Source: Acorus gramineus
Taxonomy: Eukaryota; Streptophyta; Magnoliopsida; Acorales; Acoraceae
DNA length: 64,000 nucleotides
Reading direction: 5' to 3'
Assembly: GCA_030737835.1 (NCBI GenBank)
Contig: CM060847.1
Coordinates: forward strand, 5,670,484 to 5,734,483
The notes beneath the pieces were generated by a model. The model worked only from the letters and a program-made list of their open reading frames with translations. It was not told the DNA's origin and did not search any database. The position numbers were made by a program, and so were the translations under genes. Below, piece by piece: positions 1 through 64,000 of this stretch; position 1 is the first letter of the stretch, and each line of letters opens with the position of its first letter.

Positions 1-990
1 ATCACATATAATTATGTAGATATTAAAGTCTTTATAAACAGTCATAAAAATAAATTAATCCCTGCAAAAGATAAAATTGTCCCTAAAAGACTTTTACATT
101 AAATTGTGTACACATTGTAATCCCTATAAACAATCATAAAGACAAATTAGCCCCTGTAAAAGATAAAATTGCCTCTGAAAGATTTTTACATTTAATTGGA
201 TAGACATTACAGTTCCTATAAACAATCAAAAAGATAAATTGATCTCAGTAAAAGAGAAAAATGCCCTTCAATGATTTTTATATTTAATTGTGTAGGAATT
301 GCAGTCCGTATAAACAATCATAATAACAAATAATATAATTTATTTATTTATTTTTTTATCTTCTATCCTTTCGCTCACACTCCACTTGAACAAGTAATGA
401 ATAATGCTATTTTTTTAAGGTATTTGCTTACTTTGAAATACCTTCCTAGATACATAATTTTTCACAAAATTTGTTTATTTATATTCAGAGAGAACTTTTA
501 TAAACCAATACCACTTTTTTTACTTCTCTACAAACAAAAGGTAAAAAGAATGCATCATACGGGTTAAAATATTTTTTTACGTCTAAATTGGGATCTTCAG
601 ATGGAGTGTAAGTGATATGATAGAAGATGAAAAAATAAATTAAAAAATTATATTATTTGTTTTTATAATTGTTTAGAAGGACAGTAATGTTTATACAATT
701 AAATGTAAAAATCCTTCAAGGGTATTTTTATCTTTTATAGGGACCAATTTGTTTTTACGATTGTTTATAAAGACTGTAATATCTATCCAATTAAATATAA
801 AAGTATTTAAAAGGCAATTTCATCTTTTGCGGGGATTAATTTATCTTTATGATTGTTTATAGAGACCGCAATGTGTACACAATTTAATGTAAAAGTCTTT
901 TAGGGGCAATTTTGTCTTTTACAGGAACTAATTTATCTTTATGACTATTTATAAGGATTTCAATGTTTACACAGTTACATTTGATAGAAT
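1..990. mobile_element. Fold-back element with long subrepeated inverted arms
   Basis: Two arms, about 1-392 and 598-990, are imperfect reverse complements around a loop of about 205 bp. Each arm is built from about four tandem subrepeats of roughly 92 bp. The phrase tataaacaatcataaagac recurs near 33, 125, 216 and 308, and its reverse complement recurs near 660, 753, 845 and 936. This is the layout of fold-back or long-TIR MITE elements. No coding capacity is visible. The left end may lie at or just outside the window edge, so target duplications cannot be tested. Confidence 0.75.
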
Positions 991-1970
991 ATCTTGGAAG
1001 TATTATGTTAAGTTTGGATGAAAATTTAACTCAGGGATGATAATTGAGTTTTTCTGAGTTTTCAAGTACTCATACGTCTGTCACAATTTTAATAGGAACT
1101 TATATAGATTTTTTCATGTTTGCATGGACTTAAATGCCTTTAACCCTTATGTTTTTATATTTAATAATGAGAAAAAACAAGAACGTAAGAAAAAAAGCCA
1201 TTCACAACGTGGTAGGTCGTAAACCATTTCACTGAATTTTTAAATATATACATTGAACTGATCTCGTATACTTTGAAATACTGGCTAATAAAAAAGTTGC
1301 TACGAAAAATCAACAATTAGACGTCCTAGATCCTAGATCTATTCTTTAACACAAGAAACTGAATTTTTGTTTTTGTCTTTTTTTAATAAAAAAAAAAGTT
1401 TGTTTTTAACCTGTAAAAAACAAAAGAAAGCTCTGGTAAACTTTTTTTTCACACTCACTCAACCGGTGAATTGTTATTTTATTACTTTTCACAAAAAAAA
1501 AAAAAAAAAATTTTTAATTTTAAGTCACTGTAAATTATATGATTTAGTGATCAATCCCTTATTTTTTTTATATTTTGATTTAAGTCTCCAGGGTATGTTT
1601 CTTTTTAGTTTCTCTCAGGGACTAAAAAGAAAATCAAATAATTTAAAGATAAGTCCCTTCTTACTTACTGTACAGCTCTGTAGCCAAAAAGTAAAAAAAT
1701 TAAAAATGGAAAATACATTTTGCATAGAAAGTGGGTAAAAGAAAAGTTATTTTTCATGGAATGTATCAAACAGAGCATAAATGTAAATCTATGTGCATTC
1801 AAAGGAGAGAGAGAGAGAGAGAGAGGAAGGTGTTTTTAATATATATATTTTGATGTCCCCGTTTTTTAAAGGTATGGATTCTTCTCCCTTTTCGAGTCAG
1901 CTTTTCATCTAAAGCTCCCCACCACAACTAAAAAAGAAGAAGAAAGAAGAAGAAAAATAGATCGAAAGAG
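991..1970. other. AT-rich spacer and 5' leader of the receptor-kinase gene
   Basis: No gene is supported here. The stretch is AT-rich with long A and T runs around 1390 and 1490-1510. A GA microsatellite lies at about 1804-1826, and a purine-rich GAA leader at 1930-1970 runs directly into the ATG at 1971. GA-rich leaders of this kind are common in plant core promoters and 5' UTRs. The small open frame at 1367-1738 is low-complexity Lys/Phe sequence and is not called. Confidence 0.5.
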
Positions 1971-4900
1971 ATGCTGGAGGAGATTTTTCTTGCATTAGTC
2001 TGCATTTCAGTCTTGAATCCGATTTGCATCGATGGCACTACAGATCAATCCGACGGTGAGCTTTTCCACCATTTTTTCCCTTTCTTTATCTATTTTTCTT
2101 TTGGATTTGATTCGTTTCGCTTTATGTTGCCGATTTTTTTATCCTTTCTTCTTTGTTTCAGTAGTCTTCATGGCTTCTGAGAAGAGAGACATAATGGCTG
2201 ACTCGTATTTTTTGAATGACAGAGTGTAACCTTCTTTTATGCTCCTTGCGGATTTTCATGTAAAAGTTTCGATTTACTGGAATGATTTTATTCACTCATT
2301 ATACTTTTTTTGGGATGTGGAGATTTTGTTTCCCTAGATTTTAACTTTGACAAATATTTCAATTGTTATATTTGATTATATAGACGTTTTTATTTATTTT
2401 TAGTCTACCTGGGATGATTGTGTAATAAAACCATGAATTTGGGTTTCTTGACGCGTAGATTTGACATTTTTTTTATAATGTTTAAATTTGATTTCTCCTT
2501 TTAAACTCGTCGAGTTCTTGGTTATCCAGCAAGAAGAAGAAGAATAAGTATAGGACATTTTTGGTTTTATATGGTTATAGCAATATAGTTGAATATCATA
2601 TGATTTTATTTCACACTCAAAAACATGTGATCCGGATGTTCTGCAGTCTAATATCTACTCCTGAATGGAGCATCATTTTGAAAATCCATAATATATTCAT
2701 CGTTTTGGAGAGATCTGATGTTCGACTGTATCTAGTCCTTAATATTGCATGATTCAGCAAGATTTCAGCCACTTAAAATGGTTCTGCTGTTATTAGATAT
2801 TGGGCCTTCTTTTAGATTCCTTTTTGATGATTCTGATAGGTTGACCCTTTATGTGTGAACCTCTAATTCTCTTTCAACATACATACAGTTTCGTCTCTCA
2901 CCGTATTGTACAGTAGCCTCAACTCGGCATCTCAGCTAACTGGATGGTCCCCAAACGGAGGCGACCCATGCGGGAAGTCATGGAAAGGCATTACGTGCTC
3001 TGGTTCCTCAGTCACCGAAATGTGAGATCCTTAATTTAATAGTTGTAGTGCTCATACATCTTTGCTTTGACTGATTCAGTGTGATTCCTTTAATCATGGT
3101 TAATCAAAAAATTATCAGGCATGGGACTGACTGGGACATTAAGTTATTCAATGTCAGGCATGACTTCATTGACAAACCTGTAAGTTCTACATATTGTATG
3201 TAAATACTGGGTGCTAGGATAAATTATAGGATCATTTCTTCTCTATGATTTAATTCTGATCCTGTTCTTGTTATGCTAAGTACTAACTTCATTTGTTATC
3301 ATTGTTTTTTATGGTGAAATCTACACAGTGACGTGAGCAATAATTATCTTGGAAATAATAATCAAATACCTTACAATCTTCCTCCAAATCTCCAGCGCCT
3401 GTAAGTGGCTTGATGCAAAGAGATGCTTCATTTGTCTGGGAAGTTTTGTGGAGAATGATAATTAATCTGGCTGATGTAGGGATATCTCTGGTAACACATT
3501 CAGTGGAGCCATACCATACTCAATTTCCCAGATGACCCCTCTCCAGTACCTGTGAGTTGTGCATTTGGTGTATCCTATTTTTTGGGAAAGAAGTTTGATA
3601 TATCCTATTATATCTCCGTGTCAAGCAATTTTAATTCCTGGTGACTGAATTAATGGTGGTTATAAATTTTAAATGCAGGAACCTCGGGCATAACCAGCTC
3701 CAGGGAAATTTGACCGACATGTTTGGGAGCCTTCCCAATATCGCTTCATTGTGAGAATATCTGCTCTTCTCTCATGTATCTGAAGTTGTCTCTTTCATGA
3801 ATTTATTAAAAGTGGTTTATGGTTTTATTGCATCACCGGGTCACTCTTACATTAGTAGGTATCCTATCTTCTTGTCTATTTAGGAATTCCTGTGCCACAT
3901 TAGAATGTTGAATCATGTTTCTAAGTAGTAATATATAAAAAATTGCATTACTCTGTCATATTTTTTCTTCAATGCTCATCTTGATGTCCATACTTGGTTT
4001 GTCCGACGACAATGCAGGGATCTATCATTCAATTCCTTCACTGGTGACCTTCCTGAGAGTTTCAGCTCCCTCTCACGTATGAACAGCATGTATGTGCCAT
4101 GAGTAGTTATCTTCACATATACTACCTAGTTAAATCCTGTGTGATTTATCATCTTATGTCTCATCCTGCAGGTATTTGCAGAACAACCAGTTCACTGGCC
4201 CCATTGATGTCCTTGCCAATCTGCCTCTTCAAAATCTGTATGTGTTAATGTCTTGAATGCGATTCATTTCTTCATCTTAACTATCTGCTGGAGTCTCAGA
4301 TAATGTATATATTTTTTTTTCATTTAACTCTGTCAGGAATGTTGCAAACAATCATTTCAGTGGATGGATTCCTGATCAATTGAAAAGGATAAACAACATT
4401 CAGTGAGTACATTTTTAAGGGCAACTGATATCTCATTTGATGAGAAATTATTTCAAATATTTAGAATCTGGTTTTCTTTCTCAGGACTGATGGTAACTCA
4501 TGGTTCTCTGGTCCCGCACCTCCACCACCCCCATATACACCTCCCCCTCCTGGACGAAGTAGCCCTGGTCAGAGATCTGGTGGCAGTAGGAGTCCCTCCA
4601 ACAGTAATGGAGGTGGGAAGAGTTCTGGCATAGGTGGTGGAGGTATTGCTGGAATAGTGATATCTATTTTGGTTGTCTCTGCAATAGTGGCATTCTTCTT
4701 GCTGAAGAGAAGGTCCAAGAAGTCACTGGATGAAGAAAAGCTGGGCCAAGATCGGCCTTTCACCCCTCTTCCTTCAAACGAAGTTCAAGGTGGGCTTAGT
4801 TTATCTTCTACTGTTTTTCTTTTTTTTTGTGATACTTTTGTTGGTAACTGTCCATCAAAGTTGAAACATGGCAGTATGCTGACATGGGAATTAGGACAGG

Positions 4901-7900
4901 TGTCAGCTATTCATCATGTTGTGTTGGCCTGTGCCTCTCAGCATTCGTTTGGCTGAGCTTATTCTAATTTGATACAACATTAAGTATCACATTTCATTCA
5001 TTAAAAAAGCTAGATCATAATGATGTTGCTTCCTTTTAAAAGATTCTGGAGGTTTGAATACCTCCAACTCCAAGATCTCCATGAATCTGACTTTAGTTAA
5101 TACACACTTGGGCAGTGTTTAAGACCACCTTCAATTTCTGGTGAGACAATCTTTAGAGAAGTCCCGATTCTCACCTTTCCTTCCAGAAAAAAATAAGTCT
5201 CTACAGTTTGTTGATTGATACAAAATATAGCCTGTACTGGCTGTGAATGAGTTTTGAGTATTTAAATTAACATCAATGGCAAGAATGAACTTCTATTTTA
5301 GTTGATTAGAATGGTTTGCTGGGGAATCTGAGAATATCACTTCCTTATGTGCTCTGTATTGTGATTCCATTTGATTGAAATACAAAATTCTTAGCCATTG
5401 GTCACCTCCATGCATTTACTGGTTTGTTAGTTGATCATTGTTGCATATTTTAAAGATATAATATTGTGCTTTTTTATAAAGTGGAATTTTCTCTGTCATA
5501 TATAAAGTCATTATCATATCTATTACTACCCAAGCAATGAGTCTTCTTTATCACCACTTCAGTCTTATCATTTGTATGTTATAGTTACTTATTCTGCTTT
5601 TGGTAGCCCCTATAGGGAGGCTTCTTTTCATCATCAGGGGGCTGTAACCAGACAGATTTCTCTTTAGCTAGTTGAGTTTACCGAACTAATACACACACTG
5701 CCAAAATTTCCTGTTTCCCCCAGTAGTAAGTGACAGAATGTATGTTTTATTAGCAATAACCATCTGCAAGCTTTTTCCATTGAGCATGTTTATAATTAAA
5801 TGAATTGATCGCTTGCTCTACATGTCCTGCTCATATGTTTGTATAATCTGCAATCCATAATCATTGATGAGGAATTAACACGTAATAATTAACAAAATGT
5901 GCCGGGAGTGTTATGCTTTTATCGTGCATGTCCATTTTCATGCTTTTATAGTACCCATTCCTGTAATATAGATAAAAATTTCCACCTCAACTGGTGATAG
6001 AAGTTGACATTAATAGGATACATGGTACTTTACATGTCTAATTGCATTTAAACAATTATAATTTATTTAATGTTATATATCTGTATATTTCCACACAGTT
6101 GAACAACCATAGCTTATTTTAAGAAATGATGCTTGATGTTGCTTTCATTTTTAAGCATATCATACAGTATCCAAGTTAGGGACTCGAGATTACTCCCTTA
6201 TTTTCACTTCTAATCTTGATGAATTTATATAATTGATGAATGATGATTGCTTTGCTTACCATGTGTTCCTCTCTTCCAGAATTGAAGTCTGTCCAGATAG
6301 CATCTTCTGTTGATACAATGACGTCAGTACCAGCTGTTCCCATGACACTTAAACCTCCTCCTATAGATCGACACAAATCGTTTGATGAGGATGATCTTTC
6401 AAACAAGCCTGTTGTTAAAAGAGTTAACAATGCTTCCATAACTGCAATGGCGTATTCAGTAGCAGACCTGCAAATGGCAACAGGAAGCTTCAGCATTGAC
6501 AATCTCATTGGTGAGGGTTCTATTGGACGTGTTTATAGGGCCCAATTTGATGATGGAAAGGTATTCTCATCCTCTTAATAATGGCAGTTCCTTTTCCTTT
6601 TATTGTGACATAATGTCAATATTTATTTATAAGTGTTAATGAAATATATGCAATGGTGCAGGATTTTGGGGTTTATGCTTCTAAATATTCAATCTTTATC
6701 AACTCATACTATTTACTGTTATCATATTTATACTCCTACCAAACATTCCAATTTCAACATAACCTCCAATTTCAACATAATGTCAATATTTATGCTCCTA
6801 CCAACATTCCAATTTCAAAAGGCAGTTCCTTTTCCTTTTATTGTGACATAATGTCAATATTTGTTTATAAGTGTCAATGAAATATATGCAATGGTGCAGG
6901 ATTTTGTGGTTTATGCTTCTAAATATTCAATCTTTATCAACTCATACTATTTAGTGTTATTATATTTATACTCCTACCAACATTCCAATTTCAACATAAC
7001 CTCCATGATTTCAAGTAATAATGTAGTTTTATATTATGTGATGCCATATAGGTATTTGAGGAACGGACCAATTTTCCTTTTGTTCAACGTGTAGTCTCTG
7101 CTTTTGCCCACCATTGTCAAGCTCCACACTCAGCCACCATCTCTACCCAACACCCCCTCTCCCGATGATTTACAAGAAGAAAAAAATGTTGTCTCTTGAG
7201 GGAAAGAAAAAGAGCAAATATGATGAGGGTCAAACTAAATGGAACATGTGCACCATTCTGAAGGGTTTCACTCAATACCTGGAATATAGGCAGCTTATAT
7301 CTAGTTTGAGTAATTTGCAGAGGGCTAGGACGTGGTGTGCGTTTTTGAGAAAAGCATTTGTAGGACAAGTTCTATGCATACTACCATTTGTTAAACTTCA
7401 ATTGTTATCAGTTAGAATTAAGGGAAAAAAGGGTTGTGAACATTACTATAAGCATTGCTTTATGTAGCTTTCTTGGAAACGTGAGTATTATGTTGATATT
7501 TCTGGTTGTGGATACCATTCTGGTAGGGTATGTATATATTCATTGTATCCTACAAGGATATTGTAGGATCTACTTTAATCAAGTGTTGGATTCCTTCAGG
7601 TTTTGGCTGTGAAGAAAATCAACTCGTCAGCATTCCTCAACCAATCTTCTGAAGAATTTCTGGAGGTGGTTTCAATTATCTCCCGTCTACATCACTCTAA
7701 CATCACTGAGCTAGTGGGCTATTGTTCCGAGTATGGGCAACACTTATTGGTGTATGAGTTCCACAAGAACGGCTCGCTCCATGACTTCCTTCACCTCTCA
7801 GATGAATACACCAAACCACTCACATGGAATGCACGTGTTAAGATTGCTCTTGGCAGTGCACGCGCATTAGAGTAAGCTAACTGCTGTTTACTAAAGGCCA

Positions 7901-10649
7901 GTGCTTTTTTGGATACATATCTGCTAACAGAACCTCTTTGTACGATGTGATATGAGTATTAATGTCTATTGTCACACTGCTACCTCTACTTACCAAAATT
8001 TGGGTGCATTACATGTTCTTCATTTTGTTATATACATGGATATAGTGCATTTGATACCTTTTGAAATAGTACCTTCGAGAACAAAAAAGTAAAAGATCTT
8101 TTAAAATCTTATTATTCTTAGATGCACAAAGAGAGTCATTAAATAGATACACCCACAGAATATTTTGAGATTGGCCTTTGATTTCACAGCATCAACAGTG
8201 CCATTAGAATGATAACACTTCCAAAAAGTTCCAAAATGCTGATCATAAAAATCCATTGTTTTTTTTTTTCCAAAAAAATGCCCCACCTTGCACACCCATC
8301 AAGGGTGGAATTTGAAACTGTCATCTTTTTTGAGGTAGGGGATACTGACCAGCTAATCAAAAGATAAGTTGGGATCAAGATTCATATTTTTTATTATTAT
8401 GCACCAGTAATTGTCTATGATTTTACATATATAGATTAATTGGGCATCCATTCTTTCAAAAATTTCCCTTTAGGATTCATAGGTGCTACTGAACAGCTCA
8501 GTACAGCAATTCCCATGAATAATTCATAGACTGAGTATTATTAAGGTTACTGTCTCATTGATTTTATCATTTCCTTGTGGGTTTACCTGTAAATCTCGTC
8601 TGGATTTTATTTTCAGATACTTGCATGAAGTTTGCTCACCATCTGTTGTACACAAGAACTTTAAATCAGCAAATATTTTATTGGATATGGAGCTGAATCC
8701 TCACCTTTCAGATTCTGGATTGGAAACTTTTCTAACAAATGCAGAACATCAGGTAATTTGACAAATTCCACTGTTGCCGACAAATTTATTGTTCTGAATT
8801 ATCTCCCCCAAAATCTTTCTGGTGGTGATTACTACTCAGCCAGATGTATATTAACAGACCATGTTACCTTTTACCTATGTAAAGTTCAATTGACCCTCAA
8901 CCTGCAATTAACTCCCATCCAAATCTCATGGTTCTGATTTGTAAGTAAACTGCTGAACTATAGATCACATTTTCATCTTATTATGTTTCTTCCACTGGAA
9001 GATGGAAGTATATTGGTTGGCATAGGATTACACTAGTTTAATGAAGTGTGTCAGTGAAGTTTAGAGCTTCTGTTGCTTCTCAATTTTGATAAAAGCAAAC
9101 ATTATGGAAATTTAGTGGGTTCATTTTAGTTTTAAATTGCTTATGGGTCTTTTGTGTGAAGTATTTTCAACAATGAGGAATTTGACATTGTTTTTTACTT
9201 GTAGGCCTCAAATCTCAACATGGGATCAGGATATAGTGCCCCGGAGGTAGGATTGTCAGGGCAATACACTATGAAGAGTGATGTATACAGCTTTGGGGTT
9301 GTCATGCTGGAACTTCTAACTGGTCGGAAGCCATTTGACAGGTAAACCTGGAACCTCTGGACTCCATCTTCAGCATTTTAAAATTAAACTGAAGTAATTT
9401 GGAAAAGAAAATAGATCAATTTTATACATATTTTAAAGATCACTAAATTTCATTGTTGACAAATTTGTTTCCTCTTGTTGTTGACAAACATTCTTGGTTT
9501 GAGTAAACTTCTTTTGAACTGTCTGCCTTGTTGGCTTTGTTGATCTAGTTTTACAATAGTAATTTATTCCATTGAAAAGATAATTCTCTAACAGCATGTT
9601 GTTGCAGCTCGAGGCCTAGAATAGAACAATCCTTAGTTGGATGGGCTACGCCCCGGCTTCATGATATTGATGCACTTGATAAGATGGTTGATCCGGCCCT
9701 CGAAGGGCTCTATCCAGTCAAGTCCCTCTCTCGATTTGCTGATGTAATTGCTCTTTGTGTTCAGGTAAATGATTTATATGCATCATCATTATATATATCT
9801 GCAATTCACTTTTCAAATTAATGCGCAAAATGCACGTGATTCGGGGGATGCACCTATACCCCATTAGTATAACTGGTGTCTCAACAACGTTTCAAGGATT
9901 ATCACCAACACATAATGTTTCATATAAATAATTTGCTGCGTATGTTTTGAATTTATGGATTGCTTCATTATTATTTGGTTTTAGTTGGGTTGGGTTCCAT
10001 TCACTGTTCACAATCTTTTTATGCATACTTGTCCTGCATTCAAAAATATGCAACCTGTGTCGACAGATTGTGTTTTGCTAAATCAAACAACTTAACAGAG
10101 CTCATACTCTTCTAATAATGATTTGAATAGAAGCACTTATTTTCTTGGGATCAGATGGTGAAACACGATCTTTCCTTCTTCTGTGCTTGCTTTTGCAGAA
10201 CATATATTTCTGATTTATGTATGTGTAAATCTTGATATTTCTTTGAGTAAATGACATTGACACCTAACTATCATATCAAATGGGCCTCCAACAAAAAAAA
10301 CTCATGGTTTGCATAGAATTCCTTATTTTCATGTGGTTGTGCTTTGAAAACCACACTTGATTTCTCATATTAATTATGTGGGAATTCATTTTTGTTTTAT
10401 GTTTCATCTCCATGTAACAGCATGGTTATAAGGTATTGTATTACTCATATTGATTTATTCCACCAAATTTCGAGATAAGACTGAACCTTTTGTTATACTG
10501 GACAGCCTGAACCGGAATTCAGACCACCAATGTCAGAAGTTGTTCAAGCATTAGTTCGTCTAGTCCAGCGGGCCAACATGAGCAAGAGAACCACTGGAGA
10601 TCGGCAAGAGGCTTCTCGGCGAACTGATGATTCCGATATTCAAGACTAA
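1971..10649 (+). CDS. SRF: STRUBBELIG-receptor-family LRR receptor kinase (atypical kinase)
   Basis: Plasma-membrane receptor of LRR class V. Exons: 1971-2055, 2889-3021, about 3108-3179, 3329-3400, 3480-3551, 3679-3750, 4018-4089, 4172-4237, 4337-4402, 4485-4789, 6280-6560, 7600-7871, 8617-8752, 9205-9341, 9608-9764, 10506-10649, about 713 aa if all are joined. The order is a signal peptide (about residues 1-22), the N-terminal SUB domain ending [22 protein letters not shown] repeats on 66/72-nt phase-2 exons, a Pro-rich juxtamembrane region, one TM segment (about 291-311) and a kinase domain. The ATP-binding Lys is present (VLAVKKI) and so is the APE motif. HRD reads HKN and DFG reads DSG, so catalysis is doubtful, as is typical of SRFs. 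The exon 3 acceptor reads AA rather than AG (see findings). Which SRF member this is cannot be told. Confidence 0.93.
6583..7005 (+). repeat. Direct duplication inside an SRF intron
   Basis: Two copies of about 185-190 bp, at 6583-6776 and 6821-7005, offset by 238 bp, lie in the intron between the exons ending 6560 and starting 7600. Both begin ggcagttccttttcctttta and run through a shared stretch containing aaatattcaatctttatcaa. They differ by point changes and one small internal duplication of the accaacattccaatttcaa type. There is no coding role; the small open frames here are by-products of the repeat. Confidence 0.75.
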
Positions 10650-11769
10650 GGACTTTGAGGCAGCCTGAAATGATCAATGAATAAAACAATCAAATGGGTT
10701 TAATTTTCAATCAGATGCATAAAACTGATTCTGGGGTTTGTAAGTACAGAGGGGCGCTCTGAAACACATTTGGAGCTGCTATAGAGTTTTTTTTTTTTTG
10801 TGGGATCATTTGTGATTGATAAGAAATGAATGATGTTTCATAATCATTCTGTTATAATGTTAAGAGAGAATTCGTTCACTGTTCAAAGATCAACTAGTTA
10901 TCTTAAAATAACCTATATTTTAGCTGTCAAATGGTTCCATGATCAAACGTGTTTAGGCTTCAATGATTATATGATGATGTATTTCATGTCAACCATTTAT
11001 GTAATAATAATTTGCAAATTGAATGCAACTGTCGTTCGAACGGTCCTGATGAAGCAGCGTAGTAGATGGAATGCGAAGAAATTTCTTTTCTAGAGAGATT
11101 TATTTGCTCGATGCCTTTAATTTTTAATTAACTTGGAAAGAAATCCTAAAACTGACTCTCTCTGCCTTCAACAGAAGGATCATATCCATAGACTTCAAAG
11201 TTCAACGTTTGTTGAGATAGGTTTAGCTCTAATTTAAATCTCCAATCAAGGTCACTAAAAGTAATTGTCTTAGATCAAATAAATAAATAAAAAAAAATCA
11301 TAACACTATTCTGGTAGATTTCAAGTTGAACCAAATTTTTTGCTTCTCAATGGATGGTGCATTAAGCACGCACTTCATCTCTTTCTGATGTGGTAAGAAA
11401 TAAGCATGGTGAGAAAACCAGTCCATGGCAAGATTTAAAAGAAAGGTTTATCGACCCTCACTCAGAGGGAAAGTGGATACGACAGTTGCTAGGTCAAATC
11501 AAGATCTAGTTAGTTTGTCTAATATCACTCCACACATTCATGCTCCTAAGCCGGTGAAAAAAAACTCTGCATGAGCCAATCTAATTGGAACAATTATATT
11601 AGTCAAAAGTGTGAACACTAATTTCCATATTTAAAAATTGTCATCCAAGACAAGAATGAAGTTCAGTGATTCAAATGGGCTTACACAATGTGCTCAACAT
11701 ACAAACAAAATATAAGGTTTCTGCTGAACAGAAACATCTAGTGAATCAGAAGGGGGTTTGACTTCAAAA
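10650..11769. other. Intergenic region between convergent genes
   Basis: This holds the 3' ends of the SRF gene (+) and the RPT1 gene (-), which converge. AT-rich sequence with possible AATAAA-like signals (aataaa at 10680; aaataaataaataaaaaaaaa near 11279) is all that is visible. No open frame here has family resemblance. Confidence 0.5.
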
Positions 11770-14700
11770 TCAGTTATAGACCATGTACTTGGGTGTTGCA
11801 CTGAATTTCTGGTAGCCCTTGATCACCTTGTTCACAGCATCTAGAAAATCCTTTTCAGTTACTGTCTTTCTCCGTGCTCGAATGGCATACATCCCAGCTT
11901 CTGTGCACACACTCCTTATATCCGCTCCTAAACAACCACACAGCATAGTAAGAATGTGCAACAGTTAACAAATACTAACATTACTTGTCTCTATCATGCA
12001 AGATTTATAAAAGCAAGAAGACATGTCTTGTAAAATTTATAAAAGCAAACAACTTCATGCATTAGGAGACTTGGAGACTCCAGGCATTTAGGCAAAACAC
12101 CAAAAACACTTAATAAATCAATGGGAATTGTATGGGTATATTATTCAGGCATGAGAAGCATCTTCTATTTAATTGTTTGGCAATTTTAAACCAGCCAAAT
12201 AAGCACCAAAAGTGGTTGCTTGTCTCTATCATGCAAGATTGCATAATGTACAAACATGAAATGCAAGACCGTATATTATTGTTTAGGGCTAGAAAAAGTT
12301 GAAGCATTATTTACATTAAATTATTATATTTCAAAAAAAGACAACTAAATAAAACATTGTTTACCAGTAGAATTAGGGCAAAGCCGAGCAAGGAGCTCAA
12401 ACCGGATATCTCTCTCGCAGTTCATTGTTCGTGTGTGAATCTTGAATATCTGTGTTCTGCTTTCCAAATCAGGCAAGCCAAACTCAACTTTGCGATCCAG
12501 CCGCCCAGGACGTAACAATGCTGGGTCTAATGTATCGGGTCTAAAAAAAAAAGAGGGAACAAGATATATTAGAATCTAATTAAAAATAAAATTCGTTTAG
12601 AAGAATCATTTAACAAGGATAACCCTGTTAGACAAAATCACGTGCCCCACATAAGCTATCAACATTGCAGCACCATTGTCAAATAGGACTTTGGACTAAA
12701 ATTAAACTTTGCTCATGGACTTTCCAACAAACTAAAATTCTAGAAATCTCAAAATAAAGAATTAGGTCATCCTTGAGATACATAGCAAGAAAACTGAAAA
12801 TGGAAATAGCTTAAAATCACATGCTTTATGCTTGCTTTTCAATGTCATAAGCATATGATGAATATTAAGAAAGTAGTATTAATTTAGATATTACACAAAC
12901 CTGTTTGTAGCCATTAGAACTTTGATGTTTCCCCTAGCATCAAACCCATCAAGCTGATTGACAATCTCCAGCATAGTACGCTGGACTTCATTGTCTCCAC
13001 CAACCCCATCATCAAAACGCGCACCGCCAATGGCATCAACTTCATCAAAAAAAACAATGCAAGCCTTTTTTGAACGAGCCATCTACAAAGAAACAAAAAT
13101 TTGGTAAATGGCATGTTAAAAGCATTGGAAGCCCACAAATAAAAAAGCGAGCTTGATAAAATAATCTCCAGATAAAAAAAAAGACTTCAGACAACTTTTT
13201 ACACTTTATGTAAACAACCTGAAAAAGCTCGCGAACCATTCGAGCACCTTCGCCAACATACTTTTGAACAAGCTCACTTCCAATGACACGGATGAAGCAT
13301 GCATCTGTTCGGTTAGCTACAGCTCTAGCCAGTAAAGTCTTGCCAGTTCCTGGAGGACCATAGCAGAGGACCCCCTTTGGTGGGTCGATTCCAAGTTTAA
13401 CAAACTTTTCCGGATGAAGCATGGGCAGCTCTACAACCTGTAGATCGATAGTTTCTTGTTAAAAAGGATGAATTGTGATGCTGAATGCAACAAAGAAATT
13501 TATTTTTTCCCTGCTTGAAGAACAAAAAACAATTCATAGACATTTGTAATTCCTTCCCCAAAGAGAAGGCTTTTGTGTCCTATTGTAAATAGAACCCAAG
13601 GAAGGGGTAAAAAAAACATACTTCTCTCATCTTTTCAATCTGTTCCTTACATCCACCAACATCATTGTAAGTAACATCAGGCTTCTCTTCTACTGTCATC
13701 ATTGTGACACTAGGATCAATCTTTGGCGGCAAGGGAATTTGAATTTGATATTTATTTCGATCAACTCTGTGGAACAAAGCCATCCAAGTATAAGCAAAAC
13801 ATGGTGCCTTAGGATGTTGAGATGGGAGATGAAAGCGAACATGAGTCAGCGCAAAAATTTTATTGAGAAAAATTTCTTCTGCTAACTATACAGAGCTTTT
13901 AAAACAAACAGAACAATGTAATGCATAAAATACTTTAGTCAAATTTCATAGTTTTTTCTCAAATTCAAATGGATAACATATTGTTCTTTAAGAATCAATA
14001 GAAAATAGAAACATTCAAAAATGTGGAAATATCAATTCAAAGCTTCCTTCCACTTTTTCTTAACACCTCAAAAAAGACAAAGAACTCACTAAGGATGGAT
14101 ATGATCATCAATATAGAATTCATGCACTATAACAAGCCACTTGTATCACCCTTAAATGGTGTACTATAAAAATAAAATCAGCTCAATTTCAGCAGAAAGA
14201 TGTTTTCCTATATTCCTAAGTGATACATAAGCCCATAATCGCACATCAATCTCTAGAATGAGGTGAGCTCCAAAATTCAGACACCGAATGTGCAATATAT
14301 GCTTAAAGAATGACAAGTCATTAACTTTGTCCTAAAGGTCATCCATGGTCGTTCTTCCTCAAAACATGGCCAACAAGCTATAGACTCATTTTATCTCATC
14401 GACTACAAACAGTACTGCCCAGGTTTAACTCAAAACAAAGGACTCCACTCCATCCATATTTAACCAAATAATAATAATAAAACTATCAAGAATCTCAAGG
14501 ACCCAATGAATATGTCAAATAGATGAAAGATAAAAACCACATTGTTCTGTAATGTTTCAGACAGTGTGCAATTCTAGGAGAAATGTTATGTGGGAAAGAA
14601 TGCAAAACCTAGAACTGTATGCAGCCAATCAAATGATAAGTTAATTAAAGTCAAATACATATGACCGAGTATAACTATAGACAGGAAAAAATAATCTTAA

Positions 14701-15677
14701 GTATCCATCACTAAAATGATGTAAATTCCATTTAATTGATAGTCAATATCAAAATTCAGATTGAGAACACTGATAACCATACCCCACACGCATGCCTTCT
14801 TCAATATCGGTGGGAGAGACCTTGTCCCCCAAACCCACGACAAACTACAAAAACCAAAAGGAATTCAGATATCAAAATTCGAGTTATCCACCAAAAGCTT
14901 TCAACATCATAAATCAATTAACACTATTGCCTATCGGAATCAAACTATAACACACCTTGGCAATTTGCTTAACATTTATCACATATTTAGCATCGTCTGT
15001 GTTCGGACTGATTATTTTTGTACACCGGGCGACCTTAAAACAAAAAATAGTATTTGCTTCAGAACTTTGGTTATAAAAGGGAAAGCAAGTCATGTGCGCA
15101 TCAGAAAAAGGAAGCAACTTCCATTGCATACCTGCAAGGGTTGCTCCTCCTGCATCATCTGTTTGTCGGATACCAAATCCCACTGACTTGGTGCGGCTAG
15201 TCCAGTGTCGGACTCCTTAATTCCTGTTCACCAATTGGAAAACCAACCAATTCATTAAAACTTCCCAAACCCAAATCTCGACCAAAAAAGGAAAAAAGAA
15301 AAGAAAAAAAAAAGGACTTTGCATCAAGTGAGTTCCACCAATCCAATAAGATCTAACGCAAAGGCGTCTTCTTTATATATAAAAAAATAAAAGTCCTCGA
15401 AATGGGGAAGACGTACCGCAGAGATCATTGATCTTCTTGGCCATCTCCTTGACCTCCTTCTCCGCCGCCTTTATGCTTTCAGAATAAGGACCCAGACCCT
15501 GCCCAAACAACATAAAAAGAAAAACACTAATCAAAACCTAATCTTAAAATCGTGATCGGGGAAGGACAAAAAGTATGAAATTCGGATGCGAACATAGGTC
15601 TTGAGTAGGGCTATGTCATCTTCGTCAAGAGGGGGTGGGTTCTTCTCGTTCAATATCTCTTCCGGCTCTGGCGCCAT
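11770..15677 (-). CDS. RPT1: 26S proteasome regulatory subunit 7, AAA-ATPase RPT1
   Basis: One of the six AAA-ATPases in the base of the 19S regulatory particle; it unfolds ubiquitylated substrates and helps open the 20S gate. Ten exons on the minus strand: 15594-15677, 15417-15498, 15132-15223, 14956-15033, 14783-14844, 13622-13766, 13219-13437, 12901-13082, 12365-12540, 11770-11927. The joined frame is 425 aa, the family's usual length. Features are an N-terminal helical segment, the OB region, Walker A GPPGTGKT at about residues 207-214, Walker [17 protein letters not shown], the arginine-finger region [15 protein letters not shown], and the C-terminal tail ending YMVYN. All splice sites are GT-AG and in phase. 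It is a housekeeping gene with a CT-repeat leader. It looks intact. Confidence 0.97.
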
Positions 15678-16094
15678 TGTTAGGTTGATCTACTCAAAAA
15701 TCTCTCTCTCTCTCTCTCTCTCTGTTTCACGTCCCTCGCCGTCCGACTCCTCCCTTGTATTGTATTGCGGTTTCGTATTTAGGCGAGGGATTGCCCGTGC
15801 GTGAAGCAATCATATTCGGATCCGTGATCGGGTTTTATGTTCTGACCCGTTTAATTTCCGGTTAAAGCGCAAGTCGTTTTTATTACTCTCACCTGTTGGT
15901 CAACACTAAATTTGTCTCATTTTGATTTTAAGGTTATTAGATTGCCCTACTCATTCTTCCTATTTTCAGTACCACCTTGTATTACAATATAATATTTTTT
16001 TATAAAAATTATTTAATAAACTCATCAAAAATTTAATCAATCTATTAAAATAGAACAATTCATCTATTCAAAAATGATAGTACACATCCTAAGT
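15678..16094. promoter_or_regulatory. Upstream region of RPT1 with CT microsatellite leader
   Basis: Directly upstream of the RPT1 start codon (minus strand) is a (TC)n run at about 15701-15723, read as GA repeats on the gene strand. GC-richer sequence follows to 15860, then AT-rich DNA. GA repeats are common in 5' leaders of broadly expressed plant genes. No TATA box was assigned. Confidence 0.4.
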
Positions 16095-16545
16095 TTTCGT
16101 TTGGATACAGAATATGACTTATTCTTGAGTATATAATTATTCTAACATAAGTGAGTATAAACAAGGATAAAATGATTTTGTGTTTGATTGTGTTATGAAT
16201 TATTCTTATTGGAAAACGTAATAATAAAGTTTTTGTTGTTTATATAAAATGTGAATAAAGTGTAGATAAAAATTTATAAAATGTAAAAAAATGATAATAA
16301 TTGATTTGACAAGTGATTTATAAAAGGTGATGAAAGTTAATTGACAGTGAACCCACGTATTCTTTGTGTGAAATAATTTGAAATAACTTTAATTCTAAGG
16401 ATTAATTGAAATCTATATACCATTTTATATCAATTTATCTAGGCGTACATTATCCTTGAATATTATGAGCATCCAAACACTTTATTTAACATATCCCAGT
16501 TTATTTCTAAAATCTATCCAGGATTATATTGCATCCAAACATTGC
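16095..16545. mobile_element. MITE-like element with gtttggat inverted ends
   Basis: The left end carries gtttggatacagaatatgac near 16106 and the right end carries the inverted counterpart (attatattgcatccaaac near 16519-16541). That gives imperfect terminal inverted repeats of about 18 bp around an AT-rich, non-coding body of about 440 bp. Boundaries and target duplication were not resolved, so the superfamily is open. Confidence 0.4.
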
Positions 16546-16871
16546 TAAAAGTGATAAAAATAACATGTCCGCTTCACATTATTTTAAAATGAGTTTATTA
16601 GTTTAAAATCGAATCATTAAATCAAAACTCCTATCAATATTTTTTTAATACTAAAAAGAATTAGGAGGGCGGCACCTTTTATAACTTCGCGGCAACATTC
16701 ATTGAATAAGTTTTGATTTCTTGAAGGTGTTAATGAAATATGTATCTTTGAAAAAATAAAAAATAAACTTAGAATGGATTTTTCTTAATGAAATACATAC
16801 TCACCTGGGGAGAAAAACTCAACTCAATTGGGACCGCATGAATGAATGACTGGTTGTACACATATCAGAAT

Positions 16872-17062
16872 TGTTAAAGAATCATTATTAGGATAATATT
16901 ATATCTTTATTATCATTATTGTGATATTATTAGTTATTATTAGTTTCCTAGATTTCCTAGATTCCTTATCTTGTATTTTAGGGTTTCCTCTATGTATCTA
17001 TAAATAGAGCCATTTGGCTCCTCTAATATAATAACAATAATTCCCTTTTCTTTATTCTAACA
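16872..17062 (+). repeat. 5' LTR of the chimeric retroelement
   Basis: A 191-bp LTR, TGTTAAAG to TTCTAACA. It contains a TATA box (TATAAATA, 16999-17006) and AT-rich U3-like sequence upstream. It differs from the 3' LTR at two bases close to its end (attccctttt against atttcgtttt). It is followed without a gap by the primer-binding site. Confidence 0.95.
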
Positions 17063-17074
17063 TGGTATCAGAGC
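17063..17074 (+). promoter_or_regulatory. Primer-binding site (initiator Met tRNA type)
   Basis: TGGTATCAGAGC lies immediately 3' of the 5' LTR and matches the complement of the 3' end of plant initiator methionine tRNA, the primer used by most plant LTR retrotransposons. Confidence 0.92.
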
Positions 17075-17119
17075 CTCCACCTCAAAAACCCTAGATCCAC
17101 AAAAGCTTTTCTTTCTCTT

Positions 17120-17156
17120 CCCCGCTTCGATTGAAGAGTCTTCAATCGGAGCGGGG
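17120..17156 (+). other. Long hairpin in the retroelement leader
   Basis: The arms CCCCGCTTCGATTGAAG (17120-17136) and CTTCAATCGGAGCGGGG (17140-17156) pair at 16 of 17 positions around a 3-nt loop. It sits 46 bases after the primer-binding site, where retroelement leaders often carry dimerisation or packaging structures. The function is inferred from position only. Confidence 0.7.
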
Positions 17157-17164
17157 GAGGAATT

Positions 17165-17849
17165 TTGCTCGCGAGATCTAAAAACACCCCTTGGTATCAT
17201 ACCCTCCCTCAACGTCTCGGCTGGTCTTCTCGGCTTCTTCTTCGTCAAGATGTGGACGAAGCTTTTGGAGAAGTCGGGGTTCCTCAAACAGCCCTTCACG
17301 AGACATTTAAGATAATTTTGGTGGTTCCGGGTTGGGTAGTTGTTTACCTCTTCTGGATCTGTGTTTTCCTCTTCTCCGTCCTCCTCTTTGTGGTGTACAA
17401 CTCTGTAATGAAAACAGAGAGGAATATTGAAGACCCAAAGACGTGTGTGACATTGAACGATGAAATATTATTGGATATTCAAAAGAGGAGATTTCTTTGC
17501 AGTTGGTGGGATGAGATCGATGATGATCAGCGGACGTGGAGATATAGGAGTGTGTTTCTTGTCAAAGCCAAAATAAGTTCCAGTAGACCTTCTTCCCCTC
17601 CCGATCAGATCTGTGACGGATCGGACGATGAGGCCTCAGTCGATCGGCGGCCGTCCTTTTCCTTCCTCGGCGGTGATGCTCCGCGATCTGCTAGATCCGG
17701 GCGGCGGCGATTTGTTCCTGATCCGCCTCGTGGAGAAGGTGGAGGAGGCCGTCGATGCGTTCTCGGCCCTCCGATCGAACCGATCGGCGCTCCGACGGGC
17801 GGTGATCCTCCATCTTCCGTTGAACCCATCGTCATCGTCGGTGTCGTGC
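17165..17849 (+). other. Unidentified GC-rich interior of the retroelement, possibly more captured sequence
   Basis: An open frame without ATG at its head runs through this stretch and contains a hydrophobic segment (about VVPGWVVVYLFWICVFLFSV) and an acidic stretch. From about 17613 a second plus-strand frame reads protein-like sequence ([20 protein letters not shown]) at high GC. Neither resembles a retroelement protein or a family I recognise. Given the two identified host fragments next door, these may be further captured exons, but no source can be named. Confidence 0.35.
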
Positions 17850-18063
17850 CCTTGCTCGAGATCCCGATGTCGGGGTGCACCTGCTTGAGGACCTTGAATA
17901 TGTAGATCTTGTAAGTCTCCACGCTCTTCTTCGTCCTCTTCTTCTTCTTATCGCCGGAGGTCCCCTCCTTCGCCGGGAGTCTCTTGCCGGCCTTCGGCTT
18001 CTTCTCCGCCGGAGCCTTCTCCGCCGCCGCGGGTTTCTCCTCCGCCGGCTTCTTCTCCGCCTT
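17850..18063 (-). pseudogene. Captured histone H2B fragment (antisense in the element)
   Basis: On the minus strand about 71 codons read as the N-terminal Lys/Ala/Pro-rich tail and first helix of plant histone H2B. It passes from [20 protein letters not shown] through [20 protein letters not shown] to [12 protein letters not shown], then diverges exactly where genuine H2B continues with the second helix. The start Met region and the C-terminal two thirds are missing, so it cannot make a histone. It lies antisense to the element's own transcription, so element RNA would be complementary to H2B mRNA over this segment. Confidence 0.9.
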
Positions 18064-18078
18064 CTGTTGTCAAGAAAG

Positions 18079-18366
18079 ATGAGCAATTCTGTTGTTGCTT
18101 TGCATCCAGAGGTTAACGGCAGTCTTTTACCTGCTTCCGTGATCTCTCTTTACTGCATGTACCTCTGCTACAGTGGACTCTCTAGTGAACCACGGGACTA
18201 CGAGTGCAATGGCCTCCATAAGCATTCAAAGGCTATTTCTACGGGCAGTATGACCTTGGGACTTCTTACCACTGTTCTCTCGGTTGTCTACTCTGCATTC
18301 CGTGCTGGTTCTTCTACGATTTTTTTGTTTCATCACCCAGCTCACCGTTGGACGATCCGGATCTAG
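18079..18366 (+). pseudogene. Captured SERINC (serine incorporator/TMS family) fragment
   Basis: In sense orientation an ATG at 18079 opens a 95-codon frame. Its first ~80 residues are recognisable SERINC sequence (VNGSLLPASVISLYCMYLCY, then SEPRDYECNGLHKHSKA, then GLLTTVLSVVYSAFRAGSST). These are two transmembrane segments and the connecting loop from the middle to C-terminal part of this multi-pass membrane family. Similarity stops near 18318 and the frame ends at 18366. The segment is continuous with no intron, which fits capture from spliced RNA, although the donor's exon structure was not checked. Not a functional SERINC. Confidence 0.88.
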
Positions 18367-18414
18367 GCGAGGACGGGACGGCGTCTTCCTCTTACGCCTC
18401 TGAAAGAAGGATTT

Positions 18415-19245
18415 GAAGTGTTGTGCCCTTGCCGTCGTCGTTGCCGTCGTGCCCTTGCCGTCGCTGTTGTCGTCGTGCCCTTGCCGTCGTGCCCTTGCCG
18501 TCGCCGTCGTGCCCTTGCCGTCGTGCCCTTGCCGTCGTCGTTGCCGTCGTGCCCTTGCCGTCGCCGTCGTGCCCTTGCCGTCGCTGTTGTCGTCGTGCCC
18601 TTGCCGTCGCCGTCGTGCCCTTGCCGTCGTTGTCGCCGTCGTGCCCTTGCCGTCGCCGTCGTGCCCTTGTCGTCGCTGTCGTGCCCTTGCCGTCGCCGTC
18701 GTGCCCTTGCCGTCGCTGTCGTGCCCTTGCCGTCGCTGTCTTGCCGTTGCCGTCGTCGTCGCCGTCGTGCCCTTGCCGTCGCTGTTGTCGTCGTGCCCTT
18801 GCCGTCGCTGTTGTCGTCGTGCCCTTGCCGTCGTGCCCTTGCCGTCGTCGTCGTGCCCTTGCCGTCGCTGTTGCCGTCGTGCCCTTGCCGTCGCTGTTGT
18901 CGTCGTGCCCTTGCCGTCGTGCCCTTGCTGTTGCCGTCGTGCCCTTGCCGTCGCTGTTGTCGTCGTGCCCTTGCCGTCGTGCCCTTGCCGCCGCTGTTGT
19001 CGTCGTGCCCTTGCCGTCGTGCCCTTGCCGTCGTCGTCGTGCCCTTGCCGTCGTGCCCTTCCCAGTCGCTGTTGCCGTCGTGCTCTTGCCGTCGTCGTCG
19101 TGCCCTTTGCCGTCGTCGTCGCCGTCGTGCCCTTGCCGTCGCCGTCGTGCCCTTGCCGTCGCTGTTGTCGTCGTGCCCTTGCCGTCGCCGTCGTGCCCTT
19201 TGCCGTCGTCGTCGCCGTCGTGCCCTTGCCGTCGCTGTTGCACCC
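18415..19245 (+). repeat. GC-rich minisatellite inside the retroelement
   Basis: About 830 bp of imperfect tandem repeats built from gcccttgccgtcg with variable gtcgt, gctgttgtc and ccgtc spacers. Because the unit is trinucleotide-like and free of stop codons, several frames on both strands stay open at once (Ala/Val/Pro/Cys/Arg-rich on plus, Lys/Gly/Thr/Ala/Arg-rich on minus). These are not genes. The core gtcgtgcccttg also occurs once at 17843-17854, at the edge of the H2B fragment, which may be where the array was seeded. Confidence 0.93.
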
Positions 19246-19317
19246 CTGCCGCACCTGCACGTGCTGTCCCTCTGCCGCCTTCTCATTCTTGTGCAAACTC
19301 TAAGGGTTCTACCTTTC

Positions 19318-19333
19318 AGAGTTTGGGAGGGGG
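19318..19333 (+). promoter_or_regulatory. Polypurine tract
   Basis: agagtttgggaggggg directly precedes the 3' LTR, the position of the plus-strand primer in LTR elements. Confidence 0.8.
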
Positions 19334-19524
19334 TGTTAAAGAATCATTATTAGGATAATATTATATCTTTATTATCATTATTGTGATATTATTAGTTATT
19401 ATTAGTTTCCTAGATTTCCTAGATTCCTTATCTTGTATTTTAGGGTTTCCTCTATGTATCTATAAATAGAGCCATTTGGCTCCTCTAATATAATAACAAT
19501 AATTTCGTTTTCTTTATTCTAACA
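19334..19524 (+). repeat. 3' LTR of the chimeric retroelement
   Basis: A 191-bp LTR almost identical to 16872-17062. Its TATA box is at 19461-19468, and it could drive transcription outward toward the JAZ 3' flank. It is followed by the target duplication AGAAT. Confidence 0.95.
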
Positions 19525-19529
19525 AGAAT

Positions 19530-19662
19530 AAATATAATGTATATAAATGATTGTCATACAGATCAAGCAATTACTCAAACCACCAATGGTTGTACACATC
19601 AGAATAAATATAATATATATAAATGATTGTCATACAGATCAAGCAATTACTCAAACCACCAA
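19530..19662. repeat. Tandem duplication interrupted by the retroelement
   Basis: A genomic unit of about 75-77 bp (ggttgtacacat...aatataa...ctcaaaccaccaa) is present twice. One copy is intact at about 19588-19662. The other is split: its head lies at about 16853-16871 and its tail at 19525-19587, with the LTR element between. The duplication therefore predates the insertion. Confidence 0.8.
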
Positions 19663-20013
19663 CTCTTATCAGAAATTCAGATTATATGAGTCCACAATCA
19701 CCCAGGAATTGAATTTATGGCTGGATCATCGGACATTTGCATCAAAACACGCCATGTAGTCATGGAGTCAACAATAAAATAGAAAATGTAACAAGGTGTA
19801 ACACAATCAATGTCCTCCTGAAGGAGTTGCCATACTTTTCCACTAGCAGTCTATGGAAGTCAGCAAAGTCTTGGTATTACAAAACACACACTATATGCAT
19901 CATTCAGTTTTAGATAATGGATGGAACAACAACAACAACAATGAGCATAGGTTAAGAACAAGCAATAACCGTGGATTACAAGTTCATTAATTATCACACG
20001 CTAGTAATTTACT

Positions 20014-22674
20014 TCATGTAATGCGGGCAGTGACAGCAGGAACAAATTCCTCATGGGGTTTGGCAGTCTCAGAGAAGCAGCTCACTGGAGTAGAAGCATC
20101 ACCACTCAAGCCGCACTCCATGTCATCTGTCACTTTCGATGGAGAGTATGGAGCTTTGCTCACCAATCTACAGACCAAAGGATTGTTAGTCATAGCTCTT
20201 GATACTAGTTCAGAATTCAGGAATAATTCGACAAAGGCAAAGTTCACGATTCAGCATACTTCTGACATAGTTCTACAAAAACTAAGAAAAAAAAATAGAC
20301 ATGCAAAATCTCAATCGAATCCACAATCTCCTGTGGATACCATAACACAACATCACGAGTTCAAGTCTAACAATTGATGCATAATTACAGTAACTCATGA
20401 ATCTAGTAGTGGGTGTCAGATTTTGAAGGGGAGAGGTGAGAAAAGGGCTTTAGATTGTCTAGGATTACTTAATTTTACTTTTTGGTCTTAATTTTGTTTC
20501 ACGTTTAAAATATGTATTACATGTTTAATATGCATTTAATTCGTTTATACACCAATCAATTATTAAGGTACATATTATTGAATTGGACACAATTTAAATG
20601 GGTATTAATTTTTCAACAAAAAGAGTGCATTTTTCTTTTAGCAAATTAATCAATAATAATTTGAAGTGTTATGTGAGGTGGGTCATAGGAGAGAGTTCAT
20701 GCACATGCAGTCAGACAACATGTTCTCCAGTAGAATTGGTGGCATGTTAAGCTCTTGATAATCTGATAAATTCAGGCTTACATTGAGTTGGATCCGGAAC
20801 TTCCTGGTCTGAGCATTTATACATGTTTGTGTTTGTGTACATGTATAGGTTAAAGGGCTCTAGAGTGTATCATATCGACCAACAATTTAGTGACAGGACT
20901 ATTTTTTTTTAAAAATAAAATAAATGCACAATGATATGGAGATACAAATGGATGACAGAAAGAGGCCATGAGTTATGGTAGACATTTAAACTTGAAACAC
21001 ATCTCAAAAAACAGATTTGAAATGTCCCTCATTAACAAAGTATTCTCTTGGAGCACAAACAAATACATATGATGCAGGCTTTCAAGATTTAAAATGTACA
21101 TTTCAGAATCTCATCTTCCAAATAAAATGAAGAAATGAAAGCACTCAGAAACTTGCACCACAGCAAAGATCATGGAACATTACACTTTAGTTGCACCTTT
21201 AAATTACAATAATTGAGTTCACCCATATATGTGAGATGATTTGAACAAACAGATACAGTGATTAACAAATTTAAGATATGATCCCATTCAATCAGGAAGA
21301 CTGCTTCCGGGGTAAATTGGAAAGTCAATCCACAAAATGACATGAGATCACTTGAAAACATTCATGTCAAAACAAAGAATACATACAAGCATAATTGAAA
21401 AAATAATTTTGCATCGATAATTTGTAACAGAATTCATTGTCCAATCTTAATCGACATCCATCTCACCTATGAAATGAATAACTTAACAATCACATAAGCA
21501 TAATAATACACCAATAAGGAATCAAAATGCCAGTTATTTTATTGTTAGTTAAAGAAAAAATTACCCCCAGTTGACACACTGCTTGTATTCTATGTTTTTC
21601 TTCTTTGATATAAAAAAAATGCGTAAAATTAGTTAAATTGACAAACAAAAAGTCAATGGAGCAGAAGTACCTGTCACGACGCTTCTCCAAGAAACGCTGA
21701 AGGGAGTGCCTCCTGGCAACAGGAAGTTCTGCAAAGATAAAATAAAAAGAATCCAAGTATCGAGCAGATCGAATCAAACCAATCATTTCCAAATAATTGC
21801 ACATTATGAGCAAGTTTGCGCTTCAGAAACATCTGTTTACTTAAAAAGAAAAAAAAAAAGCCTTACCAGCTTGGAGCTTGCACAGGGGACTAGGATGTGG
21901 GACAGGTGAGTTCTGTGGGGCAGCAGGGGACACCACTGCTGCTGTAGAGCTCTGCAATGATGGAGATCTAGTGAGCACCGGTACTTCCACCACTGTAGCC
22001 ACTGTCGGAGCCATTGCGGGAGATGGACCCGCTTTTGCCATGACCGGGTTCTTAGCATTTGCAGCCGACACGGATGCAGCTGTTGCTGCTGCTATGAACA
22101 TAATTGCCTGGGCCTGTTCGCAATCGCAAACAATATATACACGTATATAAAATAAATAACGAGCATTAGTGCATTCAGACGGTGAGAGGGAAAGAAAGGA
22201 GGTACCTTCTCTTGGGGGACAGCGTTGTAGACATGGACAGACCCGCCATAGAAGATTGTGAGCTGTTGCGGGGGAACCGAAGATGGTGCCGAGGAGATCG
22301 CGTTAGGCCTACAACAATCAATAACACACAAAACAAAACAAAAAATCAATAACACACAAAAAAAAACAAGAATTAAAGGTATGTTTTTTTTTTTTTTCGC
22401 TTGGTGAATTAAAGAAAGGTATGTTCAGAGTGACGGGTTGTAATTGTGATTGTTCTAACGCCACTAGAAACCCATCTGTGACCAGATGGCGGGAGGGAAG
22501 CAAAGCAAAAATGAAGGGGGATAAATTTCTTCTGATTTCTTGATTGTTCGTCTAATTAAAGAGAGAGGATTGAAAGGGGAGGAGAAAGCATATATAATAC
22601 CTGAGGGCTTTGTCAGCATTCTCTTCTTCCGCGTCTTGTTGTTGCCTGCCCCCTATCTTTCCCATCAAATCCAT
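20014..22674 (-). CDS. JAZ: Jasmonate ZIM-domain (JAZ/TIFY) repressor
   Basis: Nuclear repressor that binds MYC-type factors and is degraded with COI1 when jasmonoyl-Ile accumulates. Five minus-strand exons: 22601-22674, 22206-22308, 21867-22113, 21671-21728, 20014-20167, giving 211 aa. The ZIM motif TIFYGG is at residues 42-47 in LTIFYGGSVHVYNAVPQEK. The Jas motif starts at residue 142 (ELPVARRHSLQRFLEKRRDR, continuing LVSKAPY) and includes the LPxARR degron. The N terminus is short (about 40 residues before TIFY) and no EAR motif is seen, so repression would need NINJA bound at the ZIM domain. The last intron (1503 bp) splits the Jas motif after KRRDR, the conserved Jas intron. Which JAZ number it corresponds to is uncertain. 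Confidence 0.93.
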
Positions 22675-22902
22675 CCCCAGAAGAACAACCAGAGTAGGAG
22701 GAGGAGGAGAATGAAAAAGGAGGAATCACTTTGTTTTTCACGTTTTTTTTTTGTTTTTTGTTTTTTTTTTTGGTAGGAGGAGGAACAACGAGAAAGTCTT
22801 CCAACACAAGTGGCAAAACAAAAACTAAATGCCATTTGATGGAAGTTTCAGGACCGATCACCGGCCCTCTTTTTTTTTATTATTTTTCCCTTTTATTTTT
22901 GT

Positions 22903-22908
22903 CACGTG
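22903..22908. promoter_or_regulatory. G-box CACGTG upstream of the JAZ gene
   Basis: A palindromic CACGTG lies about 230 bp upstream of the JAZ start codon. G-boxes near JAZ promoters are known MYC2 targets that give jasmonate-induced negative feedback. The motif is visible; the binding is inferred. Confidence 0.55.
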
Positions 22909-23465
22909 TATTTGACGCCCTCGATTCTTAAGAGCATCTTCATTTTATATCTCAATTACACTCACATTTATTATATCTCTATTTAATTCGTTATTATTAT
23001 TTTAATAAACTAGTTAAATAAATTAGTTAAAATAAATAAGACTCCCCTCCCCTCTCTCTCTAATGTATTTTTTTAATTTCTGAATGAAAACGATCAGGTG
23101 GGTCTCACAACTCAAAACAAAGCACGAAAATGATTAACAAATTACAACCATAAATAAATAAATAAAAACAATCTAGATATTCTGAACCACCAAAAAAAAA
23201 TCCAGATATTAAAGTTCCAGTTTTCACCAAAAAAACCTTCAACACCATAAATCAATCAGCACTGTTGGTATCAAACAATGACAAAATTTTCTAATTTTTA
23301 TAATCGTCGTCGGCGCCATAATTCCTCTCCGTCTGGTGCGATCTGCTATTTCTGACCGACCTGCCTGTTTATTAATTAAAATGGGTATCTGTTTTTTTTT
23401 TTTTTTTTAATTGATTTATTATTATAAAACATCGTCGAATCAGACATTGGGCCGGGGAGGGATCG

Positions 23466-23471
23466 CACGTG
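23466..23471. promoter_or_regulatory. Second G-box CACGTG in the divergent promoter region
   Basis: CACGTG within gcacgtgcgacgtgc, about 790 bp upstream of the JAZ ATG and shortly before the putative first exon of the VIN3-like gene. It could serve either gene or neither. Confidence 0.4.
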
Positions 23472-23640
23472 CGACGTGCGTAGAAGCTTAACCTTATTCG
23501 GTCTCGCTATCGGGAAATATGATCCGACCCGATCGATGAAGGCACGATTGGTTTCTCTAACTATTATAGGTTTTTTTTGTGAGAGCGCGAGCATTTGGAA
23601 TGATATTTTTTTTGTTCCCCGACGAATTCCGACCAGTGTG

Positions 23641-26274
23641 GAGGATCATCCTCTCTCTCTCTCTCTCTTTTCCGGCAACCACGATCGACACCGACGTAAA
23701 AGATGATGTAGACTTCGACGGTCTCTACCCCTCTCTCTCTTTCTCTCTGATTTCTTTTAGGGTTTCTTCTATACTCAGGATTGCAGTTTAAGTGATATGA
23801 ATATTTGTGGTTTTCAGGAGGAATTGCAGGAGTCGCCGATCGTGGAAAGAAAGAGAAATCAGTATTGAATCCGTCGTCCATTTAGCCATTGTAAGTCAAT
23901 TTGCTTTCTTATTGATTTAAACTTAGGTTTTACATGTGATTACGAGGCTCATTAGGGCTTCATGTAATTGATACCTTTAGTTTAGTTTGTTTGAGATGGA
24001 TTTGATATCTGTCGATGCTGGTCTTTGATGGTTCTGTTGGGGCTTTAAATTTTTTTTTTTTTTTTGCATTCTTTATTAGAGTTGTTATTTGTTAAGGTCA
24101 ATGCTGAGGGTTTCCATGTTTAATATTGCATTTCATTGTGCGTTTTGATTCGTTTTTCTGTTTGCAATTTGTAGTTTGTTGCTTGTGGTCGCGTATGTAT
24201 TCATTGTGTTGGCGATTCAGTGGTTTACTTACGTCTTGTAAATTTGGTTGAGTCGGAGTTCATCACTACTCGTGCCTTGCCCTTGTTTCTGTGGATATAT
24301 GTTTAGCGGTATTTTTGAAGGGTTGTGCATGAGTAACCCTGTATTCTGAGATAAATAAGGTTTCTACTTGCTGGTTGCATCTTGATCAATTTGTGGTTGA
24401 ATTTTTATTTTTTGTTGTTATCAGAATTTTTTGTTCAACTCTCATGCATCAAGTTGAAATCTTGCAACTTTGATTAGCTATGTTGGTGACTCTTCTTGAA
24501 GATATAACTGATGGCAACATAGAGAAGCTCATTGTTCTCCTCACCAAATTTACTTATGAGTTTATCTTTGTCAACATTGTTATTTCATGTAATGGCCCTC
24601 TTGAGGCATAGGATGTGCTCCTCACATATGATTTTATCTTAGGAGTGAAATGTGAAATCCATCATGGAGTGACAACATGATGTGTGGACGCAACGATATT
24701 TTATAATAGGGAAATGGATTTTTCTATCTAATAGGTTGGGGTGGTGTTTTTTTTTGTTCCTTCCCTTTGTTTTGTTTTTGAGATACCTCGTTATCTCTAA
24801 CTTGGATGTGTACCATTTCTATAAGTTTCTGGTAACACCTCAAAGAAATAAATATATGGAATGCAAACCAATTATTGAGTTATGTTAAATTTGCTTATAT
24901 GCAGTTGATATCCTGACACTCTTTTATGTTGAGGTGTATCTAGAGATCCATCCGCATTATGAAACAATTTACAAGAGGTGATATACTGATATTAGTGGTC
25001 ATATTTTTTATCCTTTTGTCTTGTGTTGTCCCCATCCTTGAATGTTATTTATATAATCACGGGCTGGTTTAGTCAGTGGTCCTGCATTAGTGGGGTGAAA
25101 GATTGACAACCACAACCATGTACATTTTTTCACTTTTGGGTGTTAAAAGTGTGTGTGAGGTTGGAATGCCTTTACCTCATGAGCAAAGCTTAAGCTGTTT
25201 CTCTGGCTCATGAGGGATTGTATGATAAAGTGTTTGCTAAAGCTACTTTTTGTTCTCATTCAGCGAAATAAACGACTTCGGAAAATAATTAGTTCTAGAG
25301 TGCAGAATAACACATGCCGGATTCCGGACTCATTTTTCTTGATTCTTTTATTTTCTTGTTGACTATCGATTTAGAATGAACCCTTCTTTATTGAAAACGG
25401 TTCATGTGAAAATTACACAGCTCAGCCAAAATTGCATGACCCACTTTCTCATCTTTCTCTCCCATCTTTTATTTTGTTCTTTTATTGTGGTTTCTTTATT
25501 TTGAGCTGTGCGTGGGGGGGGCTGCTTTTATGTTTAGGTTGAGCTTATGGTTCGAAGTTGAGGGGAAATAACCTTAATATGCTATAAGATACAAGTTTTC
25601 TTTCTAAAGCTTAAATTACTGAGAATTATAATGGAGTTTGATGCATAATATATATCATGTGTTTCTTGAAGATTTATGGCATGTATTCCTTGACTTGTAT
25701 ATACATTATATTGATATTATTTTTGGTGACGAAGAACCCAAATTAATTGGGAAAACCTTGCATGCACTTAATCACTCATAAACCCTGTGAGCATGGTGGA
25801 TGGAAACTCAAGACTTTTTGAGGAGAAAACTAGTTAAGAGCCAATGGTATTTGTGGTTGAGTTACGGGTTTTGTTTTGACTAAGTTATGTGATGTCTCAC
25901 GTTTAAACTTCTCAATGGTATTTGTGGTTCACATCTCTTGTCTGGTTGCTTTGGTGTATACATGAAAGAGATCTATAAATGGTTATAGGACAGAGCAACA
26001 TGGATATAACAAGTATTTTCCAAGCAGACGAGGTTTCTAGAATTAAAAATTTCATTCTATTACATCCTATTGCGCTCTCAGTGTTGTTCATTTTCTATTG
26101 GAGACATTGATTGACCTGTGTATCTATTGTAACTTATGTTATTCATTTTCAATCTCCCTTTCTTGTTTTCTTAGATTGTTATTTATTAATTAAATATAGT
26201 AGACATTCTAGCTTCTTTAATAAAGGATGCTCTGTGATTTTTTGGGTATTTTTTTCGCGGAGTTTGATTTGCAG
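23641..26274 (+). other. Putative 5' UTR exon and leader intron of the VIN3-like gene
   Basis: A CT-rich leader (CT repeats at about 23652-23668) leads to a good donor (ccatt|gtaagt near 23889). The matching acceptor (tttgcag) ends at 26274, just before the coding exon. The leader holds a short upstream ORF at 23797-23868 (MNICGFQEELQESP and onward). The 2.4-kb intron shows no coding signal for the missing N-terminal domain. Confidence 0.5.
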
Positions 26275-26309
26275 ATTTTTTGGCAGTGAAGAAAACATTA
26301 AGGGCTTCA

Positions 26310-26339
26310 ATGGTGAAGAAACCATCCAAGAATTCCTGA
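26310..26339 (+). other. Upstream ORF before the VIN3-like start codon
   Basis: A 9-codon ORF (MVKKPSKNS, stop TGA) lies 71 bases before ATG 26411 in the same exon. It could lower translation of the main frame; no experimental meaning is implied. Confidence 0.4.
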
Positions 26340-26410
26340 AATTGTATTAGGAGGGTTTGTGCAAGTTTTGGCAAAGGAAAGAAAATCTGTCAAGCTCATT
26401 AAAATCTAAA

Positions 26411-29303
26411 ATGACTGACCAGATTTCCAAAAAAATCACCAAAGGATGCAAGAACTCAGATACGAGGAAACCTGTCTCACTATCAACATGCACCAGCAAT
26501 CAGGTTCCTCACAGGAAGCAACCAAGGAAAGGGGACAACCCAGTTCGACTTCCATTGGCCACAGGGGTTTTTGCTGACATTGGGTGTATGAACAACTGGG
26601 TCTGTAAAAATTCCTCGTGCAGAGCAATATTGAACACAGAGGATACATTTTGTAAGAGGTGCTCATGCTGCATCTGCCATGAATTTGAAGAGAACAAGGA
26701 CCCCAGTCTTTGGCTAGTTTGCACATCTGAATCCAATCAGCAGGATTCATGTGGACTATCATGCCACATTGAGTGTGCACTTCAACGCCAGAAAGCAGGG
26801 GTGGTTGATCTTGGGCAGTTGATGCAGCTTGATGGGAGTTATTGTTGTTCTTTCTGTGGCAAAGTTTCGAGTATAATTGGGTAAGCATCATATTCTTTTA
26901 AATTATTGCTCTTGTCTGCATGCTTTTCTTGGTATCCATGTCTCTTACACGCATGTTTGTTTTCTTTCAGAACACGTAGATGTTTACGTGTGTTTCATGC
27001 CTTATGTCAGACTTTTAATGTTTCCTGGCAAAAATGTACTGTCTAATTTACATAATCACGTGAAATTGCACATCTTTGTTTCAAGCAATCCTATCCATGC
27101 CCAAGCAACTGTAACTATGACCTTTCTGTTTAGCTGTACTATGCTTGCAATTGGGCTCAGAACACATCCCAGGGTTAGGAAGGAAATGCTGTTCTCATTT
27201 TATGAGAATTGTGTACTGCAATTTTGTAAAATCATGAAATAGAAGCACGTGTTTCTGTCTTATTTCTTTCTTTCTTCTTCTTCACCTTTTTTTTTTTTGG
27301 GGGGGGGGGGGGGGGGTGGTTGGTGATTTAGTTTCAAGGTCCAACTCTATCCCACTCTCAGGACATTCAAATTAAATGGAAGAAATATGAACAATCAAGA
27401 AGTATAATTTGTCTGCGGTGTTATTGGATCTGTTAAATTTATAACTGGGCGTTCCATGGCTGTATTTGAAAAAAATGTGTATGTTTATTCTCATATACAG
27501 ATCTTAAATTTTTATAGATTGGGGAGTTGGGGAGTGGACTAACTTCATTTGTTGGTTTACTTATTTCCTCACAGGTCTTGGAAGAAGCAACTGATAATAG
27601 CGAAAGAAACCAACCGTGTGGACATTCTCTGTTACCGCATATATTTAAGTTATAGGCTCTTGAATGGGACAGCTAGGTTTAAAGAACTGCATGAGATAGT
27701 GAGTGATGCCAAAGCTAAGCTTGAGGCTGAGGTTGGTCCTATGAATTGCGTCTCATTCAAAATGGTGCGAGGCATTGTCAGCTGTCTTTCAGTTGGCACT
27801 GAGGTTCAAAAGCTCTGTAGCCTTGCCTTAGATAAGGTTGATGAATCACTGAATGCCAGTATTGCCACTAACCCAGAGGAAAGAGGTGAGACATTGCTTG
27901 CCCCATCCAACCATTCTGCTTATTTGGAGCGTGTGCGCTTTTCCGATTGAGCTAGGCCGCACAATTATGAGCAATTGACACGTGTCCATGCAGGCATCCA
28001 ACAAGATCATTAATTCTTTAAACTGACATTACTAAACCGTTATGTTCAACGGTTTTTTTAAAGCTGCCGTTGGGATTATACAGCCTTGCCGGGAACTGTT
28101 AATATCCTCCCCTCTGATCTGATTCTAAAATGTGTGGGCTCTGAAAGAATATCTTTTTCTCTGTTTTCTGCAGATGCTTCACTTCCCGCTGCATGCAAGT
28201 TTCAGTTTGAAGATATCACATCTTCATCGATTGTGATTGTGATAAAAGAGTATGGTTTTTCATCATCCTATCCTATCAAAGGTTACAAGCTTTGGTACTG
28301 GAAAGCACGAGAAGAGCAAGATCCTCACCAGAATGAACCTATCATCCTCCCAAGATCCCAGAGAAAGATTTTAATATGTAGTCTTCAACCATGTACTGAA
28401 TATAGCTTCAGAATCATATCCCTTTCAGAGTCTGGTAACTTGGGTTGCTCTGAGGCCAAATGTCTCACAAAGAGTGTGGAGATCATTCCCAGGAATGCTA
28501 ATTTGTCAGCTGAGATTGTTCGTAAGAATGAAAATGTAGACGTTGATGGTAGCTCCTCAAGCGCGAGGAGGGATGATATATCATCCATTGCATCTCCCTG
28601 TTTCAAGGTTCAGGACCTGGGGAAGTTTTTTTGTGTAGCCGCAGATCGTGGAGGTCACCTTGACAGGTTTTGCAGTGTTGATGGAGAAGAGTGTTGTGGT
28701 GTGAACTGTGTGATGAAACCAGCGTCTACTGTGAATGGTAGACGAAAGCCATTTGTTTGTCATGGTGGCCTTGATTTGAATGTCTCCTCAGTCCCTGATC
28801 TTAATGCAGATCTTGTCTCACCAATGGAGGAAGAGTCACATGATGAAGATGAGGAGGACATAGTGTCCCAGGCTGTGGAGAAGAATGGACGACCACAAAG
28901 GAATGGTAGTGGTGAATCTGAGACATGGCCCATCAATTCCCATGCAGAGAAGAGAAAGCCAAGCCCAAACGAGGATGCATTTGATGGTGATAGCACATTG
29001 ATCAATGGGTCCCCTCTTTGTATGTCTGGCCGATCAGGTCAGTTGGATGGGACTTATGAATACTGTGTGAAGATGGTCCGTTGCTTGGAAAGGGAGGGAT
29101 ACATCGAGAAGGATTTCAGGATGAAATTCTTGACATGGTTTAGCTTGAGATCAACAGAGCAGGAGCGTCGGGTGGTGCACACATACATACGCACCATGAA
29201 CGACGACCAGAACAGCTTGGCTGGCCAACTTGTTGACTCCTTCCACGACATTGTGTCTTGCAAGAGGTCTCGAAACGGTTTCTGTGGTATTCTTTGGCAT
29301 TGA
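26411..29303 (+). CDS. VIL: VIN3-like (VEL family) PHD/FNIII/VID protein
   Basis: Accessory subunit of plant PRC2 that promotes H3K27me3 silencing, for example in flowering control. Coding exons are 26411-26880, 27575-27885 and 28174-29303, 636 aa. A Cys-rich PHD-type finger spans about residues 65-150 (CKRCSCCICHEFEENKDPSL, then DSCGLSCHIECAL and CCSFCGK). A helical linker follows (WKKQLIIAKETNRVDILCYR), then a fibronectin III domain (about 261-350), an acidic low-complexity region and the C-terminal VID oligomerisation domain (about 553-636). A basic patch RKQPRK at 35-40 may be a nuclear signal. ATG 26411 is the first in-frame ATG found. The N-terminal helical domain that family members usually carry before the PHD is not found upstream. 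A 5' UTR exon and a 2.4-kb leader intron are likely. Confidence 0.9.
27287..27316 (+). repeat. T12-G18 homopolymer junction in an intron
   Basis: Twelve T followed by eighteen G in the first coding intron of the VIN3-like gene. The G run is unusual in this AT-rich DNA and is a likely site of sequencing or length error. Confidence 0.85.
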
Positions 29304-31628
29304 AGAACACAATGCAGTCAGATATACTGATTTTTTTTTTCAAAGACAACAATTTTGTTTCTCTGTTCAGGCATTACTGTGACCATGGGTGAAATTTCTG
29401 CCTACAGAGATGATTTTCTGATGATTCTTCACGAGGAAGGTGCTTTACAAAAGGCACTTCTCGTTTTATGATTCTGGGAAACATTGAATTTATTATCTTT
29501 AAAGTCAGGTCATTTTCATTTCTGCCTTACATTCTTGATTTGTTTTGGTGCAAATTTTCTTGCATTTGTTTTTTTCATTATTTATTTCCGTCTTCCATAG
29601 GTTATACCCGACCCACTCTAATTTTTGGACGGGTTTGATTGGGTAGGGTTGGATTGAGATTTTAGCATTCAGGTTTAACTTGAAGAACCCGAACATAATT
29701 GGGATTGGGTTTAGATTGACTTAACCCGAATTTGAGGAGTGAGTACTAAATGTAAATATTTTAAGAACAAGAAAACATTGGATTGACTTTCATTTGGAGG
29801 GCCCTATAGATCGAGGGTTGGGCAGGGACCTCGACTCGCATGTGGTCAGTGAACCGCCGCATTGGCACTCGATGCACTAGTATTTGTTTCCATGCAAATA
29901 AATAAAATAAAATAAATAGTAGAAGAAGAAGAAACAAGAGGTTATTTAACCCCACGCTTAGGATTCCGCTTGATGCTTGTATAAAAAAAAAATTCACCCA
30001 CTTGGTGTGTTGGTGGTATGTATAATGCATCCCATTTTCATATGGTTAACGCCCGCTAATTGCGCTTATGCAGCATTTAGTTCTGTGATTGGACAGCTTT
30101 TACGTTTATACGAAACTAATTCTGTAATCGTGCAATCAAGCAATTTTGTAATTGTAACTTCCTGGAGACATATTTTAAATAAATAGTGTTTAAAAGCTGC
30201 AATTAAAGAAAGCTAAGGGAAGGCAGCCTTCTCCAAAATCAATTTTAAACTCATCGTTTGTAGAAAATCAGTATTACAATTTCGTTACCAAACGCTACTT
30301 TAAATTGGACAGTGCACGTTGCACTGCTATTTAAAAATTCGCTCCAAGAACTGGATCGCCCATGTTATTTAAAGTTAAAACCTTGCTCTCACCACAAATT
30401 GAGCCATTCCTTCACCTTTGGGTTCTTCTGAGTGATAACATAAGTTATTTTAAGATAAATAATTATTCAAGCGTAAATAATAAATAAATTATTTTTGTTT
30501 ATTTATGTTTTTAATTAATTATTTTTCTTTGAAAAAAGTAATAATAAAAATTTATTGTTTAGTTGATCATTAATAAATTGCAGATAAAATATAAAAAATA
30601 ATATTTAATTTGTAGCTCACCTGATCTATAAGAGATGATAATAGATAATTTGACAAGTAAACATTCTTATACTAATGGAGGATCTGAAAAATTAATATCA
30701 GCTTATTCTCATGTATTTATATTCATTTTATACTTTACAAATAAACATGTATGTTTTTTAGTTTATTCACTATTGTTTTCTCATATTCCCTACCTATTAC
30801 TCTACCGAAGCATGGGCTTGGGTAATAACACTCTAATGGGATACATGTAAGTATGTAACCTTTCCTGATTTCCTATTAGAACTTATAATATAATATATAT
30901 ATATAGGTGCTACGCGTAATACAGTTTAGAGCATCTCATGTAACCTCTCATGCATCGATCATTTGCCTAGTGAGATACATCTCTCTTATATAAGATACGT
31001 AACTTTTTATTCTTCAATAAATGGATTGTACTATTCATTAAATGTTAACTTACTTTTTTTATGAAAGTATTACGTGTCAACTGCCTAATGCATAATACAG
31101 TGGATGAAAAAAATTAAAAATTATTTTTTAATTAGATTTTTATAAAATTCATATGAAGAAACGTTTTATTACACAATTACACAATTTTTATATTTATAAA
31201 AAATTATTTTTATAATTATATAATTAAATAGTTTTGCTGTAGACAAATTTAAGAGAGAGGAGTGAGTATAATCAGTTTTAAAACAAAATCAATTTTTTAT
31301 TTATAGATAAAAAGCATGGATCATCGAGAATTTCAAATGAGTAGTATGAGAATTAAATATAATCACCGGATAAAAAAACCCAAAATAAAAATTCAAATAT
31401 ATTGGAAATGTTTCACGTTTCACGTTTCCCCGTGGGGAGATGAGCGAGCAAGGTGGAGCCATATAAGCCGAGGCACCGGATCTTCGCTTCCTCGTCTTTG
31501 CAACTGCCAAAGCCTTTAATTCAATTTTCAAATCAAACGAGTTGGAAGACCTTCTTCCATTCTCTAGGGTTTACCCACTCCCACTTGAATGATCGGTCTC
31601 TTTGCCTTTTTCATTATAGAAGTGAATC
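29304..31628. other. Intergenic region with repeat remnants
   Basis: This holds the VIN3-like 3' flank and the promoter of the next gene. A fragment at about 29600-29735 is rich in cgggtt/aacccg words, resembling the ends of the hAT-like elements elsewhere in the window. Around 30050-30300 and 30430-30870 the sequence looks like decayed AT-rich MITE DNA, but ends were not resolved. A (TA)n run lies at 30895-30905. No gene is supported. Confidence 0.4.
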
Positions 31629-34600
31629 ATGAGGGCTCGACTGGTGGTCTTCCCAATCAAGGGTCGGAACTGGTGTTTCACCAGGTCTTCTTGTCGCGCG
31701 TTCTCGGAACCTGAGTCTTCGCAGTCCGTGAATCCTACATTGAAGGATCTCTGGAGGAAGATCAGGTCCCACGATGGGAAGAGTTCAGGGGAAGGGAAGG
31801 TTGAGACCGTCGTCGATTTCACGGCCGACAAGGTCAGAATTTCTCGCTAGACAGCCCACGAATTCTCTCTCTCTTTCTCTCCCCCCCCGCCCCCTCTGTT
31901 TTGAATTCGATATAGTAACTACGACGTCCGTTTGCTTTGAAATCTGCAGATGAATCGAGCTTTTATCAATCTTGGAAAGGCCCCAACCGGATCTGTGAAG
32001 AATCGGATTCATAAGTAATTGTTTTAAAAAATGAAAAAAGAAAACTATTTTGCGATTGACGGTTTTGAGTTGGAAACCCAGTTATGAAATTCGAAAAATT
32101 GGATTTTATATGAGTTTCTTTCTTCTGCAGTTTGGGATTGCGTCTGATGTCTAGGGTGAATCCTTCAGAAAGCTTCTTGAAATCCATCTCAAAAGATATA
32201 ACGGAAGTTGATATCGCGTACCCATTGAGGTATGTGTCCTCCCTTTGTTTCCCCTTTTTTTAGTTTGGTTTTGCATTATGATTCTGTCTGTAGAAAGATA
32301 CCTGAAATGGGGTCTCATTGCAGTCCACACTATTTTATAGATGTCATTGTGTCCCTTGTGGCTTATCGTGTTCTTCTATTTATTTCCCCTTTGATTACTG
32401 ATCATTCAGTGCACAAATGTTAAACAGTCTAAACAATCGACTTGTACGCCGACGGCTACGCCATATTGCAATGAGGTAACTATATCTTTTCAAGTTCATT
32501 GTTTTTTGAAATTCTGTCTTTACAAATACATTGGACATGATAATTTTTGTAATAATATGGTTTTTGGGATTAACAGGGTACTGTGTACATCGGAGGATGT
32601 ATTTATCAATTTGGGAGTTTTGAATTCTTTGTGCCCTTGTACTCCTTTGGGGTTGATTTAAATAATTCTGAACTTTTCTAACTTTCAAAAAGTCTTCCAA
32701 AGTCGGTTAATTGTCTCACTCCCACTTACTTATAGACTGATGAATTCAGGAAATAAAAACTCATTCCTGTTTTATTGGAACTATAGACTGATGTAAATTT
32801 CACTGGTTCTTTCAGTCAAATTTTTTTTCACCCGTTCTTAAGAAGTTGCCAGGTATGTTGATTAGAACTGGAGCCTGTGCTCTCATATTCTGTGTATTAT
32901 GATGGTTTTGAGCATCTCATCCTGGACTGTAACTCTTCTTTCAAGTGGGAGGACCTGAGATGTCGTTTGTTTGTAATTAGGAGGTCTTTATTGTTCTCAT
33001 TTTACACTCAACAAATCTATTGTTTTACAATTTGCTGGTTGTTGTTTACAGAAAAAAAAAACCAAAGAATAGTTGAATAGAAGAGTCAGGGTAGGATGGG
33101 ATATATAAAACCCTGGTTCTATTAGGATTTTTAGTTCATGGAAAGTGATTTATTCACTGAACAGTTCTATAACTTTTTGATAGGCCATTCTATATATATA
33201 CATGATTGCAGTGGTTACTATAAAATGTTATCCATCCTCTTGCATGTGATATAAATCTCTGTACAATTTGTATTTAATGTGTCATTAAATTAGGCTCCTT
33301 ATCCTGTGCTGCCTGAAGATAACATATTCGACGTATTCTGCTTCAAGATTTGAACTCTTATGAACCAGATTAGATGAAACTTAATAACAGTTATGAATAT
33401 CTTTTCTGGTTCTTTCTTTCATCTATTCTATTGTATTCATTAATAGAATCAGAAATTTAACATCCTTTTTGAGTTTCTAAATGTCTTCTTGTAGTAACAT
33501 GGCTTACATGTTTGTTTTCTTTTTTGACCTTAAAATTGTTTCATAAACTTTCATTACTATCATGAGATTCTGACATAATAGTATAATACTTGGCTTCCTT
33601 TTTAAATGGTCGTTTGTTAACTTTAGAGGAGTTTCATTACTCATGACATGCTGACTTGTGAAGTAGAAAGCATAGGACTGAAAAGATTTCAACTGTGGTT
33701 TCAGGGGATCAATACTTCACAAGAAATATCTTTATGGTTCCGTCTCATTGTTACCGCTTACATCTATATTCTCGGTAAGTTAAAGGGTTATTGGGTTTTT
33801 TATACACTTATCCAAAATATTACAACAATTTATTTGTACTCTTATTCAAGTGTGTGATTACATTCATTCACGGTCTCACATGATTCACTGTATTCTTGAC
33901 TTGTATATAACATACTTCACAAAAATGATTTTCACTTGTTTTGTGTTGTGTGAAATTGATTAACTCTAACACTCTTCTTTCCTTTGTATGTCTTTGTTAG
34001 TACTCTATTCAGAAGAGCTATTATTAGCTGTTATATTTCAATTTCTAATGCTGGTGTTGGATTTTATGCATTTCACTGAAAAATGCTATTAAGTATCTGC
34101 ATTTGTTTCATAGACCCTTGCTTTTGTTGTATATGCTGGCTTTGTGATGATTATGTTCAATAAACTATTAAATATTCTTCACATGTTGAGTACAGAGTAC
34201 CATTAATTAAATTTAATTTTGTTCTATTGAAAAAAAAAAGTGGAATAGAACAAAAGTAAATCTACTCATTATGATTCAGGGAGCATTCTTTTGAATTGGA
34301 TGTTCTAAGCAAATGGTTTTTTTTTTTTTTGGTATATATTTTTTCCTTTGTATGTCATGTGTCTCACTTAACAATATATCTATAACTCTTTTTTCTTTTC
34401 CCCCTTTCAGGTTCTACCATTGCCAAATATACCTTTCTTTTGGATCTTATTTCGTTCCTATTCTCACTGGAGGGCTCTCCAGGTCATCATCTTATCAAAA
34501 GAATAACTTATTTGAACATTAATAATGAATGGTATCAGGTCATATGGTGAAACTAATGGTTTTCCTCATACTCTTTTTGTTAAATGAACGAGATCTAATA

Positions 34601-35659
34601 TATCATTATTAATGATAAAATTGTGATCTCAGCACTCTTGCCGATTGGAAATGTCATGTGAATCTATTTTTTTTAACACTGTTCCATGCCCAAGTTTAAT
34701 GCTTCCATGTTCATCTTTTAGGGAAGTGAGAGACTTCTGTTACTAGTTTCTGACTGTTCCAAATCATGGAGGTCACTCAACGGCGATGGGGTTAAAGATG
34801 AACCTTCTCATGATGATTCCAAACATTGTCCTGGGCCTCCATGGGTAAGCATACTATCTCCCTCATGTTCTTTTTTACAAGAAAGATTTCCTCATTTTGG
34901 TGTAAGCACGAGTAGTTATCTTCTTTCTGGAGTGTCTTCACAGTGTTTGGGGGAGGGATTTTTATGTCTATCTCCCCCATTGGTCCATGTATGTCTAACC
35001 TTGTTTGCTATATCTCTTTTCTCACTTTAATCAAACCTATCGATTTTCATTAAAATAGAAGGAAAAAAAACTTAATCGATACACCCATATTAATTACTGT
35101 GAATGAGATTTACAATCTTTATGTGTGTATATAGGGACTTACTTGGTAGCAAATTTTATATATTAGCTAGCAATAGGCTCTGATTGTGTTGGGTTTTTTT
35201 TAGATTGAATATAATTGTATGTGCAAAATATTTGTTCATCTTTGTACATGTTTATGATCTGTGTGAGGAATTATGTAACTTTATTGTGCTCTCAACCCAA
35301 CTGAAAAGTCACCTGATGTAAAGGCTTACAGTACTATTAATCTGTAATCTCTCTTTTAGATAGTCCAGTAGGCAATAAAATTTTAACTTGTATTCTTGTT
35401 CTCTATTGCTCCATTTCCCTTTTAATTTTGGGGGGTAGTTAATGCATGTATTGTTTGTGTCCAATAAAAAAAAATCCCTTCTTGCTGAATTTTAAAGTAT
35501 CTTTTCATTCTATAGGTTTTGCAGCCTTCCAAAGAACTCAAGGAAATTCTCAGTGATCAAGATATCAAGGATGGAGTTAGTGAATCTGCTATTTCTAGTA
35601 TTTGCAAAACCTATGACCTCGACAAATGTGAAGTTTTGAAATACAAAGATTCATTGTAA
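31629..35659 (+). CDS. Mitochondrial K+/H+ exchange-related (Mit_KHE1-type) protein
   Basis: Eight exons: 31629-31832, 31950-32014, 32131-32229, 32410-32475, 33705-33774, 34411-34482, 34722-34844, 35516-35659. All are GT-AG and in phase and give 280 aa. The sequence has the conserved core I associate with the C23H3.12c/Mit_KHE1 family: LGLRLMSRVNPSESFLKSIS, then VRRRLRHIAMRGSILHKKYL, YGSVSLLPLTSIFS, and VLPLPNIPFFWILFRSYSHW followed by RALQGSERLLLLVSD. The N terminus is basic and acid-poor, compatible with a mitochondrial presequence. The yeast family member is linked to mitochondrial K+/H+ exchange; the plant role is not established. The hydrophobic LLPLTSIFS-VLPLPNIPFFWILF stretch may be membrane-associated. 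Confidence 0.85.
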
Positions 35660-37077
35660 TGTTGTAGACAAAATTTAGGATATTTGTTTAAATAAATCAC
35701 AATTTTGGCCGATATATCATAACATGATATATCATGACAAATGTGAAGTCTTAGAGACTTAGAGGTGAGAAACAAAAATATAAAGGAATGAGGTGGAGCA
35801 AATGAAATCCAGATACCACTCTTTTTCTCTCATATGAAGATGCTGTTTTGAAAGTTAAGATATCTTTTTATTACAATTGTGCAAGTCAAGAAAGTTTTGT
35901 TGGTTGACTGAAAGAGTAGTACTTGTTAAATATAGATAAGAGCAGAGACCATAGTTATCTTGTCCAAGGAGCCATCTTGTTTCCCTGCTTTGTGTTTTTT
36001 GGGGCACAAGTTAGGATTCGTATAAAATTAAAGTTAAATATTAGACAGCCACATTTCCAGCCCCAACTGCAGTCCTAATAAAGTATGTATTTTTGTAAAT
36101 ATTAAGCATGTATTTCAATAAATTGTATCAACACATTTTTAGAATGTTAAAAAAAATTTGATTGAGGTATATACCTCAGTAAGTACAGATGGTATATGGG
36201 ATTGTAAATGGGCCGAGTGTAACAGTGCTCAAGTTATATATATACAACAGGCTGTAGGGTGGCCCCATAAGTACGTGGAGGGCTCTGCCAGTATTAATTG
36301 GACAGTGTTTTTTTTTTTTTTTTAGGTCTGAAATTAATTGGACAGTTTCATGTGCAAAACTGATCACGTTTGGCTGCTATGGATATACATTGTGAAAGCA
36401 TTGATCATTTGGAAAGTTGGTCAAGCTTTCGGGACCCAAGACTGGATCCATTAAAGTTTTCGTGTGACTTGGATGAATACGTTGCTTGATATTACGGGGG
36501 ATTATTCAAATTCCAGGTCATTGTAGGACAGATGAAATTTCACGGGTATCGAACATGAATATCATATTCATATCATATTTTAGGTATACATGGGATTTGA
36601 GAATCCACCCTCTTGTTGAAAATTAAACCACCGTCAAGCTTGATGAGGTCCGACGCATCAATCCAAGCCACCTCTGCCAGTATCTCTGGATTTTAAAAAG
36701 CCGCTACCCACCGCATTAGGTCGCGCATGCTTATTAACTTTTGTGGCTGAAATTGAACAGCACACGAATCTAATCTTTCTTTTATCAACTTCTGCAATGC
36801 ACATATAAATTATTACTGATAAAATAGATCAACCAAACCCTTTTTTTCTTTCCTTTTTTTTTTTTTTTTTATCAATTATCACCCGTGACACGAATGCGAC
36901 TGTCGAACTACACGCAACGTTGTCTAACATCACCCTGTAAAGCCGTTCGGGAGGTCCGTTATACAGTACAACAGAAAGAGAGCTTTCTAATAGCACATAA
37001 ACATGAGGGCTTTTTTTTTTTTTTAAAAAAAAATGAAATTTAAAACAAACAATCGCTTAAACCACCACCACAATCAA
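35660..37077. other. Intergenic region, no gene seen
   Basis: 3' flank of the Mit_KHE1 gene and 3' flank of the inhibitor gene (convergent). It is AT-rich with poly-T tracts (36307-36323, 36849-36870). No open frame with family similarity. Confidence 0.5.
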
Positions 37078-37647
37078 TCAACCAAGGAGTTTGGCAATCG
37101 CCAAGGAATTGCTACAAAGCTTGGCGAAGTAGACATTCCTCTCGGTCAATGGGGACTCGTACCCAGGCTTCTCCCCGAAAGCATCCTCGCAAGTGTCCGA
37201 ATCCGTCATCGCCGCCGACACGAACTCGTTCGCGTCCATGTATGATTGCTCCGACAACGCCGTGGACGATTGGCGTAGGTTGTCGACGGCGTCGGAGTAC
37301 TCCTTAAGGCAGTCGCTAAGGCACTGATTGATGTAGGAATCATTGGAGGAGGCCCCCTCGTCCTTCATCTTTCCGATACGAGCGATGGTGTCGGATGCAT
37401 GGCCGATGCTGACATCCACCGATATCCACGCGAGCCGTTGCAGGTCGGCGCCACGGCTTCTTGGGTCCGAACCCAATGAAGCCAAGCAGACGTCGCAGTA
37501 TTGGGTTTTCTTGCACGTCTCTATCACCAAATGATCTACAGTACCATCGGATGAGGCGAGCCATCTCGCGCAAGTCGTCGGTCGGGCGAAGAAAGCAATG
37601 CAGAAGACGATGAGAGACGATGCGAGTTGGATTTTGCTTCTCTCCAT
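37078..37647 (-). CDS. Invertase/pectin methylesterase inhibitor family protein
   Basis: Single-exon secreted inhibitor, 189 aa from ATG 37647. An upstream extension of the frame to 37758 is low-complexity and not part of the protein. A signal peptide (SLIVFCIAFFARPTTCA) precedes the four-helix inhibitor domain. Conserved Cys pairs are visible in CKKTQYCDVCLASL, CLSDCLKEY and DTCEDAF, with the family SDPRSxxADLQRLAWISVDV stretch. Members inhibit either cell-wall/vacuolar invertase or pectin methylesterase by binding the active site, and sequence alone does not decide which. It lies on the same strand as four pectin methylesterase genes downstream in coordinates, which favours a pectin role but does not prove it. 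Confidence 0.9.
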   Translation of the reverse strand: MERSKIQLASSLIVFCIAFFARPTTCARWLASSDGTVDHLVIETCKKTQYCDVCLASLGSDPRSRGADLQRLAWISVDVSIGHASDTIARIGKMKDEGASSNDSYINQCLSDCLKEYSDAVDNLRQSSTALSEQSYMDANEFVSAAMTDSDTCEDAFGEKPGYESPLTERNVYFAKLCSNSLAIAKLLG

Positions 37648-38600
37648 ACTCTCTACTTTCTCTCTGTCTTTCCTCTTTGGGGAATGATATGATTGGTTGG
37701 AAGTGAAAATGAGGGAATGATGTGTGTGTGTATGTGTATATACATATATGTAAAACATGGCAGACCAGTTGCATTTGTTTATAGTCGGGAGCGATGCATG
37801 ATTGGCATTATGTGAACAAAAAGCAGCTAGCGAAGGTTTTTTTAATTATTTTGACGGTGGCGTTACAGATGGGTCCAAATATATGCATACGTTCCACTGA
37901 AAAGTTGTGTGGTGTATATATATCGACAAGCAGTTGTTACGAAGACATGTACACCCAATCATCGGTACGTAACTAATTCAAAAAGGGGTTTGAGCGAATG
38001 CGAAGATGAATATATGTATTATCAGCAGATGATGAATTGACAGCTTAATAAATTAGGAGGTTTGAGGTTTGCAAAATAGGAGACGTCCAACTCATGAAAG
38101 AAGACAGTGCCGACCTCTGATCGAGAGGCTTTTTTTGTTCATTTGGCCCAACAACACACATGCATGACGAGCTCGATTCCCCAACTATTTAAATGACCAA
38201 TTTAACTTTGAACACGCTCATATTAGAAGTATATTCCCCGGAGATTAAACGTTGAATTTAATTAAGAGTAATTATATCCATCAACTTAAAAAAAATAAAA
38301 AATAGCCCTTCGGAACTTTGGCTTCATGCATGCATGTGAAGCCGGTATGTATATCACGATCTGGTGTATCAGTATCAGATGGCCATGATAAAATCAAATT
38401 AGGATGGGTACTTAATTGAGTAGATTAATTAAATTTTGATTTAAATTAACATATAAAGTGCATCTCCTAAAATCAGGGAAACGGATTTGTTTGTGGGAAT
38501 ATTACTTAGGGAACAAGTTATTTATATATATAAATATCTTCTAGGGTTTCATGACAAAATCATGACATCACTTGCCAATTAAATGTAGCGATCCATGGAA
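37648..38600. promoter_or_regulatory. Upstream region of the inhibitor gene
   Basis: A CT/GA-rich leader and a TG-repeat stretch (about 37718-37736) lie close to the start codon. The rest is AT-rich. Nothing coding is seen. Confidence 0.35.
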
Positions 38601-38603
38601 CAG

Positions 38604-39076
38604 AGGTTGAGAGGGTTTTTTTTATTGATTGCTTCCGTCAATTCATTTCCCAATAACTAGTATCAGAGTTTCAGGTTCCCATCTAAGAGGATGAGATATA
38701 AAGAACAACCATCGATGAAACGATGCGGGTCGATAGTGGTGTGGAGGTCGACGGAGAAAATCACTTGCGGCGTGATGCCGGGTCCACGCGAAGAAGAAAA
38801 AAAATACACACAAAGAGCTGTGTATTGATGAAAAAAAAAATAAAGAGATTGTAAACCCATTAATGAGAAGTTGAGAGGGTTTAAGAGAGAGTAATTTTAT
38901 GAGAGAATTTGTAAGATTTTTTTATATCTCAACTATCAACTATATTAGTAGATTCTCTATTTTTATCCCGTAAAAATAGATTTAGGTGAAACCATATATT
39001 TTTTTATGTTCACTGTGTGATGATATTCTTTGATATTGTGTACTATTTATGATTTTCACGAATTCATTTTTCAACA
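38604..39076 (+). mobile_element. Decayed small LTR (TRIM/copia-like) remnant
   Basis: Two stretches start ttgagagggttt (38607 and 38868) and end near aattcatttt/cccaa...; each is followed by a weak primer-site-like word (tagtatcagag at 38658, cggtattaa at 39077). The second stretch has a typical LTR-like end (…tttttcaaca). This looks like two LTR copies, the first internally deleted, around about 200 bp. There is no coding sequence and no clear target duplication. Confidence 0.35.
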
Positions 39077-39654
39077 CGGTATTAATTACTAGTAGGACTT
39101 GCCTGTAGGTGAACCAAACAAATGACATTCTGAAATAATACTTTTAACTCCGTCGTGATGGTACAGTTTGACAGAAGAATCTGGAATTGAATTTGGTTTT
39201 GTGATTGAGAACAAATTAGAACACGATGAGACGCGAATTGATCTTGTGGGACCATTCTCATGAAAATAAAAAGTCGCAGATCCTAAAGAAAAAAAATCAT
39301 TGCTGTGGATGTGATATATTATTTTATGAAAAACACACCAATAGGATGATATTGTAACAAGTATAAACGCAAGGAATAGCCAATAAATTTATCTTACTAT
39401 CATTTCTGAAGGTTTTAATTGAATTTATTTTCATCATTTAGAGTCCAGATCGATAATGTCACTTCCATTTTATCGAGTAAATTTATTAAACTCCCCATGT
39501 GTGAATTTCATTACAGTAATTTTTTGTTCAAACAAACTAGTTTATAGGGAGAAAAAAAAAAACAAATCAAGCTTTCCACCACATCAAAAAATGACCAGAA
39601 TGTGTACATCATTTAAGGTAGAAACTATATAATTAAATTCAATATTATTTAGAG

Positions 39655-40375
39655 TAGAGTGTGGCTAGACTGGTAGCTCAGTGTTTGAGAAAATAATTCA
39701 AAATCAAGAGATCATAGGTTTGAATTAGACATGTTAATTGGTCGGGTCCTGATCTGGGTAGATCTGAACTCAATCCATTTGATTATTGGATCCTTCGGGT
39801 GGGGTCCATATCGAGGCAGATCGGATTAACCCATTAACAAGTCTAGATCAGACAAAGAGAAGTCGATGAACTTCTGAAGGGCCTACAATGATTTCATTTG
39901 TCTTTTTTTTTTATTAGATAGTGTATTATAAATAATTCTTCAAAATTTTAATTTTTTTTAATGTTTTATAAAGGAACATTTAGAATACGGTTTGGATTAT
40001 TATACTTTTACGTGAAGTCAAAAGGTTGTAAAAATTTCGATTCCATTGTAGTAATTTAAAAAAAATATTTCAAATGCTTAAAATTTTAAATGATTATTCA
40101 GTATTTAGTTATTAATGTTGGGTTGGATTATAAATGTTAGGTTGGATCATAAATAAATAAAAAATCATATAGTATTTAGGTTGAGTCAATCAGGTTTATA
40201 AGATCGGGTTGGAGTGGACTCAGACCTGACCTATTTTTATTGTCAGGTCCTTCGGATCAGATATTTACGCATTTTATCGAGGTTCGGATCGACCCACGAC
40301 CTATTGACAGGCTTGGTTCGAATCCAACCAAAGGCTGTGCCAACCTTTGTGTGGTGGGGCCAAATGATTCCATCA
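39655..40375 (+). mobile_element. tRNA-derived SINE split by a hAT-like element
   Basis: The left part (39655-39725) carries a box A-like ggtagctcagtg and ends ataggtttgaat. The right part resumes at 40316 as gttcgaatccaacc. Joined at the duplicated octamer this gives a box B-like ggttcgaatcc. The hAT-like element 39726-40315 thus sits inside box B. The 3' end of the SINE is uncertain. Confidence 0.6.
39726..40315 (+). mobile_element. hAT-like non-autonomous element, copy 1
   Basis: 590 bp. The terminal inverted repeats are imperfect (tagacatgttaat... and ...attgacaggcttg), followed inward by gggtcgg-type words. Flanking octamers gtttgaat and gttcgaat match 7 of 8, as expected for a hAT target duplication. 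It aligns over its length, in reverse orientation, with 44093-44687. No transposase. Confidence 0.8.
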
Positions 40376-40500
40376 AATTTTTTTTTTATAAAAAAAAACA
40401 GTCCATCATGTTTGACTCATAGTGATCCATTATATTTTTTTAAAACAAACCACTAAACCAGCCCATCAAAAATTTTAAAAACAGAAGGCCCAGACTGTTA

Positions 40501-41099
40501 CCCCCGTTTGGGGTGGAACATAAGCATGGAATAGAGAAGAATACAAGAGCATAGCAAAAAAAAAGTTGTTTGTTTTGCTAGAATAAACCCTGATAGCTAT
40601 GTCTGGATAATATAGGATAAGGCTTGATAACTATTCTAAAAATAGCTAGAATTGTTTATCAGGGCTTATCTATACCAATTGATAAAAATACCATTTTCTG
40701 TCATTTTAAAAAATTTAGCTAACCTAACACTCTCTGCACACATTCCAAAAACTATCACATCTATCATATCACACACATCTCTCATACTTATTCCCAAACA
40801 CAAATAATTTATGCAGGAGTATAATTGTCATTTAAAATCCATAAACTCTTATCAATCTCTTATCTACCACTTATCCTTACTTTATCCAAGGTGAACCAAA
40901 CAACAAAAAGATCAATTTTAACTTTCCCAATGAGAATAACAGAAAAGACAACCAAACAAAAATTTACATATTCAGCATGAATTGTTATCTATCTCAGTAT
41001 AGCTATCAAAGGTGAATAACCCTATGTTAAAGCATGAATTGTTATCTATCACAGTATAGCTATTAAAGGCGAATAACCCTATGTTCCACAAACGAGGGG
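40501..41099. mobile_element. PIF/Harbinger-like (Tourist) MITE
   Basis: 599 bp with ends cccccgtttggggtggaaca and tgttccacaaacgagggg as inverted repeats, flanked by TTA on both sides (40498-40500, 41100-41102). Inside the right end a 57-bp segment (catgaattgttatctatc...) is tandemly duplicated at 40976-41032 and 41033-41089. Non-coding. Confidence 0.75.
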
Positions 41100-41478
41100 T
41101 TAGAGTATTAACCAATTCTCACTACCCCCATTAGAAAAAAATAAAAAATGGGACCCTAAAACCCCACACTAAAAAAAAAAAAGCTTCTTGATCTCCTCTT
41201 CCAATTTTTTTTATTAATGTAACTTGTTTTGTTTCAAAAAAAAAATTTATATTTTTGATAAACATGAGATAAGAGTATATCTTTTAAAAATTTAATAAAA
41301 TTTATTTTTTTAATAACCTCATCCTTAAAAATTCCTGGAGCCGCCACTAAATTCAACATTTACCTAACAAAAAAATGTATAATTTATAGAAATCATCCAT
41401 TATCACAATCAAAACGGTTCACATTCACAAACACGGACAATTAATCCTTTTTCCAAAGAAAGAAAAAAAAAAAAAAAC
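41100..41478. other. 3' flank of pectin methylesterase gene 1
   Basis: AT-rich spacer between the MITE and the esterase stop codon, with A-runs near 41170 and 41466-41477. No gene seen. Confidence 0.4.
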
Positions 41479-43786
41479 TCATAGTCCGGATTGGAACATA
41501 ACCCCAGTGTCCGGCAACCAATCACCCCCATGTATAAACTGTTCCACTGCGAACCTGGCGGCCTCCTCATCGCTTATCGCGGGCTTGTACCCGGCCCATT
41601 TAACACGGCCCGCGACGTGAGACCCGGGTCCGGTATTCTTGTACTCGGCGTAGTAAATGGTGTCGGGTGGCGTGGTGATGCCGTCCCAAGAATACCATCC
41701 CGCGGGGTGCACCACCCCTCCGATCTCCGATTTCATGACCACCGTGGTCGAGTATTTCTTCCATGGCCGTCCCAGGTACGTCGGCGCCGTCACATTCCCG
41801 AATGGGGAGAAGGTGCACCCCTGGATGGAGATCCCCGTGTTCTCGTTCTCGTCGATGCGGCCCTGCGCGGTCACCGTGTTCTGCTGGTTCACCAGAGGCT
41901 GACGCGGCCGGATCTTGCAGTTCTGGAACACCGTCGGTGCGTCTCCGAAGATGAAGTCGATGGTGCCCGTGACGTCGCAGTCTCGGTAGAACTGGTTGCC
42001 CGTGTGGGCGTACAGCGTGTCCTGGTAGCCGTCGAAGTAGCACCGGAGGAACACTGACCGGTCTGACTTCACGCGGGCCGCCACCGCCTGGTGCTTCAGT
42101 GGCCCCGCCGAGTTCTTGAAGCCCATGTCCTTCGCCATGAACATCTTCCCGTCCGCAACTGATCCAATTGTACGTGGGTCGTACGTCAAACAGGAGGCAT
42201 TAATTAATTTAGCAAAATTTACGTTACAAGGCAATTAATAAATCTTGTGGTCCAACAATGTCACCCAACCTCCTATCATCAGTCAAGTCTTTAATTGCAT
42301 GTGAAACAGTAACACAAAAAGGTAAAAGATTTACCCCGGTGAAATTTGTTTTTTTTTTTTCATTCAATCTCTACAAGTTACATTTTAAGGTGATGATTGC
42401 GAAATTTAGACTAAATTGCATATAGATAGAAATCTCAAAATCTTTTTGATATATATCCAATATCTCACGTGGTTAACCAGTTTGATGAATACCCTTTTTC
42501 AATCAAAAGTATGAATAGGTATTGGCGTATTGCCCACTAGCACTGTTGATTTTGTGCGACAGACCATATGACAAGCACATGGTGGGCCAAACCCAAGAAA
42601 AAGACGTCGATCTACATCGAGAATTTGCTTTAATAAAACTAACTAACAAGTTACAAATGAGAATAATCGATCGAGCAGATCAAAAAGAATATAATGGTGT
42701 TAGAAAGGATGATGAAGACTTACTGAAGGTGGCAGTAGCAAATGTGGGGACCCCGTCGATGAAGTTCTTGCTGCCATCAATGATGGTCTTGTACATGCCA
42801 TCTCCCATCAACACCACATTCGTCCTGTTCTTATACACTATCACATACTCCGTATATACACCTTCCTTTACGTATATCACGAACGGATTCTTCCCCTTCA
42901 CGGGTGCCACATCCACCGCCTCCTGGATCGTCTTGAACATTCCTGTCCCGTCCTTCGCCACCGTCACGTTCGGCTTGGCCGTCTCCAGCCACAGTAGTAA
43001 TCTGCGTTGGTTCTTAAGGGCTACTACTACATCTTCTTCTTCTTCTGATAACAACCTCCGGCGGCGGTGCAGGGGGATGTTGAGCTTCTCAAGGATGTCG
43101 AGTATCTTTGTCGCTATGGCGAGGCTGTTGCTCGTGAACTGCGTTGAGTTTACCATCGCCGCCTCCATCTTTGCCCGGGCGTCCCCCGTCGTGTTGTCCA
43201 GCCCATCCAGACACGTCGCCTGGTCTGTCAAGGCCGCGCTGATCCACGTTCGCAGATCGGTGATCTTCGACCCCGTCAACGGTCCTGACACCATCGAAGA
43301 CACCGACCCGTTCAGGCTGTCGATCGCGTCCACGAACAGCTCCTTGCACACGTCCAGCGCGGCCCGGACCATCGGATCGGTGGCCGCGGCGGCGACTGAG
43401 TCGGGGATGGAGTGGACCCGGTTGAGCTCGTCGATGGCTACTTTGAGGGAGAGCTTGAAAAGCTCTTCAGGGTCGGTCACGTCCGTGCCGTTGATGGTTC
43501 TGGCGAGGCTAGAGGAGCAAGAGAGAGGGTACCTGGTCACGCTGCAGACGGCCCTGATCGAGGTGGAAGGTGATGATGATGATGATGGTGAGGCAGTGGG
43601 GGATGAACCTCCGCCGCCGTCGGACTTGCGGGCCAAGACGCCGATGATCGCACCGATGATGATGAGGAGGAGGATGACCGCGGACACGCAGATGATGATC
43701 AGACGCCTGCGCGTCTTGCGCTTGAACTCGCGGTCCTCGGTCGCGTCCACCTTGCCGTACCCTTTGAACGATTTGATCGAATCCAT
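41479..43786 (-). CDS. PME: Pectin methylesterase with inhibitor pro-domain, gene 1
   Basis: Removes methyl esters from cell-wall homogalacturonan. Exons 42724-43786 and 41479-42158, 580 aa. There is an N-terminal membrane anchor (about 29-52), a PMEI-like pro-region with its Cys residues (about 75-235), subtilase-type processing sites RRRRLL (241-246) and RRLL (261-264), then the esterase domain from about 273. The active-site set is complete: Q378 (HQAVA), Q400 and D401 (GYQDTLY), D422 (DFIFG), R485 (LGRPW). The single intron falls after ...FATATF, the position shared with genes 2 and 4. It is flanked by an inverted pair of hAT-like elements. Highly GC-rich in exon 1. Confidence 0.95.
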
Positions 43787-44092
43787 GATCGCTTGATAGA
43801 ACTTTCCCCCCCTTCTCTTCTTCTTTTCCCTTTTTGAGTAGTTCAGTTTGTGATGGGTTTCAAGCTTTTATATATGCAGACGAAGAAAGGAAGGTGAGAG
43901 GAAAGGACAGGGCTTTCTTAAATGGGGTCTGTTGGTGAAAACATGCTACTCGATCGAGACATCCACAGCTAATGCGCACTGTTTCATAATAATTAACCTG
44001 AAATGATATTCCAGGGAGGTCTTTTAGCAGAAATTACACAATTGACCTTGTTGGGGTTTGTCAAGTAATAACGGGGTTGGTCCCATTGTGAG

Positions 44093-44687
44093 TAGGTCTG
44101 TCAACGAGACGCAGGTCGATCCAGACCTGATTTGAACTCGACCCGATAAAGAGCGTAAAGACCCGATTCGAAGAACTCGACGATTAAAATGGGTCGGGTC
44201 TGGGTCCACCCTGACCCGATCTTATGGACCCGTTAGACTCGATTGACTCAACTCAAATATTATGCGATTTTTTTTTATTTATGATCCAACTAAACACTCA
44301 TGATTCAACCAAACATTTTTAACTAAATATTAAATAATCATTTAAAATTTGAAACATTTGAAATATTTCTACGACTTTTTAACTTCACGTAAAGGCATAA
44401 TAATCCAAATTGTATTTCAAATATTTCTTCATAAAACATTTAAAAATCAAAATAGTGAATAATTATTTATAATACATTAGACTCTATTAAAAAGAAAAGA
44501 AAGAAGAAGAAGAAGCCATTATAGGCCTTTAAGAAATTTATCAATCTCTTTTTGTCTGACCTGGATTTGTTAATGGGTCGGCCCGACCTGATCCGATTCG
44601 AGACTCAGTATAGACCCGATCTAAATGATCCGACAATCAAACAGGTCGGATCCAGGTCCACTCTTACCCGACCCGTTGACAGACCTA
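44093..44687 (-). mobile_element. hAT-like non-autonomous element, copy 2 (inverted)
   Basis: 595 bp with good terminal inverted repeats taggtctgtcaacg and cgttgacagaccta. Flanking octamers attgtgag and attggaag match 6 of 8. The body is homologous in reverse orientation to 39726-40315. Non-coding; many gggtcggg/acccgac words near the ends. Confidence 0.85.
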
Positions 44688-44695
44688 ATTGGAAG

Positions 44696-45975
44696 AGATT
44701 ATCTGTGGGGGTATATTTGTAAATGAGAAAAGAAAAACAGGGGCTACGCATATCCAATAAATGATAAAGTACAGGACGGCGAGAGGATGCTCCAGCTACA
44801 TATACCGAATGCCTGTACAGTGTGCCTGTTTTCGGTTGACAATTGGTCATTTGGTCTTTTTTTTTCATTTCTTTTATTTTCTTTTCTCTGGATGTGTATG
44901 TGGAAAACTTGTGGTTTGCCCCTGGTATTATTTGTTTGGGTGTCTGTGGGTTCAGTAATGCAATGGCATCACTATAGATATATACTCATTCTATGTCCCT
45001 TAAAAGAAGATGCATATTAAACACTGACATGCCTGCAAGCCTTGGACGATTTGGTCAACCAAACGCGGTTTGGAGTTCTACTTTTTAGCTTCAATTTATA
45101 CATCGCTTCCCACACTCAATAGTAACGAAAGTGACATCCTTTCCTTGTCCGCAAGAACAACAAAAATAAATTAATAAAGAAATAAATAATAGCGGGAACG
45201 AGTGTGTTAAACGTTCAGATTCTTCTGCTTTTCAAGACGGATTGATACTTCATGCAAAACAGATAACAGAGTCCACTGAAGTGCATGTGCATCGCCCTCT
45301 CCGCGTCTCCGGAAATTCCGCCGTGCCGTAAGCTTCGAGAGTTGGAGAAGCCCACAATCCTTTGAATGCCCATTTTCAAACCACTCTCATAAAAGTGTTA
45401 CTGTTCATTTTACATCCTTAAATATAGTCTCATATATATATCTGATTAGTTCATTCGATATCTTGTTTACTTTTTTTTAACAATTTTTTAAAATGACATG
45501 GCTGAACTCATCAGATTATATATTTCACAATTATTTTAAATGATGCGAGGTTTTAAGAAAATCGTTTACGTGTATATGACAGGACGGCCATTGACGGGAA
45601 AGTTGACTTGGTCTTTCAACGTCCATAATTGATGAATGGTCACTATCCAATTGATGTATGGTCTCTACATTAACAGAAAGCTGACCAGGTCGTTCATCGA
45701 GGTCAAAATGGAGTGGATGTGATGACATGTGTCAATAATCACGCTACATTAAATGCAAGCTTATATTGAATTTTGACTGAAATTAATTCTACTACGTATA
45801 CATGTGACTTAATAAATGGCTCGTGGTTAAAAGAACAAAAAAAATTAATTAGATAACATAAAAAGTTTAAACTAACAAAGAACGAAATGATATTTTTAAT
45901 TTTAAAAATGTATGTAAAAGAGTTAACTATGTGAGTATTTTATACATTGATGTAGATAAATCTTGATAAATAATT
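44696..45975. other. Intergenic spacer, nothing recognised
   Basis: AT-rich sequence upstream of esterase gene 1, with several T-runs. Open frames are short and hydrophobic from T-richness. No gene or RNA is supported. Confidence 0.4.
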
Positions 45976-46126
45976 TCAACACCCTTCCAGTTATCAGACC
46001 TTATCTTAACTTATTCAAACATAGCTATCAAGGTTTATTTTTACAAAACAAATATTTTTTTTTTATTATTCTCCTGTATCCCCACTTACTTAATTTTGGG
46101 TTTACGCTTCACCCCAAACTAGGGAT
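45976..46126 (-). mobile_element. Partial copy of the Harbinger-like MITE
   Basis: Read on the minus strand this matches the left 150 bp of the element at 40501, with its end ccctagtttggggtg and the internal word aataaaccttgatagctat. The other end is missing. The flanking TTA at the intact end is present. Confidence 0.6.
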
Positions 46127-46180
46127 TAACTTATATATAACTCATGCAGGTATTCCTTTCCCATTGACTCTTTCTAACTT

Positions 46181-46721
46181 GTTAAGGGTGTGTTTGTACA
46201 CAAATATGAAGAGAGAATGAAAGAAAGTAAGAGAATTGCGTGAAAAGAAAGTGATAGAAAATAAAATATTTTACGTTTAACAAATTTTCATAGTGTTTGT
46301 GTACGTGGCATAGAAAAATTTCATCACTTTCTCTTAAACTCTCACTTAGGGGGAAGAGAAATTTTTTTCTAATTTTTTCTAATAAGACAAAATAGGAGAA
46401 TTAAAGTTATGGAAAAAAAATTAGTCTCCAGTGACCATGGCACAACGATTCAAGGCTTACATGTGTTAAGGGTAAGTCTTGAATTTGAATCTTGACGCTG
46501 ATTTACTGTTTATTGACGATTATTTGAAAGAATTTTCTGTGGGAACGGGATAAATAGGCGGAGATAACCTTTCTAGCTTGACCATAAGATCAGTCACGGG
46601 GTCCCTTCGATATAAAAAAAATTGTTACGGAAATATTTTCTTTCCACTGTTTAGCATAAATACTAGAATTTTGGATGGTAAAATTTTCACTTTTTATCGC
46701 TTTCTTCAAACACACCTTAAC
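46181..46721. mobile_element. MITE with gttaagggtgtgtttg ends, host of a SINE
   Basis: Inverted ends gttaagggtgtgtttg (46181) and caaacacaccttaac (46721) enclose AT-rich sequence. TTAA is present at both edges, so the target duplication could be TTAA or TAA. About 208 bp of its length is the SINE at 46416-46623. Non-coding. Confidence 0.65.
46416..46623 (+). mobile_element. SINE nested in the MITE
   Basis: A tRNA-like head (ccatggcacaacgattcaagg as box A region, gaatttgaatcttgac as box B region), a body ending cgatat and an A-rich tail. It is flanked by direct repeats gttatggaaa (46406-46415) and gttacggaaa (46624-46633), 9 of 10 matching. Its 3' body recurs twice in an intron of esterase gene 2. 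Confidence 0.75.
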
Positions 46722-47058
46722 ATGGCATTTAATTTTTGAATATTTCTTCCACGGACATGTGATACGAAATGTGAAATGCCAAACCTACAGTCGGTGAAAA
46801 AAATTGTTCAACACGTGTTGAAGCTATAAGAAGTGTTGTATGCAAAATATTTAGGTAAACTCCACCCTTATATATGTTACATTGGAAAAGAGGGGAAAGA
46901 GTAGTGCTCTTGTTGTACATCATGAAATAATCTCTGTAGAGGCCTTACATTACATGAGACCCTCAACTCAAAGAAGCTTTCCCAGACCTCCAACAAATTA
47001 AACCGGATCATCAGTTATAAAAATATAACAAGTAGTAGTTAATTACATGCATGATCGA

Positions 47059-49789
47059 TCAATTGAAGAGTCCTAGGTGCACTGGAGTTCCAGTAGCACC
47101 GATCCAGTCCCCACCCTGAATGAAGTTGCCGACGGTGAACCTCTCAGCCTCCTCCCTACTGATGACCCTACGCCCAGGCCATGGAACCCTAGCCAGGACA
47201 TTGGCACCGGGTCCCTTGTTTGCGTACTCGTTGTAGGTGAGCGTCTTGAGGCCGAACTCACCGTCCCACGGCAACCATCCGTCTGGGTTAATGAACGAAC
47301 CGATCTTGGACTCCATGATGGTGGTCCTGGAAAACTCCTTCCATGGGCGGCCCAGGTAGCTTATCTTTTGCGTGAGCGGCACAAGCTTTCGATCGGGGAG
47401 GATCCTGCAGTTCTGGATGACAATTCCCGTGGTCTCGTGGCGGTCGATGCGGCCTTGGGCGGTGACGATGTTCTGCTGGTTGTCAAGTGGACGGCGAACC
47501 ACCATGAGGCAGTTCTGGAAGACGACGGCGGCGTCTCCGAAGATGAAGTCGATCGTACCGGAGATGACGCAGCTGCGGTAGAACTGGCGGTGGGTCTGGG
47601 TGTAAAGGGTGTCCTGGTAGCCGTCCATGCGGCAGTTAAGGAAGATCGAACGGTCGGATTGGACGCGGAGGGCCACGGCCTGGTGTTTGATAGCCCCAGC
47701 CGTGTTCTGGAACCCCATCGCCTTCGCTATGAACCCATCACCAAGGGCAGCTGTATGCATGTCCACATTAATTATTATTAGTATTATTAATAATAAATAA
47801 ATTAAGAATGGCCTTGTATTGAATGAAAATAGAAAGAACCACCCCAACCCCTGTTTCCACGAGTAACAAATGATGTATTTGCAGAAATTTTTTGATACAC
47901 AAATGAGATATTGTGCATGTATTTAGATTTTAGAAGTAGATTTAAATGAAAGGTAGATGAATTTGGAATAAAAGGATGATACAACTTTAACAACAAATCA
48001 ATTATTTTATGTGGGATCGAGATAAACAGACGGGGGTAGTCTTCCCGACTCGATCATAAGATCAGCCTCGGGAGATCCCTCCGATATCTAATAATAAAAA
48101 AAAAAAAGATTTATTTAGTTATTCGTTAATGAAGATTGACCCTGTTGTTATTATTACCAATTGTATGGTTGCAATATTAATAATTAAGTTATTGTGTAAT
48201 TTAAATGAAAAAAAAAACCATCACCAAAATTAATTATTTCATGTGGGATCGAGTAAACAGACAGAGATAGTCTTCTTGACTCAATCATAAGATCAGTCAT
48301 GGAGGACCCATCCGATATAAAAAAAAAAAAAAAAAATTATTTAGTTATTCGTTAGTGAAGATGGACCTTGTTATTATTATTACCAATTGTATGGTTGCAA
48401 TATTAATAATTAAGTTATTGTGTAATTTAAATGAAAAAAAAACCGTCACCAAGTTGTGGCTGCTGGGATTCGAGCCCAGGTCTCTACGGCCACAACGTAG
48501 AATTCTCACCACTAAACTACAGCCACTAATTGATGTCTAGCGGTTAATAATGAGATATAAGAACAAACCGAATGTTGCGGTTTGGAAGGTCCTGGTCCCA
48601 TCAACGAAGTTCTTGTTGCCTGTTACGACTGTCTTCCTCGACCCATCTCCGTACATGGTAACGTTCACCATCTTCTTTGTCACCGTCACCTGTTCATCGT
48701 AAGTCCCAGCCTTCACGTAGATCACGTACCTATATATATAGCAATTATCATACAACAACCTAATATTAGAAACCCACGTAACCCCACCGATCTCAATTAA
48801 TTAATGTAGAGCGTAATCAGTAGTTAAATAATAAATAATTGACTGCACTTATTAATTAGTTACCTTCCCTCGTATTCCTTGGGCATGTTTGCGAGCGCGT
48901 CGTTAATGGTGGTGAAATTCCCGGAGCCATCCTTGGCCACCGTGACGTTTGGAGTGAGGCTGATCTTGGATTTCTGTCTGAGTAGCCTCCTATCCATGTC
49001 CGACATCCATGATGGCAGGTGCGAACCGTCCCCTACACCATGCCCAGCAGTCGTCAACAGCCTCCTGTTAATCCCCTGAATATCCAGCATCGATAGCAGC
49101 CTCGAAGCCTCCCCGATGATGGCCAGGGCGTTGCTCGTCAGCTCTTTCGCCTTCTTCATCCCTCCCTCCATCTTCGACTTCAGCTCTCCCTCTGGGAACC
49201 CATCGATGCACGTCTGTTGGTACGACATGACCGCGCTCAACCAGTTCCGCAAGTTATGGGACCGATCAGGGATGCTCTGGATGTCATTGCCGCCCAAGTT
49301 GTGGAGCGCCGCCTGCAGCTCGTCCTCCGCGTCCTTGAGCAGCCCCATGCAGTCCTCGATCGCTCCCTTAACCATCGGATCGGCGGACTTGATCGCCTTC
49401 GACCCGTTGAAGGCTTTCCCGATCTCGTCCACGATGACCCTCACAGCCAGCTTGATGATATCGTTGGTCCCGGAGATGCCAGAGCCGGTGCGGTTGACTG
49501 CCTTGGAAAGGCTGGATTCACAGGCGTTCTTGTAGTCCGTGGAGGAGCACAACAACTTGATGGTCTTGGACGACTCGGGGAGGTCTTTGGGGGTAATGGA
49601 GCCATGGTGGCCGTTGGATGACGAATTGTCCGAAGTGTTGTAGTGATAGGCATAGACGGCAGCGGAGATGCAGACGAGGAGGACCGCGAAGGACGTGACG
49701 CTGGCGATCATGATGCGGCGCTTCATCCTTAGCTGCCCCCCAGCCTTCCGGCGCTCAGTTAGATTGCCGAAGTCCTGGAAGGCAGACAT
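47059..49789 (-). CDS. PME: Pectin methylesterase with inhibitor pro-domain, gene 2
   Basis: Three exons: 48864-49789, 48569-48729, 47059-47750, 592 aa. The N-terminal membrane anchor is about residues 26-46. The PMEI-like pro-region (about 78-235) and processing motifs NRRLL (241-245) and DRRLL (266-270) precede the esterase domain from about 281. Catalytic residues are present: Q386 (HQAVA), Q408 and D409 (GYQDTLY), D430 (DFIFG) and the Arg of LGRPW. Unlike genes 1 and 4 it has an additional intron upstream, after ...EYEG. The last intron (47751-48568) contains a tRNA-His gene on the same strand and a tandem duplication. A CT-rich leader at 49815-49870 precedes the ATG on the gene strand. 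Confidence 0.95.
48001..48454. repeat. Tandem duplication carrying SINE 3' ends
   Basis: Two units, 48001-48231 and 48232-48454. Each starts attatttyatgtgggatcga, contains a segment homologous to the 3' half of the SINE at 46416, and ends in a shared taaatgaaaaaaaa...tcaccaa stretch. No tRNA-like SINE head is present, so the SINE was 5'-truncated before the segment duplicated. The duplication ends right next to the tRNA-His gene. Confidence 0.8.
48434..48442 (-). terminator. Pol III terminator of tRNA-His
   Basis: A run of nine T on the minus strand, 13 nt downstream of the tRNA 3' end. Confidence 0.7.
48456..48526 (-). tRNA. trnH-GTG: tRNA-His (GTG)
   Basis: 71 nt on the minus strand. The acceptor stem GTGGCTG/CAGCCAC is perfect. 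The anticodon stem CTACG/CGTAG encloses the 7-nt loop TTGTGGC with anticodon GTG. The T arm CTGGG-CTCGAAT-CCCAG is intact. A run of nine T on the gene strand (48434-48442), 13 bases past the 3' end, is a good Pol III terminator, and CAA lies just upstream of the 5' end, as in plant tRNA genes. It lies within the last intron of esterase gene 2, in the same orientation. Confidence 0.93.
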
Positions 49790-50611
49790 TGTTTTTTAAT
49801 ATTTGGCTCTTCCCCCCTCTCTGTATCAACCTTCCTCTTTTTTGCCTCTCCCTCTCTCTCTCTCTCTTTCTAGATTTTCTGAGTGTTTGAGAGAGAGATT
49901 CCTAAGAGACAGAAAGGATTTGGAAATTGGGTATCCCCTGTTTCTTTTGTTGGTTTGTCCTTTAAGAATAAAAGAGAGGTTAGGAGGACTTTGAGGACGT
50001 TAGCTTTGAAAGTTCGTTATTTTCTCTTTGAGGGGGGAATGGACGATCGACCTTTTCCCTTTCCTCCCCCTTCTCGAAAAGGGTTTTTTTTTTTTTTTTT
50101 TAAATCTTATTTTGAACTACATGTAGATGTAGTGCATCACACGATAAAATAATAATTTCATGAATGTACGTCACATAGCAAAGTCATAAATTAAAGATAC
50201 TAATTAACAGGGCCTCCTTGAACCCATCACCATAATGGCATAATGCTAGAATTGGGCAATCCACTGCCTTTTTTTGAAAAAAAGAAAGAAAAAAAAAAGA
50301 GTATTGATTAATTTTTGCAATTAAAGATGATACTTTAAATACAATGCTCTGCAAAATGAGTATTCATAATATGTTGTTTCCAATATATTGATTATCTTAC
50401 GACCTGCAGATTAACAAATTGTGCATATATAAATCAAAATAAATTTGAATATTATCTCATCTGGTGCTAACTATCTACTAACACCGAAGCCAACCAGTCA
50501 TCTCTGTTTCCATCCATAAAACCAACATCAGGAATTCTAGAAATTTATACATTTTGAAGGTTTACATGGAATTTTAAAAATAAAACATTAAAACAGGATC
50601 ACAATTAGAAG
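49790..50611. other. Spacer between esterase genes 2 and 3
   Basis: It contains the CT-rich leader of gene 2 (49815-49870), a T17 run near 50086-50102, and the 3' flank of gene 3. No gene seen. Confidence 0.45.
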
Positions 50612-53600
50612 TTACTGTAAACCTCCGGTGAAAGGTATGTCCGCAAACGGCAGCCATGTATCCGCCGTCGTGAAGTTCTCCGCCGTGAAATTCAACGCCT
50701 GGGTCACGTTCATCACGGTGTACCCCGGCCACTGCACTCTCCGACTGACATTAGCCCCCGGCCCATAGTTGTTGTACTCCCCAAAGAACAGCGTATCCAG
50801 CGCGAATGTCTCGTTCCACTCCAACCATCCGGCGCCCTGGATGAGCCCGTCGATGAACGACTGCATGTACACCGTCCTTGAATACTCCTTCCATGGCCTC
50901 CCCAGGTAATTCTCCGTCCCGTTTGGGTCCATCGCCAAATCCATTGCGCCGGTGATCGTGCAATTCTGTATGGATATCCCAGTCACCTGGTTCGGGTCAG
51001 TCCTTCCCTGCGCCGTGAACGCGTTCTTCTGCCCCGGCATCGGTTTCCGCGCGTACAACGTGCACCCCTGGAAGACGGAGGCTGCGTTTCCGAATATGAA
51101 ATCGACGGTGCCGTAGACATGGCATTCACGGTAGAACTGGCGAAGCGAGTGCGCGTAGAGCGTGTCCTGATACCCCAAGAAGCTGCAGCGGTAGAAGATG
51201 GACAGGTCCGCGCTGTTGCGAACCGCCACGGCTTGTTGCTTCTGTGGGCCCGCCGTGTTCTCGAACGTCATGTCCATCGCCACGAACAGCTCCCCATGCA
51301 CCGCAAACGTGGCAGAGTTATAGGTGGTCCATCCATCCACGACGCTGTGGTTCCCTGTGACGATCGTCCGGTTCATGCCGTCGCCGACGAGCATGAGATT
51401 CTTCTTGTTCTTGGGGACAAGCACGTATTCCTGGTACACGCCTTCCTTGACAAAGATCACGAAGTAACCGTCACTGATGTCCGTGTTGTTGGGGGCAAAC
51501 GCGACTGCGTCGTTAATGGTGGTGAAGTTGGCGCTCCCTTCCTGGGCCACGGTCACCGAGGCGTTCACCCGGACGGCGTCGCTGATGGGTTCGAGGAGGC
51601 CCCGCTTGACCATCGATAACATAGTCATGGGACCACTAGACCCTGCAGGGTCACATACATCCAACACCAATTTATGTCACATAAACCTAGTCAAGCAAAT
51701 AATTACAGATCTGATAAATTCTTTTCATGTAATATTGTATAAATTAGCGTATGTTCATTAAGTTATTCTTATAAATGTTAGGATTTGAATATGTGATTTT
51801 TATATATTATAAATTCATGTCAACCACCGAACAAGTGTTTGAACCTCACCGAATTTATAATTTTCAAAAAACATAAACTACATTTCCAATTAAAAAATTA
51901 AAATAATTCCATAATAAATATCTTTAAAATTTGCAAAATAATTCCACAGCTTAATGACAAATTTAAGATTGAGTGCAGTAATCCCCATCCTAAGAACTCT
52001 AGGCTTACCCCCAAAAAAACTTATGGGGCTTTCTTCTTTTTGAATTCAAAGAACTTATGAGATCTTAATGCTTATTAGATCTTTTCTATCGTTTCACGCT
52101 GCGTTAGGTGGTATTAGAGCAATGATTTGCCTGGCTTTGATAACAGATAACAAAGTGAGAGACAACCAACCTATTGACGGTGGTCGTAGGTTAGAGGACC
52201 ATGGAAAGCGTTAGAGGAACAAAACGCGATCAGATGCGAAGGATCCGCGAGATGATTGTTGGCTTGAACATCAACGCCAACAATGGACATCCTAAAGGTG
52301 ATAGGAGACGCGTTGAGGGATTTGTCCAAGACCCGTTGCTCCGAACGTGATTCGGATGATGAAGGTGATGGACTTTACAGATATTAATTGAGGAGGCGGC
52401 AAATGGAATCCTACGATTATTAAAATGAAGGCAGAGATTCCATATTTCAATGGAAATATGTAAATCGAGAATTTCCTTGACTAAATCTCAGAAGTCGAGA
52501 GATTCTCTGAGACGATGAAGATTCCAGAGGAAAAGATGGTCAGATTTGCAGCGTTTCGATTAAAGGGTGGTGTTGCTATTTGGTGGGACCATCTTCAAAG
52601 AATTCAACAATGGTGAAGAAAAGCACTTTTTCGAACATAGAAGAGAATGAAAGAGCTCCTCATGGATCAATTTCTGCCACGAGAATATGAATGATATTTG
52701 TCCTAATTATATCAAAATTGTCGTCAAGTTGTATGGGTGGAATCACGACTGAAGATGTCAAAGGTGCAAGAGGCGACAAGAGCAAGTCCTATAATTTTTT
52801 ATTTGAAAGACATTAATTTCACTCCAACCCTTTCCACCCCGATGGTGATTGTTGTGATATGCGGCAACAATGGAGGTCGTCGCGGTGGTGGTGTTGTGGT
52901 ATATATGCGGCAGTATCAACTAGGATCCCATAAGTTTTTCATGCTGTACATAGATCTCTCTGTCTTAAGATTCGATGATTTTGATATTCAAAAATAGTGT
53001 TAGATAAATCATCGTTTGAATTTTCACTATTTGATAAATTGAATATAGATATGCTTAGATTATAGTGGACGGGTGTGATTTATCAGATTTAACCTCGATT
53101 GGACGTGCTATTAACCAGATTATTAATTATTAACCAAATTACTCCCATAATACCCACAATTGTTCCTGACCAGCAATACAAATAAACGTGTTTCATACTT
53201 CACACATCCATCAGTGCACTGGAACTAGGCCTGTCAACGGATCGGGTTCAGGTCGAATCGAGGTGGACCTGGACCCGGCCCGTGACAAGACCTGACGGGT
53301 CCGAGTCCAATCGAGGACCAGGCGGGTCCTTGAAAATATGAACTCTGACCTAAACCCGTTGGCGGGTCTCGGTCCGACCCGACCCGAATATGGTTAATAA
53401 AAAAAAAAAATTCATGAATTCGTTTGCTTTATCATTCTATTAAGAAAATTTTGTATTAAACATTAGTTTTGAGCTTTCTAAACTGGTGTCCTGACGTTAT
53501 GTTTGAATATATTTTTGTACAATTCAAAACAATAAACAATAACATATAACATTCAAAGTAAACAAAAATCTAAACAATATAACAATCAACTAAAAGGGAA

Positions 53601-54853
53601 AGCTAATAGTTATTTGTGTCACAAAGTAAACGTTCAAAACAATAGATACAACATATTAATCTAAACAACATTCAAAACAATAAACACTAACATATTAACC
53701 TAAATAATGAACATAAATCATGCAACAAAGCAATTAATTATACAAGTTCAAAACTAATAAACTAATACGGTTTGTCAACGGGTGTGTTTGGTTGGCTATG
53801 GATTATGATTTATGGGCTTCATTATGGACTTTGAATACAAAAATGAATTAAAACTTATACTTGTAACTTGATAAATAAGAAACAAAATTATAAATCAACT
53901 AATATTAATAATCTTATAATATATGAGCATATATTAATAAAATAATCAGGTCTCGAATCCAACGAGTTAGATCCAGATCCATTGGATCAGATTCAAATCA
54001 AATTGAATATATTACATCGTAATCAAGTTCGGATCCGATCGGATATGTTGCCAGACACAACTGGAACATTGCATCCCCGTTATGGATGACACCACCCAAC
54101 GTGAACGACGTAATGACTAATGAGTGATGGACGAGTGTACGTACCGAGGACCATAAATGAAATAATAATAATATTCAAATCCAAGGACAATAAAATAAAA
54201 TAAAACTCACCTGAACCGGATGCCGACCTAGTCCGATCCACGGCGGGTCTGGATCTCCCTTTCGCGGCTCCATCTAGAGCGGTCGTGACCAGGCCTAGCG
54301 AGACACTGTAAAGCCGGCTCGCATTCACAAAAACCGGGTCGTACAGCTCTCCAACAGATCCTCCCTTGCTTCTAGAAGCCTCCAAACCATCATAGCAGGT
54401 CTGCTGGTTCGTCAAGATCGCGCTCAGGAGCGTACGGACCCGGTCCGAACCCGTCCGGGTTCGCGGGCCGGCCGGGCCGAGCTCGGACGAGATAGTCTCC
54501 AAGTACTCGGCGTTCAAGTCGGACAACTGGCGACAGTCGTTGAGGGCCCCGGAGGCGTCCACGTGGCGCAATGTGGACCGTCCTTTAGATAGGAGCTTGT
54601 CGATGATCGCGGTGGTCTTTCGGGCTTGTTTCAGGCACTGCTTCACGGAGAAGCGGCCATACTCGTAGGGATTGGACGGTGGGGATCGAGATCTCGTGAG
54701 GGGTGAGAGGATCGAACGGCAGAGCTTTGGGTAGAGGGAGGACTTGCAGGCGGCAGCGGGTGAGGAAGCGTTGTTGACAGCGTATGAAGGCGAAGTTAAC
54801 GAGAGATGGAGGAGGATCAGGAGAGAGAGGGTGGATAATGTTAGCAGCGACAT
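50612..54853 (-). CDS. PME: Pectin methylesterase with inhibitor pro-domain, gene 3
   Basis: Two exons, 54211-54853 and 50612-51642, 557 aa. A cleavable signal peptide ([17 protein letters not shown]) replaces the membrane anchor of genes 1 and 2. The PMEI-like pro-region is on exon 1. The usual RRLL site is not seen; the nearest basic sequence is KRGLLE at the start of exon 2. The esterase domain is complete: [26 protein letters not shown]. The intron position differs from genes 1, 2 and 4: it falls between the pro-region and the esterase domain, and the [11 protein letters not shown] site is uninterrupted. The gene therefore belongs to a different lineage. The 2.57-kb intron holds a gypsy gag relic and a hAT-like element. 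Confidence 0.94.
51785..51850 (-). mobile_element. Possible SINE/tRNA-derived head
   Basis: Read on the minus strand, a box A-like tgttcggtggttgac is followed about 40 bases later by a box B-like attcaaatcct. There is no clear end or duplication. Weak. Confidence 0.3.
52108..52800 (+). pseudogene. Decayed Ty3/gypsy gag fragment in a PME intron
   Basis: A primer-site-like word tggtattagagc lies near 52108. After it, with several stops and frameshifts, plus-strand frames read recognisable gypsy gag sequence from ATG 52201: [11 protein letters not shown], then [20 protein letters not shown] and [15 protein letters not shown]. LTRs, protease and polymerase are not seen, so only a relic of the 5' part remains. 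It lies antisense to the host gene. Confidence 0.8.
53226..54059. mobile_element. hAT-like element with perfect 8-bp target duplication
   Basis: 834 bp, start taggcctgtcaacggatcgg, end gttgccagacaca, with imperfect inverted repeats of about 13 bp. It is flanked by the identical octamer ACTGGAAC (53218-53225 and 54060-54067). The ends resemble copies at 39726 and 44093, but the AT-rich body is different. It lies within the intron of esterase gene 3, 151 bp from exon 1. Confidence 0.85.
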
Positions 54854-56469
54854 TGCTGTTTGGATGACTCTGCTGAGTGAGTGAGGAAGCAGAAAGACAG
54901 AAAAATAGGGGAGAGAAAGCGCCTGTGGTGTGGGGTTATTAATATTGGGAAGACAGCGTGGTTCCCCTCAATATTACAATTGTAGCTCTCTCTCATTACT
55001 GAGAGTTGCTGCTGGACCGCTAGCTAATAATGGAAGTACGTATGACAGATCTTCCCATCTCTGTATAGAACAACATGGCTTTTTTTTATTATTATTATGA
55101 AAGTGATAGACGTCGACGATTATATTGCTACCCGATTTTATATAACTAACATGGCTTGTTTATATTAGAAATATCAAATAAAAAAGGTGAAAGATCTCAC
55201 CATCACCAAATAAAGAAAGTAATAAAAACTAAATATTTGGTTTGAGATGAAATAATTAGGAGAATAATTAAGAGAATAAATCTCATAGATTTTCTTCTTA
55301 TATATGAAGAAGTTAATATAAATGATTTTATATTAATTGATGAGTAATTTAAGATATATATGAATATATATAGATCACTTTTAGAAATGTTTTAATGTTA
55401 TGTTATTGGTCTTTATTAGGAGAGTTGACTTTTTAGATTTTCTAGATTTTTTGTCTTTCTCAGGCTACCCTATAAAAGAATGTAAAAAGGTTGTGTTATT
55501 TTCAATTCAAACAAATAAATAAGAATAAGAAATTCTTCAAAATTTGTTCGTGTTTTTTCTTTAGGTCCTGTGGTGAGAAAAGTGAGGTGTTTTTAGAAAC
55601 ACCAAGGGTAGGGATACCCAACAGTTTAAGGGTTTCTCAATAATAGAGGATATTGAAAGGCATCATGGGTGTTTATCATTGATGTTCCATGTTAATTAAT
55701 GTGCCGTGGTGGCTGTATTTTTATTGAACCTCCAATGACGTGGTGGCGTGTTATTGTCAAGAACAACTTCGGTTCAACTACGTTGTCAGCGTTAAAAAAA
55801 TTAATAAAGGTTTTTATTAGATGTTGATAGCATGAATTTGCATTATCTTGAACAATGTGCAATATGGGAGCTAGTGATATACCTAGTTAAATGTATTGGT
55901 CGGAGACCTATTCAATGTATGAAGTCCCTAGTGAAATTCCTCACTGTCGGTAGTTTTCCAGAAAAGCGACAAAAAAAAAAAAGCAGTGTAAGTCAATGCG
56001 TCTAATCGGCTTTGAATCGCTGTCGGTGCCGTCTATTTATTTAATACACCGGACACGCTTTCCGTTTGACTCAACCTATTTAACGTCTTCATTTATCTCT
56101 GCTTTGTTGATTTAAGTGTGTTGAAAAAGGCCTGAGTTCATTAATCCAAAATCTTAAAAAAATGTACTAGTCAGTCGTAATGTTGTTGTTTTTCCACGTA
56201 GTAGGGCCATATGTATATATACCATATGAACGTTTCCATATGTTAGCTATTTTTGTCCTTCTAATCGGCCTCATTTTTTCATGAGAGAGAGACCCAGAGA
56301 GAGACCCAGTGGAGTGATGAAGTCTGCATAGTCCTTTGAATAGAACGTTTAAAGTGGAATATCAAAATAAGAAAAAGAATATTAATCTTGACCCGGTTAT
56401 CGATCCTTTTGAAAACATTTGTCCTAATATTTGTCTTCTTATTCATTTAAAGCCCACCAGGAGCACATA

Positions 56470-56512
<43 letters not shown>

Positions 56513-57305
56513 TTTAGGATCCTTTTGAAAACACATATTGCAAAATACCTTTTGAAATAAAGCTGTTTTTTAAAATGATTTTAATCTTCACTTTTATTGG
56601 GATGTTTTTTTTTATTTCATGAATCAATATTTGAAAGCAGTTTATGTTTGGCAAAGAAAGCTGTTTTACAATTCATAAAATCGATTCCGATAAAAAAAAA
56701 AACGTTGTTTTCAAAATACAGATTTTAAAGAAAAAATTAAAAAGAATCTAGCTTCCGATTCTTTAAAAAGTTGTCCCGTTTAACTGCACGATTTTAACTT
56801 TTCAGTTTTTCAAAAATCAGAATCGTATTCAAACGTACAACCAAACAAGGCCTTAAAAGGAAAAGGATTAGGCCACAAACAAATATATTGTAGCGGTGAG
56901 TTATGTTATACCAAAGTACCTTATTTCAAAAGGAAAATTGTGGAAATCGTTGGTTCATTTCAATTAATTAAGCATGCAAAAACAGTTCAAACGCACACTA
57001 ATGCATGCATATATCCCATGTAAACAGGGAATACAATCACTGCTGGGAAGTGGGATGGATCCCTCTAATACAATTACCGGTCACCGTGAGGCATGAGCAC
57101 CCGGCCTGTTTCAACTTTCAACTATATAGGCCTAGATATTCCAAAACATCCAACGAATACCACACCCAAAATCTAACAACCGCTTTCACATCATGTATCC
57201 GATAAACCAAGGTTCTACAGGGCCCATTTGGCCGGAAATATCCACATTTGATATGACCCACTACCAAAAATAAAACGAAAGATTAATTAAAACAAATGAA
57301 AGTTA
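54854..57305. other. Spacer between esterase genes 3 and 4
   Basis: Upstream region of gene 3 plus about 2 kb of AT-rich repeats. A possible decayed copia-like LTR lies around 55380-55640 (TATA-like ctataaaaga, then aataagaataagaaattc). A (TA)n run lies at about 56476-56509, and a decayed MITE-like stretch at about 56590-56860. No gene supported. Confidence 0.4.
56476..56509. repeat. (TA)n microsatellite
   Basis: About 17 uninterrupted TA units. A likely length-variable marker; no function inferred. Confidence 0.9.
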
Positions 57306-59673
57306 CTACACCCCATTATCATAGGGGAAGGAAGTAGACTGCAACCACTCGTCCCCGGCAATGAACTCTGATACAGTAAAATTGAACGCGTCCTCGTATT
57401 CCATCACGTGGTAACCCGGCCAATCTACCCGATTATCGGTACCCGACCCGGGCCCATAGTTATTGTACTCTCCATAGTAAAGCGTGTCAAGGCCCTGATT
57501 CCCCGACCACTGGGTCCAGCCTTTCGGGTCCACAAAGTCTCCGATGTAAGACTCTATGTACACCGTCCTCGAGTACTCCCTCCACGGCCTCCCAAGGTAG
57601 CTCTTCGTGGACCCACCACCCGAGCCCAGCTCGTCCGTCGGAAGCACCGAACAGTTCTGTATCGAGATTCCCGTCACCTCGTAAGGGTCGTCTCGAGATT
57701 GGGCAGTCACCGCAATGAACTGGCCCGGCATGGGCTTCTGGGCGATGATGTTGCAGCCCTGGAAGACGGCGGCGGCGTTTCCGAAGATGAAGTCGACCGT
57801 ACCGAAGATGTTGCACTCCCTGTAGAACTGTCGGAAGGAGTGCACGTAGAGGGTGTCCTGGTAACCGATGATGGTGCACTGGAAGACGGCGGTCAGGTCA
57901 GCGTTCACTCGGAGGGCGACCGCCTGGCTCTTTGCCGGTCCCGCGGTGTTCGAGATCGTCACGTCTCTCATCAAGAATCCCTCCCCGGAGACAGCTGCGC
58001 ATTGTGTACAACAATGACAACGCATTATAATAATTTAATTTCACTCCATCATCAGTAATCATTCAGACGTGTTACACGAAAAGTTTGAATAAATAGTTTT
58101 ATTGCTGTTGCGCCACGTGATTCCACTTGCACGCACGTATGTACCTTTGGGTCAGGAGCACACCTCTTTCAACAAGTTTTCAAGTATGCATGTTTTGATA
58201 TGCGAAAACAATGGCAGCAGTATCAAACAAATATATATAAATTAAAAAAAAACAAAAAAAAACAACTAGCTAGCTCCAATTGGTCGCAGATTTTGTTTTT
58301 TAAAATTTTTTAAAAAATGATAGTTCATTCATGAGCAATCCGAATTCCATACATCCATACGAAAACTTCAAAATTGAAAGTAACATATCATATTCATCTG
58401 ATGAAAATCAGATCGTATGTCAGTGATCACCACCCGCATTCCACGGACAGCAAGGCTCAGTCACGGATATCCGAATCCGATCGTCAGATGAACGTCCACC
58501 ACGTGAGTTAACGCATGCAAAAAATCAAAAAGCATCCCATGATCCTCACCATCCAGCCGGACGAAAAGATCAAAAAAAGGACCACAACTTTTCACGAGAC
58601 GATCCCATTCCCATGTGGGTAGTCAAACTCGATCAAAATAGACAGACGGCAAAACAAAACCACTGAAGTACCAAACCCAACCCCAGAAACCTCTCAAGAT
58701 AAATAAAGGGCAACTGAGTAATAATTGAATCGAAATTACCGACAGTGGCGGATCGGAAGGTGGTCCAACCATCACCGACGCTCCTGTTCCCTCTGATCAG
58801 CGTGACGTCCTTCCCCTCCCCGAGAATGACGATGTTGGTCTTGTAAGGCGGCACGTCGACGTACTCGTCGTAGACCCCCTCACGGACGATGATGATCGTC
58901 CGATCCTCGCTGTTGTTCGGCGCGAACCCAATCGCGTCGTTTATCAGTGTGAAGTTCCCCGTCCCGTCGGCCGCCACCGTCATCACCAACGAGGGGTCAT
59001 AGTCATTCACATCCCCCATCTGCAACAGCCGTCTATCCCTCCTGGAAAGCCATGCCGGGAATCCCGATGTGGCGGCGGAGGCGGCTCCGAGGCGCCTACC
59101 CTGCTGATTCCCGCCCGACGATACGATGGAGAGGGCGTTGGTGACGTGTTTGTAGAGGCTGAGGATCGCCCCGACCAAGATGGGTTTGGATGGGCCGGAG
59201 GCGGAGTCGAGGCCCTCCATGCACGTGTTCTTGTTGGTCAAGGCGGCGCTCAAGTAGGACTTGACGTCGGAGAGGCGGGTCTGCTTCGATGAACGGAGGA
59301 GATTGTCGGATTTTGTCAGGGAAGATACGGTGATCTGATGGAGTTCCCTGCAGTCTTGTACGGCTCCCTTTTGGTGCTCGACAAGGGCGGGGTCGACGGG
59401 GAGGAGGCCCCAGAGCTTCCCCGCCTCGGAGAGCGCGCCATCCAGGGAGCGGAGGGCGAAACCGAGGATGGTCGGGCTGATGTTGATCGATATGGACAGC
59501 TTCGATGACTCCAGGCACGATTCGGGGAACGGCGTGGATTTGCACACGATGTCGTGTTGGGTGTCCGGATGAAGAGGAGGGTTTAGGGCCGCATTTGATG
59601 TTGAGAAGAGATGGGTAGAGGAGGAGAAGAAGAGCAAGAGGAGGAGGAGTCTTATTTGGGACGGAGAACACAT
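57306..59673 (-). CDS. PME: Pectin methylesterase with inhibitor pro-domain, gene 4
   Basis: Exons 58740-59673 and 57306-57994, 540 aa. A signal peptide (LLLLLLFFSSSTHLF) is followed by a PMEI-like pro-region with Cys at the expected places (CKSTPFPESCLES, QDCRELH, NTCMEGL). Processing-type motifs GRRLG and DRRLLQ follow, then the esterase domain from about VMTVAADGTGNF. Catalytic motifs are intact: [26 protein letters not shown]. The intron (after ...FRSATV) is at the same place as in genes 1 and 2, although the exon 2 sequence is closer in wording to gene 3 ([15 protein letters not shown]). Secreted to the wall. Confidence 0.95.
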
Positions 59674-62510
59674 TGGAGCTCTGGTCGTAGTGAAGAGGTT
59701 GAGCTGTGGAGATATCGTTGTTTATATAACAACTTTGGGGGACGTGATTATAATTTGCATGGATTATTGTTGTTTGTATAGAAAGAATTTGAAATATATG
59801 GATATGGGAGAGCTAGGGGATGCAAATATTTCTGCTTTATTTTTCTTTGTTTTGTTTTGTTTTGGTTTCTTTGTTTGATGTGCTTTTTTTTTTATTGCAC
59901 TGTTTGTAGTATCTTTGTTTGGCAGAAACCATTGAGGGGATGAACTTTTTTTTTGTTCTTTTTTTCTTGAGGGGGTGAACTTACCAGAGTGTCGGTGCGT
60001 GTGTCAAAGAAAAATATCTCCTTTCCATGCATGTTTTGTTTGATATGATGCCATAATATTTTGACTCGTGTAGATACTCGTATATATATACTCGTATGAG
60101 TTTACAAAGGATGACCATGGGATTTTCAATTCAACTTAGTGTAACTCGGCCAGTAAAAAAATCTCATGTGATTCACTCAATTAAGAATGGATTAATAATT
60201 GATTAGCAAAAATATATATAAACGTTAAAGCCTTTCACAAAAACTTGCTATCCTCTCCCTTAATAGGGTACCGTCTCTCTACACACTAGAAATTTGTTAG
60301 TGGTTCATATTTTAAAATTAACTTTGATAATATTTTTTTTATTGAAGTTCATTTCCACTTGTGAGTCTCAGTGTCTGATTGATTATCACGTACTAATCAA
60401 TGTTCAGATTGATCAATACAGTGTTAAAAATTAATGAGCCCCCAATTAGATAAACTTACCCATCAAATGGATACTGATTTCCGGTGGGGCGTTGCTTTCG
60501 GCGTTGCATACGGCCAAATTACGTTGCATTGTATATATTGTTAATCACACATATTTAAAACAAAAAAAAATTAACATTTTTGGTAGTCGTGCTCATCATA
60601 AAGAGTTTCTACTGTGCTATTGTGCTACTATAACTTGAAGAGGCATTTTAAAAATTGAGAGTTTGTGAGGGAGAAAGCACATGGGCATTTTTTTGTCCCA
60701 TAATATAAGAACACATTAATATAGCCGTGGCTTTGCAATGCCTTGTATGGTTAAGTTCGATTTGACATTGAAGTTAGACTAAAGTCCTCGGATGGGGTCA
60801 AGCAACATGACAATCCTCCCGTGTGTGGGTCTTTGTACTTTGTTTCCTTTGGCCCACTCAATATGGATTCTCCTACATGGATCCTGTGAAGAATTTTATT
60901 ATTATAAACCAATGCAAAGAAACTATATACATAAATACACAGAGGGTACAATCACAAGAAGACAGGATCTGATAATTTTCACATCTAACGCGTCACAACA
61001 GTGACAGTTTTTTTTTTTTTTTTTTGTACGCTATCTAGAAGAAGTGTATAATAATCAACGGTAACAACACGTCAAACTATACTGCAATATTGATCATGAA
61101 TAATTATTTCTACAGAATCGTTGCAGGGTATCCGGACCCCTTGATTTATGGGTTTTTTTATTTACTTGTACCTGTCCTTTATATCAGTTCACACGTCACA
61201 GTCCTTCACTGGCTAGTTACTGCCTAAAGAAAAATGAGCATTACTGGTCGCGAGCACAGCGATCGAACGGTCTACGACCTGGGCGCACGATAGGGTGCAC
61301 GGTCGCACGACCGCACCCCATCAGCTTTTTCTATATATATATATATATATATACACATATTTTAATCATCTCTTCAAGGCTATTGAAGAATCTAAATTGT
61401 TCAAATATTTATTGTTTGAATATTTTTCAAATTAAATATTTATAACTTTTATGGTTTGGAAATTAGAATCGCTCACCATATGTGAAAAAACATATACAAC
61501 AGACATTTTAATTTTTAATTTTTTTTTTGAAAAAAAATATATACCTGTATAATGAAATGCATTTTGTAAAAAAATTATTTACATACTCATACAATAATTT
61601 TATACACAATGTAACAGTAATGTAAATTGTAAAACAGACCGAGTGTATTATAACAAAAAAAAAATTTAATAAAATTGTTCAATAATATTTTTAAACTGAA
61701 ATGAGTGCCATAAAAAATGTGCGTGTGGACGGGTGAGGGTTTGGAAAGGAATTTCAATTGTCTTTTACAATGACAGAGGTGAACCAGTTCACAGTTTCTT
61801 TTCTTCTTTTTTTTTTATTTTTGACCGTGATGTTATTCTTCAACGTCCAAATCATGCATGATGTGGGGAACTTTAATTTGGAATGGTAGCTCAAAATACA
61901 AACACAACAAGGTCCCAAAAGTTGAGATCTGATTTGAACTTATTTTGTAAGCATATTCATCCCTTGACTACATTGGCTCAATAATATGCATGAGACCGGG
62001 TGATATTTAGATTTCAATGTCAGATACAATTGTTCCGCACCCATCTCTTGGAAAGGTAAATATAAATCAAACAGGCAAAGATGATTTTGGTGTTGGAAAA
62101 AAACCTAAAACTATGTAAGATCATGAGAGACTCACTAAAAGCAAAGCCCTGTATAAATATTTCACTTTTACATTATCATTGTTTTTAGAAAAAGAACATA
62201 TTCATGGCAACCTGATAAATTAACTCACACTGATTGCATTACAATACTAGTGTATAATGCGAATATGAAATACGGAAAATAAAAAAAATTCAATAAAAAA
62301 AGAAAAAGAAAAAAGAAAGGAACCATGTTCCCATATGTGTCCGCGCTTCTTCCCCTCTCCCACGTTTCTTACTACATATGCCTCACTGTATTTGGTATGT
62401 TATTCAAGATGTTCCTCCTGCTCTATTGCTGAGTCCCAATCTATGCCCTGCTTTATCACAATAACTCCGGAAAAAAAAATGCACATGCCAACCAAAATTT
62501 TACCATATCC
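59674..62510. other. Spacer between esterase gene 4 and the SEC24-like gene
   Basis: AT-rich DNA with T-runs (61009-61025) and a (TA)n stretch (about 61332-61351). A short GC-rich island at about 61250-61320 contains the hairpin reported separately. No coding sequence is supported. Confidence 0.45.
61293..61318. repeat. GC-rich inverted repeat
   Basis: gggtgcacggtcg and cgaccgcaccc pair around a 2-nt loop with a 2-nt bulge, in a short GC-rich island rich in gcacg and ggtcg words, bordered by a (TA)n run. It may be the end of an unrecognised repeat. Confidence 0.5.
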
Positions 62511-63979
62511 TCATACCGTCGTTTTGTTTTGGATTTGCCGGTGAACATACACAAGAAATTCAACATATGAAAGGCCGGTTGGAGCTTTATCTTCGACCAA
62601 ATATGACAAGAATAACATTCCTGCAAGAAATACAAATTTTACTTTAATACAACACATGCAAATACTTACCAAAAAACACACAAATCTAGTTTTCATAGTG
62701 GAAGAACCAGACATATAGTATATGGTTCTATCTAACAAGAAAAATGTTGAGATCAAGAGGACTGTTAGATGCATCTCCCATGAGAGAACCATTAACGAGT
62801 AAACTGCAGAAAACAGGACATCTTTCAAAGGTTTTAAAACAATGAACATCATCCAACAGAAAATAACTTTACGTAGTATACCATGGGGGCAATGTCAACA
62901 TATAGTGAAACCGAGTAGCTAAAATGATTTTGGAAGTTGGCGTGACATGGCATGGGTGATGCATCCACATGTAAAGTTGTGTAGTAACCTCTAACAGAAT
63001 TAATTAATCTATCCATTGTTCAGACCTAAATTTATCAAGCTTGTCAGTGTCTAGGTAATATGAACAAAATGACTGCCAAAAACTAACCTGATGGGTCTCC
63101 TTTTCTACACAACCGCAATCTGCACAGGGGGGGCAAAAAAAGTAGAAGTTTTATGAAACAATGATAAGATGATGATAACACATATTACTAATGAGATTGA
63201 AATATAGAAATTTGCCATACCGAAGGTAGGAGCATCTCTGGCGCCTAACCTCATTAACCACATCATTAAATTTCCTCGATAACTCGTTGTCAAATTGTTC
63301 AACTACAAACTGAGAAGACCAATGAATAAAAAAAAATGTCAACTCGTGATCTACATGTACAATTTACTATGACCCCATTCTCACCTAGAAATATCTATTA
63401 TCAGAGGCTTCTGTGTTTTTTTTTTTAAATCTGATACCAGTATTATAAAAGTTGAAAAGCTGGAAACCCAATATCACAGTATCCTTAGTTTTCAAATCAA
63501 CCATTTCATACAAAAGGATCCAAGAAGTAATCAATATATCTCCATAAAGTCAATAAGTGATAGGTACCTGAGTTGGAAGTCCATCTACAGAAGGAACTCC
63601 AAACAGTTGTATTACTATATTCGAGTCCACTGAGTTCCCAACATATATTAAACTATCCTCTCCATTTTCTAGGAAAAATATACCATCATCTGTAACATGC
63701 TCACTAGAAAGCGGAATCGGAGGTGGAACAAGAGCTCCATCTTCCACCTGCAGTTCCACAATGAAAGCGCATGTTTATAGATGCACAAGTAAAACATACA
63801 ACAAAACCAAACTGTAGGAAAACCAGATCTCACCTTTGAAATAAGATCATGAACAGCCAGCATCCTAGGATATACAAAAGGTATTGTCAAGGGAATAGAG
63901 AGGCAAGCAGCTCGACTGACCCAATAGGATCGATCATCTAACCGGCCATCAGTTCGCAATCCAACACTTTTAATCAACG
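62511..63979 (-). CDS. SEC24: SEC24-like COPII coat protein, C-terminal part (runs off the window)
   Basis: SEC24 is the cargo-selecting subunit of the COPII coat at ER exit sites. Five minus-strand exons are visible: 63834-63979, 63568-63747, 63221-63309, 63088-63119, 62511-62620. They encode the helical and gelsolin-like C-terminal region: RTDGRLDDRSYWVSRAACLS, IPFVYPRMLAVHDLI, DGIFFLENGEDSLIYVGNSV, FVVEQFDNELSRKFNDVVNE, and the end SYVEFLVYVHRQIQNKTTV. All introns are GT-AG. The 5' part, with the zinc finger, trunk and most of the beta-barrel, lies beyond the right edge. The SEC24 paralogue is not assigned. Confidence 0.9.
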
Positions 63980-64000
63980 CTAAAAAGAGGGTAAAAAAAG

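Follow-up and report, generated by a model that had tools for sequence, protein, structure and literature searches.

How a short LTR retrotransposon comes to carry pieces of several host genes, and in what form those pieces were taken up, is the question raised by WIN, a 2653-bp LTR element copy of Acorus gramineus at positions 16872-19524 of the window, the 64,000-nt stretch of DNA that was analysed. WIN has the paired LTRs, primer binding site (PBS), polypurine tract and short target site duplication (TSD) that define an LTR retrotransposon. The 5′ LTR (16872-17062, +; TGTTAA...CTAACA) and the 3′ LTR (19334-19524, +) are 191 bp each and differ at two positions, a transition and a transversion, and the TSD, AGAAT, occupies 16867-16871 and 19525-19529. 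The PBS TGGTATCAGAGCC (17063-17075, +) lies directly 3′ of the 5′ LTR and is the single match in the window with at most one mismatch (shuffles average 0.08), while its bases 1-11 are identical in 22/22 aligned family leaders. The conserved 3′ end (19258-19333, +) includes the polypurine tract GGGAGGGGG at 19325-19333. An adjacent tandem unit (19587-19656, +) serves as a paralogous empty site: the joined flanks of WIN align with it over 72 columns with one mismatch, one 2-bp gap and a single AGAAT. All the structural marks described in an earlier note on this DNA, namely matching 191-bp LTRs with a 5-bp duplication, a primer site and a purine tract, are therefore confirmed. No gag-pol was seen among the six frames scanned for domains (of 27 listed), in agreement with the interior free of retroviral-type genes that the same note had described.

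Primer sites of the TGGTATCAGAGCC type, which we take to be complementary to initiator tRNA-Met, are presumably common in Copia elements. The site points to the Copia superfamily, although a primer site alone does not prove a superfamily. Pack-MULEs and Helitrons are recognised by terminal inverted repeats with a 9-bp TSD, or by Helitron ends; WIN instead has direct LTRs and a 5-bp TSD, and no inverted repeat of at least 18 bp is present within 16000-20500. Its length, and the 788-3195 bp spanned by 23 copies of the family, also depart from the 1.2-1.4 kb of gene-carrying TRIMs.

Pieces of five host genes make up a mosaic in the interior of WIN and are 95-100% identical, in aligned blocks, to genomic donors on the separate contigs C10, C4, C5, C11 and C3. 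A YSL/OPT metal transporter fragment (17193-17302, +) is 99% identical to C10:11528726-11528838. It is followed by a fragment of an A. gramineus orphan gene (QJS04_geneDACA007930; 17298-17565, +) that aligns to C4:9346270-9346576 in two blocks of 97-100%; the short internal gap was counted as a deletion, not an intron, and at E <= 0.001 the donor protein matches a single record, from A. gramineus, with 100% identity over 73%. The remaining pieces are a PDDEXK_6/DUF506 fragment (17589-17806, +; 95% to C5:21945671-21945887), an antisense histone H2B fragment (17850-18060, -; 98.6% to C11:14251065-14251278 and C11:14245026-14245239) and a SERINC fragment (18069-18346, +) in which three donor exon pieces are joined (97% to C3:21562819-21563053, with two exon pieces upstream). 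The Pfam score of the H2B piece (22.7) falls under the curated cutoff of 26.4, and its identity follows from a PDB match (8.8e-27) together with the donor genes at 98.6%. An open frame of 256 codons, with an ATG-started part of 165 codons at 17408-17902 (+), is predicted to read through the orphan gene into part of DUF506. The earlier note had proposed a young, non-autonomous LTR element with pieces of at least two host genes. Its reading of gene capture is supported, including the antisense H2B segment (placed at 17850-18063) and the sense orientation of SERINC; the SERINC segment is longer than the 18079-18318 it gave, and its count was too low, with YSL, the orphan gene and DUF506 missed. 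The donor search that it suggested within the same genome found H2B on C11 and SERINC on C3.

The cargo is set among parts common to the family, namely the leader, a minisatellite and the 3′ end. The leader (17063-17194, +) is 97-98% identical in L030 and L041-L058 and ~80% identical in L009-type copies, and it contains a hairpin of 14 pairs (17120-17156, +). In an alignment of 22 sequences, 97.7% of the hairpin cells are paired and one pair changes from G-C to A-U in 6/22. Among shuffles (n=500), the number of pairs was reached in 458 and the pair types in 478; the covariation score together with paired cells exceeded all 500, a control that shared ancestry can satisfy even where no structure exists. 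A role as a packaging or dimerisation signal is possible, with modest support from this alignment. The GC-rich minisatellite (18423-19241, +; periods 20 and 26), also reported in the earlier note, is family-typical, since at least seven CCCTTG units occur in 38/48 sampled interiors (33/38 in the first set and 5/10 in the second). A detached unit of it lies at 17830-17855 (+), and a tail segment (18347-18397, +) is common to L030 and partly to L014.

The finding is this family, rather than the WIN copy alone. A 25-base LTR-end/PBS pattern with at most two mismatches has 484 matches (260+224) in the assembly and none in the control; the number is a pattern count, not one of annotated elements, and takes in relatives with divergent LTRs (L065, 77%). 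Our sample comprises 48 copies, 38 in a first set and 10 hand-picked from 100 listed places (C1 to C5) of the 484, and it omits L010a and L010ab (alternative readings of a three-LTR locus) as well as L022 and L023 (no second LTR within the sequence retrieved). L030 entered through its SERINC match and the remaining copies through the LTR, leader or LTR/PBS junction. In 19/48 copies (14/38 + 5/10) the interior includes 300 bp or more common to at most two other sampled copies, with sharing judged among the 38 copies for the first set and against all 48 for the second, and the other 29/48 have no such 300-bp stretch. Five of the 19 (L044, L046, L050, L063 and L070) are open-ended with no host gene recognised, and may contain flanking or nested DNA. 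L046 has a DUF7746 frame and L050 a further frame, perhaps from other mobile elements. L063 and L070, which are open and have no CCCTTG unit, were considered as the autonomous partner and rejected: by eye, 3 kb of each lacks a gag-pol-like frame. An exact 5-bp TSD is present in 12/23 copies, a set that also omits L010b and copies showing one LTR, and its absence in 11/23 indicates that some copies were altered after insertion. LTR divergence is 0.0105 in WIN and 0.044 in the SERINC-bearing relative L030, which is the older of the two. Under a rate taken from rice, 1.3e-8 per site per year, the ages are ~0.4 million years for WIN and ~1.7 for L030, with a wide error at 191 bp.

Host genes were recognised by a Pfam match above cutoff, a donor match or a 99.6% sister in nine copies: WIN, L009, L011, L014, L015, L016, L024, L026 and L030. 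According to Pfam, L009 carries HSP70 and H2A, both antisense; L011 carries BI-1 in sense; L014 an antisense I29 cysteine-protease propeptide; L015 RNA 3′-phosphate cyclase in sense and H2A antisense; L016 CASP in sense and an antisense EF-hand; L026 an antisense EF-hand; and L030 an antisense EF-hand with SERINC in sense. The L009 cargo has sisters in L024 and at C11:983577 (q213-1541 of 1541). Two further copies were assigned by DNA match only, L019 to antisense DUF506 (134 bp, 96% to the donor, with ends unlike those in WIN) and L061 to antisense RNA cyclase (77 bp, 96% to L015); frames of L019, L061, L065 and L067 gave no Pfam match above cutoff. A by-eye reading of L053 as antisense TFIIA was rejected, as Pfam gave no support and the best PDB match (E 0.6) is another protein. 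Counted once per orientation, the modules divide into seven sense (YSL, orphan gene, DUF506, SERINC, BI-1, cyclase and CASP) and seven antisense (H2B, H2A, HSP70, cysteine protease, EF-hand, DUF506 and cyclase), so that both orientations are represented, in separate copies, for DUF506 and for RNA cyclase. Modules recur beside new partners across copies, and this different company suggests continued exchange between copies.

The splicing state of the cargo bears directly on its source. Two gaps of ~0.3 and ~1.1 kb, whose GT and AG borders were read, interrupt the captured stretch in the SERINC donor; the WIN piece lacks both introns and is therefore derived from spliced mRNA, and the earlier note's own alternative, ordinary genes with introns in place, does not describe this interior. 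Within WIN, intron absence is shown for SERINC only, the other four pieces being uninformative. Donor searches cover the cargos of WIN, L009, L011 and L016, and for the last three the gaps are inferred from coordinates. BI-1 in L011 joins five donor pieces (C4:28386088-28388538), and two C10 loci are split at identical points. The antisense HSP70 cargo is missing a 674-bp donor gap (C3:16433653-16434328), with C6:9585378-9586887 split alike, and the antisense H2A cargo is missing a 73-bp donor gap (C2:32296610-32296684), with six other places split alike. CASP lacks donor gaps of 1491 and 348 bp in C6:10587701-10589849, and a C3 paralogue is split alike. A 63-bp gap in the L016 CASP cargo, filled in two sister copies and at first read as an intron, is a small deletion of L016, as its letters are coding and show no splice signals. 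The absence of introns from cargo of both orientations argues for mature mRNA as the template.

Two other routes to the same mosaics deserve comparison with direct copying of mRNA. Capture at the DNA level, by gap repair, ectopic recombination or nested genomic insertion as proposed for Pack-MULEs and Helitrons, would sit well with the fillers at the WIN junctions and the mixed orientation of the pieces, both common among DNA repair products, and the H2B, YSL and DUF506 pieces, each of which aligns to its donor as one block, are compatible with either route. It does not account for a SERINC piece without its two GT-AG introns, nor for BI-1, HSP70, H2A and CASP pieces that lack, in both orientations and as judged from coordinates, gaps that donors and paralogues have at matching places; for these five genes DNA-level capture is already largely refuted, and as a general explanation we consider it very unlikely. 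Pieces without introns in either orientation would also result if another retrotransposon, such as a LINE, had first made processed retrocopies that LTR elements later took up as DNA, and an intron-free HSP70 paralogue does exist (C32:13374675), although at 72%. The best donors of SERINC, BI-1 and HSP70 are, however, gapped genes at 97-99%, and the intron-free places at 99% or more (C66:214029, C32:5856516, C11:983577 and C6:20819804) look like family copies because the matches extend beyond a single gene into neighbouring cargo. As this route also requires two rare steps per piece, we regard it as highly improbable.

An artefact of assembly, in which unrelated reads were joined, might be suspected from the complete WIN mosaic being found once among the 40 scored of 454 first-look candidates. 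The paired LTRs, TSD and empty site speak against it, as do the presence of the SERINC+tail junction in L030 and the sister copies of other cargos, and we give an artefact practically no weight. Of the search for copies with the same junctions that the earlier note had called for, it is thus the SERINC+tail junction that recurs and the whole mosaic that, among the candidates scored, does not; the unique join without LTR-bounded copies elsewhere, against which the note had cautioned, is contradicted by the relatives and the 484 pattern matches.

The junctions of WIN give a mixed picture of how the pieces were joined. From leader to SERINC there are six, three with overlaps (GG, ACGAG and CCTTGC) and three with fillers of 23 bp (17566-17588), ~23 bp (17807-17829, right edge soft) and 8 bp (18061-18068). 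Compared with random joins of the same pieces, the 2-bp leader/YSL overlap GG is within chance (P 0.16), and ACGAG (P 0.0048) and CCTTGC (P 0.0034), the latter joining the H2B piece to the preceding minisatellite unit, provide microhomology of 5 and 6 bp at two of the three clean-overlap junctions.

Taken with the splicing evidence, the most probable reading, and one we hold with considerable confidence, places WIN as a young member of an LTR family that is non-autonomous, of Copia type and similar to TRIMs and Bs1. Elements of this family would acquire host mRNA through template switching, and an inferred further step would invert the strand. An autonomous element would supply the transposition proteins, and the leader hairpin may aid packaging. 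Reverse transcriptase would quit the element RNA, copy stretches of co-packaged host mRNAs and then return, frequently where short microhomology of a few bases exists, and retention of the LTR, primer site, leader and purine tract would keep the chimaera mobile. A minus-strand switch from element RNA to mRNA would yield sense cargo; antisense pieces could arise from plus-strand synthesis jumping to mRNA or from minus-strand synthesis jumping to free cDNA. Movement followed capture, as separate loci hold sister copies that have their cargo in common. Several observations count against this explanation: half of the six WIN junctions are fillers and the GG overlap is at chance level, 11/23 copies have no exact TSD, 29/48 have no 300-bp stretch of rare interior, no autonomous partner turned up, and simple minus-strand switching leaves antisense cargo unexplained.

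Whether the antisense pieces act on the host is a separate matter. As raised in the earlier note, RNA from the 5′ LTR would be antisense to H2B mRNA and might seed small RNAs against histone genes. H2B, H2A and HSP70 are all antisense relative to the LTR, the opposite orientations of DUF506 and RNA cyclase between copies could give double-stranded RNA, and the small-RNA analysis reported in PMC3726574 suggested negative regulation for some LTR-captured rice and sorghum genes. The equal division of modules, seven sense and seven antisense, gives no sign of selection for antisense, and judging from sequence we think such silencing unlikely.

Pack-MULEs and gene-capturing Helitrons are DNA transposons whose host gene fragments vary among the copies of a family; the Acorus family resembles them in this respect and differs in not being a DNA transposon. 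On gene capture, PMC4717578 sets Pack-MULEs, with introns as well as exons, against LTR elements whose captures are purely exonic, and describes soybean TRIMs such as GmaRetroS15 with exon-only fragments of up to three genes, the gene-carrying TRIMs amounting to 30 elements of 1.2-1.4 kb in seven of 289 subfamilies. The Acorus elements are similar to these in being short LTR elements without genes of their own, with a 5-bp TSD, exon-only pieces and post-capture movement; in contrast to the soybean TRIMs as portrayed there, many cargos occur within a single family, a minisatellite is present, one copy holds five genes, and copies with identified cargo are 1.5-3.2 kb long. Bs1 of maize, according to the relevant section of the review PMC13317346, is an LTR element with segments of three host genes. 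WIN likewise holds unlinked host gene fragments between LTRs, with introns shown to be absent for SERINC only; where Bs1 is described there as one element with one set, the Acorus cargo varies between copies and occurs in both orientations. The survey in PMC3726574 of annotated genes inside rice and sorghum LTR elements counted many as captured, and the words orientation, antisense and intron are absent from its main text, whereas in Acorus strand and splicing were read. Abnormal template switching was invoked in the account given by PMC1950507 of mosaic LTR elements in Triticeae, which are fusions of two retroelements, whereas the Acorus chimaeras involve host mRNAs. The A. gramineus genome papers (PMC10281966 and PMC10282084) give repeat totals, and their retrotransposon passages do not mention captured genes. 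No account of an Acorus gene-capturing family was found among the listed titles and abstract starts of open-licence papers, and one may exist elsewhere.

Capture of host genes by plant LTR elements has mostly been inferred from few elements such as Bs1. The Acorus family is young and numerous and belongs to the lineage sister to the remaining monocots. Its donors survive in A. gramineus itself with few changes, and its cargo differs from copy to copy, so that joins, splicing and strand are all directly legible. The antisense HSP70 and H2A pieces, which lack donor introns as judged from coordinates, point to mature mRNA as a template copied in the reverse orientation. We suggest tentatively, as a possibility, that a single LTR family habitually builds bidirectional mosaics of mature mRNAs, with reverse transcriptase switching in both strand-synthesis phases, so that a given gene can enter separate copies in either orientation, and with the hairpin keeping chimaeras packageable. 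It might in this way maintain an evolving pool of reshuffled modules that could form double-stranded RNA directed at host genes. The family adds a retrotransposon route, Pack-MULE-like in style, to exon shuffling, and can be likened to a mobile library in which gene fragments are reshuffled.

The retroelement at 16872–19524, which is flanked by an AGAAT target duplication, is inserted into the first unit of a direct repeat of 62 bp (19525–19662, spacing 76 bp), and the second unit represents the empty site. Downstream of its 5′ LTR, the leader (17063–17194) contains a hairpin at 17120–17156 in which one base pair shows a compensatory change among family members; the hairpin is a candidate packaging or dimerisation signal. 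In one family copy, L046, a DUF7746 open frame lies downstream of the leader (L046:539–1456) and perhaps belongs to another mobile element.

The second cargo piece of the window element, a sense fragment at 17298–17565, derives from a donor locus in the C4:9346270 region (L031) of the same assembly. This donor is an orphan gene: at a threshold of E ≤ 0.001 its protein matches a single record, which comes from A. gramineus. In copy L009, whose cargo comprises HSP70 and H2A pieces, both antisense, the cargo segments that flank the HSP70 piece left and right match two adjoining stretches at C3:19105351–19105524. These correspond to positions 1477–1541 and 502–611 of the 1541-bp cargo query, with their order swapped.

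The L010 locus carries three consecutive LTRs (L010:1001–4295), and its outer readings were excluded from counts. In 16 of the 18 copies L041–L058, the leader-adjoining LTR is 89–92% identical to the window LTR, whereas the leader is about 98% identical, revealing a second LTR subfamily; in the two exceptions, L053 and L057, this LTR is 98% identical to that of the window.
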